The position numbers were made by a program, and so were the translations under genes. From the NCBI RefSeq assembly GCF_017351175.1, contig NZ_JAFMPN010000010.1, positions 124,001 through 188,000 on the forward strand: a DNA stretch of 64,000 nt, in the 5' to 3' direction. This stretch comes from Desulfovibrio sp. Huiquan2017 (lineage in GTDB: Bacteria; Desulfobacterota; Desulfovibrionia; Desulfovibrionales; Desulfovibrionaceae). Numbering within the stretch: the first letter of the stretch is position 1; each line of letters begins with the position of its first letter. The notes under the pieces were generated by a model. That model was not told the DNA's origin. It searched no databases and saw only the letters and a list, made by a program, of their open reading frames with translations. Positions 1 through 64,000 of this stretch are shown in pieces.

Positions 1-36
1 GGGGAATCCTGAGAAAGGATTTTCCCGGCTTTTTTT
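1..36 (+). terminator. Intrinsic terminator of a gene left of the window
   Basis: AATCCT (5-10) pairs with AGGATT (16-21) around a GAGAA loop. The outer GGG/CCC also pairs, and seven T residues follow at 30-36. The shape fits a rho-independent terminator reading rightward, ending a gene that lies outside the window and separating it from hemB. Confidence 0.6.
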
Positions 37-145
37 CCGGACGCTCCCCTACCCGCGATTTCGAGCGCATTGTTGCACCTCCTTGCGGGATAGGTGTGGA
101 CCGGTGTAGAACGAATCAAACTGAATCTCTTTCCTGGAGCGAATC

Positions 146-1126
146 ATGATACCCACGGATTTCTATCGCGGACGCAGGCTACGGACTTCGCCCGCCATGC
201 GCGAACTGGTGCGGGAGCATGCGGTCACTGCCAACGACCTGGTCATGCTCTACTTCGTCATCGACACCGAGGACGAGAATTTCAAGAAGGAAATCCCGTC
301 CATGCCCGGCCAATACCAGCTCTCCCTCAAGCAGTTGGAGCTCAAGGTGGCCGAGGCCGTGGACAACGGCCTCAAGGCGCTGATGCTCTTCGGCATTCCG
401 AAGACCAAGGACGAACTGGGCTCCGGGGCCTACGACGATAACGGCATCATCCAGAAGGCCACCCGCATGATCAAGACGCGTTGGCCCGAGCTAATCATCA
501 TGGCCGACACCTGCCTGTGCGAGTACACCTCCCACGGCCACTGCGGCGTGGTCAAAAACGAATACGTCCAGAACGACCCCACCCTGAACCTGCTGGCGCG
601 GACCGCCGTGTCCCAGGCCCGGGCCGGGGCGGACATGATCGCCCCGTCCGACATGATGGACGGCCGCGTGGCCGCCATCCGCGCCGCCCTGGACGAAGAG
701 GGATTCATCAACGTCCCGATCGTGTCCTATGCGGTCAAATACGCTTCGGCCTTCTACGGTCCCTTCCGCGAAGCCGCCGAGGGCGCGCCCAAGTTCGGCG
801 ACCGCAAGACCTACCAGATGGATCCGCCCAACGCACGTGAGGCCATGCGCGAAGCCGCCGCCGACCTGGAGGAAGGCGCGGACATCCTCATGGTCAAGCC
901 CGGCCAGCCCTACCTGGACATCATCCGGCTGGTCCGCGACAATTTCGACACCCCGGTGGCCGCCTACCAGGTCAGCGGGGAGTATGCCATGATCAAGGCC
1001 GCCGCCCTGAACGGCTGGGTGGACGAACAGGCCATCGTCATGGAATCCCTGGTCGCCTTCAAGCGGGCCGGGGCGGATTTGATCCTCTCCTACTTCACCG
1101 AAGACGTTCTCAAGGTATTGAAATAA
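146..1126 (+). CDS. hemB: Delta-aminolevulinic acid dehydratase (porphobilinogen synthase)
   Basis: Cytosolic enzyme that condenses two 5-aminolevulinate molecules to porphobilinogen, the shared precursor of siroheme, heme and cobalamin. The 326 residues match the family's usual length. The zinc-binding cysteines are visible in [14 protein letters not shown] (C123, C125, C133), so this looks like the zinc form. The two active-site lysines fall in SYAVKYAS (K198) and MVKPGQP (K251, the Schiff-base lysine). A GGAG ribosome site six bases upstream supports the ATG. The radical-SAM heme synthase gene starts two bases after the stop, so the two are almost certainly co-transcribed. Confidence 0.97.
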
Positions 1127-1127
1127 T

Positions 1128-2312
1128 ATGAGCGAACACCAGAATCACCCCGGCGGTCCCATGACCGGCTGTCCGCCCGAAGGCCATCCCGGCGGACATC
1201 CCGGCGGCAAACATCCCGGCGCGGAGCACGCCCCCAAGAAATACCTGGACGACGGCGTTACGCCTATCTGCCGACTCATCGCCTGGGAAGTGACCCGGTC
1301 CTGCAACCTGGCCTGCAAACACTGCCGGGCCGAGGCGCACCCCGAGCCCTACGAAGGCGAGCTGTCAACGGCCGAGGCCAAGGCGCTCATCGACACCTTC
1401 CCGGACGTGGGCTCCCCGATTATCATCTTCACCGGCGGCGAGCCCATGATGCGGCACGACGTCTACGAACTCATCGCCTACGCCAAGGACAAGGGCATGC
1501 GCTGCGTCATGGCCCCCAACGGCACATTGATCACCCCCGAGACCGCGCAAGAAATGAAGAAAGCGGGAATCGAACGCTGCTCCATCTCCATTGATGCTCC
1601 CGAGTCCGTCCAGCACGACGAGTTCCGGGGCGAGGTCGGGGCCTTCGACGCCTCCATGCGCGGCATCCAGTACCTCAAGGACGCGGGCATCGAATTCCAG
1701 ATCAACACCACGGTGACCAAGCACAACCTCCATCTGTTCAAGGACATCTTCCATCTCTGCGAACGGATCGGCGCGGCCGCCTGGCATATCTTCCTGCTCG
1801 TGCCCACGGGCCGGGCCGTCGAACTCGGCGCCGAGATCATCTCCGCCGAGGAATACGAAGACGTGCTCAACTGGTTCTACGACTTCCGCAAGACCACGAA
1901 CATGCAGCTCAAGGCCACCTGCGCGCCCCACTACCACCGTATCCTGCGCCAGCGGGCCAAAGAGGAAGGCGTCCCGGTCGATTTCGAGCACTTCGGCCTG
2001 GATGCGGTTTCGCGCGGCTGCCTCGGCGGCATTGGCTTCTGCTTCATCTCCCACAGGGGCCAGGTCCAGCCGTGCGGCTACCTGGACCTCAACTGCGGCA
2101 ACATCCGTGAGATTCCCTTCCCGGAGATATGGAAGAACTCCCCGCAATTCTACAACCTGCGCCATGCCGAAACCTACGACGGCAAGTGCGGCCACTGCGA
2201 ATACGAAAAGGTCTGCGGCGGCTGTCGCGCCCGAGCCCAGACCATGAACGGGCACTACCTCAAAGAGGAGCCCCTGTGCTCCTACACCCCGAAGAAAAAG
2301 CCGAGGGCATGA
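1128..2312 (+). CDS. ahbD: Radical SAM heme b synthase (Fe-coproporphyrin III decarboxylase), AhbD type
   Basis: Predicted last enzyme of the siroheme-dependent heme pathway, oxidatively decarboxylating Fe-coproporphyrin III to heme b. The 394-residue protein carries the radical-SAM motif CNLACKHC (C59, C63, C66), the GGEP SAM-binding stretch near 103-106, and a cysteine-rich SPASM-like C-terminus (C298, C305, C316, C323, C354, C357, C363, C366, C384) for an auxiliary iron-sulfur cluster. The start of the core (CRLIAWEVTRSCN) resembles AhbD rather than AhbC, which is a family judgement from memory. Residues 6-36 form an unusual His/Gly/Pro-rich tail with HPGG repeats. It lies between hemB and a siroheme decarboxylase gene, which fits the pathway. 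Confidence 0.85.
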   Translation: MSEHQNHPGGPMTGCPPEGHPGGHPGGKHPGAEHAPKKYLDDGVTPICRLIAWEVTRSCNLACKHCRAEAHPEPYEGELSTAEAKALIDTFPDVGSPIIIFTGGEPMMRHDVYELIAYAKDKGMRCVMAPNGTLITPETAQEMKKAGIERCSISIDAPESVQHDEFRGEVGAFDASMRGIQYLKDAGIEFQINTTVTKHNLHLFKDIFHLCERIGAAAWHIFLLVPTGRAVELGAEIISAEEYEDVLNWFYDFRKTTNMQLKATCAPHYHRILRQRAKEEGVPVDFEHFGLDAVSRGCLGGIGFCFISHRGQVQPCGYLDLNCGNIREIPFPEIWKNSPQFYNLRHAETYDGKCGHCEYEKVCGGCRARAQTMNGHYLKEEPLCSYTPKKKPRA

Positions 2313-2428
2313 TGAGGCCTCCGGCGGCCGGGGGATGGGACCGCTTGACCTGCGGGTCGGTATTGGAAAAAAGATGGCGCGCGTCGACGTACCCGCCGAA
2401 GGCGCGATAAAAAGTTTTGAAAGGGAGT

Positions 2429-2464
2429 CCAGAGGGAAAACTTTTTCAAAAGTTTTCCCTCTGG
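2429..2464. repeat. Intergenic palindromic repeat (REP-like) in front of the siroheme decarboxylase gene
   Basis: A perfect 17-bp inverted repeat: CCAGAGGGAAAACTTTT (2429-2445), a two-base centre TC, and the matching arm to 2464. It fills most of the 168-base gap after ahbD. The GGAGG at 2470-2474, directly beyond the right arm, is the ribosome site for the next gene, so the repeat and the translation start are joined. A related element with CCCTTTT-G-AAAAGGG and a GCCGCTTC flank lies at 27109-27200 in front of mqnC. Similar palindromes are common between genes in Desulfovibrio genomes (recalled, not searched). Confidence 0.7.
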
Positions 2465-2480
2465 CTGCCGGAGGCATCCC

Positions 2481-2930
2481 ATGGACGCATACGACAAGCA
2501 AATACTCGATATTATCCAGTCCCATTTTCCACTGGCTTCCCGCCCCTACGAGGAGGTCGGCAAGCAGGTGGGCTTGACCGAGGCCGAGGTGCTGGAACGA
2601 ATACGGGCCATGAAGGCTTCCGGGCTGATCCGGCGTATGGGAGCGAACTTCACGTCCCAGGCGCTGGGCTGGCAATCCACCCTGTGCGCAGCCTCGGTGC
2701 CCGAGGACAAGCTCGACGAGTTCGTGGCCGAGGTGAACAAGCACGACGGCGTGACGCACAACTATCTGCGCGAGAACGAGTTCAACGTCTGGTTCGCGCT
2801 CATCGCCCCGGACATGAACGCGGTGGAGGCGATCCTCGCATCCATCACCCAAGCCACGGGCATCAAGGTCCTCAATCTCCCGGCGGACAAGCTGTTCAAG
2901 ATCAAAGTCGATTTCAAGATGGACAAATAG
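2481..2930 (+). CDS. Siroheme decarboxylase subunit (AhbA/AhbB family, Lrp/AsnC-like)
   Basis: 149 residues: an N-terminal winged-helix region (about 1-60) and a C-terminal AsnC-like fold. Despite its regulator-like shape the family acts as siroheme decarboxylase, removing the two acetate carboxyls to give 12,18-didecarboxysiroheme, normally as an AhbA-AhbB pair. GVTHNYLRENEFNVWF (about 92-107) matches the family's conserved segment. The sequence does not let me decide between AhbA and AhbB. No partner subunit or AhbC is in the window. GGAGG six bases before the ATG fixes the start. The gene is downstream of hemB-ahbD in the same direction, so it probably belongs to that operon despite the palindromic repeat between them. 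Confidence 0.85.
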   Translation: MDAYDKQILDIIQSHFPLASRPYEEVGKQVGLTEAEVLERIRAMKASGLIRRMGANFTSQALGWQSTLCAASVPEDKLDEFVAEVNKHDGVTHNYLRENEFNVWFALIAPDMNAVEAILASITQATGIKVLNLPADKLFKIKVDFKMDK

Positions 2931-2945
2931 GAAGGCCGGAAGGAC

Positions 2946-3272
2946 ATGCCCAAATTGTGCAAGATTCTTCTGCTCGGGTTGGCGGCGGGCATTCTGAACG
3001 CCATTCCCATGGCCCTCATGGCCTTTCACTGGCAGGGCGTGGCCGCGATCTTGCTCCACTGGCTGGGCTTGGGTATCGTTATCGCCTACGCGCGCATGCC
3101 TTTGGAAAGCTGGGCCACGGGCATGCTCATCGCCGTGCTGACGTCCCTGCCGCTCGGCATCCTGCTCCATCCGGGCGACACACCCGGCGTGCTCCAAGTC
3201 CTCGGCATCGCTCTGGTCCTCGGCGGATTGCTCGGCTACGCGACCGAACGGCTGGTCCAGGAACAGCCCTGA
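2946..3272 (+). CDS. Small integral membrane protein, unknown function
   Basis: 108 residues with about four hydrophobic stretches (roughly 7-25, 31-48, 58-76 and 82-98) joined by very short loops, ending in a short charged tail (ATERLVQEQP). I do not recognise a family. It begins 15 bases after the siroheme decarboxylase gene, preceded by AGGAAGG, so it is probably the last gene of the heme operon. The position might suggest a heme- or tetrapyrrole-related membrane role, but no motif supports that. Confidence 0.7.
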   Translation: MPKLCKILLLGLAAGILNAIPMALMAFHWQGVAAILLHWLGLGIVIAYARMPLESWATGMLIAVLTSLPLGILLHPGDTPGVLQVLGIALVLGGLLGYATERLVQEQP

Positions 3273-3318
3273 CGCCTCTCCCTCCGACGCAGACAGTCGC
3301 CACTTCAGACCATACGGC

Positions 3319-4143
3319 TTACTGCCTGTGGTGAGCGGTGGCCCCGCCTTCCAAAAAACGATTCATGATCATGCCGTAGCGGCTGACCCCGTTCTCGTCT
3401 TCACGTTTCATGTCTTCCAGTTCCGCTTGAAGCCGGGCCACCAAGAGATCGTCCACTGACGGATTAAAGGCCAGATAAAGCTCCAACGGCTTGAGTACGC
3501 AGGCCATTTCGAATTCGGCGGGATTCATGCCGATCTCCCGCAGGATGACGGGCACGGCCGTGTCCGCCTGGGTGATCAGATCCACCCGCCCGGCACGAAG
3601 CATCCGAAACTGGATCAGGGCGTTCTTGACCTTCACCTGCGTGGCTTCGGGAATTCCGAACTCGCTTGCGAGAATATGCGAGGGGCCGCTGTCGCGGACC
3701 ACGCCGATACGGTAGTTGCTCAGGTCCTCGAGGCCACGGAGGGCGGCTCCGAAGGGCTTGTGCGCCACCAGCCCCAGATTGAGTTTGGCGATGGGTCCGA
3801 CCCACTTGAACGCTTTCTCCCGCCGTGGGGTCCGGACCAGAGCGAAGAGTGCGGTGCCCGAAGTGGTCTCAACGGTCCTGATCGCCCTGGCCCAATTGAT
3901 GTGTCGGATGTTCCCCTGCCAGACAGGCTGCCCGACGGAAGCCATCAGCTCACGAACCACATCCACGGCCATGCCGGAGATCAAGCCTTTATCTGCAATG
4001 GAGATGAAGGGAGGGACCTCGTCCACATAGAAGGTGAACGGCTGCGCCTCGGCGAATGGGAGGAGGCCGAAAAGCGTGATCGACAGCCAAGCGACAACAA
4101 ATAAAATATAATAATTCAATCTAGTTATATATATTTTCTTCAT
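3319..4143 (-). CDS. Periplasmic solute-binding-like protein (SBP_bac_3 type)
   Basis: 274 residues from the ATG at 4143, chosen because it gives a good signal peptide: MKKIYITRLNY, a hydrophobic run, then cleavage near AEAQ. The mature part resembles amino-acid-type binding proteins (PFTFYVDEVPPFISI at its start, a GVVRDSGPSHILA ligand-lobe segment). No permease or ATPase genes adjoin it, so it may be an orphan sensor or binding protein rather than part of a transporter. The first 50 bases are strikingly AT-rich compared with the rest. The open frame extends 43 codons further upstream, but that part lacks a secretory signal. No clear ribosome site precedes the chosen start. Confidence 0.7.
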   Translation of the reverse strand: MKKIYITRLNYYILFVVAWLSITLFGLLPFAEAQPFTFYVDEVPPFISIADKGLISGMAVDVVRELMASVGQPVWQGNIRHINWARAIRTVETTSGTALFALVRTPRREKAFKWVGPIAKLNLGLVAHKPFGAALRGLEDLSNYRIGVVRDSGPSHILASEFGIPEATQVKVKNALIQFRMLRAGRVDLITQADTAVPVILREIGMNPAEFEMACVLKPLELYLAFNPSVDDLLVARLQAELEDMKREDENGVSRYGMIMNRFLEGGATAHHRQ

Positions 4144-4286
4144 ATCGACGGCATGATATACCTTCACCCCGGGCGAAGTCACGGCATTTTTCCGCCCGTC
4201 CCCGGCTGGCTCCCCGGAAACCCTTGCGGTCCCGGCCGCGAGCGGGTACACCTGTGCCAGCAAAACCACCAAGCGGAGCGACGCGA

Positions 4287-4937
4287 ATGATTCTTTCCCC
4301 CTCCATGCTTTCCTCGGACTTCGCCAACATGGAAACCGAGCTCAAGGCCCTGGAAGCAGCGGGCCTCACCTGGGTCCACCTGGATGTCATGGACGGCATG
4401 TTCGTGCCCAACATCACCTTTGGCCCGCCGATCATCAAATCCATGCGCGCCAAATCGGACCTGTTCTTTGACTGCCACCTGATGATCAACGATCCGGGCC
4501 GATATGTCGGTAACTTCGCCGATGCCGGGGCCGATCTGATCTGCGTTCACGCCGAAGCGTGCACGCACCTGGAACGGGTCTGCGCCCAGATAGCCGAGGC
4601 CGGGGCCAAACCGGCCGTGGCCCTCAATCCGCACACCCCGCCCGAGGCCATCCGCTATCTCCTGCCGCAACTGCACATGGTCCTCATCATGTCCGTGAAC
4701 CCCGGTTTCGGCGGCCAGAAGTTCATCCCCTTCTGTTTGGACAAGGTCCGCGATCTGAAGGCCATGATCGACAAGGCCGGGACCGACACCCTGATCCAGA
4801 TCGACGGCGGCGTGACCCTGGACAACGCGCGCGAACTGACGCGGGCAGGCGTAGACGTACTCGTATCCGGCTCGGCATTTTTCAAACACCCGCCCTACGG
4901 CGACCGGCACAAGGCGTTTCAGGACGCCTGCAAGTAA
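4287..4937 (+). CDS. rpe: Ribulose-phosphate 3-epimerase
   Basis: Interconverts D-ribulose 5-phosphate and D-xylulose 5-phosphate in the pentose phosphate pathway. The 216-residue TIM barrel has the family signatures: SMLSSDFANM at the start, HLDVMDGMFVPNITFG with metal and catalytic residues H31, D33 and D36, H64 in DCHLM, VNPGFGGQKF, and the phosphate-binding QIDGGV. The ATG at 4287 matches the usual N-terminus and follows a GGAG. The open frame reaches 4224, but the extra 21 residues do not look like the family. A strong terminator follows 11 bases after the stop. Confidence 0.96.
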   Translation: MILSPSMLSSDFANMETELKALEAAGLTWVHLDVMDGMFVPNITFGPPIIKSMRAKSDLFFDCHLMINDPGRYVGNFADAGADLICVHAEACTHLERVCAQIAEAGAKPAVALNPHTPPEAIRYLLPQLHMVLIMSVNPGFGGQKFIPFCLDKVRDLKAMIDKAGTDTLIQIDGGVTLDNARELTRAGVDVLVSGSAFFKHPPYGDRHKAFQDACK

Positions 4938-4948
4938 CGAACAACCAC

Positions 4949-4975
4949 GGGGCTGTCCGACAGCCCCTTTTCTTT
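4949..4975 (+). terminator. Intrinsic terminator after rpe
   Basis: GGGGCTGT (4949-4956), loop CCG, ACAGCCCC (4960-4967), then TTTTCTTT. This is a textbook rho-independent terminator, placed between rpe and the ABC-F gene only 11 bases before the latter's ATG. That gene therefore depends on read-through or on a promoter inside rpe. Confidence 0.9.
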
Positions 4976-4985
4976 GAGCAACATT

Positions 4986-6914
4986 ATGGCCCTGGTCAGT
5001 TTACGAGATATTTCCATCAATTTCACCGGAACGGTACTGCTGGACAAGGTGTCCATGCAGATCGAGCCGGGCGAACGCGTCTGCCTGATCGGCCGCAACG
5101 GCGAAGGCAAGTCCACCCTGCTGTCCATCATCGAGGGCATCACTCCGCCCGACTCGGGCTCCGTGGACTATCAGCGCGGCTGCCGCGTGGCCATGCTCCC
5201 CCAGGAGGTGCCCCAGGATCTGGCGGGCACGGTCTACGACATCGCGGCCCAAGGATTGGGCAAGGTCGGAGAACACCTGGCCGCCTACCACGACGCCTCC
5301 CGCACTCTGGCGGAATCCCCCGAGCCCGGACCGGACCTGGTTAACCGCCTGGAAACGGCCCAGCACGCCCTGGAAGAGGCCGGAGGATGGCCGCACCACC
5401 AGACCATTGAGGCCGTGCTCTCGCACCTCAAGCTCGACGGCGATGCACGTTTCGCATCCCTGTCCGGCGGCACCAAACGCCGCGTGCTCCTGGCCCGCGC
5501 CCTGGTCTCGAACCCGGACCTGCTCATCCTGGACGAGCCCACCAACCATTTGGACATAGACTCCATCAATTGGCTGGAGGATTTCCTCCTGCGCCAGAAT
5601 GCGGCCCTGCTCTTCGTCTCTCACGACCGCGCCTTCCTGCGCCGTCTGGCAACGCGCATCGTGGAGCTGGACCGGGGACAGCTGACCAGTTGGGAATGCG
5701 GCTACGAAACCTATTTGCAGCGCAAGGGGGATGCCCTGTCCGCCGAGGCCAAGCAGAATCACAACTTCGACCGCAAGCTGGCCGAAGAGGAGACTTGGAT
5801 ACGGCAGGGTATCAAGGCCCGGCGCACCCGGAACATGGGCCGCGTGCGCGACCTCATAAAGTTGCGCGAAGAGCGCGAAGCCCGGCGGGAACGGGTGGGG
5901 TCGGTCAAGATGGTCATCCAGGAGGCCGAGCGCACGGGCAAGCTGGTTCTTGAAGCCGAGCATCTCTGTTTCGGCTACGGCGACGTTCCGCTCATCGCCG
6001 ATTTCTCCACCACCATCATGCGCGGCGACAAGGTCGGGCTCATCGGACCCAACGGCGCGGGAAAAACCACCCTGCTCAAAATCCTGCTCGGCGAAATCAA
6101 GCCGCAGTCGGGCTCCGTCCGTCAGGGGGTCAACCTCCAGGTCAGCTACTTCGATCAGCTCCGGGAGCAGCTCGACGAGACCCGTTCCGCCCGCTACAAC
6201 GTGGCCGAAGGCAACGACTTCGTGGACATCAACGGCTACCGCTGCCACGTCATGACCCACCTGAAGAATTTTCTGTTCACCCCGGACAGGGCCAAGGTCC
6301 CCGTGGGTGTACTCTCCGGCGGCGAGCGCAACCGGCTGCTCCTGGCCCGGCTGTTCACCCGCCCGTTCAACGTCCTGATCATGGACGAACCGACCAACGA
6401 CCTGGACGCCGAGACCCTGGACCTGCTGGAGGAATTGCTCATGGACTACTCCGGCACCCTGCTCCTGGTCAGCCATGACCGCGACTTCCTGAACAACGTG
6501 GTCACCTCGACCATCGGTTTCGAAGGGCATGGCGTGGTCGCCGAATATGTGGGCGGCTACGACGACTGGCTACGCCAGCGACCGTCAGCCGCGCCCGCTC
6601 CGGCCAAGACGGGCAAGCCTAAACCCGAGCCGGAACGCCCCCGGTCCGCCAAGCGGAAATTGAGCTACAAGGAAAAATTCGAACTTGAAGGGAAACGGGA
6701 GCAATTGAAGGTCATGCCCGGCCGCATCGAAGGGCTGGAGCGCGAACTCGCAACGCTGCAGGAACGCATGTCGGCGGCGGACTACTACAAGAATTCCGGC
6801 GAGATAATGGCCGATGACCAAAAACGCCTGGAAACCATTGAGTCCGATCTCGAAATCGCCTATGAGACCTGGGAAGAACTCGAAACCGCCCTTGAGGGCG
6901 TGGAGCTGGACTGA
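4986..6914 (+). CDS. uup: ABC-F family ATPase, Uup-like
   Basis: 642-residue soluble protein with two ABC ATPase domains in tandem. The first has Walker A GRNGEGKS (about 36-43), signature LSGGTKRR and Walker B LLILDEPTNHLD. The second has GPNGAGKT, LSGGERNR and VLIMDEPTNDLD. The charged linker between them (LAEEETWIRQGIKARRTRN) is the ABC-F ribosome-contacting P-site motif, and the C-terminal 100 residues form a predicted coiled coil as in Uup. No membrane segments are seen. Family members act on ribosomes or branched DNA, not in transport. ATG 4986 is chosen over a TTG four codons earlier. The acetyltransferase gene starts two bases after the stop. Confidence 0.9.
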   Translation: MALVSLRDISINFTGTVLLDKVSMQIEPGERVCLIGRNGEGKSTLLSIIEGITPPDSGSVDYQRGCRVAMLPQEVPQDLAGTVYDIAAQGLGKVGEHLAAYHDASRTLAESPEPGPDLVNRLETAQHALEEAGGWPHHQTIEAVLSHLKLDGDARFASLSGGTKRRVLLARALVSNPDLLILDEPTNHLDIDSINWLEDFLLRQNAALLFVSHDRAFLRRLATRIVELDRGQLTSWECGYETYLQRKGDALSAEAKQNHNFDRKLAEEETWIRQGIKARRTRNMGRVRDLIKLREEREARRERVGSVKMVIQEAERTGKLVLEAEHLCFGYGDVPLIADFSTTIMRGDKVGLIGPNGAGKTTLLKILLGEIKPQSGSVRQGVNLQVSYFDQLREQLDETRSARYNVAEGNDFVDINGYRCHVMTHLKNFLFTPDRAKVPVGVLSGGERNRLLLARLFTRPFNVLIMDEPTNDLDAETLDLLEELLMDYSGTLLLVSHDRDFLNNVVTSTIGFEGHGVVAEYVGGYDDWLRQRPSAAPAPAKTGKPKPEPERPRSAKRKLSYKEKFELEGKREQLKVMPGRIEGLERELATLQERMSAADYYKNSGEIMADDQKRLETIESDLEIAYETWEELETALEGVELD

Positions 6915-6916
6915 TC

Positions 6917-7414
6917 ATGAAAGCCCTGACCATACGCCATGCGGACATGGACGACCTGACCGCCTGCCATACCATCGAAGCCAACTGTTTCCCGCCCGCC
7001 GAAGCCGCCTGGGCGAGCAGCCTGCGCAACCGCATCGAGATCTATCCCGAAGGATTTCTGGTAGCCGAATGGGAAGGCAAGGTGGTCGGCCAGGTGAATG
7101 CGGGCTCCACCGACAAGGACGACATCACGGACGAGGAATTCAAGCAACTCATCGGGCACGACCCGGACGGCCGCAACATCGTCATCTTCTCCCTGTCCGT
7201 GCTCCCCGCATTCCGGCAGCGCGGCATCGCGGGCACCCTGCTCACCAACTTCATCGGGCACGCCCGGGACATGGGCAAGTCCGCAATCAAGCTCCTGTGC
7301 AAAGAACCGCTGACCGCCTTTTACGCCCGTTTCGGCTTCACCGACGACGGGCCGTCCCGGTCCACCCATGGCGGCGCGGTCTGGCACGCCATGACCCTGG
7401 TCCTGACGGATTAA
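6917..7414 (+). CDS. GNAT family N-acetyltransferase
   Basis: 165 residues with the GNAT fold. ALTIRHADMDDLTACHTIEANCFP opens strand 1 and helix 1, SVLPAFRQRGIAGTLLTNF is the acetyl-CoA-binding motif A (Q/R-x-x-G-x-G/A), and FYARFGFTDDG is motif B. The substrate cannot be read from the sequence; RimI-like protein acetylation and small-molecule acetylation are both possible. It starts two bases after the uup stop, so the pair is one transcription unit, and a strong terminator follows. Confidence 0.85.
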   Translation: MKALTIRHADMDDLTACHTIEANCFPPAEAAWASSLRNRIEIYPEGFLVAEWEGKVVGQVNAGSTDKDDITDEEFKQLIGHDPDGRNIVIFSLSVLPAFRQRGIAGTLLTNFIGHARDMGKSAIKLLCKEPLTAFYARFGFTDDGPSRSTHGGAVWHAMTLVLTD

Positions 7415-7437
7415 AAAATCCGTCCCCACGAAAAACG

Positions 7438-7472
7438 AAAAGGCTGCCGGAACGATCCCGGCAGCCTTTTTT
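7438..7472. terminator. Bidirectional terminator between GNAT gene and signalling operon
   Basis: AAAGGCTGCCGG (7439-7450) pairs with CCGGCAGCCTTT (7458-7469) around a seven-base loop, with A-rich sequence on the left and a T run on the right. It can end the rightward uup-acetyltransferase transcript and the leftward TetR-SulP-phosphorelay transcript, which converge here. Confidence 0.9.
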
Positions 7473-7490
7473 CGTCATTGGCGATGGGGT

Positions 7491-7919
7491 CTACCACCCC
7501 TTGGACTTGAGGATGTCGTTGACCTTTTTCTCGGTCTTCTTTTCCACGATGACCATTTTCTTGGCCTGGGCCTTTTTGATCTTGTCGGTCAGGGCGTCGA
7601 TGTCCGCGGGCTTCTCCATGAAGTCCATGGCTCCGAGCTTCATGGCCTGAATGCCCGCCTCCAGAGTGGCCTGGCCGGTGAGCAGGATGACCTGCATGTC
7701 CGGGTTGGTCTTGCGGATGACCTTGAGCATGTCGATGCCGTTCATGTCCGGCATCTGCAGGTCCAGCACGATGGCGTCGAAGTCGCCCGAATTGATCGCG
7801 CTTACCGCGGCGGCGGCGTTCTCGGCCGTGGTCACGTCCATGCCTCGGATCTCCATCCGTTCGGACAGGGCTTCGAGGAATTCCACTTCGTCATCGATAA
7901 GCAGTACTTTTTCTGCCAT
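7491..7919 (-). CDS. Single-domain response regulator (receiver)
   Basis: 142 residues, one CheY-like receiver plus a 20-residue Lys-rich tail and no output domain. Acidic pocket D9/D10, phospho-acceptor D53 (IVLDLQMP), switch T81 and conserved K103 are all present, so it should accept phosphate. It is the last gene of the seven-gene operon that starts with TetR at 14700. It lies just after the gene for a short kinase-like protein that is its likely phosphodonor. Without an output domain it probably acts by protein contact or as the end of a relay. Confidence 0.93.
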   Translation of the reverse strand: MAEKVLLIDDEVEFLEALSERMEIRGMDVTTAENAAAAVSAINSGDFDAIVLDLQMPDMNGIDMLKVIRKTNPDMQVILLTGQATLEAGIQAMKLGAMDFMEKPADIDALTDKIKKAQAKKMVIVEKKTEKKVNDILKSKGW

Positions 7920-7952
7920 TTTTCTATTCTCCGATTTGGTATGAATGTTGTT

Positions 7953-8603
7953 CTACGCGGGTGCGCCCTCGGCCGCAAGCAGCAACCGGCTGATCCCGGT
8001 TTTTTCGTCCGTCTCGACGCGGGCGCCCATGGCCCGGGCCAAGTCTGCAAACGGCTCGTCATTCTTCAGCGGAGCATCCTTTCCGGGCACGGAAAGGGAG
8101 AACGATGCGCCGCCGTCGGCGGGAGACACGGTGATGACCAACGTATCGCCCGGTTGCATGGAATCAAACGCCGCCGCCATGGAGGAGTGCAGCAGGCGCG
8201 TCAGATCAAAGGGGCACGCGGCCATGGACACGGATTCACTTTCGCCCACGGTCAGTTTGATCCGCCGCATATCGGCGAAACGGGAAGTCAGGTCCACCGC
8301 CAACTTCAAGGCTTCGATCAGGTTCACTTCGCGGACGTCCTCGTCTGTGGAGTGAGCGAACGCGTTCATGTTCCTGACGATGGCATCGCCGCGTTTGACC
8401 TGGCCCTGGATGGAGTTGGCCGCGCTTTTGAGGCGCTCCGGCTGAAGGGGCATTCCGCGCCCGGCCATGAGCGTGAGGTCCTCGATCAGCCCGGCCGCCT
8501 CGTTGATCACGGCGAACACGTTCTTGATCTCATGGGACACCGACGCACTGATGCGTCCAAAGAATCTGAGCCCTTCGCGGGTCTCGCACTGGGTTCGGCT
8601 CAT
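7953..8603 (-). CDS. Short histidine-kinase-like protein, probable histidine phosphotransferase
   Basis: 216 residues with no transmembrane or sensor domain. A dimerisation helix carries the H-box VSHEIKN (H24), followed by a long helix and a C-terminal half shaped like a kinase ATPase domain. The ATP-binding N box is replaced by LTRLLHSSMAAAFDSM without the key asparagine, and no DxGxG or GTGLGL box is visible. That layout (two-helix bundle plus degenerate ATPase fold, about 220 residues) is the one known from Spo0B and ChpT, which pass phosphate between receivers instead of using ATP. It sits between two single-domain receiver genes, which fits such a relay. Function is inferred; it could also be a cytosolic kinase too divergent for me to read. 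Confidence 0.7.
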   Translation of the reverse strand: MSRTQCETREGLRFFGRISASVSHEIKNVFAVINEAAGLIEDLTLMAGRGMPLQPERLKSAANSIQGQVKRGDAIVRNMNAFAHSTDEDVREVNLIEALKLAVDLTSRFADMRRIKLTVGESESVSMAACPFDLTRLLHSSMAAAFDSMQPGDTLVITVSPADGGASFSLSVPGKDAPLKNDEPFADLARAMGARVETDEKTGISRLLLAAEGAPA

Positions 8604-8619
8604 GCCCCCTCCTTTGTCG

Positions 8620-8970
8620 TTACGCCGCCACCTTGTGAATCAGAGCGACGAGTTCCTCAAGCTGAATGGGCTTGATCAGGTAGTTGCAGCCCGCGGCGCA
8701 ACCGGCCTTGAAATCCGATTCCGAGCCATGGCCGGACAGAAAGATGAACTTCATGCCCGGGTGCTTTTCCGCCAGCCGTTCCATGAGGTCCAAGCCGTTC
8801 AGCCGGGGCATTTTCATGTCCAGGACGGCCACGTCATAGGCGGTCTTGTCGGCCATTTCCATGGCCGATTCGCCGTTGTCCGTCCAGTCCGCGTCCACGT
8901 CCCGGAAGCCGAGGCGCTCGGCCATGGCGGAAACCAGTTCCACTTCATCGTCTACCAAAAGTACTTTCAT
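8620..8970 (-). CDS. Single-domain response regulator (receiver)
   Basis: 116 residues, a bare CheY-like receiver with acidic pair D7/D8, phospho-acceptor D51 (VAVLDMKMP), switch residue S79 and K100. Its start lies one base from the stop of the sensor kinase gene (8972), so the two are translationally close and probably cognate. As a stand-alone receiver next to both a membrane kinase and a phosphotransferase-like protein, it is the natural first intermediate of a phosphorelay. Confidence 0.93.
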   Translation of the reverse strand: MKVLLVDDEVELVSAMAERLGFRDVDADWTDNGESAMEMADKTAYDVAVLDMKMPRLNGLDLMERLAEKHPGMKFIFLSGHGSESDFKAGCAAGCNYLIKPIQLEELVALIHKVAA

Positions 8971-8971
8971 G

Positions 8972-10714
8972 CTATGCCTTGTTCTTGTCTTCGGGCTTGG
9001 TCCCCTTGAGGGGCATGGTTATGGTGAAGGTAGTACCTTTGCCCACTTCGCTCTCCACGCTCATGGTCCCGCCCAGTTCCTGAACCAGGCCGTAGGTAAT
9101 GGACAGGCCGAGCCCGGTTCCGCCGGTCTTCTTCTTGGTGGAGAAGAACGGATCGAAGATGCGCTTGATGTCCGCCTCCGGGATGCCGCAGCCGTCGTCC
9201 GCCACGGCAAAAACCAGGTGATCGCAGGCGGTATCCCGGGCCGAGATGGACAGATGGCCGCCGTCGTTCATGGCCTGGAAGGCGTTGTTCACCAGGTTGA
9301 GGAATATCTGCTGGAGCTTGCCCCGGTCCGAGATGAACGGGGGCAGGTTCTCCGGGATGTCCATTTCGATGGTGATGGAACGGTACTCGGCTTCCTTGCG
9401 CAGGAAGTCCACGACCTCGTTGGCCAGGTCCTTGAATTCGATCTCATCCATCTCCACGTCGATATGCCGGGCGAAGCTCAACAGCCGTTTGGTGATCTTG
9501 CCGCACCGGGACACGGAGTTGATGATCGAATCGATATTCCCAAGCAGGCGCTCATCGTGGGCGTACTCCTGCTTGAAAATGAACAGGTCGCGAATCAGCC
9601 CGGCCTTCTCGTTGATGATGGCCAGGGGATTGTTGATCTCGTGGGCCACGCCAGCCGCCAGCCGCCCGATGGAAGCCATGCGGTTGGTGTGCTCCATGCG
9701 GTGCAAGGTCCGCGCCCTGGTCTGGTCCGCGATGTAGATCTTGTTGACCATGTAGGTGGCCACACCCACGATGACCAGCAGGATGATCAGGATGCTCGAA
9801 ATCAAAATCCAGAGCAGCTCCATGCGGATGGTCTGCAACGGCTTCATCAGTTCCCGGGTGCGCTTGACCACCAGGACGATGAACGGGCTGTCGTGGATGT
9901 AGGCGTAGCCCACGGTGTATTCCCGGCCGTCCCCGCCCCGGACCCGCTCCACGCGGGTCGTATCCGAATAGCCGGGGATGCCCAGGTCCACCTTGGTCAG
10001 CAAGGAGCCGTGCTCCTTGGACGGAGTCTGGATGAAACCGTCGCGGTCCACCACGAAGGCGTCGCCGCCGCCGGGCAGATCGAGTTGCAGGATGGAGTTG
10101 AACTGGTCCGTATCCAGGGTGGCTCGGAGCATGTAGTTCTCGCCGGTCCGATTGTCGCGCACTTTGCGCGAAACCACCAGATGCGGCTCGTCGCGGAAGC
10201 CGAGGAAGACCCGGCTGATATAGGTGCCGTGGGCCATGGCCGTGGCGAACCCCTCCTGGCCGCTGTAGTCGCGGCCGAGCAGGTCATAGGGACCTATATA
10301 GGCGACCTGCCGTCCCTTGTCGTTGATCACGCCGAGATCCACGAACCCGCCGAAGCTCTGTTGCAGAGAAGCCAACACGTTGGCCAGCTTCCGGCTATCG
10401 CGCAGGGCGTTGATGCCTTGATCCAGAACCAGGAACTCCAAGGCCTTGGTCCGTTCCTCCAGGAAGTAGGCCACGGCCCGGCGGGTGTTGGAGGTGGTTC
10501 GGGACGTGCGCAGCAGATTCTCGGATTCCAGGGAGTGCCGGGTGACGTTGTAGTCGATGAAGGCCATGACCATCAGGGGGATGAGCGCAACCAGCGCCAG
10601 CAGGATGATGGCGAAACGCCAGATGCGCCGGTAGTCGAACAGGCTCTTGCCCGCCCCGCCGCCGTCGTCCGTGTCCCAGAATTGCGGTCGTATCTTCTCA
10701 AACAGTGATGCCAT
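8972..10714 (-). CDS. Membrane sensor histidine kinase with dCache-like periplasmic domain
   Basis: 580 residues. TM1 lies about 33-54, an extracytoplasmic region of roughly 250 residues resembling dCache sensors (FVDLGVINDKGRQVAYIGPY is typical) about 55-295, TM2 about 301-322, then the kinase core. The phospho-acceptor is H358 in AAGVAHEINNPL. The ATPase domain has the N box NLVNNAFQAM, G1 DDGCGIPE, F box FDPFFSTKK and G2 GGTGLGLSI, so it is a complete active kinase. No HAMP or PAS domain is evident. Its ligand is unknown. It is the only intact kinase in the operon and the likely phosphate source for the receivers encoded around it. Confidence 0.93.
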   Translation of the reverse strand: MASLFEKIRPQFWDTDDGGGAGKSLFDYRRIWRFAIILLALVALIPLMVMAFIDYNVTRHSLESENLLRTSRTTSNTRRAVAYFLEERTKALEFLVLDQGINALRDSRKLANVLASLQQSFGGFVDLGVINDKGRQVAYIGPYDLLGRDYSGQEGFATAMAHGTYISRVFLGFRDEPHLVVSRKVRDNRTGENYMLRATLDTDQFNSILQLDLPGGGDAFVVDRDGFIQTPSKEHGSLLTKVDLGIPGYSDTTRVERVRGGDGREYTVGYAYIHDSPFIVLVVKRTRELMKPLQTIRMELLWILISSILIILLVIVGVATYMVNKIYIADQTRARTLHRMEHTNRMASIGRLAAGVAHEINNPLAIINEKAGLIRDLFIFKQEYAHDERLLGNIDSIINSVSRCGKITKRLLSFARHIDVEMDEIEFKDLANEVVDFLRKEAEYRSITIEMDIPENLPPFISDRGKLQQIFLNLVNNAFQAMNDGGHLSISARDTACDHLVFAVADDGCGIPEADIKRIFDPFFSTKKKTGGTGLGLSITYGLVQELGGTMSVESEVGKGTTFTITMPLKGTKPEDKNKA

Positions 10715-10735
10715 GACGTCACCCGGCTCCCGCCG

Positions 10736-11953
10736 TTACTTTTCGGCCCTGATCTTGTCGTTGGCGGCCTTGAGCGTCTCGCTCAGGACGTCGATGTCCA
10801 CGGGCTTGTGCAGATAGGCGAAGGCGCCCAACTCCATGCACACCTTGCGGTCCGCCTCCGAGCCGTGCCCGGTCAAAATGATGACCTCGATGTTCGGATG
10901 CTCGCCCTTGACGCGGCGCAGGACCTCGATGCCGTCGATGCCGGGCATCTTCAGATCGAGGATCATGACCTCGGGTTCGTCGTCGCGCACCAGGTCCAGG
11001 GCGGATTCGCCATCGTAAACCACGGCCGAACCCATGTCACGCATCATCAGCCGCTCGGACAGGGTCTGGACGAATTCACGCTCATCGTCCACGAGCAGGA
11101 CTTTGGAAGGGACCTCGAAGTCCATTTTGCGGTAGATGTCGGTCTGGTGGAAGCCCTTGCCCACCTGGGCCTCCACGGCCAGGACGCCGTCCACGCCCGA
11201 GACGATGGACTTCAGCTCGCGTTCCAGCTTCTCCAACAGGAGCACGTGCTTGTTGATGGTCAGGGTGACGGTGCCCTTGTGGGCCGAGACCTGGACGCTG
11301 TGACCCTCCTTGGCGAGCACGGTCTCCACCTTGGCGGCGAGCAGGAAATCCTGCACGGCCGCGCGGGTCTTGTCCGTAACCTGGACCGCGGCATTGCCGA
11401 GCTGTTCGACGATGAGGTCTGCGCAACGATCCATGCCGGTCGAGGCCACGGGCAGGACCAGATCGTAGAGGGTGCCGGACCACGGATCGTCAACGTCGCG
11501 CAGAGCCTTGACCCAGGCGGCACGGTCCTCGTCGTCCTTGCGGATGAGCTTCAGGGCGTGTTTCTCGGCGAAGCCCTCTTCGCGTTCGGCTACGCCCACG
11601 CGCGCCTTCATGTCGGAAATAAGACAGACCTTGAGGATATGGCCGATGGCCGGGTCGGGCAATTGCGAGGCGAACCCGGGGATAACCAGGGTATCGTCCT
11701 CGACCAGCCGCTTGGCCACGGCCAGGCGCATCCAGGCGATGGCCTGCTCCTTTTCATGACTGAAGGAATTGAAGACCGAGGTCTTGGCCTGGAAGGCCCG
11801 GGCGATGCGGTCCTCGGCCATGCCCGACAGCCTGGCGGCGTCGGCCACGATCTCCTGATCGGTAACGAGGCGGCAGTTCGTGGCGTCCACGACGCGCTTG
11901 ACCACCACTCCGGCTTCGCAAAACAATCCGTTGAAAACGGTAATGACTGACAT
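10736..11953 (-). CDS. Cytidylate-kinase-like / BON / receiver fusion protein
   Basis: 405 residues with an unusual layout. Residues 1-200 resemble the cytidylate-kinase-like (Cytidylate_kin2) family: an ITVFNGLFCEAGVVVKRVVD opening, a TDQEI strand, and HALKLIRKDDEDRAAWVK near 132-149. The glycine-rich nucleotide loop is eroded (NGLFCEAG). Residues about 205-267 look like a BON domain (QVSAHKGTVTLTI, VDGVLAVEAQV). Residues 284-405 are a full receiver with D289/D290, phospho-acceptor D333, T361 and K383. The receiver probably controls or reads out the N-terminal module. Kinase activity is doubtful given the degraded loop; nucleotide sensing is possible. It lies between the SulP and sensor kinase genes, 21 bases from each. 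Confidence 0.75.
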   Translation of the reverse strand: MSVITVFNGLFCEAGVVVKRVVDATNCRLVTDQEIVADAARLSGMAEDRIARAFQAKTSVFNSFSHEKEQAIAWMRLAVAKRLVEDDTLVIPGFASQLPDPAIGHILKVCLISDMKARVGVAEREEGFAEKHALKLIRKDDEDRAAWVKALRDVDDPWSGTLYDLVLPVASTGMDRCADLIVEQLGNAAVQVTDKTRAAVQDFLLAAKVETVLAKEGHSVQVSAHKGTVTLTINKHVLLLEKLERELKSIVSGVDGVLAVEAQVGKGFHQTDIYRKMDFEVPSKVLLVDDEREFVQTLSERLMMRDMGSAVVYDGESALDLVRDDEPEVMILDLKMPGIDGIEVLRRVKGEHPNIEVIILTGHGSEADRKVCMELGAFAYLHKPVDIDVLSETLKAANDKIRAEK

Positions 11954-11974
11954 ATCGACTCCCTTTTAGCGCCT

Positions 11975-14101
11975 TTAGGCCAGGCGGCAAACGGTGGTGA
12001 GGGGACAACTATCTTCGTCGCCGTTGCGGTGCGCACTCTCGTGCGTGGCGCAGATGGCGGCCTCCATGGTGGCGTAGACGTGATCCTTGCCGATCTTCTC
12101 CAGCAGGTGGGTGCGCTCAAGCACGGCCATGACCGCCTCGTTCACGCCGCACAGAGAGATGTCCAGACCGCTGGAGCGGACCCGGTCGACAATGAGCGAC
12201 AGGGCTTCCTCGCCCGAGGCGTCCATGTCGTTGATGCCGTTGGCCACGATGATGATATGCCTGAGCTTGTCGTTGCCCATCATCCGCTCGGTGATCTGGT
12301 CCTCCAGGAAGCTCGCGTTGGCAAAGAACAGCGGGCCGTCGAAACGGACCAGGGCGATGTGTTGACACTGCTTCAGGCCGAAGGCCGTGGCGTCGCGCAG
12401 GGACTCGTCCTCGCTCCGGGACAGGGTGGCCACGCGCGGACGCATGGATTTGTACAGGAAGACGAGCAGCGACAGGACCACGCCGACCATGATGCCCTTG
12501 TCCAGGTGCGGGGCAAAGGCCAGGGTGCAGACGAAGGACAGGATGGAGATGGCCCCGTCATACCACTGGGCCTTCCAGGCGTGAATGAAGCCCGAGGCGT
12601 TGATCAGCCCGATGACGGCCATCATGATGACCGCGGCCAGCACGGCCTGGGGCAGATGGTACAGGAGCGGGGTGAAGAAAAGCAGGGCGATGACGACCAT
12701 GAGCGAGGTGAACACGGAGGACATGCCAGTAACCGCGCCCGCCTGGAGATTGACCGCCGAGCGAGAGAACGAACCCGAGGCCGGGTAGCTCTTGCCGCAG
12801 GCACCGATCATATTGGCCAGCCCCTGGCCGATGAGCTCCTGGTTGGGATCCAGCCGCTGGCCGGTCTTGGCGGCCATGGCCTTGGCAATGGAGATGGCCT
12901 CCATGAAGCCGAGCAGGGAAATGATCGCTGCGAACGGGATCAGGCGCAGCAGGACCTTGAGGTCCAGATTCGGCATGGAGATGGCAGGGATGCCCGAAGG
13001 GACCACGCCGACCACGGCCCCGCCGCCCATCATCTTCAGGGAAGCGGTGTCGAGCTTGGTGTTGCCGACCTTCATGCGCCAGGTCCGGCCATCGTCGGTC
13101 ATGCCGGCCGGGACCGCGCCCCGCTCGAAGAAAAGCAGACCGCCGCCGGGCTGTTCCACGCCGGACATGAGCACCTCGCGCAGCTCGGTGCGCATTTCGT
13201 GGGCCTTCTCTTTGAGGGCGGTCATCTTCACGCCGATGACGTTCTGGGCATGCTGGATGTCCAGGACCTTGAGCGGGTCGCCGGAGGCCGAGGCCTCCTC
13301 CATCCGCTTGGCCATGGAAGCACGCTCAAGGGCCAGTTCATCCAGGGCGCCCACGGTGCCGTTGAAGCCGATAATGGCCTCATGCACGGCCGGAATGCGG
13401 ATGGCGTCCTCTGAAATCTTGATGTCATGATTGAAACCCAGCCCCCAGGACAGAGCCGTGGTCACGACCACGGCCACCAGAACGTTGGGGATCTTGGGAT
13501 TGACACGCTTGAGACCGACCATGATGCCGAAGGCGAGCACGCCCATGCCCAGGGTGGGCCAGTGCGTGTACTGAAAAGCGGACTCGACCACGCGGATGAT
13601 GGTCTCGTAGTGGTGTTCGGCGCCATCGACGTAAACGCCGAACAGCTTGGAGAACTGGGACGAGGCGATGATGATGGCCGCAGCGTTGGTGAATCCGTTG
13701 ACCACGGGGTGGGACAGGAAGTTGACCACCAGGCCGAGTTTGAGCACGCCGAGCAGGAATTGAAAGACGCCGACCATGAGGGCCAGCAGGATGGCGTAGG
13801 CGATGTATCCCTCGCTGCCCGCCGTGGCCAGAGGCTCAAGCGAGGCGGCGGTCATGAGGGAGACAACGGCCACGGGGCCGGTGGCCAACTGACGGCTGGA
13901 GCCGAAGAGGGCTGCCACCAGGGGCGGAAGGAAAGACGCGTACAGACCGTAGTAGGCGGGCATGCCCGCCAACTGGGCGTAGGCCATGGATTGAGGGATG
14001 AGCACCAGGGCGACGGTCAGCCCCGCGATGGCGTCGGCCCTAAACGCCGCCATGTTGTACCCTTTGAACCAGCCGATAAAGGGGAATATTCGTGAAAGCA
14101 T
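11975..14101 (-). CDS. SulP family anion transporter with C-terminal STAS domain
   Basis: 708 residues from the ATG at 14101, which follows GGAAGAGG. An ATG 18 bases upstream overlapping the TetR stop is also possible. The membrane core has the SulP signatures (GLTVALVLIPQSMAYAQLAGMP, LATGPVAVVSLM, PASGSFSRSAVN), and residues 580-690 form a STAS domain with the DMDASG phospho-site-like loop. Such carriers move sulfate, bicarbonate or other anions across the inner membrane. Substrate is not readable. Between the GLGFNHDIKIS and GVVPSGIPAISMP segments is an extra soluble stretch of about 140 residues (about 225-365), helical and charged, absent from typical SulP proteins. It is in operon with TetR and phosphorelay genes. 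Confidence 0.9.
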   Translation of the reverse strand: MLSRIFPFIGWFKGYNMAAFRADAIAGLTVALVLIPQSMAYAQLAGMPAYYGLYASFLPPLVAALFGSSRQLATGPVAVVSLMTAASLEPLATAGSEGYIAYAILLALMVGVFQFLLGVLKLGLVVNFLSHPVVNGFTNAAAIIIASSQFSKLFGVYVDGAEHHYETIIRVVESAFQYTHWPTLGMGVLAFGIMVGLKRVNPKIPNVLVAVVVTTALSWGLGFNHDIKISEDAIRIPAVHEAIIGFNGTVGALDELALERASMAKRMEEASASGDPLKVLDIQHAQNVIGVKMTALKEKAHEMRTELREVLMSGVEQPGGGLLFFERGAVPAGMTDDGRTWRMKVGNTKLDTASLKMMGGGAVVGVVPSGIPAISMPNLDLKVLLRLIPFAAIISLLGFMEAISIAKAMAAKTGQRLDPNQELIGQGLANMIGACGKSYPASGSFSRSAVNLQAGAVTGMSSVFTSLMVVIALLFFTPLLYHLPQAVLAAVIMMAVIGLINASGFIHAWKAQWYDGAISILSFVCTLAFAPHLDKGIMVGVVLSLLVFLYKSMRPRVATLSRSEDESLRDATAFGLKQCQHIALVRFDGPLFFANASFLEDQITERMMGNDKLRHIIIVANGINDMDASGEEALSLIVDRVRSSGLDISLCGVNEAVMAVLERTHLLEKIGKDHVYATMEAAICATHESAHRNGDEDSCPLTTVCRLA

Positions 14102-14118
14102 GCAGCCTCTTCCTTGCA

Positions 14119-14700
14119 TTACGCCTGCAACATCCTGCGACACGCCCGCATCAACTCGTTGAACAGCGCGCCCGCATCGTACAGGTTGTAGTTTTTGAAC
14201 CGAACCAGACCATCAGCCATCGTGAACAGAATGAGCGCCGATTTCCTGGGTTGGACCTCCTGGCTGATGGAACCATCCTCCAGCCCCGTCACGATGGCCT
14301 TCTCGAAGATGTCCACGAGGCAATTGTAGATATCTTCAAGGTTCCCCCTGAACTCCGGGTTGGACTCGGAGAACTGGTAGAGAATGTGACGGTGCAACAG
14401 CAGGAACTTGTCTTCCATCAGGCCCGCCAGATAGAGATAGAATGAAATGACCTCCTCCGTCATCTCAAGACCGGACTTGAACGGCCTGTTCTCAAAGAAC
14501 CGTTCGAACTGGTCCACTATCTCATCCCTGGTCTGCTCCAGGATCGCCAGCAACAACCCTTCTTTGGTCTTGAAATGATAGAAGATGGTCCCCTCGGCCA
14601 CCCCGGTGAGGCGGGCGAGTTCCTGCCCGGACGTGTCCGTGAACCCCTTGTGCGCGAACATGAACGTGGCGGCCTTGAGGATGGATTCCTTCTTCTTCAT
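14119..14700 (-). CDS. TetR family transcriptional regulator
   Basis: 193 residues. The N-terminal helix-turn-helix is clear (ESILKAATFMFAHKGF, then DTSGQELARLTGVAEGTIFYHFKTKEGLL split by the turn), followed by an all-helical ligand domain with no recognisable ligand. ATG 14700 gives the usual family start; a GTG 13 codons upstream is the alternative. It is the first gene of the leftward operon, and its stop overlaps a possible SulP start (TAATG). Two matching palindromes upstream make autoregulation of the whole operon likely. Confidence 0.92.
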   Translation of the reverse strand: MKKKESILKAATFMFAHKGFTDTSGQELARLTGVAEGTIFYHFKTKEGLLLAILEQTRDEIVDQFERFFENRPFKSGLEMTEEVISFYLYLAGLMEDKFLLLHRHILYQFSESNPEFRGNLEDIYNCLVDIFEKAIVTGLEDGSISQEVQPRKSALILFTMADGLVRFKNYNLYDAGALFNELMRACRRMLQA

Positions 14701-14726
14701 GCCTTTGATCCTTTTTTCCCAAGCGT

Positions 14727-14744
14727 ACCGAGTGTTCACTCAGT
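14727..14744. promoter_or_regulatory. TetR operator candidate O1
   Basis: ACCGAGTG-TT-CACTCAGT, an inverted repeat with one mismatch, covering about +1 to +18 of the predicted transcript. Its core GAGTGTTCACTC matches the TGAGT-N4-ACTCA pattern of the upstream site at 14793. Binding here would block transcription start of the TetR gene and everything behind it. Confidence 0.6.
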
Positions 14745-14751
14745 TTTTTCC

Positions 14752-14781
14752 CTCATACTTTGTAAAATCCTACAATGTCAA
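14752..14781 (-). promoter_or_regulatory. Promoter of the TetR-SulP-phosphorelay operon
   Basis: On the minus strand, TTGACA (14781-14776) is a perfect -35. An 18-base spacer separates it from TATGAG (14757-14752), giving a start near 14745, about 45 bases before the TetR ATG. It is the only good promoter found in front of the seven-gene operon, and it is flanked by two operator-like palindromes. Confidence 0.65.
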
Positions 14782-14792
14782 AAAAATCCCCA

Positions 14793-14814
14793 AAACTGAG
14801 TATGCACTCAGTTT
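14793..14814. promoter_or_regulatory. TetR operator candidate O2
   Basis: A perfect 9-bp inverted repeat, AAACTGAGT (14793-14801), ATGC, ACTCAGTTT (14806-14814), just upstream of the -35 box. It shares the TGAGT-N4-ACTCA core with O1. The two centres are 68 bp apart. Two sites bracketing one promoter fit cooperative repression by TetR dimers. The rest of the 14701-15006 gap holds only AT-rich sequence and the putA terminator. Confidence 0.65.
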
Positions 14815-14948
14815 CACAATCAAGGCACATAAAATTATTGAAAAAGTCGAATACCCGAAATCGGTCTTTCGAAAAGAAATGAAAAAAAGTTGCTCTGCCG
14901 CCCTGAATGCTTCTCGTCCTCCCCCTTTTCGTCCCGAGCCGTGGAGAC

Positions 14949-14981
14949 AAAAAACCCCCTGCCCGATGTCCGGGCAGGGGG
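14949..14981 (-). terminator. Intrinsic terminator after putA
   Basis: Read on the minus strand, CCCCCTGCCCG pairs with CGGGCAGGGGG (arms at 14971-14981 and 14955-14965), followed by six T residues (plus-strand A run 14949-14954). It ends the leftward Lrp-putA transcript 25 bases past the putA stop and isolates it from the TetR operon. Confidence 0.92.
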
Positions 14982-15006
14982 TTGCGTTGTCGGAACGAAC
15001 AGGCGT

Positions 15007-18000
15007 CTAGCTCAGCCAGTCGTCACCCTCCTCGATGGGGGCGAACCCTCGGCGCATGGTGTTTTCGCAAACCAGACGCGGGTCCATGAACTGAAGCAGA
15101 TAGTCCGGGCCGCCGGACTTGGAGCCCACGCCGGACATTTTGAAGCCGCCGAAGGCATGGCGCTCGACCAGCGCGCCCACGGAGTGCTTGTTCAGGTAGA
15201 GGTTGCCCACGCGGAATTCCCTGTAGGCCTGCTCCAAATGGTGCGGGCTGCGGGAATAGACCGCCCCTGTCAGGGCGAACTTGGTGGAATTGGCGATGGC
15301 CAGGGCCTCGTCCATGTCGGCAGCGCGCATGACGGAGAGCACCGGGCCGAAGACCTCTTCCTGGGCGATGCGGTCTTCCCGGGTGATATCCTCGACGATG
15401 GTCAGGGGCACGTAGCAACCGCCCGTGGCCTTGAGGTCGTCGGAGACCTCGCGCTTGACCAGCACCCTGCCCTCCTCCTCGGCGATCTTGACGTAGCGCA
15501 GGACGTTTTTCTGGGCAGCCTTGTCCACCACCGGCCCCATGTAATTGGCCGGGTTCTCGGCCGGGCCGAGCTTGATGGACCGGGCGGCCTCGGCCAGACG
15601 GCCGACGAAGCGGTCGTAAACGGCGTCGAGGACGATGACCCGCGAACAGGCCGAGCACTTCTGGCCCTGGAAGCCGAAGGCGGAATAGAGCACGCCGAGC
15701 ACGGCCTCGTCCAGATCGGCGTCGTCGTCGATGATGGTCGCGTTCTTGCCGCCCATCTCGGCGATGACCCGCTTGCAATGCTGCTGGCCGGGCTGGGCCA
15801 CGGCCGCGCGCTCCTGGATGCGCAAGCCCACTTCCATGGAGCCGGTGAAGGCGATGAGCGCCACGTCCGGGTGGTCCACCAGATGGTCGCCCATGACCGA
15901 CCCCCGGCCCGGGCAATAGTTGAATACACCGTCGGGCAGCCCGGCGGCCTTCCACATGTCCACCAGGGCGCGGCCGACGCAGGAGGACGATCCGGCGGGC
16001 TTGTAGACCACGGGATTGCCGCAGACGATGGCGGCGGAGACCATGCCCACGGAGATGGCCATGGGGAAGTTCCATGGAGCTATGACCGCAGCCACGCCCT
16101 TGCCCTGATAGAAGAGATGGCTCATCTCGCCGGGAGCCCGGCCCATGCGGCGGGGCTTACCCAGACGGATCATCTCGCGGGCGTAGTATTCGAGGAAGTC
16201 GATGGCCTCGCCCACGTCGGCCTGGGCCTGATCCCATTGCTTGCCCACTTCGAGGACCTGGAGGGCGGCCATGTCGTGGACGTTGGCCTTGAGGTACTCA
16301 GCGGCTTTGAGCAGGACCTCGGCGCGCGTCTCGGGGGGCGCATCGCGCCAGGTGAAATACGCCTCGCGGGCGGCTTCCACGGCGCTGTCCACTTCGGCCA
16401 CGCCCGCTTGGCAGACAGTGCCGATGATCTCTTCGGGATTGGCCGGGTTATACGAATCGAGCGTGTCGCCGGTGGTCACGTCCTTGCCGTTGATGAACAG
16501 CGGGACCTGTTTGCCCATGGCCGCGCGGAGCTTGGCGATGGACGCGGGATAGGCCTCGCGCTCGGCCGGGATCGTGAAGTCCACGGGCGGATAGTTCTTG
16601 AACCGGGGCAGCCCTTCCCCTTCCCCGGACTCGGCCTTGCACTTGCCTTCGAGCTGGCGGCGCAGGGTCTCCTGGGGATTTTCCAGAAGGCGGTCCCTGT
16701 CGGCCTCGTCGGCAAAGGTCTGCTTGAGGAAGGATTCGTTGGCCGTGTTTTCGAGCAGGCGGCGGACCAGGTAGGCCATGCCGGGCAACAGGTCGCCGTA
16801 GGGGCAGTAGAGGCGCACGCGCTTGGCCACGTTCTTGAGGCCCTTGCGCACGGGCTCGGCCATGCCGTAGAGGACCTGGAACTCGTAGCGGTCCTCGGGC
16901 ACGTTCAGCTCGGCCGCGTTCTCCATGACCGCCGCAATGGTCCGGATGTTGTGCGAAGCGCAGGCGAAATGGCAGATGTCGTGGTTTTCGAGGATATAAC
17001 GGGCCACGCGCTCGTGGGCCATGTCGGACTCGGGCTTGTAGGTCCAAACGGGCACGGGCCAATCGTTCTGCTTGGCCAGCACGGTCTCGTAGTCCCAATA
17101 GGCGCCCTTGACCAGCCGGATGGAAATGGGGAGGTTGACCCCGCGCGCCCAGTCGATGAGCAGGCGGACGTCTTCGTCCACGGACCGGAGGTAGGCCTGG
17201 AAAACGATGCCCAGGTGCGGGTAGTCCGGGTACTTGAGGCGCAACCGCTTGTACAGCTCCACGGTGGCTTCCTTGTACTTAAGCTGCTCCATGTCGATGC
17301 ACATGAAACCGCCCATCTCCATGACCTTCCTGTAGACCGGCTCGATACTGTGGACCATGCCGTCCACAGTGCCCTCGAAGTCCACGGGCTTGGACTGGGA
17401 ATAGAAGGCGGAGGGCTTGACCGCCACGTTGACCTTGGGGGCCTGGCCCCAGTCCAGGCCACCCTCGCCGCCGCCCAGCGGCTTCCACTTGTCCAATTCC
17501 TTATGGATGGCGTCCAGGACCTCCAGATAGCCGTCGCGGTAGGCGTCGGACTCCACCTCGGACACGGTGGCCTCGCCGAGCAGATCCAGGACAAAGGCGA
17601 ACCCGTCCTTACGCAGTTTTTTGATGCCCTTGACCGCCTCCTTGGCCTCCTGGCCGATAATGAACTGGCGGGCCATGGATTCAATGTTGGCGCGGATGGT
17701 CTTGTGCAGGACCTTGGCCACCAGGCCGCCGCCGAACTTGGTCTTGGTCGCCCCCCACTTGAGCACGTCGGGGATGTTGGAGTCCTCGCCCGCAAAATAT
17801 TCTTCGATATGGCGCGACAGGGATTCCGAGGTGTTCAGGCAGGGAAGAACATCAACGAATCTGAACATCTGGACCTTGAAATCCTCGTTCTTCATGGCCC
17901 AATCCATGACCTTTCCAGTCCACCAGCCTTTGTTGAAAACCGAAGGAGATTCGCCGGAAATGGACGTAAAAAACTCCCTGCCCCGAGCGATAATTCTCGG

Positions 18001-18027
18001 GTCCAGGGAGGTCGGTGTAACGGACAT
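15007..18027 (-). CDS. putA: Bifunctional proline dehydrogenase / L-glutamate gamma-semialdehyde dehydrogenase
   Basis: 1006 residues, two catalytic modules in one chain. The N-terminal half is an FAD proline dehydrogenase barrel (IRLVKGAYWDYE, ENHDICHFACASHNI, RLYCPYGDLLPGM). The C-terminal half is an NAD aldehyde dehydrogenase with catalytic C791 (GQKCSACS) and general base E757 (EMGGKN). Together they oxidise proline to glutamate. No ribbon-helix-helix DNA-binding domain is present at the N-terminus, so it should not repress itself as E. coli PutA does; the Lrp-type gene 17 bases upstream probably takes that role. ATG 18027 has AAGGAG in front. The frame is open to 18351 but that extension is low-complexity and overlaps Lrp. 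Confidence 0.95.
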   Translation of the reverse strand: MSVTPTSLDPRIIARGREFFTSISGESPSVFNKGWWTGKVMDWAMKNEDFKVQMFRFVDVLPCLNTSESLSRHIEEYFAGEDSNIPDVLKWGATKTKFGGGLVAKVLHKTIRANIESMARQFIIGQEAKEAVKGIKKLRKDGFAFVLDLLGEATVSEVESDAYRDGYLEVLDAIHKELDKWKPLGGGEGGLDWGQAPKVNVAVKPSAFYSQSKPVDFEGTVDGMVHSIEPVYRKVMEMGGFMCIDMEQLKYKEATVELYKRLRLKYPDYPHLGIVFQAYLRSVDEDVRLLIDWARGVNLPISIRLVKGAYWDYETVLAKQNDWPVPVWTYKPESDMAHERVARYILENHDICHFACASHNIRTIAAVMENAAELNVPEDRYEFQVLYGMAEPVRKGLKNVAKRVRLYCPYGDLLPGMAYLVRRLLENTANESFLKQTFADEADRDRLLENPQETLRRQLEGKCKAESGEGEGLPRFKNYPPVDFTIPAEREAYPASIAKLRAAMGKQVPLFINGKDVTTGDTLDSYNPANPEEIIGTVCQAGVAEVDSAVEAAREAYFTWRDAPPETRAEVLLKAAEYLKANVHDMAALQVLEVGKQWDQAQADVGEAIDFLEYYAREMIRLGKPRRMGRAPGEMSHLFYQGKGVAAVIAPWNFPMAISVGMVSAAIVCGNPVVYKPAGSSSCVGRALVDMWKAAGLPDGVFNYCPGRGSVMGDHLVDHPDVALIAFTGSMEVGLRIQERAAVAQPGQQHCKRVIAEMGGKNATIIDDDADLDEAVLGVLYSAFGFQGQKCSACSRVIVLDAVYDRFVGRLAEAARSIKLGPAENPANYMGPVVDKAAQKNVLRYVKIAEEEGRVLVKREVSDDLKATGGCYVPLTIVEDITREDRIAQEEVFGPVLSVMRAADMDEALAIANSTKFALTGAVYSRSPHHLEQAYREFRVGNLYLNKHSVGALVERHAFGGFKMSGVGSKSGGPDYLLQFMDPRLVCENTMRRGFAPIEEGDDWLS

Positions 18028-18044
18028 TGTTGGCTCCTTGCGTT

Positions 18045-18518
18045 CTAGTCGTTTTCGTGAGGTAGCGGTATGACCCGTGATTCCTTGACCGTGGTCAGGA
18101 CGATGGTCGAATTGGTGTCCCGAACCGGCCCGAGCGTGCCGAACTTGGCCAGAGTCGCCTGCAAGGCTTCGGTGTCTTCCACCCTGACCTTGACCAGGTA
18201 CGAATCCCGCCCGGCCGTGTAATGGACTTCCAGGACCTCCGGAAATTCCGCCAGCTTCTGACCGACCTCGGTGGCGCCCACCCCCTCTTCCACCCGAATG
18301 GAAGTGAAGGCCGTCAGCCCCCGGCCCAGTGCTTTGTGGTTGACAATACATTCATAGCCCTTGATGATGTCGCCCTTCCTCAACTTGCGCACGCGCTCAA
18401 GCACGGCCGAGGGAGCCTTGCCGACTTTTCGGGCTATTTCGGCATTGGAAATCTTCCCGTCTTCCTGAAGTATATTCAGTATTTCCAAATCCAGTTTGTC
18501 AATCTTTCTGATATTCAT
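18045..18518 (-). CDS. Lrp/AsnC family transcriptional regulator
   Basis: 157 residues from ATG 18518. It has an N-terminal winged helix-turn-helix (KLDLEILNILQEDGKISNAEIARKVGKAP, split at the turn) and a C-terminal RAM/AsnC ligand-binding fold with the GRDSYLVKVRV effector-site strand. It is 17 bases upstream of putA in the same direction, so it probably senses an amino acid, proline being the obvious guess, and controls that operon. An in-frame ATG at 18545 would add nine residues. Neither start has a good ribosome site; a TTGACA at 18555-18550 would place transcription start close to 18518, so a leaderless message is possible. Confidence 0.9.
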   Translation of the reverse strand: MNIRKIDKLDLEILNILQEDGKISNAEIARKVGKAPSAVLERVRKLRKGDIIKGYECIVNHKALGRGLTAFTSIRVEEGVGATEVGQKLAEFPEVLEVHYTAGRDSYLVKVRVEDTEALQATLAKFGTLGPVRDTNSTIVLTTVKESRVIPLPHEND

Positions 18519-18623
18519 GGTATAAAGAAATAATATTCTTTCCATTTTCTGTCAAGCGCCTCGGCGCGCCCGGGCCGCCGCCCGCGCACATACGACTTTT
18601 CTTTTCCCCTTTCCTCGGATAAT

Positions 18624-18652
18624 CTGACAAATCGATATGTTCGACCGATAAT
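18624..18652 (+). promoter_or_regulatory. Promoter of the mla operon
   Basis: CTGACA (18624-18629), a 17-base spacer and GATAAT (18647-18652), each five of six to consensus. The start would be near 18660, leaving a 20-base leader with AAGGAA before the mlaE ATG. The octamer GATAATCT occurs twice in the stretch (from 18618 and from 18647). The left part of this intergenic region (18546-18600) is extremely GC-rich and otherwise featureless. Confidence 0.7.
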
Positions 18653-18680
18653 CTCGGGACATTGCAAGGAACCGCACCGC

Positions 18681-19826
18681 ATGGCCACCACCAACAAACG
18701 CAGCCCAACCGACGCCCGGGTCGCCCTTTCCACCCGGAACGGCGGCTTGGTCCTGGCCCTGTCCGGCCGTCTGGACGCGACCGGAACCGCCGCCATCTGG
18801 AATGACGTCGTCAAAGGCGCGTCCTCGGCGGGCTTCACTCGGCTGACCGCCGACTGCGCGGGCGTGACCTACATGGACGGTTCGGGTGTGGCCCTGCTGC
18901 TCAAGCTCAAGGAACTGTGCGCCGAGAAACGGGCCGCCATAGACCTGACCAACCTGCGCGACGAGGACCGCAGGCTGATCGGCCTGACCTGGGACTCGAT
19001 CCTGCCCAAGTGGCGGGACAGCGAGCGCGAACAGCGCGGGCTGGCCGAATCCCTGAGCGTGACGGGTAATGAATTGCGGCAGGGCCTCCGGGCGATGATC
19101 GCCTTTGTGGGCGAGTCTTTTTCCCTGCTCGGCCAGACGGCAGCGCATCCGACCCGGGTACGCTGGAAGGACATAATCCTCTCGTGCATCAACGTGGGCG
19201 TGGACTCCATGTTCATCATCGTGCTCATCGGCTTTCTCATGGGACTGATCCTGTCCTTCCAATCGGCCATCAGCCTCCAGCGGTTCGGCGGCGAGATATT
19301 CGTCCCCAACATGCTCGGCCTGGTCATGTTCCGCGAGATGGGACCGCTGGTCACCTCCATCCTCCTGGCAGCGCGATCCGGCTCGGCCTTCGCCGCCGAG
19401 ATCGGGACCATGAAGATCAACGAGGAACTGGACGCCCTGACCACCATGGGACTCTCGCCCATGCGCTTCCTGGTGGTCCCCAAACTGCTGGCAACCATGT
19501 GCATGGTTCCCCTGATGACCATGTTCTTCAATCTGGCCAGCCTGGTGGGCGGCGCCCTGGTCATGCTCTCCATGGGCTACCCCCTGGTTACCTTCACCTC
19601 GCGCGTCTTCGCCAACGTGAGCGCAACCGACTTCTGGGGCGGCATGGCCAAGGGGTTGGTCTTCAGCTTTCTGGTGGCGGGCATCGGCTGCCTGCGCGGC
19701 ATGCAGACCCGGTCCGGGGCCAGCGCAGTGGGACTGTCCACCACCAGCGCCGTGGTCTCGGGCATCATCCTCATAGCCTTCGCCGACGGCCTGTTCGCCG
19801 TGGCGTACTATTATTTAGGAATATAG
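18681..19826 (+). CDS. mlaE: Phospholipid/toluene ABC transporter permease MlaE with fused N-terminal STAS domain
   Basis: 381 residues. Residues 14-110 are a STAS domain (GGLVLALSGRLDATGT, CAGVTYMDGSGVALLLKLK). Residues 120-381 are the MlaE permease with about five or six membrane helices and the family stretch EIGTMKINEELDALTTMGL. In E. coli the STAS protein MlaB is separate; here the two are one polypeptide. The transporter moves phospholipids between the outer and inner membranes to keep outer-membrane asymmetry. First gene of a five-gene operon with mlaF, mlaD, a lipoprotein and darP. Confidence 0.93.
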   Translation: MATTNKRSPTDARVALSTRNGGLVLALSGRLDATGTAAIWNDVVKGASSAGFTRLTADCAGVTYMDGSGVALLLKLKELCAEKRAAIDLTNLRDEDRRLIGLTWDSILPKWRDSEREQRGLAESLSVTGNELRQGLRAMIAFVGESFSLLGQTAAHPTRVRWKDIILSCINVGVDSMFIIVLIGFLMGLILSFQSAISLQRFGGEIFVPNMLGLVMFREMGPLVTSILLAARSGSAFAAEIGTMKINEELDALTTMGLSPMRFLVVPKLLATMCMVPLMTMFFNLASLVGGALVMLSMGYPLVTFTSRVFANVSATDFWGGMAKGLVFSFLVAGIGCLRGMQTRSGASAVGLSTTSAVVSGIILIAFADGLFAVAYYYLGI

Positions 19827-19835
19827 GCGGGCGCC

Positions 19836-20639
19836 ATGGCGGACAATATCCCGGTCATCAGCGTGCGCAACCTGACCTGCGGCTATGACGGCGTGGTCAT
19901 CGTGGACAACGCGACCTTCGACATCCGCCGGGGCGAGGTCTTCATCATCCTCGGTGGTTCGGGCTGCGGCAAGTCCACCCTGCTCAAGAACATGATCGGC
20001 CTGATCGAGCCCATGGCGGGCCAGATATTCTTCGACGGAGAGGAGCTGACGGCCGCCTCGGACGAGATGCGCCAGACGATCATCCGCAAGTTCGGGGTGA
20101 TGTACCAGATGGGCGCCCTGTTCGGCTCCATGTCCGTACTCCAGAACATCATGCTGCCCCTTGAGGAATTCACGGACCTGCCCGCTGACGCCATCGAGAT
20201 CATCGCCAAGTCCAAGCTGGCCATGGTGGACATGGAAAAGGCGGCTTACAAAATGCCTGCCGCCCTGTCCGGGGGCATGAAGAAACGCGCGGCCATCGCC
20301 CGCGCCATGGCGCTCGACCCCCGCATCCTCTTCTTGGACGAGCCCGGCGCGGGACTTGATCCCATCTCCAGCGCGATCCTGGACGAGCTCATCCTCGACC
20401 TCGCCAAGAACCTGGGCATCACCTTCGTCATCGTCACCCATGAGCTCGAAAGCATTTACAAAATAGCGGATCGAGTTATCATGCTCGACAAGGATGTCAA
20501 ATCCATCGTGGCCGAAGGCGACCCACGCGTGCTGCGCGACACATCGGAAAACCCGTTCGTCAAACGCTTTTTTCTCCGGCAACCCGACATCGACATCCCC
20601 GGCCACGGTCCGGACGGACAACCGGCAGCCCAAGGATAG
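19836..20639 (+). CDS. mlaF: ABC transporter ATP-binding protein MlaF
   Basis: 267-residue ATPase that powers the MlaE permease. Walker A GGSGCGKS (about 43-50), signature LSGGMKKR, Walker B ILFLDEPGAGLDP and the switch histidine in IVTHELESI are all intact. The gene starts nine bases after mlaE and ends three bases before mlaD, so expression is coupled. Confidence 0.94.
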   Translation: MADNIPVISVRNLTCGYDGVVIVDNATFDIRRGEVFIILGGSGCGKSTLLKNMIGLIEPMAGQIFFDGEELTAASDEMRQTIIRKFGVMYQMGALFGSMSVLQNIMLPLEEFTDLPADAIEIIAKSKLAMVDMEKAAYKMPAALSGGMKKRAAIARAMALDPRILFLDEPGAGLDPISSAILDELILDLAKNLGITFVIVTHELESIYKIADRVIMLDKDVKSIVAEGDPRVLRDTSENPFVKRFFLRQPDIDIPGHGPDGQPAAQG

Positions 20640-20642
20640 GTA

Positions 20643-21794
20643 ATGATACGCAAAAGAGACTACTTCAAGCTCGGCCTGTACATAGTTCTCGGCACCGGCA
20701 TGCTCCTGGCGGTCGTGGTCATCCTCGGAGCCGGGCACTATTTCCAGACCACCTTCCCCATGGAGACCTATTTCGACGAATCGGTCAACGGGCTTTCCGT
20801 GGGCTCCCCGGTGAAACTGCGCGGCGTTCAGGTGGGCCGCGTGGCCGAAATCAACTTCGTATCCAACATCTACCACAACGCCAAATCGCCCCAGTCGCGC
20901 TACGTCTACGTCCGTTGCGAGATCAACCCGGACCTGTTCCGGGAGATGACCGACAAAGAGTTCATCTCCCATGTCGAGACGGAAGCCAAGCGCGGCATGC
21001 GCATCAGGCCCACTTCGCTCGGCCTGACCGGCCAACTCTTCCTGAACACGGTCTACCAGGACCCCAAGAATAATCCGCCCCTGGGCATCAGCTGGACCCC
21101 GGAATACGCGTACATTCCGGCCGTGCCCTCCACCTTGAGCCGGGTCGAGGAGGCCGTGACCAACATCAGCAAGACTCTGAGCGGCCTGAAACAGGAAGAC
21201 CTCGAATCAATCATCACGGATGTCAAATCCATCGTCGGAACGCTCAATGACTTCATGAAGACCGAGGGCGGCCGGGAAGCGGGCAATCGCCTGCTCGCCA
21301 TCCTCCAGTCCACCCAGGGCATCCTGGCCCAGACCGACAAGTTGCTCGGCGATCCGGCGACCAAGACCCTCATCCCGCATGCGGCCTCCATCCTGTCCAA
21401 CGTCGATCGCATCACCACCGAATCGGCGGACGACATCATCAAGGCTGCTTCCGAGACCCGGCAGGCCATCGCCAGCTTCAAGCAGGCCTCCCAGGTCCTG
21501 AGCAAGACCCTGACCGACCCGCGCATGGACAAGGCCATGGGCGAGATCGCCCCATCCCTGGAAAACATCTCCAAGGCCTCGACTGACCTGGCCGCCGCAG
21601 TATCCAAGGTCCATGCCCTGGTCAACCGCCTCAACGGCGTGCTCGCCTCCCAGGAGGCCAACGTCCGGTCCATCGTCGAGGATACCAGGGAAGCCATGCA
21701 GAACGTCAAGGAACTCACGGACGAGGCCAAACGGTACCCGTCCGGCATGATATTCGGCAACCCGCCGAGCAAATCCAATCCCGAAGGCAACTAG
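20643..21794 (+). CDS. mlaD: MCE-domain phospholipid-binding protein MlaD
   Basis: 383 residues. A single N-terminal membrane anchor (about 9-28) is followed by an MCE domain (SVNGLSVGSPVKLRGVQVGRVAEI, about 48-71, then to about 145) and a long C-terminal helical region with coiled-coil character. In the family, MlaD hexamers form the periplasmic channel on MlaFE that carries lipid. The C-terminal extension is about twice E. coli MlaD's total length, as in MCE proteins that build longer tunnels or shafts. Confidence 0.92.
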   Translation: MIRKRDYFKLGLYIVLGTGMLLAVVVILGAGHYFQTTFPMETYFDESVNGLSVGSPVKLRGVQVGRVAEINFVSNIYHNAKSPQSRYVYVRCEINPDLFREMTDKEFISHVETEAKRGMRIRPTSLGLTGQLFLNTVYQDPKNNPPLGISWTPEYAYIPAVPSTLSRVEEAVTNISKTLSGLKQEDLESIITDVKSIVGTLNDFMKTEGGREAGNRLLAILQSTQGILAQTDKLLGDPATKTLIPHAASILSNVDRITTESADDIIKAASETRQAIASFKQASQVLSKTLTDPRMDKAMGEIAPSLENISKASTDLAAAVSKVHALVNRLNGVLASQEANVRSIVEDTREAMQNVKELTDEAKRYPSGMIFGNPPSKSNPEGN

Positions 21795-21806
21795 GCGGTA
21801 CCCGTC

Positions 21807-22424
21807 ATGAAACGACACGCCATCCTCATCGCACTCCTGGTCACGGCCCTGGCCGCTTCGGCCTGCGTCAAGCTGGGCGCCCGGCCCCTGGAAAAACGGT
21901 ACTATCAGATAGCCCCCGCGCGCACCGCCACCAAGGCGGCCGCACCCCGCAAACTCGTGCTCATGGTCCGGCGGCTGTCCGTCTCGGACCTCTACAACAC
22001 CCGCGAGCTGGTCTACCGATCCCCCGAGGAACGCATCGACTCCGACTTCTACAACCTCTTCTTCGTCAGCCCGTCCAACATGCTGACCACGGAACTGCGC
22101 CGTTGGCTGCGCGAATCCGGGCAGTTTAAGCACATCATCGAGCCGGGCAGCATCGCCGTGCCCGATCTGACCCTGGAGGGTACGGTCAACGCCCTGTACG
22201 GCGACTACACCTCCGACCGGCCCGCCGCCGTGGTCGAGATGCAGTTTTTCGCGGTGGACGAGTCCACGGCCGAAAACGATATCGTCTTCTCCGGCTCCTA
22301 CGCCGAACGCGTCCCCCTTGCCGACAGCTCCCCACAGGCCCTGGTCAAAGCCTTGACCCAGGGCGTGGAAGCCGTGTTCACTTCCCTTGAATCCGACCTG
22401 GCCGCCGCGCCGCTCAAAAACTGA
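21807..22424 (+). CDS. ABC-type transport auxiliary lipoprotein (PqiC/ABC_trans_aux type)
   Basis: 205 residues. The signal sequence ends in a lipobox (ALAASAC, Cys20), giving an outer- or inner-membrane anchored lipoprotein. The mature part shows the family pattern of an early YYQIAP strand and a DLYNTRELVYRSPEERIDSDFYN segment (split here for length: DLYNTRELVYR then IDSDFYN). Family members partner MCE transporters, which agrees with its place behind mlaEFD. No mlaC homologue is present, so this may be the outer-membrane-side partner. Confidence 0.85.
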   Translation: MKRHAILIALLVTALAASACVKLGARPLEKRYYQIAPARTATKAAAPRKLVLMVRRLSVSDLYNTRELVYRSPEERIDSDFYNLFFVSPSNMLTTELRRWLRESGQFKHIIEPGSIAVPDLTLEGTVNALYGDYTSDRPAAVVEMQFFAVDESTAENDIVFSGSYAERVPLADSSPQALVKALTQGVEAVFTSLESDLAAAPLKN

Positions 22425-22948
22425 TGGCCAAAAAATCAACATACCGTCCCGAGGAATTCGACGAGATCGACGACCGCCCGAGCCGCTCTCAGCTCAAACG
22501 CGACATGGCCGCCCTGCAACAGCTCGGGGCCGACCTGGCCGCCTTGGGCGACAAAGTCGTCAAAGAGGCGGGCCTGCCTCCGGAAGTGGAAAAGGCCCTG
22601 CTGCTCATCAAAACCATCACCAAGCACGAGGCCAGACGCCGCCACATGCAGTACGTGGGCAAACTCATGCGCACCTTCGACACCTCCCGCGTCCGCGACC
22701 TGGTCGAAGCCGCCCAACTCGGCCACACGGTCAAGACCGAGGCCTTCAAGCGCGTCGAAGCCCTGCGCGACCGTCTCTTGGGTGGCGACGACGACCTGCT
22801 GCAAGAGTTGTTCGACAATCACCCCGACCAAGGCCAGCGCCTCCGCCAACTGACCCTCGGCGCGCGCCGCGAAAAAGCGGCGGGCAAACCCCCTCGGGAT
22901 GCCAGGGCCCTCTTCCGCCTGCTGCGCGACCTCCAGGGCGAAGCATAG
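22424..22948 (+). CDS. darP: Ribosome biogenesis factor DarP (YjgA/DUF615 family)
   Basis: 174 residues, helical and highly charged. PSRSQLKRDMAALQQLGADL near the N-terminus and KHEARRRHMQYVGKLMR (about 66-82) are the family's recognisable segments. E. coli YjgA associates with pre-50S subunits. The ATG overlaps the lipoprotein stop (TGATG), so it is translationally coupled to the mla operon although the functions look unrelated. Confidence 0.88.
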   Translation: MAKKSTYRPEEFDEIDDRPSRSQLKRDMAALQQLGADLAALGDKVVKEAGLPPEVEKALLLIKTITKHEARRRHMQYVGKLMRTFDTSRVRDLVEAAQLGHTVKTEAFKRVEALRDRLLGGDDDLLQELFDNHPDQGQRLRQLTLGARREKAAGKPPRDARALFRLLRDLQGEA

Positions 22949-22969
22949 CCCTTCCGACGACCGGGAAAC

Positions 22970-23008
22970 AAAAAAAAACAACCCCATGGGTCTTGACGGC
23001 GGGGGTTG
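22970..23008 (-). terminator. Minus-strand intrinsic terminator with no nearby minus-strand gene
   Basis: On the minus strand CAACCCC pairs with GGGGTTG around a 16-base loop and is followed by nine T residues (plus-strand A run 22970-22978). The nearest minus-strand gene upstream is mqnD, over 1.4 kb away, so this would stop antisense transcription coming through the EamA and zinc-ribbon genes. It may also help end the mla operon on the plus strand. Confidence 0.5.
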
Positions 23009-23072
23009 AGGGATTATTTTGTATCATTGAATAAATGACGGCCTGATCCGCCGCACGCAAGGAGATACAGAG

Positions 23073-23342
23073 ATGGTTATCCATGAATACGCCGGCATCG
23101 TCACCGAGTTGCCCGACAGAGACTGCCCGCACTGTGGCAAGCGGCTGGACGCCTGGCTCGCACCCCCCGAAACCGGTTGGGGTGTCATCCTCATCTGCAA
23201 CAACAACAATTGCCCGCACTACCTCGGTTCCGAGGGAGACATACTGAACAAGCGCGACGATTCCCACCTGGGCTGCCGCTATGCCGAAAACCCGGACAAC
23301 GGCTTCAAGCCCGTCAACGTCCTGGCCGTCTGCCCCCACTAG
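23073..23342 (+). CDS. Small zinc-ribbon-like protein, unknown function
   Basis: 89 residues. CPHCGK (about 18-23) and CNNNNCPH (about 42-49), with a further late cysteine pair, give a likely zinc-binding ribbon, somewhat like Ogr/Delta-type fingers. No catalytic motif. ATG 23073 follows GGAGATACAGAG. A TTGACG (22993) and TATTTT (23015) 16 bases apart may form its promoter. It stands alone between a terminator and a stable hairpin, so it is a single-gene unit. I do not know its role. Confidence 0.75.
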   Translation: MVIHEYAGIVTELPDRDCPHCGKRLDAWLAPPETGWGVILICNNNNCPHYLGSEGDILNKRDDSHLGCRYAENPDNGFKPVNVLAVCPH

Positions 23343-23363
23343 GGCAAACATTTCATAGAACAC

Positions 23364-23401
23364 CGTGAAAAGGGTCCGGCGAAAGCGGGGCCCTTTTCAC
23401 G
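23364..23401 (+). terminator. Strong hairpin after the zinc-ribbon gene
   Basis: A perfect 11-bp stem CGTGAAAAGGG (23364-23374) / CCCTTTTCACG (23391-23401), extended inside by CC/GG and GC-GAAA-GC. Only three T residues follow, so termination may be partial or the stem may protect the 3' end. The remaining bases to 23511 hold nothing recognisable apart from the next ribosome site. Confidence 0.6.
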
Positions 23402-23511
23402 TTTCGGCCACCGGACGCCGATGATCTCCATCCGAATAAATGATGGCGGACGCCATTCCCATCACCTGGCAACAATGGTAGATGATCCGATCACATCCGC
23501 AGGAGTCGCAT

Positions 23512-24417
23512 ATGGTTATCGCTGAAGGAAAAACAAGGGCATTACTGGCGCTGTGGGCGGCAGTCATGCTCTGGGCCAGTTCGTTTATCGTGCTCAAGAT
23601 CGCCTTTCAGCGCTTCGATCCCATGGTGGTCATCTTCGGCCGCATGTTCATCGCTTCCCTCTGCTTCCTGCTGGTCTTCAAGAGCCTGCGCAAGATCGAC
23701 TACCGCCCCGGGGATTGGAAACTGCTGGCCTTCATGGGCATTTGCGAACCAGGGTTCTACTTCGTATTCGAGGCCCTGGCCCTGACCTACACGGACGCCT
23801 CCCAGGCCGGAATGATCTGCGCTCTGCTGCCCCTCATGGTGGCCGTGGCCGCGCGCCTGATCCTGAAAGACCCCCTGACCCGCCGGACCATCACCGGATT
23901 CAGCCTGGCCATCGTCGGGGCCGTGATCCTGTCGAGCGCAGCCGAGGCCACGGCGACGGCGACCAACCCGACGCTCGGCAACTTCTTGGAATTCCTGGCC
24001 ATGATTTGCGCCTGTGGGTACATGATATCGCTGAAGAAGCTGACCCCGCGCTACAATCCGTGGTTCCTGACCATGATCCAGGCCTTCACGGGCTCGCTGT
24101 TCTATTTCCCGCTGCTCTTCCTGCCCTCCACCGAGCTGCCCACCGCCTTCGACGCCATGGGCGTGATATCCATCCTCTACCTGGGCGTGTTCGTGACCAT
24201 CGGGGCTTACGGTATGTACAACTACGGCATGTCCAAGATCCCGGCGGCCCAGGCCTCGGCCTTCATCAACCTCATTCCGGTGATCACCCTGATCCTGGGG
24301 CTGGTCCTGCTGGACGAACGACTCAACTGGATGCAGTACACGGCCTCGGCCCTGGTCGTCGTCGGCGTGTACGTCAGCCAGGAGAAACGGGCCAAGACGC
24401 CCGCTCCCACCGCCTAG
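23512..24417 (+). CDS. EamA/DMT family transporter
   Basis: 301-residue inner-membrane protein with ten predicted helices in two EamA repeats. The first contains LWAAVMLWASSFIVLKIAF and GRMFIASLCFLL, the second KIPAAQASAFINLIPVITLI and LDERLNWMQY, both typical of the drug/metabolite family. Probably exports a small metabolite or amino acid; the substrate is unknown. ATG 23512 is chosen because AGGAG lies six bases upstream. Its last four bases overlap the end of mqnD, which converges from the right. Confidence 0.9.
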   Translation: MVIAEGKTRALLALWAAVMLWASSFIVLKIAFQRFDPMVVIFGRMFIASLCFLLVFKSLRKIDYRPGDWKLLAFMGICEPGFYFVFEALALTYTDASQAGMICALLPLMVAVAARLILKDPLTRRTITGFSLAIVGAVILSSAAEATATATNPTLGNFLEFLAMICACGYMISLKKLTPRYNPWFLTMIQAFTGSLFYFPLLFLPSTELPTAFDAMGVISILYLGVFVTIGAYGMYNYGMSKIPAAQASAFINLIPVITLILGLVLLDERLNWMQYTASALVVVGVYVSQEKRAKTPAPTA

Positions 24418-25241
24418 AGGCCGATGAAGATATCCTCCCGGTCGCAGCCCGCCTCGGCCAACAACCGGGAAACCGCCCCCATTCCCGCCTCGCCCACATC
24501 CAGGCTGTAGTCCGTAACGAAGGTCTCGATGTGCGTGCGGATGACGTCCTCGCTCAATTCCTGGGCGTGGGCGCGAATATAATCACACCCGGCCTCGGGT
24601 TCGTTGCGGGCGAAGAGCAGGCTCTGCCGAATGGCCTCGTTCATGCGCCGGGCAAGATCCTCGCCAAGGGATCGCCGGACGGCAATGGCTCCGAGCGGAA
24701 TGGGCAGTCCCGTATGCGCTTCCCACCACACCCCCAGATCGAGCACCCGGACCAGATCGCGCTTCTGGAAAGTGAACCGCCCCTCGTGAATGACCACGCC
24801 GGCGTCCACCCGCCCGGCCTGCACTGCGGGCATAACCTCGTCGAAAACCATGGGCACGCGGTTGACCGCGATCCCAGCCTCCCGACAGCACAGCCCGAAG
24901 ATCAGATTGGCCGTGGTCCGTTCGCCCGGGATGGCCACGTCGGAACCGTCCAGGGATGCGAGGGTGCGGGCCTTCCGCGCCACCAGCACCGGCCCTGCCC
25001 CGTAGCCCATGGCTCCGCCCGCGCGCAACAGCACGTACTCGTCCAGAATTCCGGCGGCCGCAGCCGTGGACACCTTGACCACGTCCAGCGCCCCGCCAGC
25101 GGCCAGCCCGTTCAGTTCCTCCACATCGGCCAGGGTCACGTCCAGCCCGCCTGGCCATGGGATGATCCCCGTGGCCAAGGCGTGAAAGATGAAGGTGTCG
25201 TTGGGACAGGGAGAATAGCCGAGAGTTAGTTTTTTTTGCAT
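24414..25241 (-). CDS. mqnD: 1,4-dihydroxy-6-naphthoate synthase
   Basis: 275 residues, periplasmic-binding-protein fold used as an enzyme. It converts cyclic dehypoxanthinyl futalosine to 1,4-dihydroxy-6-naphthoate in the futalosine menaquinone pathway. LGYSPCPNDTFIFHAL at the N-terminus is diagnostic, and GERTTANLIFGL, GVVIHEGRFTF and TGLPIPLGAIAVRR are also family segments. It is divergent from the TetR-mqnE-mqnC-mqnA group, so the shared 129-base gap may serve both directions. Confidence 0.95.
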   Translation of the reverse strand: MQKKLTLGYSPCPNDTFIFHALATGIIPWPGGLDVTLADVEELNGLAAGGALDVVKVSTAAAAGILDEYVLLRAGGAMGYGAGPVLVARKARTLASLDGSDVAIPGERTTANLIFGLCCREAGIAVNRVPMVFDEVMPAVQAGRVDAGVVIHEGRFTFQKRDLVRVLDLGVWWEAHTGLPIPLGAIAVRRSLGEDLARRMNEAIRQSLLFARNEPEAGCDYIRAHAQELSEDVIRTHIETFVTDYSLDVGEAGMGAVSRLLAEAGCDREDIFIGL

Positions 25242-25307
25242 GACAACCTTCTGTTTTAACTAAATTTAGCCACCATGCTTGACACAATCCCCGCGCCCTT
25301 GTACTCA

Positions 25308-25327
25308 TGGTGACCACCCGGTCACCA
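25308..25327. promoter_or_regulatory. Operator candidate for the menaquinone-cluster TetR regulator
   Basis: A perfect palindrome TGGTGACC-ACCC-GGTCACCA, 8-bp arms. It lies just after a rightward TTGACA (25279-25284) and 43 bases before the TetR start codon, in the divergent mqnD/TetR gap. TetR-family regulators usually bind such a site next to their own gene, so this one could control both the mqn operon and mqnD. Confidence 0.6.
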
Positions 25328-25370
25328 CTAACGGAACCGACCGGAAAGCGCAAGTGCGGGAGCCACGGCA

Positions 25371-26009
25371 TTGACGAAAAAAACCTTCGAGAATCTACCC
25401 GAGGAAAAACAACGGCGCGTCCTGGACGAGGCGACCGTGGAATTTGCCGAGCACGGTTACCATCAGGCGAGCGTCAACCGCATCGTCGACCGCCTAGGCA
25501 TCGCCAAGGGGTCGCTGTTCAAATATTTCGGCAACAAGCAAGGACTGTTCGAGCACATCTTCAGCAGCGCTGTGACCGGGTTCAAGAAACCTCTCAAAGC
25601 CATCCGCGACACGCCCGATCTGGACTTCTTCGAACGCATGGAACAGAGCTTCCTGGCCGGAACCCGATTCGTGGACGAACACCCGAACCTGTACCACATC
25701 TACCTGAAGATGCTCTTCAACGAAAATTTCCCCCTGCGCGAGCGGTTTCTCGGCGAGATCCGCGGCGCACACGCCAAGTACCTCCGGCAACTTATCGAGG
25801 GCGGCATCCGATCCGGGCAGCTCCCGGCCTCGCTGGACGTGGACATGGCCGTGTTCACCGTGCACGCGGTCATGGACCGCTTCATCCAGGGCTATGCCGT
25901 GCCATCGTTGGACAACGGACTCGCGCCCGCCGCATCCTTGCCGGACCGGGCCCGCGCCCTGGCCGCCTTCCTGCGCCACGGCCTGGCAGACATCCCTTCA
26001 CAGGAGTAA
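25371..26009 (+). CDS. TetR family transcriptional regulator of the menaquinone cluster
   Basis: 212 residues, starting at a TTG with GGGAG eight bases upstream. The helix-turn-helix is clear: EKQRRVLDEATVEFAEHGY, then ASVNRIVDRLGIAKGSLFKYF. The C-terminal domain is helical with no known ligand. It is the first gene of a run with mqnE, mqnC and mqnA, and its stop lies within the mqnE ribosome site. A regulator dedicated to futalosine-route genes is plausible but inferred only from position. Confidence 0.9.
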   Translation: MTKKTFENLPEEKQRRVLDEATVEFAEHGYHQASVNRIVDRLGIAKGSLFKYFGNKQGLFEHIFSSAVTGFKKPLKAIRDTPDLDFFERMEQSFLAGTRFVDEHPNLYHIYLKMLFNENFPLRERFLGEIRGAHAKYLRQLIEGGIRSGQLPASLDVDMAVFTVHAVMDRFIQGYAVPSLDNGLAPAASLPDRARALAAFLRHGLADIPSQE

Positions 26010-26013
26010 CCGA

Positions 26014-27108
26014 ATGCATCTTTTCCAAAGCGACTATTTCGCCACCCTGGGCCTGGCCGACATCCGCGACAAGGTCGAAGCACACGAGCGCCTGTCCTTC
26101 GACGACGGCGTGCGCCTGTTCCGCTGTCCCGAACCTTTGGCCGTGGGTGCCCTGGCTCACCGTGTGCGCAGCCGACTGCATGGCGACAAGACCTTCTACG
26201 TGGTCAACCGCCATGTGAACTACACCAATATCTGCGTCAACGGCTGCGTGTTCTGCGCCTACCAACGGGAAGAGGGGCAAAGCGGCGGTTTTGTCCTGAC
26301 CCGCGACGACGTCCTGACCAAGCTTGCGGCCGCTGCGCTGCCGCCGCGCGAAGTCCACATCGTGGGCGGCTGCCACCCCAAGCTCGGATTAACCTATTTC
26401 GAGGACATCCTCTCCGCCGTGCACGAGCGATACCCCGATGCGGTCCTCAAATGCTTCACCGCCGTGGAGATCGCCCATTTCGCCCGGCTCGAAGGCATTG
26501 CGGCCCGGGAAGTCCTGACCCGACTCAAGGCCGCCGGACTCGGCATGCTTGCCGGAGGTGGAGCCGAGATCTTCGCCCCGGAGGTTCGCGAACGGCTCTG
26601 CCCGCGCAAGGCCACGGCGGATGAGTGGCTGTCCATCCACGAGGAGGCCCACGGCCTGGGGCTCAAAACCAATGCCACCATGCTCTTCGGGCATATCGAA
26701 ACCATTGATGACCGTGTGGATCATCTTGTCCGACTGCGCGAGTCCCAGGACCGGGGAGGCGGCTATACCTGTTTCATTCCCCTGCCCTTCCTGACCAAGA
26801 ACAGCCGACTGACGATCGACAATCCCCTGACCGGCCTGGAGGAACTCAAGACCATCGCGGTCTCCCGCCTGCTGTTGGACAACATCCCGCACATCAAGGC
26901 CTATTGGGTCATGCTCGGAGTCAAGCAGGCCCAGGCGGCCCTCAAGTTCGGAGCCGACGACTTCGACGGCACGGTCATCGAGGAAAAGATCGGCCACGAG
27001 GCCGGAGCCACTTCGGAACAGGGGCTGTCCCGCTCGGAATTGACAGACATGATCCGGGGCTGCGGCTGCACCCCCGTGGAGCGCGACGGTTTTTTCAACG
27101 AGGTGTAG
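26014..27108 (+). CDS. mqnE: Aminodeoxyfutalosine synthase
   Basis: 364-residue radical SAM enzyme joining 3-[(1-carboxyvinyl)oxy]benzoate to SAM's adenosyl group to make 6-amino-6-deoxyfutalosine. The CxxxCxxC cluster site is CVNGCVFC (C74, C78, C81), followed by HIVGGCHP and LAGGGAEIF, as in MqnE rather than MqnC. AGGAG seven bases upstream supports the ATG. Same direction as the TetR gene before it and mqnC after it, with a 128-base repeat-containing gap to the latter. Confidence 0.95.
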   Translation: MHLFQSDYFATLGLADIRDKVEAHERLSFDDGVRLFRCPEPLAVGALAHRVRSRLHGDKTFYVVNRHVNYTNICVNGCVFCAYQREEGQSGGFVLTRDDVLTKLAAAALPPREVHIVGGCHPKLGLTYFEDILSAVHERYPDAVLKCFTAVEIAHFARLEGIAAREVLTRLKAAGLGMLAGGGAEIFAPEVRERLCPRKATADEWLSIHEEAHGLGLKTNATMLFGHIETIDDRVDHLVRLRESQDRGGGYTCFIPLPFLTKNSRLTIDNPLTGLEELKTIAVSRLLLDNIPHIKAYWVMLGVKQAQAALKFGADDFDGTVIEEKIGHEAGATSEQGLSRSELTDMIRGCGCTPVERDGFFNEV

Positions 27109-27200
27109 GGCCGCTTCCGGCGGCGGATGAAGGAGGAAAGAAACCCTTTTGAAAAGGGCATCCCTTCCCCCCGCCAAGTTTTTTAGGCCGCTTCGCGGGA
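27109..27200. repeat. Second intergenic REP-like element, between mqnE and mqnC
   Basis: The gap contains GCCGCTTCCGGCGGC, a palindromic CCCTTTT-G-AAAAGGG (27144-27158), a polypyrimidine stretch and GGCCGCTTCGCGGG (27187-27200). The arrangement (GC-rich clamp, T/A palindrome, GC-rich clamp) resembles the element at 2313-2480. Both lie between genes of one operon. The remaining bases to 27236 carry the mqnC ribosome site AGGTG. Confidence 0.5.
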
Positions 27201-27236
27201 TGGAGGAAACGGAAAGACAATGCAGGTGAGATGGAT

Positions 27237-28307
27237 ATGAACGAGCTTGAAAGCATTTATGAGAAAGTTTTGGACGGGGAGCGAATTGAGTTCGCCGAAG
27301 CCGAACGACTGTATGCCGGTGCGGATTTCCACGACCTCGGGAGGCTGGCCCACCAGGTACGACTGCGCAAGCACCCCGAGCCCATGGTCACCTACGTGGT
27401 GGACCGGAACATCAACTATTCCAATATCTGCGTTTGCTGCTGCAAATTCTGCGCGTTCTTCCGCGAACCTGGGGCCCCGGACGGATACGTACTCTCCTTC
27501 GAGGAGATCGGACGCAAGATCGACGAAACCAAGGCCCTTGGCGGCACACAAATCCTCATGCAGGGCGGACACCACCCGGATCTGCCGTTGACCTGGTATG
27601 AGGACATGCTCCGCTTCATCAAGGCCGAACACCCGGTGCACATACACGCCTTTTCCCCGCCCGAAGTGGTCTTCTGGTCCAACAAAGAAGGCATATCCGT
27701 GGCCGAGGTCATCCGGCGCCTGCGCGCGGCCGGGCTGGACTCCATCCCCGGCGGCGGGGCGGAAATCCTGGTGGACGAGGTCCGTTCCCGGGTGGCCCCG
27801 AACAAATGCCCGACCGATCAGTGGCTCGGCGTCATGGAAGAGGCCCACGCCCAGGGACTGCGCACCACCGCGACCATGATGTTCGGCCACCTGGACACCC
27901 CGGCCCAGCGGCTCGAACATCTCTTCCGCGTGCGCGAGGTCCAGGACCGCACCCACGGGTTCACGGCCTTCATCCCCTGGACCTTCCAGCCGGACCACAC
28001 CGCCCTGCCCCATTGCCGCAAGCTGACCAGCGTGGAATACCTGCGCACCCTGGCCCTGTCGCGCATCGTCCTGGACAATGTGGACAACATCCAGGTCTCC
28101 TGGGTGACCATGGGGCCCAAGATCGCCCAGTTGGCCCTCTATTTCGGCGGCAACGACTTCGGTTCGACCATGATCGAGGAAAACGTGGTCAAAGCCGCGG
28201 GCGTCGCCTTCCGCCTGTCCCGTGAGGAAATTCATCGTCTGGTCGAAGCGGCCGGGTTTACCCCTCGGCAGCGGACCATGGACTACACCCTGATGGAGGA
28301 AAAATAA
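27237..28307 (+). CDS. mqnC: Cyclic dehypoxanthinyl futalosine synthase
   Basis: 356-residue radical SAM enzyme that cyclises dehypoxanthine futalosine. Its CxxxCxxC motif is CVCCCKFC, next to the conserved YVVDRNINYSN, and HHPDLPL and GGGAEILVDEVR are family segments. ATG 27237 lies eight bases after AGGTG; an ATG two codons earlier (27231) is too close to that site. The stop overlaps the mqnA start (TAATG), so the two are translationally coupled. Confidence 0.95.
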   Translation: MNELESIYEKVLDGERIEFAEAERLYAGADFHDLGRLAHQVRLRKHPEPMVTYVVDRNINYSNICVCCCKFCAFFREPGAPDGYVLSFEEIGRKIDETKALGGTQILMQGGHHPDLPLTWYEDMLRFIKAEHPVHIHAFSPPEVVFWSNKEGISVAEVIRRLRAAGLDSIPGGGAEILVDEVRSRVAPNKCPTDQWLGVMEEAHAQGLRTTATMMFGHLDTPAQRLEHLFRVREVQDRTHGFTAFIPWTFQPDHTALPHCRKLTSVEYLRTLALSRIVLDNVDNIQVSWVTMGPKIAQLALYFGGNDFGSTMIEENVVKAAGVAFRLSREEIHRLVEAAGFTPRQRTMDYTLMEEK

Positions 28308-29131
28308 TGTCCGTGCGTCTTGGAAAGATCGGTTATCTCAATGTCCTGCCCATCTACCACCCTCTGGAAACCGGCATCCTGCCCATGGACTGCGAGGTTA
28401 CCTCCGGGCCGCCCGCCGAACTCAACCGGCTCATGGACGCGGGCCTGCTCGACGTATCCGCTGCCTCCAGCGTGGAATATGCGCGCCACGCCGACAAGTA
28501 CTATCTCATCCCGGACATCGCCATCGGCAGTCGGGGACCGGTCCAGTCGGTACTGCTCCTGAGCCGCCGCCCGGTGGAGGAACTGGACCGCAAGACCATC
28601 CTGGTCAGCGCCCAGACCCATACCTCCGCCGCGCTGCTCCGCGTGCTCCAGGCCCAGCTGTGGAAGATCGAAACCGTCTTCACCACCGGCAGCGCCACCG
28701 ACGTCCTCGGGACCGGAGAACGCCCCCAAGCTATCCTGTGCATCGGCGACGAGGCCTTGAACCTGCGCTATCACCCGGACTACCCCTACCGTATCGATCT
28801 GGGCGAGGCCTGGCGCGAATTGACCGGCCTGCCGTTCATTTTCGGCGTCTGGATCGTCCAGCGCGACAGTTGGGAGCGAAATCGGGAAAAGGTCCGACAG
28901 GCCGCCGAATTGCTCCTGGCGGGCAAACGATGGGGGGCGGAGAACATCGACGACGTCTGCGCCATGGCCGCCGAGGAAAGCTGCCTGAACGACGAGGAAA
29001 TGTGCTCCTACTTTGACGGCCTGGTCTACGACCTCGGCCCCGAGGAGCAAAAGGGCATGCGATCCTTCTACGGAAGCCTGGTGGAAACCGGAATCATCGA
29101 CCGCGCTCCGGAGCTGGTCTTCCTGCCCTGA
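28307..29131 (+). CDS. mqnA: Chorismate dehydratase
   Basis: 274 residues. It removes water from chorismate to give 3-[(1-carboxyvinyl)oxy]benzoate, the first step of the futalosine pathway. The fold is that of a periplasmic binding protein without a signal peptide; GKIGYLNVLPIYHPL, DVSAASSVEYARH, and TGLPFIFGVWIV are family segments. Last gene of the operon. The gene for the remaining step (mqnB or an MTAN nucleosidase) is not in the window. Confidence 0.95.
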   Translation: MSVRLGKIGYLNVLPIYHPLETGILPMDCEVTSGPPAELNRLMDAGLLDVSAASSVEYARHADKYYLIPDIAIGSRGPVQSVLLLSRRPVEELDRKTILVSAQTHTSAALLRVLQAQLWKIETVFTTGSATDVLGTGERPQAILCIGDEALNLRYHPDYPYRIDLGEAWRELTGLPFIFGVWIVQRDSWERNREKVRQAAELLLAGKRWGAENIDDVCAMAAEESCLNDEEMCSYFDGLVYDLGPEEQKGMRSFYGSLVETGIIDRAPELVFLP

Positions 29132-29136
29132 GCCCG

Positions 29137-30021
29137 CTATCCGTGGAATTCCACGAAGGCCTTGAGGGCCGGGAACATATACCGTCCGCCATGATGGATG
29201 AGGTAGAATTCCCGACGTCCCTCCAGGGCCGGAGCCTTGATCTGCACCACCTCGCCGCTGTCCAGCAGGGATTGGGCGGCCAGTTTCGAGGTGAAGCACA
29301 AGCCCACGCCGTGCACCGCGTGAGCCAGGCTCTCGCAGGTCCCTTCGACCTTGCAGCGAATGTTCAGGTTCTGGAGCGAGTAGCCCGCCTTGCCCAGAGC
29401 CTCCTCCAGGACCAGCCGCGTGGCCGACCCCTTGACGCGCATGACCCACGGCAACCCCACCAGCGTGTCCATGGACGGCTCGCCATCGGCCGGCAGCCAG
29501 GGAGCACGGGGAGAGGCCACCAGAATGGTCTCGTCCCGGGCCAGAAGCTTGGTCACCAACTCATCCTCGTCGGGCCGTTTGCCCACGATCCCCACAGGCC
29601 AGTCGCCGCAGACGACCCGCCGGATAACCTCGGCCGAGTCGCCGGTGTGGACGATAAACGAGACCTCTGGATACTGGGCGGAAAAAGATTTGAGCAATTC
29701 CGGCAGGATGCTGTGCGACGGAATGGTACTGCACCCTATCTGGAGTTCGCCGACCACCCTGTCGCGCAAGACCTCGATGGCCGCTTTGGCCCGGTCCAGG
29801 TTGCGGAAGATGGTCACCATGCTCTCATAAAGGACATCACCGGCCTGGGTGGGCATGATCTTGCGCCCCAGCCGGTCGAACAGCTTGACGCCCAACTCGT
29901 CTTCAAGGTTGGCCACGTGTGAGCTGATGGTCGGCTGGGACAGGAACATGGCCTCCCCCGCCTTGGAAAAACTTTGCAGTTCATAGACCTTGCAAAACGC
30001 TTCAAGCTTTCGGATGTCCAT
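29137..30021 (-). CDS. LysR family transcriptional regulator
   Basis: 294 residues. The N-terminal winged helix is canonical (DIRKLEAFCKVYELQSFSKA, then FLSQPTISSHVANLEDELG), followed by a two-lobed effector domain with GELQIGCSTIPSHSILP and GIVGKR. It resembles the LysR proteins linked to selenium metabolism in Desulfovibrio, but CysB/CysL-type regulators are close and I cannot separate them by eye. It converges on mqnA with a five-base gap and starts right after the ribosomal operon terminator, so it is probably a single-gene unit. Confidence 0.88.
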   Translation of the reverse strand: MDIRKLEAFCKVYELQSFSKAGEAMFLSQPTISSHVANLEDELGVKLFDRLGRKIMPTQAGDVLYESMVTIFRNLDRAKAAIEVLRDRVVGELQIGCSTIPSHSILPELLKSFSAQYPEVSFIVHTGDSAEVIRRVVCGDWPVGIVGKRPDEDELVTKLLARDETILVASPRAPWLPADGEPSMDTLVGLPWVMRVKGSATRLVLEEALGKAGYSLQNLNIRCKVEGTCESLAHAVHGVGLCFTSKLAAQSLLDSGEVVQIKAPALEGRREFYLIHHGGRYMFPALKAFVEFHG

Positions 30022-30037
30022 TAAATCAATCCCATAA

Positions 30038-30052
30038 ATAGATGTAATCTAT
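30038..30052. promoter_or_regulatory. LysR-type autoregulatory box
   Basis: ATAGAT-GTA-ATCTAT, a perfect inverted repeat 16 bases upstream of the lysR start codon, containing the T-N11-A pattern preferred by LysR regulators. It overlaps the space where the lysR promoter must lie (TTGTCT at about 30067-30062 could be the -35). Confidence 0.55.
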
Positions 30053-30062
30053 ACCTTAAGAC

Positions 30063-30090
30063 AAAAAAAGGGCAGGCCTAAGCCTGCCCC
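30063..30090 (-). terminator. Terminator of the S10-spc-alpha ribosomal operon
   Basis: Minus strand: GGGCAGGC pairs with GCCTGCCC (arms 30089-30082 and 30077-30070), followed by seven T residues (plus-strand A run 30063-30069). It lies ten bases past the rplQ stop and ends the long ribosomal transcript before lysR. Confidence 0.92.
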
Positions 30091-30099
30091 TTTCTTTAC

Positions 30100-30613
30100 T
30101 TATTCCGCGTCGGCCTTTTCGTCGGCTTCAGGATTTTCCTTGGCCGGTTCTTCAGGCTTTTCGGTCTTTTCGGGAGCGGCCTTGGGCGCTTCCTTCTTCT
30201 CGGCCGTCTTGGCGGGAGCCTGCGTGGGCTCTGCCTTGGCCGGAGCTTCGGCGGCAGCCTCGCCTCCCTTCCGGGTCAGCTCGATGATGACCATGGGGGC
30301 GCAGTCGCCCTTGCGGGGCTGAGCGAGCTTGACGATGCGGGTGAACCCGCCGACGCCGCTTTCAAAACGCGGGCCGATCTCGTCGAAGAGACGCTGAACC
30401 ATCTGGTGGCTGCCGAGGACCTTGTAGGCCTGACGGCGTGCGTGCAGGTCGTTGCGAATGGCCAGGCTGATGAGCTTGTCTACAATGCGACGAAGTTCCT
30501 TGGCCTTGGCTTCGGTGGTACGAATCTGTTCATAGGTCAGGAGCGCGCGAGCCATGTTCTTGAGCATGGCGGCACGGTGCGTATTGGACCGATTCAGTTT
30601 GCGACCGGACTTT

Positions 30614-30624
<11 letters not shown>
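30100..30624 (-). CDS. rplQ: 50S ribosomal protein L17 with long acidic tail
   Basis: 174 residues. Residues 1-118 are normal L17 ([41 protein letters not shown]), which sits near the peptide exit. Residues about 119-174 are an extra low-complexity tail of Ala, Glu, Lys and Pro, absent from most L17 proteins of about 120 residues. The gene overlaps the end of rpoA by 11 bases and closes the alpha operon. Confidence 0.97.
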
Positions 30625-31654
<1,030 letters not shown>

Positions 31655-31666
31655 GTAGTCCCCTAT

Positions 31667-32293
31667 TTACTTGGAGTACAATTCGACAATCAGCTGCTCG
31701 TTGATCGGGAACTGAATGTCTTCCCGGCTCGGCATGGCCTTAACCGTGCCCTTGAAGTTGGCGCCGTCGGATTCCAACCACTCGGGGCAGCCGCGGCGGG
31801 CGATGACTTCCTGGGCCTCGTTGATCACGGGGATCTTGCGGGCTTCCTCGCGGACCTCGATGACGTCCTCAGCTTTGACCTGCATGGACGGAATGGACAC
31901 GCGGCGGCCGTTGAGCTTGAAGATGCCGTGACGGACCAACTGGCGAGCCTGGTCGCGGGAATTCGCGAAGCCAAGACGATAGATAACATTGTCGAGGCGG
32001 CGCTCCAGCAGGAACAGCAGGTTGTGACCCGCCACGCCCTTCATGCCTTCAGCGCGCTTGTAGTAAGTCCGGAACTGGCCCTCAAGGATGCCGTACATGC
32101 GGCGAACCTTCTGCTTCTCGCGCAGCTGGACGGCGTAGTCGGACATCTTGTGGCGCATGCGGCCGGCGTGTCCCGGAGGATAGGGGCGCTTCTCGTAAGC
32201 GCACTTGTCGGTGTAGCAGCGATCACCCTTGAGGAAGAGCTTCTCTCCCTCGCGGCGGCACAGCTTGCATTTTGCTTCGGTATATCTTGCCAC
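31667..32293 (-). CDS. rpsD: 30S ribosomal protein S4
   Basis: 208 residues. A primary 16S rRNA binder that nucleates assembly of the 5' domain and contributes to decoding accuracy. The N-terminus keeps a zinc knuckle ([18 protein letters not shown], then C), the zinc-containing form. The S4 RNA-binding domain ([20 protein letters not shown]) spans about 100-160. In many bacteria S4 also represses the alpha operon; a leader hairpin upstream of rpmJ is a possible target. Confidence 0.98.
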
Positions 32294-32308
32294 GATAATT
32301 CTCCTTAA

Positions 32309-32695
32309 TTAGACCCTGCGGCGTTTGGGCGGCCGGCAACCATTGTGCGGGATCGGGGTGATGTCCCGGATGAAAGTAACCTTGAAGCCGACGTTATTGA
32401 TGGCGCGCATGGCGGCCTCACGTCCGGAACCGGGGCCCTTGACGTAGATGCCCACAGTGCGCATGCCCGAATCCTGCGCGCGCTTGGCGGCGGCTTCGGC
32501 AGCCATCTGGGCCGCGAAAGGAGTGGACTTGCGGGAACCCTTAAAATGAGCACCGGCGGAAGCCCAGCTGACGACATTGCCTTTGACGTCGGTGAAGGTC
32601 ACGATCGTGTTGTTGAACGTGGCCTTGACGTGGGCAATACCGACGGGAATATTTTTCTTCTCTTTTTTCTTCCCAGAGCGACGGGGTTTAGCCAT
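32309..32695 (-). CDS. rpsK: 30S ribosomal protein S11
   Basis: 128 residues. Lies on the small-subunit platform, next to the anti-Shine-Dalgarno end of 16S r[29 protein letters not shown] and the C-terminal [18 protein letters not shown] are unmistakable. The 79-base gap to rpsM upstream is the longest inside this part of the operon and holds nothing I can identify. Confidence 0.98.
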
Positions 32696-32774
32696 TGCCT
32701 TAATCTCCGTTGAATAAAAGTCTTATACAACGCCCGCGCGCTCACAGGCGCACAGGCGGAAGTCGCATGTCGAG

Positions 32775-33146
32775 CTATTTCTTCTTACGGCCCATGACGG
32801 AACGGCGCGGCCCCTTGCGGGTACGGGCGTTGGTCTTGGACTTCTGGCCGCGAACCGGCAGGCCGCGGCGATGGCGCAGACCGCGGTAGCAGCCGATGTC
32901 CATCAGACGTTTGATGTTGGTGGTGATCTCACGACGGAGGTCACCCTCAACCTTGTGGTTGTTCTCGATCTCGACACGGATCTGGTTGACTTCATCGGCA
33001 GTGAGGTCGTCACTGCTGGTCTTCCAGTCGATCCCGGTGGTATCGAGAATCTGCAGGGCCATGGTCCGGCCAATGCCGTAAATGTACGTCAACGCGATGT
33101 CGATGCGCTTGTTCCTCGGCAGATCAACGCCAGCAATACGTGCCAT
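32775..33146 (-). CDS. rpsM: 30S ribosomal protein S13
   Basis: 123 residues. Head protein that touches the P-site tRNA and forms the B1 bridges to L5. The helix-hairpin-helix start ([20 protein letters not shown]) and the basic C-terminal [19 protein letters not shown] stretch are both present. It lies 12 bases after rpmJ, consistent with one transcript. Confidence 0.98.
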
Positions 33147-33158
33147 AGTTCTTTCCCT

Positions 33159-33272
33159 CTATCCTTGACGCTGCTTATGCCGGGGGTTTTCGCAGATCAC
33201 CCGCAGCACGCCGTTGCGCCGAATTACTTTGCACTTGGAACACATTTTTTTCACAGAAGGTCTGACTTTCAT
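33159..33272 (-). CDS. rpmJ: 50S ribosomal protein L36
   Basis: 37 residues, beginning [19 protein letters not shown]. The zinc ligands are kept (CSKC, then C, then H in CENPRHKQ), the so-called C+ form. It is read from 33272 to the stop at 33159. It heads the alpha gene set, in the place where infA would often precede it, and has its own promoter candidate upstream. Confidence 0.97.
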
Positions 33273-33308
33273 GACCATCTCCAATGTCTAAATAACAATA
33301 ATGCCCAT

Positions 33309-33326
33309 ACCCCCCTGTCGGGGGGT
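33309..33326 (-). promoter_or_regulatory. Leader hairpin of the rpmJ (alpha) operon
   Basis: ACCCCCC-GACA-GGGGGGT on the minus strand, a perfect 7-bp stem with a tetraloop, 37 bases before the rpmJ start and just after the predicted transcription start. No T run follows, so it is not a terminator. It could be a translational control element or a 5'-end protector. Confidence 0.5.
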
Positions 33327-33348
33327 GGCCTTTTTAACGAAGCTGCGT

Positions 33349-33377
33349 TTTATACAGCCTTTTTGAACAAAGAGCAA
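33349..33377 (-). promoter_or_regulatory. Internal promoter in front of rpmJ-rpsM-rpsK-rpsD-rpoA-rplQ
   Basis: Minus strand TTGCTC (33377-33372), a 17-base spacer and TATAAA (33354-33349). It lies in the 130-base gap between map and rpmJ and would let the alpha genes be transcribed independently of the upstream spc genes. Confidence 0.6.
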
Positions 33378-33402
33378 GCCCGAATTACAGGCCCCGAAGG
33401 AG

Positions 33403-34173
33403 CTAGTCGGACAGGCTCAATATTCTCGGCCCGTCGGAGGTCACGGCCACGGTGTGCTCGAAATGAGCGGCCTTGGAACCGTCTTTGGTCACCGCAGTCC
33501 AATTATCCTCAAGAATCTCCACTTCGTGTGTTCCCAGCGTGACCATCGGCTCAATGGCAAGGACCATACCGGCTTTGAGAGGAACACCGGACAGCCCCCT
33601 GGGCACAAAGTTGGGGATCTCGGGCTTCTCATGAAGATGACTGCCGATCCCATGACCTACAAAACGACGGACGATGCCCAGGCCGAACCCTTCCACGTAT
33701 GACTGGATTGCCGCGGAGATGTCATACAGATTGTTTCCGGGCCGGGCCTGTTCGATCCCTATATACAGAGACTCGCGGGTTACATCCATGAGTTTCTGCG
33801 CTTCGGCGGAAACTTTGCCCACCCCGAAGGTGCGGGCCGAGTCTCCGTGGAATCCCTTGTATTCGACACCCATGTCGAAACTGACGATGTCGCCCTCCTG
33901 GAGGATGCGCTCCTCGGAGGGAAAGCCGTGCACGATCTCCTCGTTGACCGAGCAACACAGGGCGAAGGGGAACCCCTGGTAACCCAGGAAATTCGGCCTC
34001 ACGCCGTGCTCGTCGCAGCGTGCGCGGCAAATATTCTCGAAGTGCATGGTGGACACGCCGGGTCTGACGTTTTCACCCAGTTCGTCGAGAATTCTCGAAA
34101 CAATGCGATTGGCCTCACGCATGAGGCCAATCTCTTTATCGTTTTTGAGAAAGACGCCCCTGAACTTTTTCAA
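33403..34173 (-). CDS. map: Type I methionine aminopeptidase
   Basis: 256 residues. Removes the N-terminal methionine from new proteins. The metal ligands are in place: two aspartates (VSFDMG, HGDSART), the histidine of GHGIGSHLHE, and glutamates in LAIEPMV and HFEHTVAV. The start must be the TTG at 34173: it lies two bases after the secY stop, and no ATG or GTG occurs before the conserved KNDKEIGLMREAN. secY-map coupling is common. Confidence 0.95.
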   Translation of the reverse strand: MKKFRGVFLKNDKEIGLMREANRIVSRILDELGENVRPGVSTMHFENICRARCDEHGVRPNFLGYQGFPFALCCSVNEEIVHGFPSEERILQEGDIVSFDMGVEYKGFHGDSARTFGVGKVSAEAQKLMDVTRESLYIGIEQARPGNNLYDISAAIQSYVEGFGLGIVRRFVGHGIGSHLHEKPEIPNFVPRGLSGVPLKAGMVLAIEPMVTLGTHEVEILEDNWTAVTKDGSKAAHFEHTVAVTSDGPRILSLSD

Positions 34174-34175
34174 AA

Positions 34176-35486
34176 CTAGCGCCTGCCTTTAAGTTTGTTA
34201 CCTTTCCCCATCAATCCCTCGTATTGGCGGGAGATCATGTAGGACTCGATCTGGCCCATGAAATCCATGGCCACGCCGACCACGATCAGAAGCGAAGTAC
34301 CGCCGAAATAGAACGGCACGCCGAACTTGCTGATCAGGAACATGGGCAGCACGCAAACCGCCGAGACATAGAAGGCGCCCCACAGGGTGATGCGGGCCAG
34401 AACCTTGTCGATGTACTCGCGGGTGCGGTTGCCGGGGCGAATGCCCGGGATGAAGCCGCCCTGCTTCTGGATGTTCTCCGCGATTCCCTTGGGATCAAAC
34501 ATGATCGCCGTATAGAAATAGCAGAAGAAGATGATGATTCCGATGTACAGAATGTTGTACAGGATGGAATCCGGTCTCATGTAGGCCGAGAAATCCTGCA
34601 AATACTTGTTGCTCGAAAACTGAGCAAGCGTTGCAGGGAACATCAGTATGGAAGAAGCGAAGATCGGCGGAATAACACCGGCGGTGTTGATCTTCAACGG
34701 CAGATGCGTGGTCTGCCCGCCGAACATGCGTCGTCCTTGCTGACGTTTGGCATAGTGAATGGGTATACGGCGCTGTCCGCGCTCCATGAAGACGATGAAG
34801 GCCAAAGTAGCGACCATCACCACGATCAGGATGAGCAGGATGAACAGCGAGATCTCGCCCACGGTCATCAATTGCAGGGTATTGACCACCGCGGCCGGAA
34901 GGCCGGCGATGATACCCGCGTAGATGATCAGGGAGATGCCGTTGCCGATACCTTTTTCGGTCATCTGTTCGCCCAGCCACATCAGGAACACGGTGCCTGC
35001 GGTCAGGGTCAGAATCGTCATCAGTTTGAAGCCCATGCCGGAATAAAGGACCATGGGCGCGCCCGTGGGCGAACTCATGGATTCCAGTCCGGTGGCAATG
35101 GCGAAACCCTGAACGATGGTGATGAGCACCGTACCGTACCGGGTGTATTGGGTGATCTTCTTGCGGCCGGCCTCGCCCTCCTCCTTCTGAAGCCGCTTCA
35201 GCTCGGGGCTGACGACGGTCAGAAGTTGGAGGATGATCGAGGCCGAAATGTACGGCATGATACCCAAGGCGAAGATGGACATCCGTTTGAGTCCACCGCC
35301 TGAGAACATGTCGAACACGCCGAAGAGGGTGTTCTGCGCCTGCGCGAAGAACTCGGAAAGCGCAGCACTATCGACGCCGGGAATAGGGATGTGTATGCCC
35401 AACCGGTAGACAGCGAGCAGTGCGAACGTCCAGAGCAGCTTTTTCCGCAGCTCCGGCAACCGGGCAATATTGTCAACTCCTGACAT
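34176..35486 (-). CDS. secY: Preprotein translocase subunit SecY
   Basis: 436 residues with ten transmembrane helices, the channel of the Sec translocon. Family marks include YRLGIHIPIPGVD near the N-terminus, the plug-region segment FDMFSGGGLKRMSIFALGIMP (partly shown), QGRRMFGGQTTHLPLKIN and the C-terminal EGLMGKGNKLKGRR. ATG 35486 gives the usual length; a TTG eight codons upstream is less likely. Its partner SecE is encoded at 59234; SecG is not seen. Confidence 0.97.
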   Translation of the reverse strand: MSGVDNIARLPELRKKLLWTFALLAVYRLGIHIPIPGVDSAALSEFFAQAQNTLFGVFDMFSGGGLKRMSIFALGIMPYISASIILQLLTVVSPELKRLQKEEGEAGRKKITQYTRYGTVLITIVQGFAIATGLESMSSPTGAPMVLYSGMGFKLMTILTLTAGTVFLMWLGEQMTEKGIGNGISLIIYAGIIAGLPAAVVNTLQLMTVGEISLFILLILIVVMVATLAFIVFMERGQRRIPIHYAKRQQGRRMFGGQTTHLPLKINTAGVIPPIFASSILMFPATLAQFSSNKYLQDFSAYMRPDSILYNILYIGIIIFFCYFYTAIMFDPKGIAENIQKQGGFIPGIRPGNRTREYIDKVLARITLWGAFYVSAVCVLPMFLISKFGVPFYFGGTSLLIVVGVAMDFMGQIESYMISRQYEGLMGKGNKLKGRR

Positions 35487-35518
35487 CGTCTCAGTACCCT
35501 TCCGAATCAATAGTGAGT

Positions 35519-35965
35519 TTACGCCTCAATGGCCTTGGCGATTCCGCCGGCCTTGGCAATCTTGTCGGCGGCCGACGCACTGAAGCGATGAGCTTCAATG
35601 GTCACGGCCTTGTCGACTTCACCGGTGCCCAACACTTTAACCGGAGCGCCGTCTTTGACGACGCCGCGCTCGTACATGTCGGACAGAGTGATCTCGTCCT
35701 TGCCTTCGAACAGGGCGATAAGTCGGCCCACGTTCACGGCTTCATATTCTTCACGGAAGGGATTCTTGAATCCGCGCTTGGGCAGGCGCCGGGCGAGGGG
35801 CATCTGGCCACCCTCAAAACCGGGACGGACACCGCCGCCGGAACGGGCGTTCTGACCCTTGTGGCCCTTGGCGGCGGTCTTGCCCCATCCGGAGCCGGAT
35901 CCGCGACCTATGCGCTTGCGATTCTTATATTCTTCCGGGAAGGCGTAGAGTTCATGAAGTCTCAT
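35519..35965 (-). CDS. rplO: 50S ribosomal protein L15
   Basis: 148 residues. Late-assembly protein of the large subunit. The glycine/arginine-rich start (RIGRGSGSGWGKTAAKGHKG) and the GFEGGQMPLARRLPKRGF loop are diagnostic. Its ATG overlaps the rpmD stop (ATGA), so the two are translationally coupled. Confidence 0.97.
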   Translation of the reverse strand: MRLHELYAFPEEYKNRKRIGRGSGSGWGKTAAKGHKGQNARSGGGVRPGFEGGQMPLARRLPKRGFKNPFREEYEAVNVGRLIALFEGKDEITLSDMYERGVVKDGAPVKVLGTGEVDKAVTIEAHRFSASAADKIAKAGGIAKAIEA

Positions 35966-36135
35966 GATTCGGTAACCTCCACCAGGTGTCTGACCTTGTA
36001 GATCATTCCGCGGATGACAGGAGTGTCATCGTGCTCTTTGACCTGATTGATCCTGCGCAGGCCCAAGGCTTCCAGGATTTTTACCTGGTCGGGCTTGCAC
36101 GCGATCTTGCTTTTGATCTGCTTGACTTTAATCAC
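35962..36135 (-). CDS. rpmD: 50S ribosomal protein L30
   Basis: 57 residues, starting at a GTG (36135) with AAGGA upstream: [17 protein letters not shown] at the N-terminus, then [20 protein letters not shown], the family pattern. Small bacterial L30 of normal size. The stop overlaps the rplO ATG by four bases. It lies 13 bases after rpsE, the standard spc order. Confidence 0.96.
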
Positions 36136-36148
36136 GACGATATCCTTC

Positions 36149-36640
36149 CTACTTTCTGGGAGTGGAGACCGACACGCCGCGCAGGGAGGAGACCTCCTCG
36201 GCGCTGCGCAGGGACTCCAGCCCGGCCATGGTGGCCCGCAACACGTTGTGCGGGTTGTTGGTCCCGATGGCCTTGGTCAGGATGTCATTGACGCCCACGG
36301 CCTCCATGATCGCACGCACGGGACCACCGGCAATGATGCCGGTGCCTCGGCTGGCGGGCTTGAGCATGACGCGGCCCGCTCCGTAGCGTCCCAAAACCTC
36401 ATACGGGAGGGTACCGTCCAGCAGGGGAACATTGATCATGTTCTTCTTGGCGCGTTCACTCGCCTTGCGGATGGCTTCGGGCACTTCATTGGCCTTACCC
36501 AGGCCGTAACCCACTCCCCCTTCACCGTCACCGACGACCACCAGGCAGCTGAAGCTGAAACGGCGGCCACCCTTGACAACCTTGGCGACGCGATTGAGGT
36601 AGACGATTTTTTCAATCAATCCACTTTCATTCTGTTCCAT
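36149..36640 (-). CDS. rpsE: 30S ribosomal protein S5
   Basis: 163 residues. Sits at the mRNA entry side and affects decoding fidelity. The double-stranded-RNA-binding fold is seen in [20 protein letters not shown] and [20 protein letters not shown]; the second domain has [20 protein letters not shown]. No residue known to me for spectinomycin resistance is obviously altered (the [15 protein letters not shown] loop looks normal). Confidence 0.97.
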
Positions 36641-36657
36641 TGTTCTTTCCCTGGTGC

Positions 36658-37014
36658 CTAGAATTTCAGCCCGCCTTCACGGGCGCCGTCGGCAAGGGCT
36701 TTGATCTTGCCGTGGTAGATATATCCATTCCGGTCGAAGACGCAGGTCTCGATCTGCTTGGCCAAGGCGGCGGCGGCAATCGCCTTGCCCACCTTGGTGG
36801 CAGAATCCTTATTGGCCTTCAGCGTCTCGCCATCCTTGTTCAGCACCTGAGTGCTGGTGGAGGCCAGGGTCACGCCCTTCACGTCATCGACCAACTGGGC
36901 ATAGATATGCTGGTTGGAGCGATAGACGACCAGACGGGGCCGAGCTTCGGTACCGGAGATCTTCTTTCTGATGCGGGGCTTGCGACGAAGCCTCTGTGCA
37001 TTCTTGCTTTTCAT
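36658..37014 (-). CDS. rplR: 50S ribosomal protein L18
   Basis: 118 residues from the ATG at 37014 ([18 protein letters not shown]). Binds 5S rRNA together with L5. [20 protein letters not shown] and the C-terminal [23 protein letters not shown] are the family segments. The open frame runs 44 codons further upstream, into rplF, but that part is not L18-like. Confidence 0.97.
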
Positions 37015-37024
37015 GACTTTACCC

Positions 37025-37561
37025 CTACTTGGAGCCGGACTTACCGGCCTTGCGGCGAATAATTTCGTCGAGGTACTTGATGCCCTTACCCTTGTAAGGT
37101 TCGGGCGGACGCACACGACGAATCTGGGCCGCAATTTCACCGACAAGCTGCTTGTCGATGCCCTCGATGGTCAGCTTGGCGCCTTCCACCTTGGCCTCCA
37201 GGCCGGCGGGCAGGTCGAACTCGACCGGATGGGAATACCCGACGGCCAGAACGACTTTCTTGCCCTGCACGGACACCTTGTAACCGACGCCGATGACTTC
37301 CAGGGTCTTGGAAAAGCCCTTGGTCACGCCGTCCACGCAGTTGGCGAGCAGGGTCCTACGAAGACCGTGCTGGTCGCGGGAGCGGCGGGAATCATCCGCG
37401 CGGGAAACGTACACCTTGCCATCCTCAATCTTATACCCAACGGACGAATCGACCGGGGTATTCAAGGTTCCCTTGGGACCCTTGACCTGGATTTCGGAGG
37501 CTCCGACAGACACCTCGACACCCGAAGGGATGTCGATGGGATTCTTTCCTATACGAGACAT
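37025..37561 (-). CDS. rplF: 50S ribosomal protein L6
   Basis: 178 residues with the duplicated L6 fold, located at the base of the L7/L12 stalk near the factor site. [17 protein letters not shown] opens the protein and the second repeat ends with [16 protein letters not shown], the most conserved stretch of the family. Normal length and spacing. Confidence 0.98.
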
Positions 37562-37573
37562 AACGGAACCTCT

Positions 37574-37957
37574 TTACCAGATTTCGCAGAGGAGCTCGCC
37601 GCCAACATTGGCCTCTTTGGCCTTGGCGCCCTCGAGCAGCCCCTTGGAGGTGGACACGATACAAATACCGATGCCGTTCTGGACGCGGGGGATATCAGAA
37701 GCACCAACGTATACGCGGCGACCGGGCTTGCTGACCTTACGAAGGCCAGTAATGAGCGGTTTGCCATCGGCGTACTTGAGGGTAATACTGATGTCCCTGT
37801 CCTCGACAGCGTAGTCGGCGATATAACCTTCTTCCTTCAGGATACCCGCGATGGAAGACTTCATCTTGGAAGTCGGGACGGCGACATCAGTGTGATAGGC
37901 GCCGTACGCATTCCGAATGCGGGTCAACATGTCGGCTACAGGATCAACAACAGCCAT
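37574..37957 (-). CDS. rpsH: 30S ribosomal protein S8
   Basis: 127 residues. Primary binder of the 16S central domain. DPVADMLTRIRNAYGA at the start and SKPGRRVYVGASDIPRVQNG in the C-terminal half identify it. In E. coli S8 is the translational repressor of the spc operon, binding mRNA near rplE; no target is obvious here by eye. Confidence 0.98.
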   Translation of the reverse strand: MAVVDPVADMLTRIRNAYGAYHTDVAVPTSKMKSSIAGILKEEGYIADYAVEDRDISITLKYADGKPLITGLRKVSKPGRRVYVGASDIPRVQNGIGICIVSTSKGLLEGAKAKEANVGGELLCEIW

Positions 37958-37972
37958 TTCATTTCTCCTTAA

Positions 37973-38158
37973 TTACCAGCTCGCCTTGCGGACGCCGGGC
38001 AGTTCGCCGGCGAGAGCCTTGTTGCGGAAGCAGATACGACAAATGCCGTACCGCCTCAGGAAAGCCCGAGGACGGCCACAAATCGGGCAACGATTGTAAG
38101 CGCGGACCTTGAACTTGGGTTTGCGGCTTGCCTTAACGCGTAAGCTTGTTTTGGCCAC
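37973..38158 (-). CDS. rpsN: 30S ribosomal protein S14, zinc type (type Z)
   Basis: 61 residues, the short zinc-binding form. Ligands are CPIC ([15 protein letters not shown]) and CRIC. It begins [19 protein letters not shown]. The head protein helps A-site tRNA placement. The zinc form sits at its normal spc position between rplE and rpsH. Confidence 0.98.
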
Positions 38159-38169
38159 TTTCCGTCCTC

Positions 38170-38709
38170 CTACTTTTTAAAGGGCATGCCAAGGAGGTCA
38201 AGAAGCGTCTTGCCTTCCTTGTCGGTTTTGGCCGTGGTGGTCACGGTCACGTTCATGCCCTTCACCAACTCCACCCTGTCGATGTCAAGCTCGGGGAAGA
38301 TGGTGTGTTCCTTGATGCCCAGGGTGAAGTTCCCGCGACCGTCGAAACCGCGGTCGGGGATGCCGCGAAAGTCGCGGACTCGGGGCAGAGCAAAGCTCAC
38401 GAGCTTGTCATAAAAGTCCCACATGCGATCTTCGCGCAGGGTCACGCGGCACCCGACAGGCTGCCCCTCGCGCAGCTTGAACTGCGCGATGGACTTCTTG
38501 GCCAGGGTGACCACGGCCTTCTGCCCGGCGATGGCGGTCAACTCGTCACAGGCGGCCTCAATGAGCTTGCTGTTCTGACTGGCAGCTCCAAGACCGATGT
38601 TCAGGGAGATCTTGACCATTTTGGGGATCTCCATGGACGAGGTGTAACCGTACTCCTTTTGGAGCTCGGGGACGACCTTTTCGTTATACAATTTTTCGAG
38701 ACGTGTCAT
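38170..38709 (-). CDS. rplE: 50S ribosomal protein L5
   Basis: 179 residues from ATG 38709 ([17 protein letters not shown]). Carries 5S rRNA in the central protuberance and contacts P-site t[21 protein letters not shown] and the C-terminal [16 protein letters not shown] match the family. The frame runs ten codons further upstream, but the ATG given is the conserved start. Confidence 0.98.
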
Positions 38710-38717
38710 ACTGATAC

Positions 38718-39038
38718 CTATTTGAAGGTCTCGTTGCACTTCTTGCAGAAGCGCACCTTCTTGCCGTCTTCAGTCTTCTTGTACCCTACCCGCGTGGGCT
38801 TGGTGCAGGCGTCGCAAACCACAGCCACATTGGATACATGGATAGGGGCTTCCTTCTCGATAATGCCACCGGGCTGCTGGGCATACGGATTGGCCTTGGT
38901 GTGGCGCTGGACCATGTTCACCTTTTCGACCAGGACCTTGTCCTGCTTCTTAAGGATCTTCAAGACCTTGCCGACCTTTCCCTTGTCCTTCCCGGCGATG
39001 ACCATGACCTTGTCGTCTTTACGGATTTTAGTCTTCAT
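38718..39038 (-). CDS. rplX: 50S ribosomal protein L24
   Basis: 106 residues. Early assembly protein near the exit tunnel. The KOW motif is [20 protein letters not shown]. The C-terminal third has a CxxC...CxxC zinc ribbon ([11 protein letters not shown], then CKKC), a form found in many non-enteric bacteria. ATG 39038 is preferred over one two codons earlier because AAGGA is seven bases in front of it. Confidence 0.97.
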
Positions 39039-39048
39039 CGTCATTTCC

Positions 39049-39417
39049 TTACAGAACCTCGGGAGCGAGGGAAACGATCTTCATGAAACCGGCGGCACGC
39101 AGTTCGCGGGCCACGGGACCGAAGATACGGGTTCCCACGGGTTCCATGTTGTTGTTCAGCAGCACGGCGGAGTTGTTGTCGAACTTGATGTAGGAACCGT
39201 CGGGACGACCGAGCTCCTTCTTCGTGCGGACGACAACCGCCTTCATGACCGAGCCCTTCTTCACCTTGGAATGGGGCATGGCCTCCTTGACGGACACTAC
39301 GATAATATCACCGACGCTGGCGTAACGGCGCTTGGAACCGCCGAGCACCTTGATGCAGGCGACTTTCTTGGCTCCAGAGTTGTCAGCCACGTCGAGATTG
39401 GATTCAACCTGAATCAT
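39049..39417 (-). CDS. rplN: 50S ribosomal protein L14
   Basis: 122 residues. Interface protein near bridge B8. [19 protein letters not shown] at the N-terminus and [20 protein letters not shown] near the C-terminus are diagnostic. Normal length; 10 bases upstream of rplX in the direction of transcription. Confidence 0.98.
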
Positions 39418-39436
39418 ATTGATTTCCTCCTAATCC

Positions 39437-39703
39437 CTAGACGGCTTTTTCGAGGATCTTCACCAGGTGCCAGCGCTTGCGCTTGGACATGGGCCTCGAC
39501 TCGACAATCTGCACCGTATCGCCGACACCGCAGTCATTGGCCGGATCATGGGCCATGAACTTTTTGCGGCGACGGATGTACTTCTTCAGCAGCGGATGCT
39601 TCACCAGGGTCTCGACGCGGACGACGATGGTCTTGTCGGCCTTGTCGGAGATGACCAGGCCGGTCAGCAACCGCTTGTTGCCTTGGTATTTGAACTCAGC
39701 CAT
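39437..39703 (-). CDS. rpsQ: 30S ribosomal protein S17
   Basis: 88 residues. OB-fold protein bound to helix 11 of 16S rRNA. RLLTGLVISDKADKTIVV and VETLVKHPLLKKYIRRRKKF are the conserved parts, followed by GDTVQIVESRPMSKRKRW. Ordinary member in its standard spc place between rpmC and rplN. Confidence 0.98.
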   Translation of the reverse strand: MAEFKYQGNKRLLTGLVISDKADKTIVVRVETLVKHPLLKKYIRRRKKFMAHDPANDCGVGDTVQIVESRPMSKRKRWHLVKILEKAV

Positions 39704-39706
39704 TTC

Positions 39707-39898
39707 TTACGCTCCCTGTCGTTCCCGCTGAATGGTCAGGATACGGGCGATGGTCTTCTTGACGCCGGACAGAGCCTTGGTGTTTTCCAGCTGAGCAGTC
39801 GCATGCTTAAAGCGCATGGTGAACAACTCGTGCTGGGATTCCTTCAGCTTCTCGACCAGTTTGGCGTCATCCAGTTCACGAAGTTCCTTGGAAGTCAT
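39707..39898 (-). CDS. rpmC: 50S ribosomal protein L29
   Basis: 63 residues, two helices (KELRELDDAKLVEKLKESQH and TKALSGVKKTIARILTIQRE). Lies at the tunnel exit with L23, where chaperones and SRP dock. Its ATG directly follows the rplP stop with no base between, so translation is probably coupled. Confidence 0.97.
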   Translation of the reverse strand: MTSKELRELDDAKLVEKLKESQHELFTMRFKHATAQLENTKALSGVKKTIARILTIQRERQGA

Positions 39899-40312
39899 TT
39901 ACAGACCCTCCTTGACTACGATGGCCGTTTTGATCGGCAGCTTGTAGGAAGCGCGCTTGAGGGCTTCCTTGGCGAGCTCGATGTCAACGCCCTTCACTTC
40001 GTACATGATGCGGCCCGGTTTCACCGGCGCGACCCAACCGTCGGGAGCGCCTTTACCCTTACCCATGCGGACTTCCGCGGGCTTGGAGGTGACGGGGAAA
40101 TCAGGGAAGATGCGGATCCAGACCTTACCGCCGCGTTTGATGTGGCGCATGATGGCCACACGGGCGGACTCAATCTGCTGGCTGGTGATCTTTCCGTGCT
40201 CCAATGCCTTCAGGCCGATATCGCCGAAGGACACTATGTTACCCCGTTGGGCCTTGCCTCTGAGGCGGCCTTTCTGCCGCTTTCTGAATTTCACTCTTTT
40301 TGGAGCAAGCAT
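39899..40312 (-). CDS. rplP: 50S ribosomal protein L16
   Basis: 137 residues. Organises the A-site side of the peptidyl transferase centre. [19 protein letters not shown] at the start and [20 protein letters not shown] in the middle are diagnostic. Its ATG overlaps the rpsC stop by one base (TAATG). Confidence 0.98.
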
Positions 40313-40953
40313 TACTGTTGTACCTCTTTGTCCAGGATCTCACCTTTGAAGATCCAGACCTTGACGCCGATTACGCCGTAGGTGGTAGCCGCCTCGGCAA
40401 AACCGTAGTCGATGTCCGCACGGAGGGTGTGCAGGGGCACACGCCCATCACGGTACCATTCGCCGCGCGCGATCTCGGCGCCGGCCAACCGGCCCGCGCA
40501 CGCGACTTTGATACCCTCGGCGCCGAATTTCCTGGCAAGGCCCACCGTGCGCTTCATGGCACGGCGGAAGGCAATGCGGCGTTCGAGCTGCTGGGCAATG
40601 TTCTCAGCTACGAGCTGAGCTTCAACCTCCGGCCGACGGATCTCGTTGACCTCAATGGTGAACTCGGTTTGAAACTTGTTGCGCAATTCCTCACGCAACT
40701 TTTCTATCTCTACACCCTTGCGGCCGATGACGATACCGGGACGCGCGGTGTGGATGATCAGGCGAATCTTGCCGCCGGCCCGCTCTATCTCGATGCGGGA
40801 AACGCCGGCCTGATACAGTTTTTTCTTGACGAACTTGCGGACCTGGTCGTCCTGAAAGACGAACGCAGGATAGTCCTTTTTGCTGTACCAGCGGGACAGC
40901 CAGTTCTTGTTATACCCCAGACGAAAACCGTAAGGATGTACTTTCTGTCCCAT
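40312..40953 (-). CDS. rpsC: 30S ribosomal protein S3
   Basis: 213 residues. Forms part of the mRNA entry channel with helicase role. [18 protein letters not shown] start, KH domain around 40-110 ([20 protein letters not shown]), and the C-terminal [20 protein letters not shown]. Normal length. Coupled to rplP by stop-start overlap. Confidence 0.98.
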
Positions 40954-40954
40954 G

Positions 40955-41287
40955 CTACTGTTCCTTGACTACAATGGTGATATGGCTGGTGCGCTTGCGG
41001 ACACGGTAGGCGCGGCCCATGGCGCGCGGCTGAATGCGCTTCCAAGTGGGACCTTCGTTGACCACGACCGATGCGACGACCAGGGAGTCCACGTCCACGC
41101 CGGGCATCTGCTCCGCGTTGGACACGGCGGAGTACAGCACCTTGCTGAGAATGTCGGCGGGCTTCTGCGGGGTAAACCGCAGGATGTTCAGGGCATCCTC
41201 GACGCCCTTGCCCTTGATGTTCTCGGCGACGATGCGGGTCTTGCGCGGCGACACACGGATGAACTTAGCGACTGCTTTGGCTTCCAT
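40955..41287 (-). CDS. rplV: 50S ribosomal protein L22
   Basis: 110 residues. Its long hairpin lines the exit tunnel where macrolides bind. [20 protein letters not shown] at the start and [19 protein letters not shown] at the end mark the family; the hairpin tip sequence shows no obvious insertion or deletion. One base separates it from rpsC. Confidence 0.98.
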
Positions 41288-41299
41288 AACGTACTCCCC

Positions 41300-41569
41300 C
41301 TACTTCTTCTTGTCGGCGACGTGGCCGAAGTAGGTGCGGGTCGGGGAGAATTCACCCAGCTTGTGTCCGACCATGTTTTCGGTCACGAACACGGGGATGA
41401 ACTTCCGGCCATTGTGGACGGCGAAGGTCATGCCGACCATCTCGGGGACGATCGTGGAACGGCGCGACCAGGTCTTGATCACGCGGCGGTCCTGATTCTC
41501 GGCGGCCACTTGTATTTTCTTGATCAGGTGACCGTCCAGGAACGGTCCCTTCTTCAGCGATCTAGGCAT
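41300..41569 (-). CDS. rpsS: 30S ribosomal protein S19
   Basis: 89 residues. Head protein paired with S13. [39 protein letters not shown] and the [21 protein letters not shown] end are all typical. Standard S10-operon position between rplB and rplV. Confidence 0.98.
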
Positions 41570-41580
41570 TGGTTATACTC

Positions 41581-42411
41581 CTACTTCTGGCCGCGGCGTT
41601 TGACGATGAGCTTCGAGGAAGCCTTCTTGCGGTTCCGGGTCTTGTAGCCCTTGGCCGGGGTACCCCACGGGGACACCGGATGGCGACCACCGGAACTGCG
41701 GCCCTCACCACCACCCAGCGGGTGATCGATCGGGTTCATTGCCACACCACGGACCTTCGGGCGACGGCCAAGCCAACGATTGCGTCCGGCCTTACCGATC
41801 TTGATGTTCTCGTGATGAATGTTACCAACCTGGCCGATGGTGGCGCAACAGGTGGCCAGCACCTTGCGGACTTCGCCGGAGGGCATGCGCAGCAGCGCGT
41901 ACTTGCCTTCCTTGGCGATGAGCTGGGCATAGGTCCCGGCGGCGCGGCAGAACTGGCCGCCCTTGCCCGGGTACAGCTCGATGTTGTGCACGACGGTACC
42001 GGTCGGGATCTGGGTCAGAGCCATGGCGTTGCCGGGCTTGATGTCGGCGCCTTCACCGGCGGTGATGACGTCGCCCTGATTCAGGCCCACCGGGGCCAGG
42101 ATGTAGCGCTTCTCGCCGTCCGCGTAATGCAGCAGGGCGATACGGGCGCTACGATTCGGATCGTATTCGATCTCGGCCACCTTGGCGGGCACGCCAAGCT
42201 TGTTCCGCTTGAAGTCGATCAGGCGATACAGGGACTTGTTGCCGCCGCCGCGACGACGCATGGTCACGCGGCCGTTATTATTGCGGCCGGCTTTCTTGGT
42301 CAGACCTTTGGTCAGCGACTTCTCGGGAGTGGTCCGGGTGATCTCCGCGAAATCGGAGATGGTCTGGAACCGGCGGCCCGGAGAAGTAGGCTTCAGCTTA
42401 CGGGTTGCCAT
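41581..42411 (-). CDS. rplB: 50S ribosomal protein L2
   Basis: 276 residues. Needed for subunit joining and peptidyl transfer. The C-terminal [21 protein letters not shown] contains the conserved histidine close to the peptidyl transferase centre, and [20 protein letters not shown] lies in the N-terminal region. Normal length and sequence. Confidence 0.98.
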
Positions 42412-42414
42412 GGG

Positions 42415-42708
42415 TTACACTCCTTCGAAGATTTCGATTTTATCACCGGCTGCAAGTTTGACGTAGGCCTTCTTGTAACCGGGGACGCGGCCACCGGTCA
42501 GACGGCCCATGCGCTTGCGCGGCGAGGCTTTCTTGCTGACGATATTCACGGACTCGACTTTGACGTCGAAGGCTGCTTCAACGGCCTTCTTCACCTCGAT
42601 CTTGTTGGAATCGGGGTGGACGTAAAAAGAGACGTGATTGGATTGCTCCTTGGCCTCGTTGGCCTTCTCGGAGACCACGGGCTTGAGCAGGACTTTCGAA
42701 TAATCCAT
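42415..42708 (-). CDS. rplW: 50S ribosomal protein L23
   Basis: 97 residues. Docking site for trigger factor and SRP at the tunnel exit. VLLKPVVSEKANEAKEQSNH and PDSNKIEVKKAVEAAFDVKV are conserved segments; RMGRLTGGRVPGYKKAYVKL ends it. Its ATG overlaps the rplD stop by one base. Confidence 0.97.
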   Translation of the reverse strand: MDYSKVLLKPVVSEKANEAKEQSNHVSFYVHPDSNKIEVKKAVEAAFDVKVESVNIVSKKASPRKRMGRLTGGRVPGYKKAYVKLAAGDKIEIFEGV

Positions 42709-43328
42709 TACTTCAACCTCTCTTGAACGTCTTGGGCGGCGGACTCGAGCATAACCAGCTCGGGGTACAGCAGCACGTCGTAAACATTCAGCTTATCGGC
42801 CTCGATGACCTTGATGTGCGGCATGTTGCGCGCAGACATGGTCAGCTTCTGATCGGCGTCTTTGGCGACGATCAGGGTCTTGTTCAGGCCGAGGTTCTTG
42901 GCGACTTCGGCAAAGGCCTTGGTCTTGATCTCAGGGAGATCGATGGACTTGACCACCGTCATCTTCTCTTCGGAGACGCGGGAGGACAGGGCCATCTTCA
43001 GGGCCAGCTTGCGCACCTTCTTGTTGACCTTGAAGGCATAGTCGCGGGGCTGCGGGCCGAAAACGGTGGCACCGCCGCGCCACAGGGGCGAATTGTTGGA
43101 ACCGGCGCGGGCGCGGCCCGTGCCCTTCTGGCGCCACGGCTTGCGGCCGCCGCCTGCCTTCAGAGCGCGGTTCTTGGTGGCGTGGGTGCCCTGGCGCTGG
43201 GAGGCGCGCTGGGCGCGGACGACCTGGTTGAGGATTTCGGGCATGATCTCTACCTCGAAAACCTCGGGGGCCAGCTCGAAGTCGCCCACCTTCTTGTTAT
43301 TCTGATCTACAACTTGAATTTTTGCCAT
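42708..43328 (-). CDS. rplD: 50S ribosomal protein L4
   Basis: 206 residues. Its extended loop (GGGRKPWRQKGTGRARAGS) reaches into the exit tunnel and is intact. In E. coli L4 also represses the S10 operon through the leader RNA; a hairpin overlapping the promoter candidate ahead of rpsJ may be relevant. One-base overlap with rplW couples the pair. Confidence 0.98.
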   Translation of the reverse strand: MAKIQVVDQNNKKVGDFELAPEVFEVEIMPEILNQVVRAQRASQRQGTHATKNRALKAGGGRKPWRQKGTGRARAGSNNSPLWRGGATVFGPQPRDYAFKVNKKVRKLALKMALSSRVSEEKMTVVKSIDLPEIKTKAFAEVAKNLGLNKTLIVAKDADQKLTMSARNMPHIKVIEADKLNVYDVLLYPELVMLESAAQDVQERLK

Positions 43329-43340
43329 GACGAATACCTC

Positions 43341-43973
43341 TTAGCCGTTCTTGCGGATCATCACGAGGCCGTTGTTCGGGCCGGGCACTTGGCCCTTGAC
43401 CACCAGGACGTTGTCCTCGGGCCTGACATCGACGATCTCAACGTTGCTCAGGGTCACGCGTGCGTTACCCATCTGGCCGGGCATCTTTTTGCCCTTCCAA
43501 ACACGGCCGGGATATGTCGCGTTACCGACGGAGCCGGGGACGCGATGCACTTTCTCGGCACCGTGGGAAGCGCGGGAGCCAGCGAAGTTGTGACGCTTCA
43601 TGACGCCCTGGAAACCCTTACCCTTGGAGGTACCGGTAACCTTGACCTTCTCGCCGGCGGCAAAGATGTCGACGGTGAGTTCCTGGCCCAGCTCATAGCC
43701 TTCCACGACCTCCAAAGGAAATTCCTTGAGGTGGCGGTACAGGGTGTCGCCGGCCTTGGCCATATGGCCTTTCATGGGCTTGTTCACCTTACGCTCGGGA
43801 ACGGTGTCGTAACCGAGCTGCAAGGCGTTGTAGCCTTCCTTGTCCGTGGTCTTGATCTGCATCACCGCGCAGGGACCGGCCTCGATGACCGTGACGGGGC
43901 AGATGGTACCATCGTCCTTGAAAATGCGGGTCATGCCCAGCTTTCTGCCAAGCAATCCGAGAGTCTTAGCCAT
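43341..43973 (-). CDS. rplC: 50S ribosomal protein L3
   Basis: 210 residues from ATG 43973 (MAKTLGLLGRKLGMTRIF). Its loop approaches the peptidyl transferase centre; the conserved MKRHNFAGSRASHGAEKVHR stretch contains the usual modified-glutamine region (here the sequence reads around residue 150). The frame is open to 44216 but that upstream part overlaps rpsJ and is not L3. Confidence 0.98.
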   Translation of the reverse strand: MAKTLGLLGRKLGMTRIFKDDGTICPVTVIEAGPCAVMQIKTTDKEGYNALQLGYDTVPERKVNKPMKGHMAKAGDTLYRHLKEFPLEVVEGYELGQELTVDIFAAGEKVKVTGTSKGKGFQGVMKRHNFAGSRASHGAEKVHRVPGSVGNATYPGRVWKGKKMPGQMGNARVTLSNVEIVDVRPEDNVLVVKGQVPGPNNGLVMIRKNG

Positions 43974-43983
43974 AACTATACTC

Positions 43984-44304
43984 CTAGAGCTTGATCTCGA
44001 CGTCCACACCGGCGGGCAACGAAAGCTTGCCCAGGGCGTCAACAGTCTGCTGAGTGGGTTCAAGAATATCCAGAAGACGCTTGTGAATGCGCATTTCGAA
44101 CTGCTCACGGGACTTCTTGTCCACGTGAACGGATTTCTGGACGGTGGTACGATGAATGTCGGTGGGCAGCGGCACGGGGCCGGCGATAGCCGCACCGGTA
44201 TTCCGGGCGGTGTCAACGATCTCGGTGACAGCCTTGTCCAGAATACGGTAATCGTATGCTCTCAGTTTAATTCTGATGCGATCGCTCGCCATCGAAGCAG
44301 CCAT
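43984..44304 (-). CDS. rpsJ: 30S ribosomal protein S10
   Basis: 106 residues. Head protein that also pairs with NusB in antitermination. [20 protein letters not shown] and [20 protein letters not shown] are typical. ATG 44304 is chosen because GGAG lies eight bases before it; the ATG at 44292 has none, so this S10 carries four extra N-terminal residues (MAAS). First gene of the S10 set. Confidence 0.97.
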
Positions 44305-44365
44305 AGTGCTTTCTCCTCAAAGGATTTATCTTTACCGCGCCCGAAAAGGAAAAGGCGCCGAATCA

Positions 44366-44408
44366 TGCGGCGGTCGGGTTGAGTACACCCGCACCGCCGC
44401 ACTGTCAA
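44366..44408 (-). promoter_or_regulatory. Hairpin and possible promoter ahead of the S10 operon
   Basis: In the 132-base fusA-rpsJ gap, minus-strand TGCGGCGGT pairs with ACCGCCGCA (arms 44401-44393 and 44374-44366) with an inner CGGGT/ACCCG. A TTGACA (44408-44403) sits just before it with TACTCA 17 bases later, inside the hairpin. The stem has no T run. It may end fusA transcripts weakly, start S10 transcripts, or both. Confidence 0.45.
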
Positions 44409-44436
44409 GCAAAGGGAAAATCCTAGGCTCTACGTG

Positions 44437-46509
44437 TTAATCGTTTCCTTTCATCAACTCTTCGGCCAAGTTGCCGGGCAACCGCTCGTAGTGGTCGAAC
44501 TGCATGGTGAAGGTGGCACGGCCCTGGGTCTTGGAACGGAGGTCCGTGGCGTATCCGAACATCTCGGACAGCGGCACGAAGGACCGGATGACCTGTACGC
44601 CCGTGCGGGCTTCCATTTCGCCCACGCGGCCGCGGCGGCCGTTCAAATCGCCCATGACATCGCCGAGGTAGTCCTCGGGAGTGACCACTTCCACAGCCAT
44701 GATCGGCTCAAGCAGCACCGGCTTGGCGCCTCTACAGGCTTCCTTGATGGCCAGAGAACCGGCAATGTAGAAGGCCTGCTCGCTGGAGTCCACCTCGTGG
44801 TAGGAACCAAAGACCAGCTTGACCTTCACATCGACGACCGGGAACCCGGCCACGATGCCGTTCTTCATGGCATCCCGGATGCCCTTGTCCACGGCGGGGA
44901 TGTATTCCTTGGGAATCACGCCGCCCTTGATCTCGTCCACGAACTCGTAGCCCTTCTCGGGGTTGGGCTCGACTTCGATGACGACGTGGCCGTACTGGCC
45001 ACGGCCACCCGACTGCTTGGCATGCTTGACATCGACCTTGTTCGGCGCGGAGATGGTCTCTCGATAAGCCACGCGGGGAGCGCCCACGTTGGCGTTCACG
45101 TTGAACTCGCGCAACAGACGGTCAACGATGATTTCGAGGTGCAACTCACCCATTCCGGCGATCAGGGTCTGTCCGGTCTCTTCGTCGCCCTTGACGCGGA
45201 AGGACGGATCCTCCTTGGCCAGCTTGACGAGAGCGGCGGACAGGGTGTCGCGGTCTGCCTTGGTCTTGGGTTCGATGGCCACTTCGATAACCGGCTCGGG
45301 GATGTCCAGGGACTCCAGAGCCACGGCGCGCTTGAGGTCGCACAGGGTATCGCCGGTGGCCATATTCTTGAGGCCGACGGCGGCGACGATGTCGCCGGCG
45401 TATGCCTCTTTGATTTCCTCACGCTTGTTGGCGTGCATTTTCAAGAGACGACCGATGCGTTCCTTCTTGCCGGTGGCCGCGTTCATGAACGTGGCACCGG
45501 ACTCGATCTTACCCGAGTAGAGACGCAGGAAGGTCAAGTGACCGACGAACGGGTCGGTCATGAGCTTGAAGGCCAGCGCGGCCATGGGTGCGTCGTCGTC
45601 GCAGGGGCACTCGATGACTTCTTCGGTCTTGGGGTCCACGCCCTTCATAACCGGGATGTCCAGCGGGCTGGGCAGATAGTCCACAACGGCGTCGAGCAAC
45701 GGCTGCACGCCCTTGTTCCGGAATGCGGTGCCGCACAGCACGGGACAGATGGACAGGCTCGTGGTGGCCTTGCGCACACCCTCGCGGATCTCCTCCGGGG
45801 TCAGCTCCTCTTCGGCCATGTACTTTTCGAGCAGACCCTCGTCTTCCTCGGCAACGGCCTCGATCATCTCGGCGCGCATCTCCTCGTACTGGTCCTGGAG
45901 TTCGGCCGGGATATCGGCGGTGGTGAAGCTGGCACCGTGATCCTTGTGATCATAGATATATGCCTTGCCCTCGATCAGATCGACGACACCTTCGAAAGCG
46001 TCCTCGGAACCGATGGGCAACTGCAGAGGAACAGCCTTGGCGCCCAGACGGGTCTTCATCATGTGAACGCAACGGAAGAAATCGGCGCCGATGCGGTCCA
46101 TCTTGTTGACGAAGGCCATGCGGGGCACGTGATACCGCTCGGCCTGGCGCCACACGGTCTCGGACTGGGGCTCGACGCCCGCCACGGAGTCGAAGACGGC
46201 GATGGCGCCGTCCAGGACGCGCAGCGCGCGCTCGACTTCCATGGTGAAGTCCACGTGGCCCGGGGTGTCGATGATGTTGATGCGGTGCTCACGCCAGAAG
46301 CAGGTGGTAGCGGCAGACGTAATGGTAATGCCGCGCTCCTGTTCCTGTACCATCCAGTCCATGGTGGCTTCGCCGTCATGGACCTCGCCGATCTTGTGCG
46401 ACACGCCGGTGTAGAACAGAATCCGCTCGGTAGTGGTAGTCTTGCCCGCATCGATGTGGGCCATGATACCAATATTTCGCTGTTTCTCTCTGGGTACTTT
46501 TCTCGCCAC
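44437..46509 (-). CDS. fusA: Translation elongation factor G
   Basis: 690 residues, full five-domain EF-G that drives ribosomal translocation with GTP. G1 AHIDAGKTT (about 18-26), switch [10 protein letters not shown], and NKMD are intact; domain IV has GGRGQYGHV and the C-terminal domain [22 protein letters not shown] (partly). Located after rpsL-rpsG as in the str operon; tuf is not here but 13 kb upstream in the direction of transcription. Confidence 0.98.
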
Positions 46510-46523
46510 TTTACTCTCCGTGA

Positions 46524-47072
<549 letters not shown>

Positions 47073-47091
47073 TTACGAAAGTGGCTAAAAC

Positions 47092-47463
47092 CTATTTCGG
47101 GCGCTTGGTGCCGTACTTGGAACGACCGCGGCGACGATCATCGACACCGGAGGTATCGAGGGTGCCGCGAACGACGTGGTAACGGACACCGGGAAGGTCC
47201 TTCACACGGCCGCCGCGAATCAGGACCACGGAGTGTTCCTGCAGGTTGTGGCCCTCACCACCGATGTAGGCGGTGACTTCCATGCCGTTGGTCAGGCGCA
47301 CGCGGGCGACCTTACGAAGCGCGGAGTTCGGCTTCTTGGGGGTCGTGGTGTACACCCTGGTGCAAACACCGCGGCGCTGAGGGCATTCCATCAGGGCCGG
47401 GGTCTTCTTCCGCTTGGGCTGCGCTTCGCGGCCTTTACGGATGAGCTGGTTAATGGTGGGCAT
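47092..47463 (-). CDS. rpsL: 30S ribosomal protein S12
   Basis: 123 residues. Decoding-centre protein. [15 protein letters not shown] start; [18 protein letters not shown] keeps the wild-type lysine at the streptomycin-resistance position, and [15 protein letters not shown] the second such region. First gene of the str set; 216 bases separate it from rpoC, holding the rpoC terminator and probably the rpsL promoter. Confidence 0.98.
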
Positions 47464-47598
47464 TCATCCTCCAATCATTAGTTAATACTGTACCTCTGCG
47501 CAAGTCATGCGCAAAGAGGACCGGAAGTACTTCATTCTCCCGACTGTTGTCAAGGGCTTTCGCCCTTTACGCGGGTGTACTTCCCGATCCGGACCGGC

Positions 47599-47634
47599 AA
47601 AAAAGTTGGAGAGGCCAGGCCTCTCCAACCTTTT
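47599..47634. terminator. Terminator after rpoC
   Basis: GTTGGAGAGGCC (47605-47616), one base, then GGCCTCTCCAAC (47618-47629), with an A run (47599-47604) on the left. On the minus strand this is a strong hairpin followed by six T residues, 45 bases past the rpoC stop. It separates rpoBC from the rpsL-rpsG-fusA unit. Bases 47464-47598 contain a minus-strand TTGACA (near 47555) that may start the str operon, with no convincing -10. Confidence 0.9.
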
Positions 47635-47679
47635 CAATCAGTTATATCAAACGCTGCCGAATCAATATTTTCGGCTGCG

Positions 47680-51834
<4,155 letters not shown>

Positions 51835-51865
51835 GGATATCCCCTATCGTAAAATGTTATCTCAT

Positions 51866-51893
51866 GCCCGGCCGGTTCGAAAACCGGCCGGGC
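51866..51893 (-). promoter_or_regulatory. Perfect hairpin between rpoB and rpoC
   Basis: A 12-bp perfect stem, GCCCGGCCGGTT (51866-51877) / AACCGGCCGGGC (51882-51893), closed by a four-base loop that reads TTCG in the mRNA. It fills a third of the 83-base rpoB-rpoC gap. No T run follows, so it should not terminate transcription; an RNA-processing or stabilising role is more likely. Confidence 0.65.
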
Positions 51894-51917
51894 CTATTAC
51901 CTTATATGCGTCCGGTC

Positions 51918-56051
<4,134 letters not shown>

Positions 56052-56271
56052 TGTACCCTCATGCATGAGCGGTTGATGGTTGGGGCGCGGGGCGGAGAGC
56101 CCTTGCCCTCTGTCTGGCGCATCGGCCGATTAGAGCGACCGTTGCGGAAAATGGGTAGATAAGCTGCAGCCGGAACCAAAAACCCGGCACACCGACGAGG
56201 AGTAGATTTGCATCATGCAGCGCCTAAACCCAAATAGCGAAAGGCGATTAATCCAGTATATATACATACAG

Positions 56272-56317
56272 AGCAAAGAGCGCAACGCCCTTTTTGGGAG
56301 GGCGAGCGCTCTTTGCT
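56272..56317 (-). promoter_or_regulatory. Attenuator or processing hairpin between rplL and rpoB
   Basis: AGCAAAGAGCGC (56272-56283) pairs with GCGCTCTTTGCT (56306-56317), with an inner CGCCC/GGGCG. It lies 23 bases after the rplL stop in a 288-base gap. In E. coli this same place holds a partial terminator and an RNase III site. The rest of the gap (56052-56271) contains an AT-rich stretch with GTATATATAC that could carry an rpoB promoter, but I cannot define one. Confidence 0.6.
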
Positions 56318-56339
56318 TTGTGAGCTTAAGGCGTTGAAG

Positions 56340-56726
56340 TTACTTGACTTCAACTTCGGCGCCAGCTTCCTGCAGCTGCTTGGCAGCCTCGTCAGCCTCG
56401 TCCTTGGAGACGCCTTCCTTCAGAGCCTTGGGCGCTTCGTCAACCAGAGCCTTGGCTTCCTTCAGGCCCAGGCCGGTGATGGCGCGGACAGCCTTGATGA
56501 CGGCGATCTTGTTGCCGCCGGCGCCGGTCAGGACGACGTCGAACTCGGTCTGCTCTTCCTCAGCGGCAGCATCGCCACCGGCGGCCGGAGCAGCGGCCAC
56601 GGCAACCGCGGGAGCGGCGGCCTCGACGCCGAAGACGTCTTCGAGTTCCTTGATGAATTCGGACAGTTCCAGGACGGTCATGTTGCCGATGAACTCGACG
56701 ACCTGCTCTTTGGTGATATCAGCCAT
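56340..56726 (-). CDS. rplL: 50S ribosomal protein L7/L12
   Basis: 128 residues. The flexible stalk protein that recruits translation GTPases. N-terminal dimer domain ([20 protein letters not shown]), an Ala-rich hinge ([19 protein letters not shown]) and the C-terminal factor-binding domain ([20 protein letters not shown]). Follows rplJ directly, with strong control hairpin behind it. Confidence 0.98.
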
Positions 56727-56766
56727 GATAGATCTCCTTGAAATTGATTCGCTTTGAACCTGTGTT

Positions 56767-57288
56767 TTACGCGGCTTCCTTCTGTTCCTTGATGGCGGTC
56801 AAGGCATACAGGAACTTGCGCTCGATGTTTGCGAACAGACAGACGAAATTGCGAGGTACGGCCTGCATCGTGCCGAGAAGGGAACTCAAGAGCTCAGGCT
56901 TGCTGGGCATCTTGGCGAGTTCCTTCACTGCGTCGCTGTCAAGAAATTGGCCTTCGAGAGTGCCGTAACGCATGGCGAACTTCTTGTTCGTCTTGGCGTA
57001 ATCGGCAAGCGCCTTGGCAAGGGCTACGGGATCTTCGTAACCCAGCGCAATGGCGCAGTTCTCTTTAAGGTGTTCGCTCAATACACCGTGATCGGTGTCG
57101 TTGAGAGCCAACCGGGCCAGGGTATTCTTGACGACTTGGTAATCGACGCCGATTTCGAAGCACTTGGCGCGCAACTGGGTCATTTCCTCAACGGTCATGC
57201 CCTTGAAATCGGTGACGACGGCGATGCTGGCGCGCGAAGCTTTTTCGTGCAGCTGCTCGATGATCTGGGCTTTTTCTTGCCTGTTCAT
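56767..57288 (-). CDS. rplJ: 50S ribosomal protein L10
   Basis: 173 residues. Base of the stalk, binding L11-region rRNA and L7/L12 dimers through its C-terminal helix ([20 protein letters not shown]). N-terminal [20 protein letters not shown] and [18 protein letters not shown] are typical. Known to repress its own mRNA through the leader in E. coli; a structured 159-base leader precedes it here. Confidence 0.97.
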
Positions 57289-57447
57289 CTACCACTCCTC
57301 GTCGTTCGGCCCGGAAAGCAGGTCAAAGCGTTGTCTGAGCAGGAAATTAAGGGGACACAACCCCACCTGCCTTCTCTGACTCAACCTTCCGTGCGATTAT
57401 CTACAGGACCCCGCAAAGCGGGGTCCGGCATTCCAACTTGTTAAGAC
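57289..57447 (-). promoter_or_regulatory. rplJ leader (probable L10 autoregulatory region)
   Basis: 159 bases between rplA and rplJ. The plus strand shows GGACCCCGC-AAA-GCGGGGTCC (57406-57426), a perfect 9-bp stem without a T run, and nearer rplJ a smaller GGGG/CCCC hairpin (minus-strand GGGGTTGTGTCCCC) clasped by GCAGG/CCTGC. Position and structure suit the L10 repressor target known in other bacteria. No promoter is clear. Confidence 0.5.
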
Positions 57448-58155
57448 TTAGACTTCCAAAAACTTGCGGACGGTCAGGGGGTCGATCTTGACGCCCGGGC
57501 CCATGGTCGAGGAAACGGCCAGCGCCTTCATGTACGTGCCCTTCGCGGAGGAAGGCTTCATGCGCATGACGGTGTCCAGCAGCGCCTTCAGGTTCTCCAG
57601 GAGCTTGTCGGGGCCGAAGGAGACCTTGCCGATGGGAGCGTGCAGCACGCCGGCCTTGTCCACCTTGAACTCGACCTTACCGGCCTTGAGTTCGCTGACG
57701 GCCTTGGCCACGTCCATGGTCACGGTGCCGGTCTTGGCGTTGGGCATCAGGCCACGGGGGCCGAGCACACGGCCGATCTTGCCGACCACGGCCATCATGT
57801 CCGGGGTGGCCACAGCCTTGTCGAAATCGAGCCAGCCGGACTGGATCTTCTCGACCAGTTCGTCGGAACCGTAGAAATCGGCACCGGCTTCCTTGGCCTC
57901 GTTTTCCTTGTCCCCCTTGCAGAAAACGGCCACGCGGACGTCTTTGCCCAGCCCATTGGGCAGGGAGACGGCACCGCGGATCATCTGATCGGAGTACTTC
58001 GGATCCACACCGAGGTTGATGGCCACATCCACGGTCTCGTCGAACTTGGCGTAGGCAGCAGCAACGGCGGCCTTCACGCCCTCTTCGACATCAACGCGCA
58101 CGGCGATGTCGCGATCACCCACGGCGTTGCGGTATTTTTTTCCATGCTTAGGCAT
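57448..58155 (-). CDS. rplA: 50S ribosomal protein L1
   Basis: 235 residues. Forms the mobile L1 stalk at the E site. [16 protein letters not shown] start, [19 protein letters not shown] near 120-140, and the [20 protein letters not shown] end. ATG 58155 is preferred over one two codons upstream because GAGG is nine bases before it. In E. coli L1 represses the rplKA message. Confidence 0.98.
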
Positions 58156-58169
58156 ATTCATTCACCTCG

Positions 58170-58595
58170 TTAGGCCTTCACGTCGAGGCCCATGCTGCGG
58201 GCAGTGCCCTCAATCTGAAGCATGGCGTGCTCGATGTCATTGGCGTTCAAGTCAGCCATCTTCAACTCGGCGATCTCTTTGATCTGGGCCTTGGTGACCT
58301 TGCCGACCTTGACCTTGTTGGGTTCCCCGGAGCCCTTTTCGAGCTTGGCGGCCTTAAGCAGGAGCACCGCCGCCGGGGGGGTCTTGGTAATGAAGTCGAA
58401 GGAGCGGTCCGCATACACGGTGATGACCACCGGGATAATCAGGCCCTTCTGGTCCTGCGTCTTGGCGTTGAACGCCTTGCAGAACTCCATGATGTTCACG
58501 CCGTGCTGGCCCAGGGCCGGACCGACCGGCGGGGACGGGTTGGCGGAGCCTGCGGGGATCTGCAGTTTAATCTTTCCTAATTCTTTCTTAGCCAT
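58170..58595 (-). CDS. rplK: 50S ribosomal protein L11
   Basis: 141 residues. Factor-binding centre protein, also the sensor partner of Rel[21 protein letters not shown] with the proline switch in the N-terminal domain; [20 protein letters not shown] in the rRNA-binding C-terminal domain. Normal length; 46 bases behind nusG. Confidence 0.98.
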
Positions 58596-58641
58596 TATCG
58601 TATTCCTCGATGAGAAATTTCGCTGTTAGCGACAACCCGGG

Positions 58642-59199
58642 CTATCCCTTGTCCACCTGGACAAAATCAAGCTCCACAGGAGTCTGACGCCCGAAGATAG
58701 AGACGGATACTTTGAGCTTGCCCTTGTCGTAATTGACTTCTTCCACAACACCATTGAAGCCGGAAAACGGGCCGTCGATGACCCGAACATCGTCACCGCG
58801 TTCGAAATTGAACTTGGGACGGGGTTTTTCCTGACGGCTTTCCATCATGTTGAGGATGTTCTCCGCCTCGCTGTCGCGCATGGGCGTCGGACGGTTCTTG
58901 CCGCCGACGAATCCTGTCACGCGCGGAATGGACTGGATAAGATGCCAGGAATCGTCGGTCAGGATCATTTTGATCATGATGTAGCCCGGATAGAACTTGC
59001 GGGTCGATGTCTTCCGCTCACCCTTGACCATCTCGACGATCTTTTCGGTGGGCATGACGACTTCCTCAATGAGGCCCTTGTCCTGTCCGGTGCGCATCAT
59101 TTCACGCACGGTCTGTTCCACGCGCTGCTCGAAGCCCGAGTAGGTGTGGACGATGTACCAGCGTGCACGAGGCGCTGCGTGTTCCATTGTGGCATCCAT
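58642..59199 (-). CDS. nusG: Transcription termination/antitermination factor NusG
   Basis: 185 residues. NGN domain (ARWYIVHTYSGFEQRVEQTV, YPGYIMIKMILTDDSWHLI) and C-terminal KOW domain (GDDVRVIDGPFSGFNGVVEE). Couples RNA polymerase to ribosomes or Rho. ATG 59199 gives MDATMEHAAPRARW; an ATG four codons later is the alternative. The frame is open far upstream through secE, but that part is out of frame with secE and not real. Confidence 0.97.
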   Translation of the reverse strand: MDATMEHAAPRARWYIVHTYSGFEQRVEQTVREMMRTGQDKGLIEEVVMPTEKIVEMVKGERKTSTRKFYPGYIMIKMILTDDSWHLIQSIPRVTGFVGGKNRPTPMRDSEAENILNMMESRQEKPRPKFNFERGDDVRVIDGPFSGFNGVVEEVNYDKGKLKVSVSIFGRQTPVELDFVQVDKG

Positions 59200-59233
59200 G
59201 TTCTGTTCCAGCCTTTGCAAGTAGCTTTGGTCC

Positions 59234-59488
59234 TTAGAGGATGGCCTCGACGATCTTCGAGAGCGCCAGGTCAACGACACCCAGGTAGATAGCGATGACC
59301 ACGGAAACGACCAGCACGGCGATGCACGTAGTGACGGTCTCCTTGCGGGTCGGCCAGACCACCTTCTTGATCTCGACCTTGGACTCCTCAAAAAATTCAG
59401 TGAATTCCTTGATTTTGCCCTTAAGACCGGCTGCCTGGGACTGTGCGGTCTGCTTTTCAGCGACCTTCTTGCCTTTCTTCTTGGCCAT
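59234..59488 (-). CDS. secE: Preprotein translocase subunit SecE
   Basis: 84 residues. A Lys-rich cytosolic start, the amphipathic helix with EVKKVVWPTR-like segment (VEIKKVVWPTRKETV), and one membrane helix (CIAVLVVSVVIAIYLGVVDL). Clamps the two halves of SecY. Usual position between tRNA-Trp and nusG. Confidence 0.96.
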   Translation of the reverse strand: MAKKKGKKVAEKQTAQSQAAGLKGKIKEFTEFFEESKVEIKKVVWPTRKETVTTCIAVLVVSVVIAIYLGVVDLALSKIVEAIL

Positions 59489-59572
59489 ATCTCGTTATCC
59501 CAAATTATTGAGCGGTTGGCGGGGCCTTGCTGTTTTACGAGCAAGACCCCGCGCCGCTTTCAAAGACTTAGT

Positions 59573-59649
59573 TGGCAGGGGCAGAGGGATTCGAACCCCC
59601 AACATCCGGTTTTGGAGACCGGCGTTCTAGCCGTTGGAACTATGCCCCT
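59573..59649 (-). tRNA. tRNA-Trp (anticodon CCA)
   Basis: Cloverleaf on the minus strand. Acceptor AGGGGCA/TGCCCCT, D arm TAGTTCCAACGGCTAGAAC region, anticodon loop CTCCAAA with CCA, T arm GGGGGTTCGAATCCC, discriminator G, and an encoded CCA end at 59573-59575. It lies between rpmG and secE, the classic place for trnW. Confidence 0.97.
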
Positions 59650-59661
59650 GCGCTATAGAAG

Positions 59662-59811
59662 CTACTTGGACTCTTTGTGGACAGTGTGCTTCTTGTCCCA
59701 GGGACAATACTTGGACACTTCCAACCGTCCGGTAGTATTCTTCTTGTTCTTCTGCGTCGCGTAATTCTTACGCTTGCACTCGGTGCACTGCAGCTGAATG
59801 TTGACTCGCAT
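59662..59811 (-). CDS. rpmG: 50S ribosomal protein L33
   Basis: 49 residues read from 59811: [19 protein letters not shown], then [20 protein letters not shown], ending KHTVHKESK. The first CxxC pair is kept (CTEC), but the second is CPWD, so one of the four zinc cysteines is replaced by aspartate. The start is two bases after the tuf stop, so the genes are co-transcribed. Confidence 0.95.
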
Positions 59812-59813
59812 GA

Positions 59814-61007
59814 TTACTCCACGATCTCGGTGACGACACCGGCGCCGACGGTACGGCCACCTTCGCGGATGGCGAAGCGCAGACCGACTTCCATGGCGAT
59901 GGGGTGGATCATCTCGACATTGAAGGTGGCGTTGTCGCCGGGCATAACCATCTCGACGCCCTCATCCAGGGTGACGACACCAGTGATGTCGGTCGTCCGG
60001 AAGTAGAACTGGGGACGGTAGCCGGTGAAGAACGGGGTGTGACGGCCGCCCTCGTCCTTGGACAGGACGTAGACTTCGGCCTTGAACTTGGTGTGCGGAG
60101 TGATGGAGCCGGGCTTGGCGGCAACCTGGCCACGTTCCACTTCCTCGCGCTTCACGCCGCGGATCAGCAGACCGACGTTGTCGCCGGCCTGGCCCTGGTC
60201 GAGCAGCTTGCGGAACATTTCCACGCCGGTGCAGGTGGTCTTGATGGTGGGCTTGATGCCGATGATCTCGATTTCGTCACCGACCTTGATCACACCGCGC
60301 TCCACACGACCGGTGATAACGGTACCACGGCCGGAGATGGAGAAGACGTCCTCGACGGGCATCAGGAAAGGCATGTCGATGTCGCGCTTGGGCTCGGGGA
60401 TGTACTCGTCGCAAGCGGCCAGCAGGTCGAAAATAGGCTTGGCGGCGGGATCATCGACGGAATCGCACTCCAGGGCCTTCAGGGCGGAACCCTGGATGAC
60501 CGGAATGTCGTCGCCGGGGAACTCGTACTTGGACAGCAGCTCGCGGATTTCGAGCTCGACCAGTTCCAGCAGCTCTTCGTCGTCAACCATGTCGCACTTG
60601 TTCATGAAGACGACCATGGCGGGCACGCCGACCTGACGGGCGAGCAGGATGTGCTCACGAGTCTGGGGCATGGGACCGTCGGTGGCGGCGCAGACCAGGA
60701 TGGCGCCATCCATCTGAGCGGCGCCGGTGATCATATTCTTAATGTAGTCGGCGTGACCGGGGCAGTCCACGTGAGCGTAGTGACGCTTTTCGGTCTCGTA
60801 CTCGACGTGGGCGGTGGCGATGGTGATGCCGCGCTCTTTTTCTTCAGGAGCCTTGTCGATCTCGTCGAAGGCAACGAATTCACCGTGGCCGGCCATGGCA
60901 GCCAGCTTGGTGATGGCGGCGGTCAGCGTGGTCTTGCCATGGTCAATGTGACCGATGGTGCCGATGTTGACGTGAGGCTTGCTACGTTCAAATTTAGCTT
61001 TACCCAT
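59814..61007 (-). CDS. tuf: Translation elongation factor Tu
   Basis: 397 residues from ATG 61007. Delivers aminoacyl-tRNA to the ribosome. GTP site complete: GHIDHGKT (about 19-26), DCPGHADY (about 81-88), NKCD (about 136-139). Effector region [15 protein letters not shown] is normal. AGGGGG precedes the ATG. It is the only tuf copy in the window and lies with tRNA genes as in the E. coli tufB locus, not behind fusA. Confidence 0.99.
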
Positions 61008-61074
61008 TTCAGTAACCCCCTGGATCAATAAATGTTGAGTAGGTTTCTATTTCTAAATACTTGTTGACAAGCAA

Positions 61075-61143
61075 AACAAAAAACGCCTTGCACTCACGGC
61101 GGGTCTGAATGGGCAGCCTCATCCTTATGGGGATGCGCTCTGC
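61075..61143 (-). terminator. Weak terminator and hairpin between tRNA-Gly and tuf
   Basis: Minus strand: CGCC-N10-GGCG followed by six T residues (plus-strand A run at 61075-61083) is a weak terminator shape. Just before it, GGCAG/CTGCC with inner CATCC/GGATG forms a longer hairpin (61112-61143). Both lie in the 204-base gap and may cut or separate the tRNA part of the transcript from tuf. No tuf promoter is convincing. Confidence 0.4.
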
Positions 61144-61211
61144 CGACCAAAGCACGTGAGCACAGCCATACACTGCTTATAAGGATGATGGAAGAGAGAG
61201 AGATGGCTCGA

Positions 61212-61288
61212 TGGAGCGGGAAACGGGACTCGAACCCGCAACCCTCAGCTTGGAAGGCTGATGCTCTAGCCAATTGAGCTATTCCCGC
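61212..61288 (-). tRNA. tRNA-Gly (anticodon TCC)
   Basis: Minus-strand cloverleaf. Acceptor GCGGGAA/TTCCCGC, anticodon arm TCAGC-CTTCCAA-GCTGA with TCC, T arm GCGGGTTCGAGTCCCG-like, discriminator T and encoded CCA (61212-61214). Third gene of the Thr-Tyr-Gly cluster. Confidence 0.97.
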
Positions 61289-61349
61289 TCACTCTCTGTA
61301 GTTCCATCGGCGACCTCACGATCGGCCTCCTACAGCGTGACTCGAAAAG

Positions 61350-61435
61350 TGGTGGTGGGGGGAGGATTTGAACCTCCGAAGGCGTATGCCGACAGATTTA
61401 CAGTCTGTTCCCTTTGGCCACTCGGGAACCCCACC
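61350..61435 (-). tRNA. tRNA-Tyr (anticodon GTA)
   Basis: Minus-strand class II tRNA of 86 bases. Acceptor GGTGGGG/CCCCACC, anticodon arm ACAGA-CTGTAAA-TCTGT with GTA, a long variable arm (CGGCATACGCCTTCG), T arm GGAGGTTCAAATCCTCC, discriminator A, encoded CCA. Confidence 0.97.
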
Positions 61436-61447
61436 ATTGTGTCTTAC

Positions 61448-61523
61448 TGGAGCTGGCGATGGGACTTGAACCCGCAACCGGCTGATTACAAATCAGCTGC
61501 TCTACCAGTTGAGCTACGCCAGC
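61448..61523 (-). tRNA. tRNA-Thr (anticodon TGT)
   Basis: Minus-strand cloverleaf. Acceptor GCTGGCG/CGCCAGC, D arm TAGCTCAACTGGTAGAGCA, anticodon loop with TGT between GCTGA and TCAGC, T arm GCGGGTTCAAGTCCC, discriminator T, encoded CCA (61448-61450). First gene of the cluster, right behind the promoter at 61539. Confidence 0.97.
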
Positions 61524-61538
61524 CAACCGGGAACGAAG

Positions 61539-61567
61539 TCTATATACGCCGCTATGTCAAAAATCAA
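61539..61567 (-). promoter_or_regulatory. Promoter of the tRNA-tuf transcript
   Basis: Minus strand TTGATT (61567-61562), a 17-base spacer and TATAGA (61544-61539) within an AT-rich stretch. Transcription would begin near 61532, nine bases before the tRNA-Thr 5' end, a short leader typical of stable-RNA promoters. Confidence 0.65.
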
Positions 61568-61745
61568 GAGTTTTCAACGACCTTTTTTCTCCCTCGCGGG
61601 AAAGTCGTCTTGCGCTCGAAGACGGGCCGGTGTAATGATAAAAGCGTCCCTTTGTCAACCCTGCCCCTGTATTTTTTTTCAAATTCCTTTCACTTTCCAC
61701 TCCCCCTCCCTCCGGCGCCCATTCGCTCCCACCGGGCATTTTCGC

Positions 61746-62206
61746 TATAATCGCCGACCCCGGCAGCACGGGCTGCGGTACATCCGCCAAGCAAACACGA
61801 CTCGTCCCAAACGCATGAAACCGTCCCCTTCTTCTTCGTCGTCCTCGTCCTGACCCACGACTTGGGGAAACAGATCGGGTCGATCCGGACAGCGGCGAAC
61901 GCCGAGGCCTGGCATATGCGGGAAAACGGGCCTTCAATATTGAGAGGGTTCGCGCTATCATGAGCGTCGTGAGCCTCATCGCCCCTATATCCTCGGACGA
62001 GACCCTGCGCCAGAAGCTCCACGCCGTGGACATCCGGCCCGCCGACGTTCGCCGCGTGCCCATCCCCCTGGTTCAGTCCGCCGGGTATATCATTACTCTC
62101 TCCCATAGTGGACGACCGCGTCGTCCACCACAGGCAAGCCACTCTCAACGCGAGGGTCTCCTCGGGCCGCTTCCAAGCCTTTTACGACCGCTGTTACCGG
62201 TACTGA
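61746..62206 (+). other. Unassigned region upstream of dus: possible short leader transcript
   Basis: This 690-base stretch (61568-62261) has no recognised gene. A perfect TATAAT lies at 61746-61751 without a good -35. At 61815 a 12-codon ORF reads MKPSP followed by seven serines. From 61960 an ATG opens 45 codons of coding-like bias (MSVVSLIAPISSDETLRQ), and from 62108 a different frame continues with 32 codons to TGA at 62206 (ending YDRCYRY). GTGGACGAC-CGC-GTCGTCCAC, a perfect 9-bp inverted repeat, sits at the frame switch (62108-62128). It could be a leader region, a degraded gene or two small ORFs. Confidence 0.3.
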
Positions 62207-62261
62207 GCCCGGTTCCTTTTCCTTTGACTCACGCCGCCCGAGACCGTATGTGCATCGCATC

Positions 62262-63281
62262 ATGAATCAATTTCCCATCACCCCCGACAGCCCTTGGCTG
62301 GCCCCACTGGCAGGCTATTCCGACCTGCCTTTCCGCCTGCTCGCGCGCCGTTACGGCTGCGTGGTGGCCTGCTCCGAAATGGTCTCGGTCAAGGGCATGG
62401 CCTTCAAGAATTCGGGCACCCGCCGGCTCATCGCCACCAGCCCCGAGGACGACCCCATGGTCCTCCAGCTCTTCGGCTCCGAAGCGCAATATTTCCCGCC
62501 GGTCATGGAAAAACTCGTTTCCATGGGCTACCGCAATTTCGACCTCAACGCGGGCTGCCCGGTGCGCAAGGTCCTCAAGTCGGGGTCCGGGGTCCAGCTC
62601 ATGGAGGACCTCGACAAACTGGTCGAGCTGGCCGCCATCATGGTCGCCAAGGCCGCCGAACACCCGCGGGGAGGCCGCGTGGGCGTCAAATTCCGCCTGG
62701 GCTTCAACAAAGGCGAGGAGGTCTTCCTGGACCTGGCCCGCCGACTTGAGGACGCGGGAGTCGATTGGGTCACCCTGCATCCGCGCTACGGCAAGCAGAT
62801 GTTCGCAGGCGAAGCGAACTGGGCCAAACTGGCCGAGTTGAAACAGACCGTGTCCATCCCGGTCGTCGGTTCCGGCGACCTGTTTTCGGCCGAGGACGGA
62901 GTGCGCTGCATCGAACAGACCGGCATCGACGCCGTTATGTTCGCCCGGGGCGCACTCTACGACCCGTCCATCTTCGCCCGATACACCGCCCTGCGCCGAG
63001 GCGACCCCATGCCCGTGCGCGACGGCGCCTTCCTGGCCGACATCGTCCGCGAACACATCCGCCTGACCCAGCTGTATGAAGGGGACACGCGTTCCTTCCG
63101 CAAGATCCGCTCGATCATCCCGCGCTACGCCAAGGGACTCAAGGGCATCCGCGCCCTGCGCGCCTCCCTGCTCCAATGCACGACCTGGGACGACCTGGAA
63201 CAGGCCGCCCACGCCATACGGGATTTGGAACGCGCCGACCCGGATACCCCCTGGCCCCCTGTTGACGACATTTGCCAATAG
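62262..63281 (+). CDS. dus: tRNA-dihydrouridine synthase (DusB/NifR3-like)
   Basis: 339 residues, FMN TIM barrel that reduces uridines in the tRNA D loop. APLAGYSDLPFRLLARRYG start, FDLNAGCPVRKVLKSGSG with the catalytic cysteine, RVGVKFRLGF, WVTLHPRYGKQMFAG, and VVGSGDLFSAED for phosphate binding. No ribosome site is visible before ATG 62262 (or a GTG at 62250). TTGACT (62224-62229) and TATGTG (62247-62252), 17 bases apart, would start transcription within a few bases of the ATG, so the message may be leaderless. Confidence 0.92.
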   Translation: MNQFPITPDSPWLAPLAGYSDLPFRLLARRYGCVVACSEMVSVKGMAFKNSGTRRLIATSPEDDPMVLQLFGSEAQYFPPVMEKLVSMGYRNFDLNAGCPVRKVLKSGSGVQLMEDLDKLVELAAIMVAKAAEHPRGGRVGVKFRLGFNKGEEVFLDLARRLEDAGVDWVTLHPRYGKQMFAGEANWAKLAELKQTVSIPVVGSGDLFSAEDGVRCIEQTGIDAVMFARGALYDPSIFARYTALRRGDPMPVRDGAFLADIVREHIRLTQLYEGDTRSFRKIRSIIPRYAKGLKGIRALRASLLQCTTWDDLEQAAHAIRDLERADPDTPWPPVDDICQ

Positions 63282-63336
63282 CGTTTACAAACGGCTCTTA
63301 ATCATTCCACACCTTTGATAAGGAAGCGGTATCAGC

Positions 63337-64000
63337 ATGGCCACCCAGAAGACCACCGACATCCTGCTTGAAGCGGGCACCAACGAATTGGAAATCGTCG
63401 AGTTCTATCTCGAAGAGGAACCCAAGGCGTCCGACGAGACCGACCCCAACCAGGAAGAGCTGCCCCTCGAAGAGGGCCACAAACCGAGCCGCAAGGGCTA
63501 CTACGGCGTCAATGTGGCCAAGGTACTTGAAATCATCCGCATGCCCAAGGTCACGGAAATGCCCGAAGTTTCCCACCCGGCCGTGCTTGGGGCCTTCAAC
63601 CTGCGCTCCCGAATCATCCCCCTGCTCGACCTGTGCATCTGGCTCAAGAAGAAACGCGTGGAGAACGAGCCGCCCAAAGTCATCGTCACCGAATTCAACC
63701 AGGTCACCTCGGCCTTCATGGTCTCGGGAGTGACCCGCATCCACCGCATTTCCTGGGAAGATGTGGAGGCCCCCAACAAGTACGTCTCCGCCCTGTCCTC
63801 CGAATCCATAACCGGCGTGGTCAAGTTCGACGACCGCATCGTCTTTATCCTCGACCTGGAGCGCATCGTCTCCGAACTCAACCCGGCCATGCGGCTGCGG
63901 TTCGACGACAACTTCGAACTGGACGGCTACTCCGGCTACAAGGCCCTCATCGCCGACGACTCGCCGCTCATCCGCGAGATGATCCGCGACATGCTCGGCC
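63337..64000 (+). CDS. cheV: Chemotaxis protein CheV (CheW-receiver fusion), cut by the window end
   Basis: The first 221 residues are visible, with no stop before the edge. A CheW-like adaptor domain (about 40-190: KGYYGVNVAKVLEIIRMPKV, GAFNLRSRIIPLLDLCIWL, GVVKFDDRIVFILDLERI) is followed by the start of a receiver (YKALIADDSPLIREMIRDML). This is the CheV layout, coupling chemoreceptors to CheA with a phosphorylatable brake. ATG 63337 follows AAGGAAG. No other chemotaxis gene is in the window. Confidence 0.93.
   Translation, partial: MATQKTTDILLEAGTNELEIVEFYLEEEPKASDETDPNQEELPLEEGHKPSRKGYYGVNVAKVLEIIRMPKVTEMPEVSHPAVLGAFNLRSRIIPLLDLCIWLKKKRVENEPPKVIVTEFNQVTSAFMVSGVTRIHRISWEDVEAPNKYVSALSSESITGVVKFDDRIVFILDLERIVSELNPAMRLRFDDNFELDGYSGYKALIADDSPLIREMIRDMLG

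Follow-up and report, generated by a model that had tools for sequence, protein, structure and literature searches.

The protein CKR of Desulfovibrio sp. Huiquan2017 is a two-component response regulator with an intact receiver (acid pocket, Asp, Thr/Ser and Lys), fused to a half that combines a domain of the Cytidylate_kin2 fold, in which the P-loop is lost, with a BON-like domain; its gene belongs to a conserved operon, and several transporter families are associated with this type of protein. The link of CKR to sulfate-type transport is well supported, and CKR probably helps to control anion uptake, most likely that of sulfate. The window, that is, the whole stretch of DNA analysed here, comprises 64,000 nucleotides, and its relevant features are collected in Table 1. 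A preliminary description of this DNA had claimed a three-domain fusion: an open reading frame of 405 aa does occupy the position indicated there, and its architecture recurs across the phylum. The fusion is genuine and a bigger matter than first noted; the first reading was incomplete, in that the operon with its SulP transporter and likely phosphorelay went unmentioned.

Architecture and predicted structure of CKR

The receiver is the most easily recognised part of the protein. Residues 285-394 match Response_reg (Pfam; E 2e-27, 96 bits vs. a cut-off of 30.2), D333 lies within the motif LDLKMPG, and the residues D289, D290, D333, T361 and K383 are invariant in the 27 aligned fused proteins (27/27). 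In a structure search with the predicted model, the receiver matched solved receivers with Z values from 19.8 to 22.6. The phosphorylatable receiver with D333 as acceptor, as initially proposed, is thus borne out.

Table 1. Features of CKR and of the surrounding operon in the window (positions on the forward strand).
Feature	Position	Strand	Basis
TetR-family regulator, first operon gene	14119..14739	(-)	Pfam TetR_N, E 2.6e-13
Long SulP transporter with STAS, 722 aa	11975..14143	(-)	Pfam Sulfate_transp, E 6.7e-101; STAS, E 4.9e-16; NCBIfam sulP above cut-off
CKR, Cytidylate_kin2 - BON-like - receiver fusion, 405 aa	10736..11953	(-)	ATG start
Cytidylate_kin2-fold domain, residues 1-191	11381..11953	(-)	Pfam PF13189 and model vs. 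3fdi/3hdt
Degenerate P-loop NGLFCEAG, residues 8-15	11909..11932	(-)	Sequence; alignment columns of fused and unfused relatives
BON-like domain, residues 194-264	11162..11374	(-)	Predicted fold order; weak DolP/OsmY profile match
Receiver domain, residues 283-402	10748..11107	(-)	Pfam and structure matches
Phospho-acceptor D333 codon	10955..10957	(-)	Invariant receiver residues in aligned fused proteins
dCache sensor histidine kinase, 580 aa	8972..10714	(-)	Pfam dCache_1, HisKA and HATPase_c above cut-off
REC2, receiver-only, 116 aa	8620..8970	(-)	Pfam Response_reg, no output domain
H-box histidine-kinase-like protein without recognisable ATPase domain, candidate phosphotransferase, 216 aa	7953..8603	(-)	HisKA below cut-off, no HATPase_c
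REC3, receiver-only, 142 aa	7491..7919	(-)	Pfam Response_reg above cut-off, no output domain

Residues 4-167 match Cytidylate_kin2 (PF13189; E 1.8e-14, 54.8 bits vs. a gathering cut-off of 28), and the same match is obtained at E<=0.1 in 37/37 aligned family members. The full-length model (mean pLDDT 85) has low confidence at residues 270-282, which link the BON-like part and the receiver. Since structure searches with this model mostly returned receivers, residues 1-282 were modelled (AlphaFold2, mean pLDDT 92.3) and searched separately. The kinase part of this second model superimposes on 3fdi (Z 19.4, 160 residues, 1.8 A) and 3hdt (Z 19.3, 164 residues, 2.1 A), two entries that the family profile also retrieves from the PDB (E 5.5e-10 and 7.1e-11, respectively); the best true CMP kinase, 7l4a, ranks below both of them (Z 12.8). 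The cytidylate-kinase-like fold that had been put forward is consequently upheld by Pfam and by the model alike. APS kinase was considered as a special structural relative and dropped, its Z of about 11 being the same as that of many P-loop kinases. CKR and the solved members of Cytidylate_kin2 share the fold and the sequence family, and a strict Walker A is likewise missing from the solved sequences in the alignment; CKR differs from them in that a BON-like domain and a receiver are fused to it and in that the P-loop glycine and basic residue are further lost.

The BON fold is defined by the order helix-strand-strand-helix-strand, and this is the order predicted for residues 194-264 within the 1-282 model. 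At the sequence level, the Pfam BON model (PF04972) matches residues 202-232 under its cut-off (E 0.045, 14.5 bits vs. 27), a BON match at E<=0.1 is found in 7/37 aligned family members, and the family profile gives weak matches at this part to DolP/YraP (E 0.004) and OsmY (E 0.009). The domain is called BON-like here, as first claimed; it is not a Pfam-grade BON assignment.

Regarding the output of this regulator, Pfam finds no known response-regulator output domain in the N-terminal part, nor any output domain beyond the kinase-BON half and the receiver. Likewise, NCBIfam (E up to 0.001) returns nothing for the first 282 residues of a CKR orthologue (L036), and two unfused relatives score under the cut-off of its CMP-kinase model. 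The design is as unusual as it had seemed at first: the 1-282 model contains a kinase fold, and this part matches no known output domain in Pfam or NCBIfam. Response regulators with an unusual output domain are a known kind; the kinase-BON variant and its tie to a transporter were not found described. In particular, a full-text literature search returned no description of a CKR-type response regulator tied to a transporter in sulfate reducers, and in the part of PMC7806268 considered here, its table of BON architectures, the kinase-BON type is not among the twelve main clusters.

Two readings were discarded: (i) a chance open reading frame, since congeners keep the full-length protein (74-93% identity in 20 genomes, 61% in a further one) and its architecture is shared by genomes across the phylum; and (ii) a DNA-binding regulator, CKR having no such domain according to Pfam.

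P-loop, distribution and ancestry

The strict Walker A pattern GxxxxGK[ST] is absent from 82/82 fused proteins and from 53/53 unfused relatives (a set that excludes L025, a receiver-poor paralogue). The unfused relatives mostly keep an SRGSYSxGK-type loop, and the two groups diverge at several positions: (i) position 14 is Gly in 53/53 unfused vs. 16/82 fused proteins; (ii) position 15 is Lys or Arg in 46/53 unfused proteins and mostly lost in the fused ones; (iii) the relaxed pattern G.[YF]..G[KR] is found in 39/53 unfused vs. 1/82 fused proteins; (iv) position 110 is Arg in 53/53 unfused proteins and Cys in 66/82 fused ones; and (v) Arg at 144 occurs in 46/53 unfused vs. 30/82 fused proteins. 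Other residues of the fold are retained by the fused proteins, namely G93 (81/82), R118 (82/82), D141 (77/82), W147 (76/82) and D164 (82/82). The loss of the P-loop glycines first noted in the motif NGLFCEAG is real, with the addition that part of the P-loop loss predates the fusion, as the strict Walker A is absent from fused and unfused proteins alike. Judging by these alignments, the parent kinase-BON family is itself unusual at the P-loop. A plain CMP kinase was rejected, since the relatives of CKR lack a Walker A; CKR itself has none at residues 8-15.

A profile of the kinase-BON half matches 224/395 genomes of the phylum at E<=0.001, the weaker matches of which may be Cytidylate_kin2 proteins without BON, and the half also occurs without a receiver in the same phylum. 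With the full-length fused profile, 51 genomes pass the threshold of E 1e-60; leaving out two partial rows (G139, receiver end only; G130, kinase part only), the complete Cytidylate_kin2-BON-receiver architecture is found in 49/395 genomes, with a total of 51 rows (two each in G124 and G125, and including a copy in G222 cut by a contig end). None of the 16 genomes sampled from other genera of the window's family has the fusion. A scan of named genomes with search patterns derived from the receiver gave at least 80 loci, of which at least 24 match nearly the whole query and the remainder only the receiver end; among the full matches are Desulfobacterota, LCP-89, Electryonea (Electryoneota) and Zixibacteria, as well as bins labelled Myxococcota, Caldilineae and Proteobacteria.

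In a tree of 136 kinase-BON regions, built by a quick method with a midpoint root, weak branches near the root and three long-branched rows, 53 unfused proteins lie behind one branch with a support of 100 and one other lies outside. The split between fused and unfused proteins needs two changes on this tree, one of them a subsequent loss: L025, from the window's genus, has shed most of its receiver. Several recent fusions are thereby ruled out, within the bounds of a quick tree with a midpoint root. The receiver-less Cytidylate_kin2-BON proteins resemble CKR over its first ~270 residues and differ from it in having no receiver and in mostly keeping the SRGSYSxGK-type loop. As far as the tree and the alignments indicate, CKR is an old and conserved protein with a receiver-less sister group, and no one-off fusion.

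A paralogue with two BON-like repeats and a pseudo-receiver (its acid pocket is lost in the alignment) was also encountered, at L021 4402-5898 in the window's own genome and at L022 3130-4938, L023 3150-4691 and L024 3274-4788 in three congeners, where it stands beside a short SulP; in L025, most of the receiver of this paralogue is gone.

Operon and transporter neighbours

All the genes of the window operon lie on the minus strand in the order TetR, SulP, CKR, dCache kinase, REC2, H-box protein and REC3; neighbouring genes are 1 to 33 nt apart, except that tetR and sulP overlap by 25 nt. The same order is found in close relatives and across much of the phylum sample, with some exceptions: L071 and L072 have a different gene order, the dCache kinase was not seen in L076, and the loci of LCP-89 and Electryonea keep the operon order but without TetR. 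The H-box protein carries its His in 20/20 aligned homologues, and ATPase motifs are absent from them by eye. An H-box without an ATPase domain is the make-up of phosphotransferases such as Spo0B or ChpT. With such a protein, devoid of a recognisable ATPase domain, in the operon, a phosphorelay is likely and the two-component genes form a candidate chain.

This operon is similar to a SulP cluster with two-component genes and a TetR, widespread in Desulfobacteraceae and also present in Dv. salexigens, which is described in the portion of PMC11887813 (Sci Adv 2025) considered here: both have a SulP, a TetR, a sensor kinase with a cache domain and response regulators. According to that same portion, the cluster regulators are of the WalR type and would control promoters, a part of the cluster in taking up sulfate is proposed, and so is formation of the transporters in response to sulfate sensing; the word 'cytidylate' does not occur in the main text. 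By contrast with the WalR type described there, the three response regulators of the window operon are CKR and two receiver-only proteins, all without a DNA-binding domain. Pfam searches at E up to 1 give no winged-helix (WalR/OmpR-type) output domain in CKR, REC2 or REC3, and, within the window operon, no DNA-binding match in proteins other than TetR.

The SulP of the window has an AYYGLY motif and an unmatched gap at ~239-374 between matched stretches. Group Ci, as outlined in the part of PMC5840216 consulted, consists of long SulP proteins (~710 aa) that carry an insertion and whose PXYGLY motif mostly contains an Ala or a Ser; with its 722 aa, its motif and its gap, the window SulP fits this group by these features only. 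The same part of PMC5840216 leaves it unclear which of these SulP proteins carry sulfate and, in consequence, sulfate is a presumed substrate of the window SulP. High accumulation has been reported solely at sulfate concentrations under about 1 mM, a hint that sulfate uptake is regulated (PMC5840216).

Of the 51 fused rows, 45 were analysed with their flanking sequences (L068-L086 and L168-L193); the other six are the copy in the window, itself accompanied by SulP, and the copies of G080, G107, G217, G222 and G398. Two loci (L083 and L170) are at contig ends, leaving 43 assessable fused loci. In 33/43, the gene immediately upstream, in the same orientation and no more than 210 nt away, is a SulP; a DASS gene lies 1.2-1.5 kb downstream in 4/43; and a TauE/SafE gene about 3.5 kb downstream, within the cluster, in 2/43. 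No SulP, DASS, CitMHS or TauE was found within 5 kb at 4/43 (L184, L187, L189 and L191). In addition, four order-level genomes have a CitMHS+TrkA_C transporter 19-345 nt from CKR (L029 8744, assigned by BLAST only, L030, L031 and L032). These figures, of which those for DASS, CitMHS and TauE carry an ascertainment bias because the queries were taken from neighbours of the kinase-BON family, are non-independent associations, since gene order is inherited. As a control, the same transporter queries matched one open reading frame (L245) in 20 arbitrary 20-kb stretches, chosen at round coordinates in 12 sampled genomes.

Among 54 receiver-less kinase-BON genes, a sample drawn mostly from the best-scoring rows of the profile list, 24 adjoin any of the four transporter types and 30 none; the neighbour is a CitMHS+TrkA_C in 18 (nine tandem pairs), a TauE in 4 and a SulP in 2. 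SulP, DASS/CitMHS and TauE/SafE are mutually unrelated transporter families, and hence the association with transporters probably arose more than once.

Several further features of these neighbourhoods were recorded:
(i) The tandem receiver-less pairs stand directly downstream of CitMHS+TrkA_C (L068 15614-17299, L087 6551-8230, L198, L207, L208, L213, L214, L217 and L220); the second copies have a more degraded loop in those aligned, and a receiver gene and a histidine kinase adjoin the pairs of L068 and L087, the two loci viewed in detail.
(ii) Receiver-less kinase-BON genes adjoin TauE/SafE in L197, L205 and L211 (Pfam for L197 and L211 only) and, in L196 3696-5588 and L199 4318-5418, have a neighbour that by eye resembles an NRAMP-type metal transporter.
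(iii) At L187 8926-9972, a phosphonate-type ABC binding protein (Phosphonate-bd) is encoded ~1.5 kb upstream of the fused gene.
(iv) An 884-aa PPDK_N and PEP-utilizer protein is encoded at L029 2714-5365, just upstream of a fused gene, and proteins resembling it by eye are nearby in L110 and L191.

Within the genus, 22/25 genomes have CKR, and it is these same 22 that have a close SulP (E<=1e-100), so that both are jointly present or absent in 25/25. The members without CKR and without the close SulP are G003, G016 and G008; the last is discounted, since the genome is 82% complete and relatives of the downstream genes, a close H-box protein among them, are still there on a short contig, and G003 and G016 are the good cases. 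At the level of the order, CKR is missing from two genomes that do encode a long SulP, G036 and G040; this transporter can, therefore, do without it. As for sulfate reduction itself, dsrA (TIGR02064, E up to 1e-60) is present in 195/395 genomes of the phylum: in 48/49 CKR carriers, G080 being the sole exception, vs. 147/346 non-carriers (Fisher p 2e-15, a value that ignores shared ancestry and comes from lists compared by eye). CKR is dispensable for sulfate reduction, since 15/16 genomes from other genera of the same family, all without the fusion, have dsrA.

Mode of action and significance

The reading that we prefer, to which we would grant a little less than even chances, is that CKR is the end-point of a phosphorelay in a sulfate-type transporter operon and tunes uptake by protein contact; binding to DNA and phosphorylation of CMP would play no part in this. 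The dCache kinase would sense an outside signal, perhaps sulfate, and phosphorylate one or both receiver-only proteins; the H-box protein without ATPase would then hand the phosphate on to D333 of CKR, in the manner of Spo0B or ChpT. Phosphorylation of D333 would alter the contacts open to the Cytidylate_kin2-BON half, which would most likely be a pseudokinase adaptor that might still sense a nucleotide, and which may bind the neighbouring transporter or its STAS domain, thus setting its activity. The action of CKR on transport, the protein contact, sulfate as the substrate and the direction of phosphate flow are all four elements that we infer.

Partial models for such a scheme exist. The Spo0F-Spo0B-Spo0A and CckA-ChpT relays consist of a kinase, a receiver-only protein, an ATPase-less histidine phosphotransferase and a final regulator; CKR, as a final regulator, would depart from them in having no DNA-binding domain. 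GlnK is a cytosolic, nucleotide-linked regulator encoded beside AmtB, the transporter that it controls by contact. The likeness of this pair to CKR and SulP is one of analogy only, since the folds are unrelated and GlnK has no aspartyl phosphate.

The relay could instead control transcription, with phosphorylated CKR binding or releasing the TetR repressor or another regulator, that is, acting as an anti-repressor that sets SulP production. In favour of this route, TetR is encoded in the operon, as its first gene; it accompanies SulP and CKR in many relatives, a TetR-like open reading frame (by eye) stands just upstream of CKR in L182, a locus without SulP, and transcriptional control of such clusters is proposed in the part of PMC11887813 considered. 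We nevertheless hold it to be unlikely: that part also reports the SulP transporter as constitutively formed, and no TetR relative is near CKR in L029-L032, in L101, L105 and L106, in LCP-89 (L099) and Electryonea (L100), or in five loci that do have SulP (L071, L072, L081, L085 and L086); among the DASS loci, L109 is the exception, with a weak TetR match about 3.3 kb off.

Rather improbable, too, is the proposal that the kinase half is a sensor instead of an output, which would bind a nucleotide such as ATP, AMP or APS and tune the gain or loss of the receiver phosphate, thereby reporting on the energy or sulfate-activation state. CKR has no further output domain, and its nucleotide-kinase fold keeps G93, R118, D141, W147 and D164 in most of the 82 fused proteins; in the fused group, however, the P-loop glycine and Arg 110 are lost, Arg 144 is often missing too, and the similarity to APS kinase is no higher than that to many other P-loop kinases. 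Finally, that CKR is a working nucleotide kinase, its active site rebuilt and its activity gated by the receiver, is very hard to sustain, since, for all the preserved fold and some nearly invariant pocket-type residues, the strict Walker A is missing throughout the fused proteins, the orthologue's first 282 residues match nothing in NCBIfam, and the two unfused relatives stay under the cut-off of the CMP-kinase model.

Returning to protein contact as the preferred mode of action, a broader scheme can be sketched, which we hold to be less likely than not: Cytidylate_kin2-BON may be a transporter-control module for at least three unrelated families, to which a receiver would have been fused once in sulfate reducers, giving a response regulator that gates sulfate-type uptake directly via a dead nucleotide kinase.

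CKR would represent a type of response-regulator output that was not found described in the literature searched, and its presence in the window operon conflicts with the idea of regulators acting solely at promoters. Sulfate reduction begins with the uptake of sulfate. For the regulation of this step there are so far proposals, to judge from the part of PMC11887813 considered, and CKR is a conserved and testable candidate switch for it.
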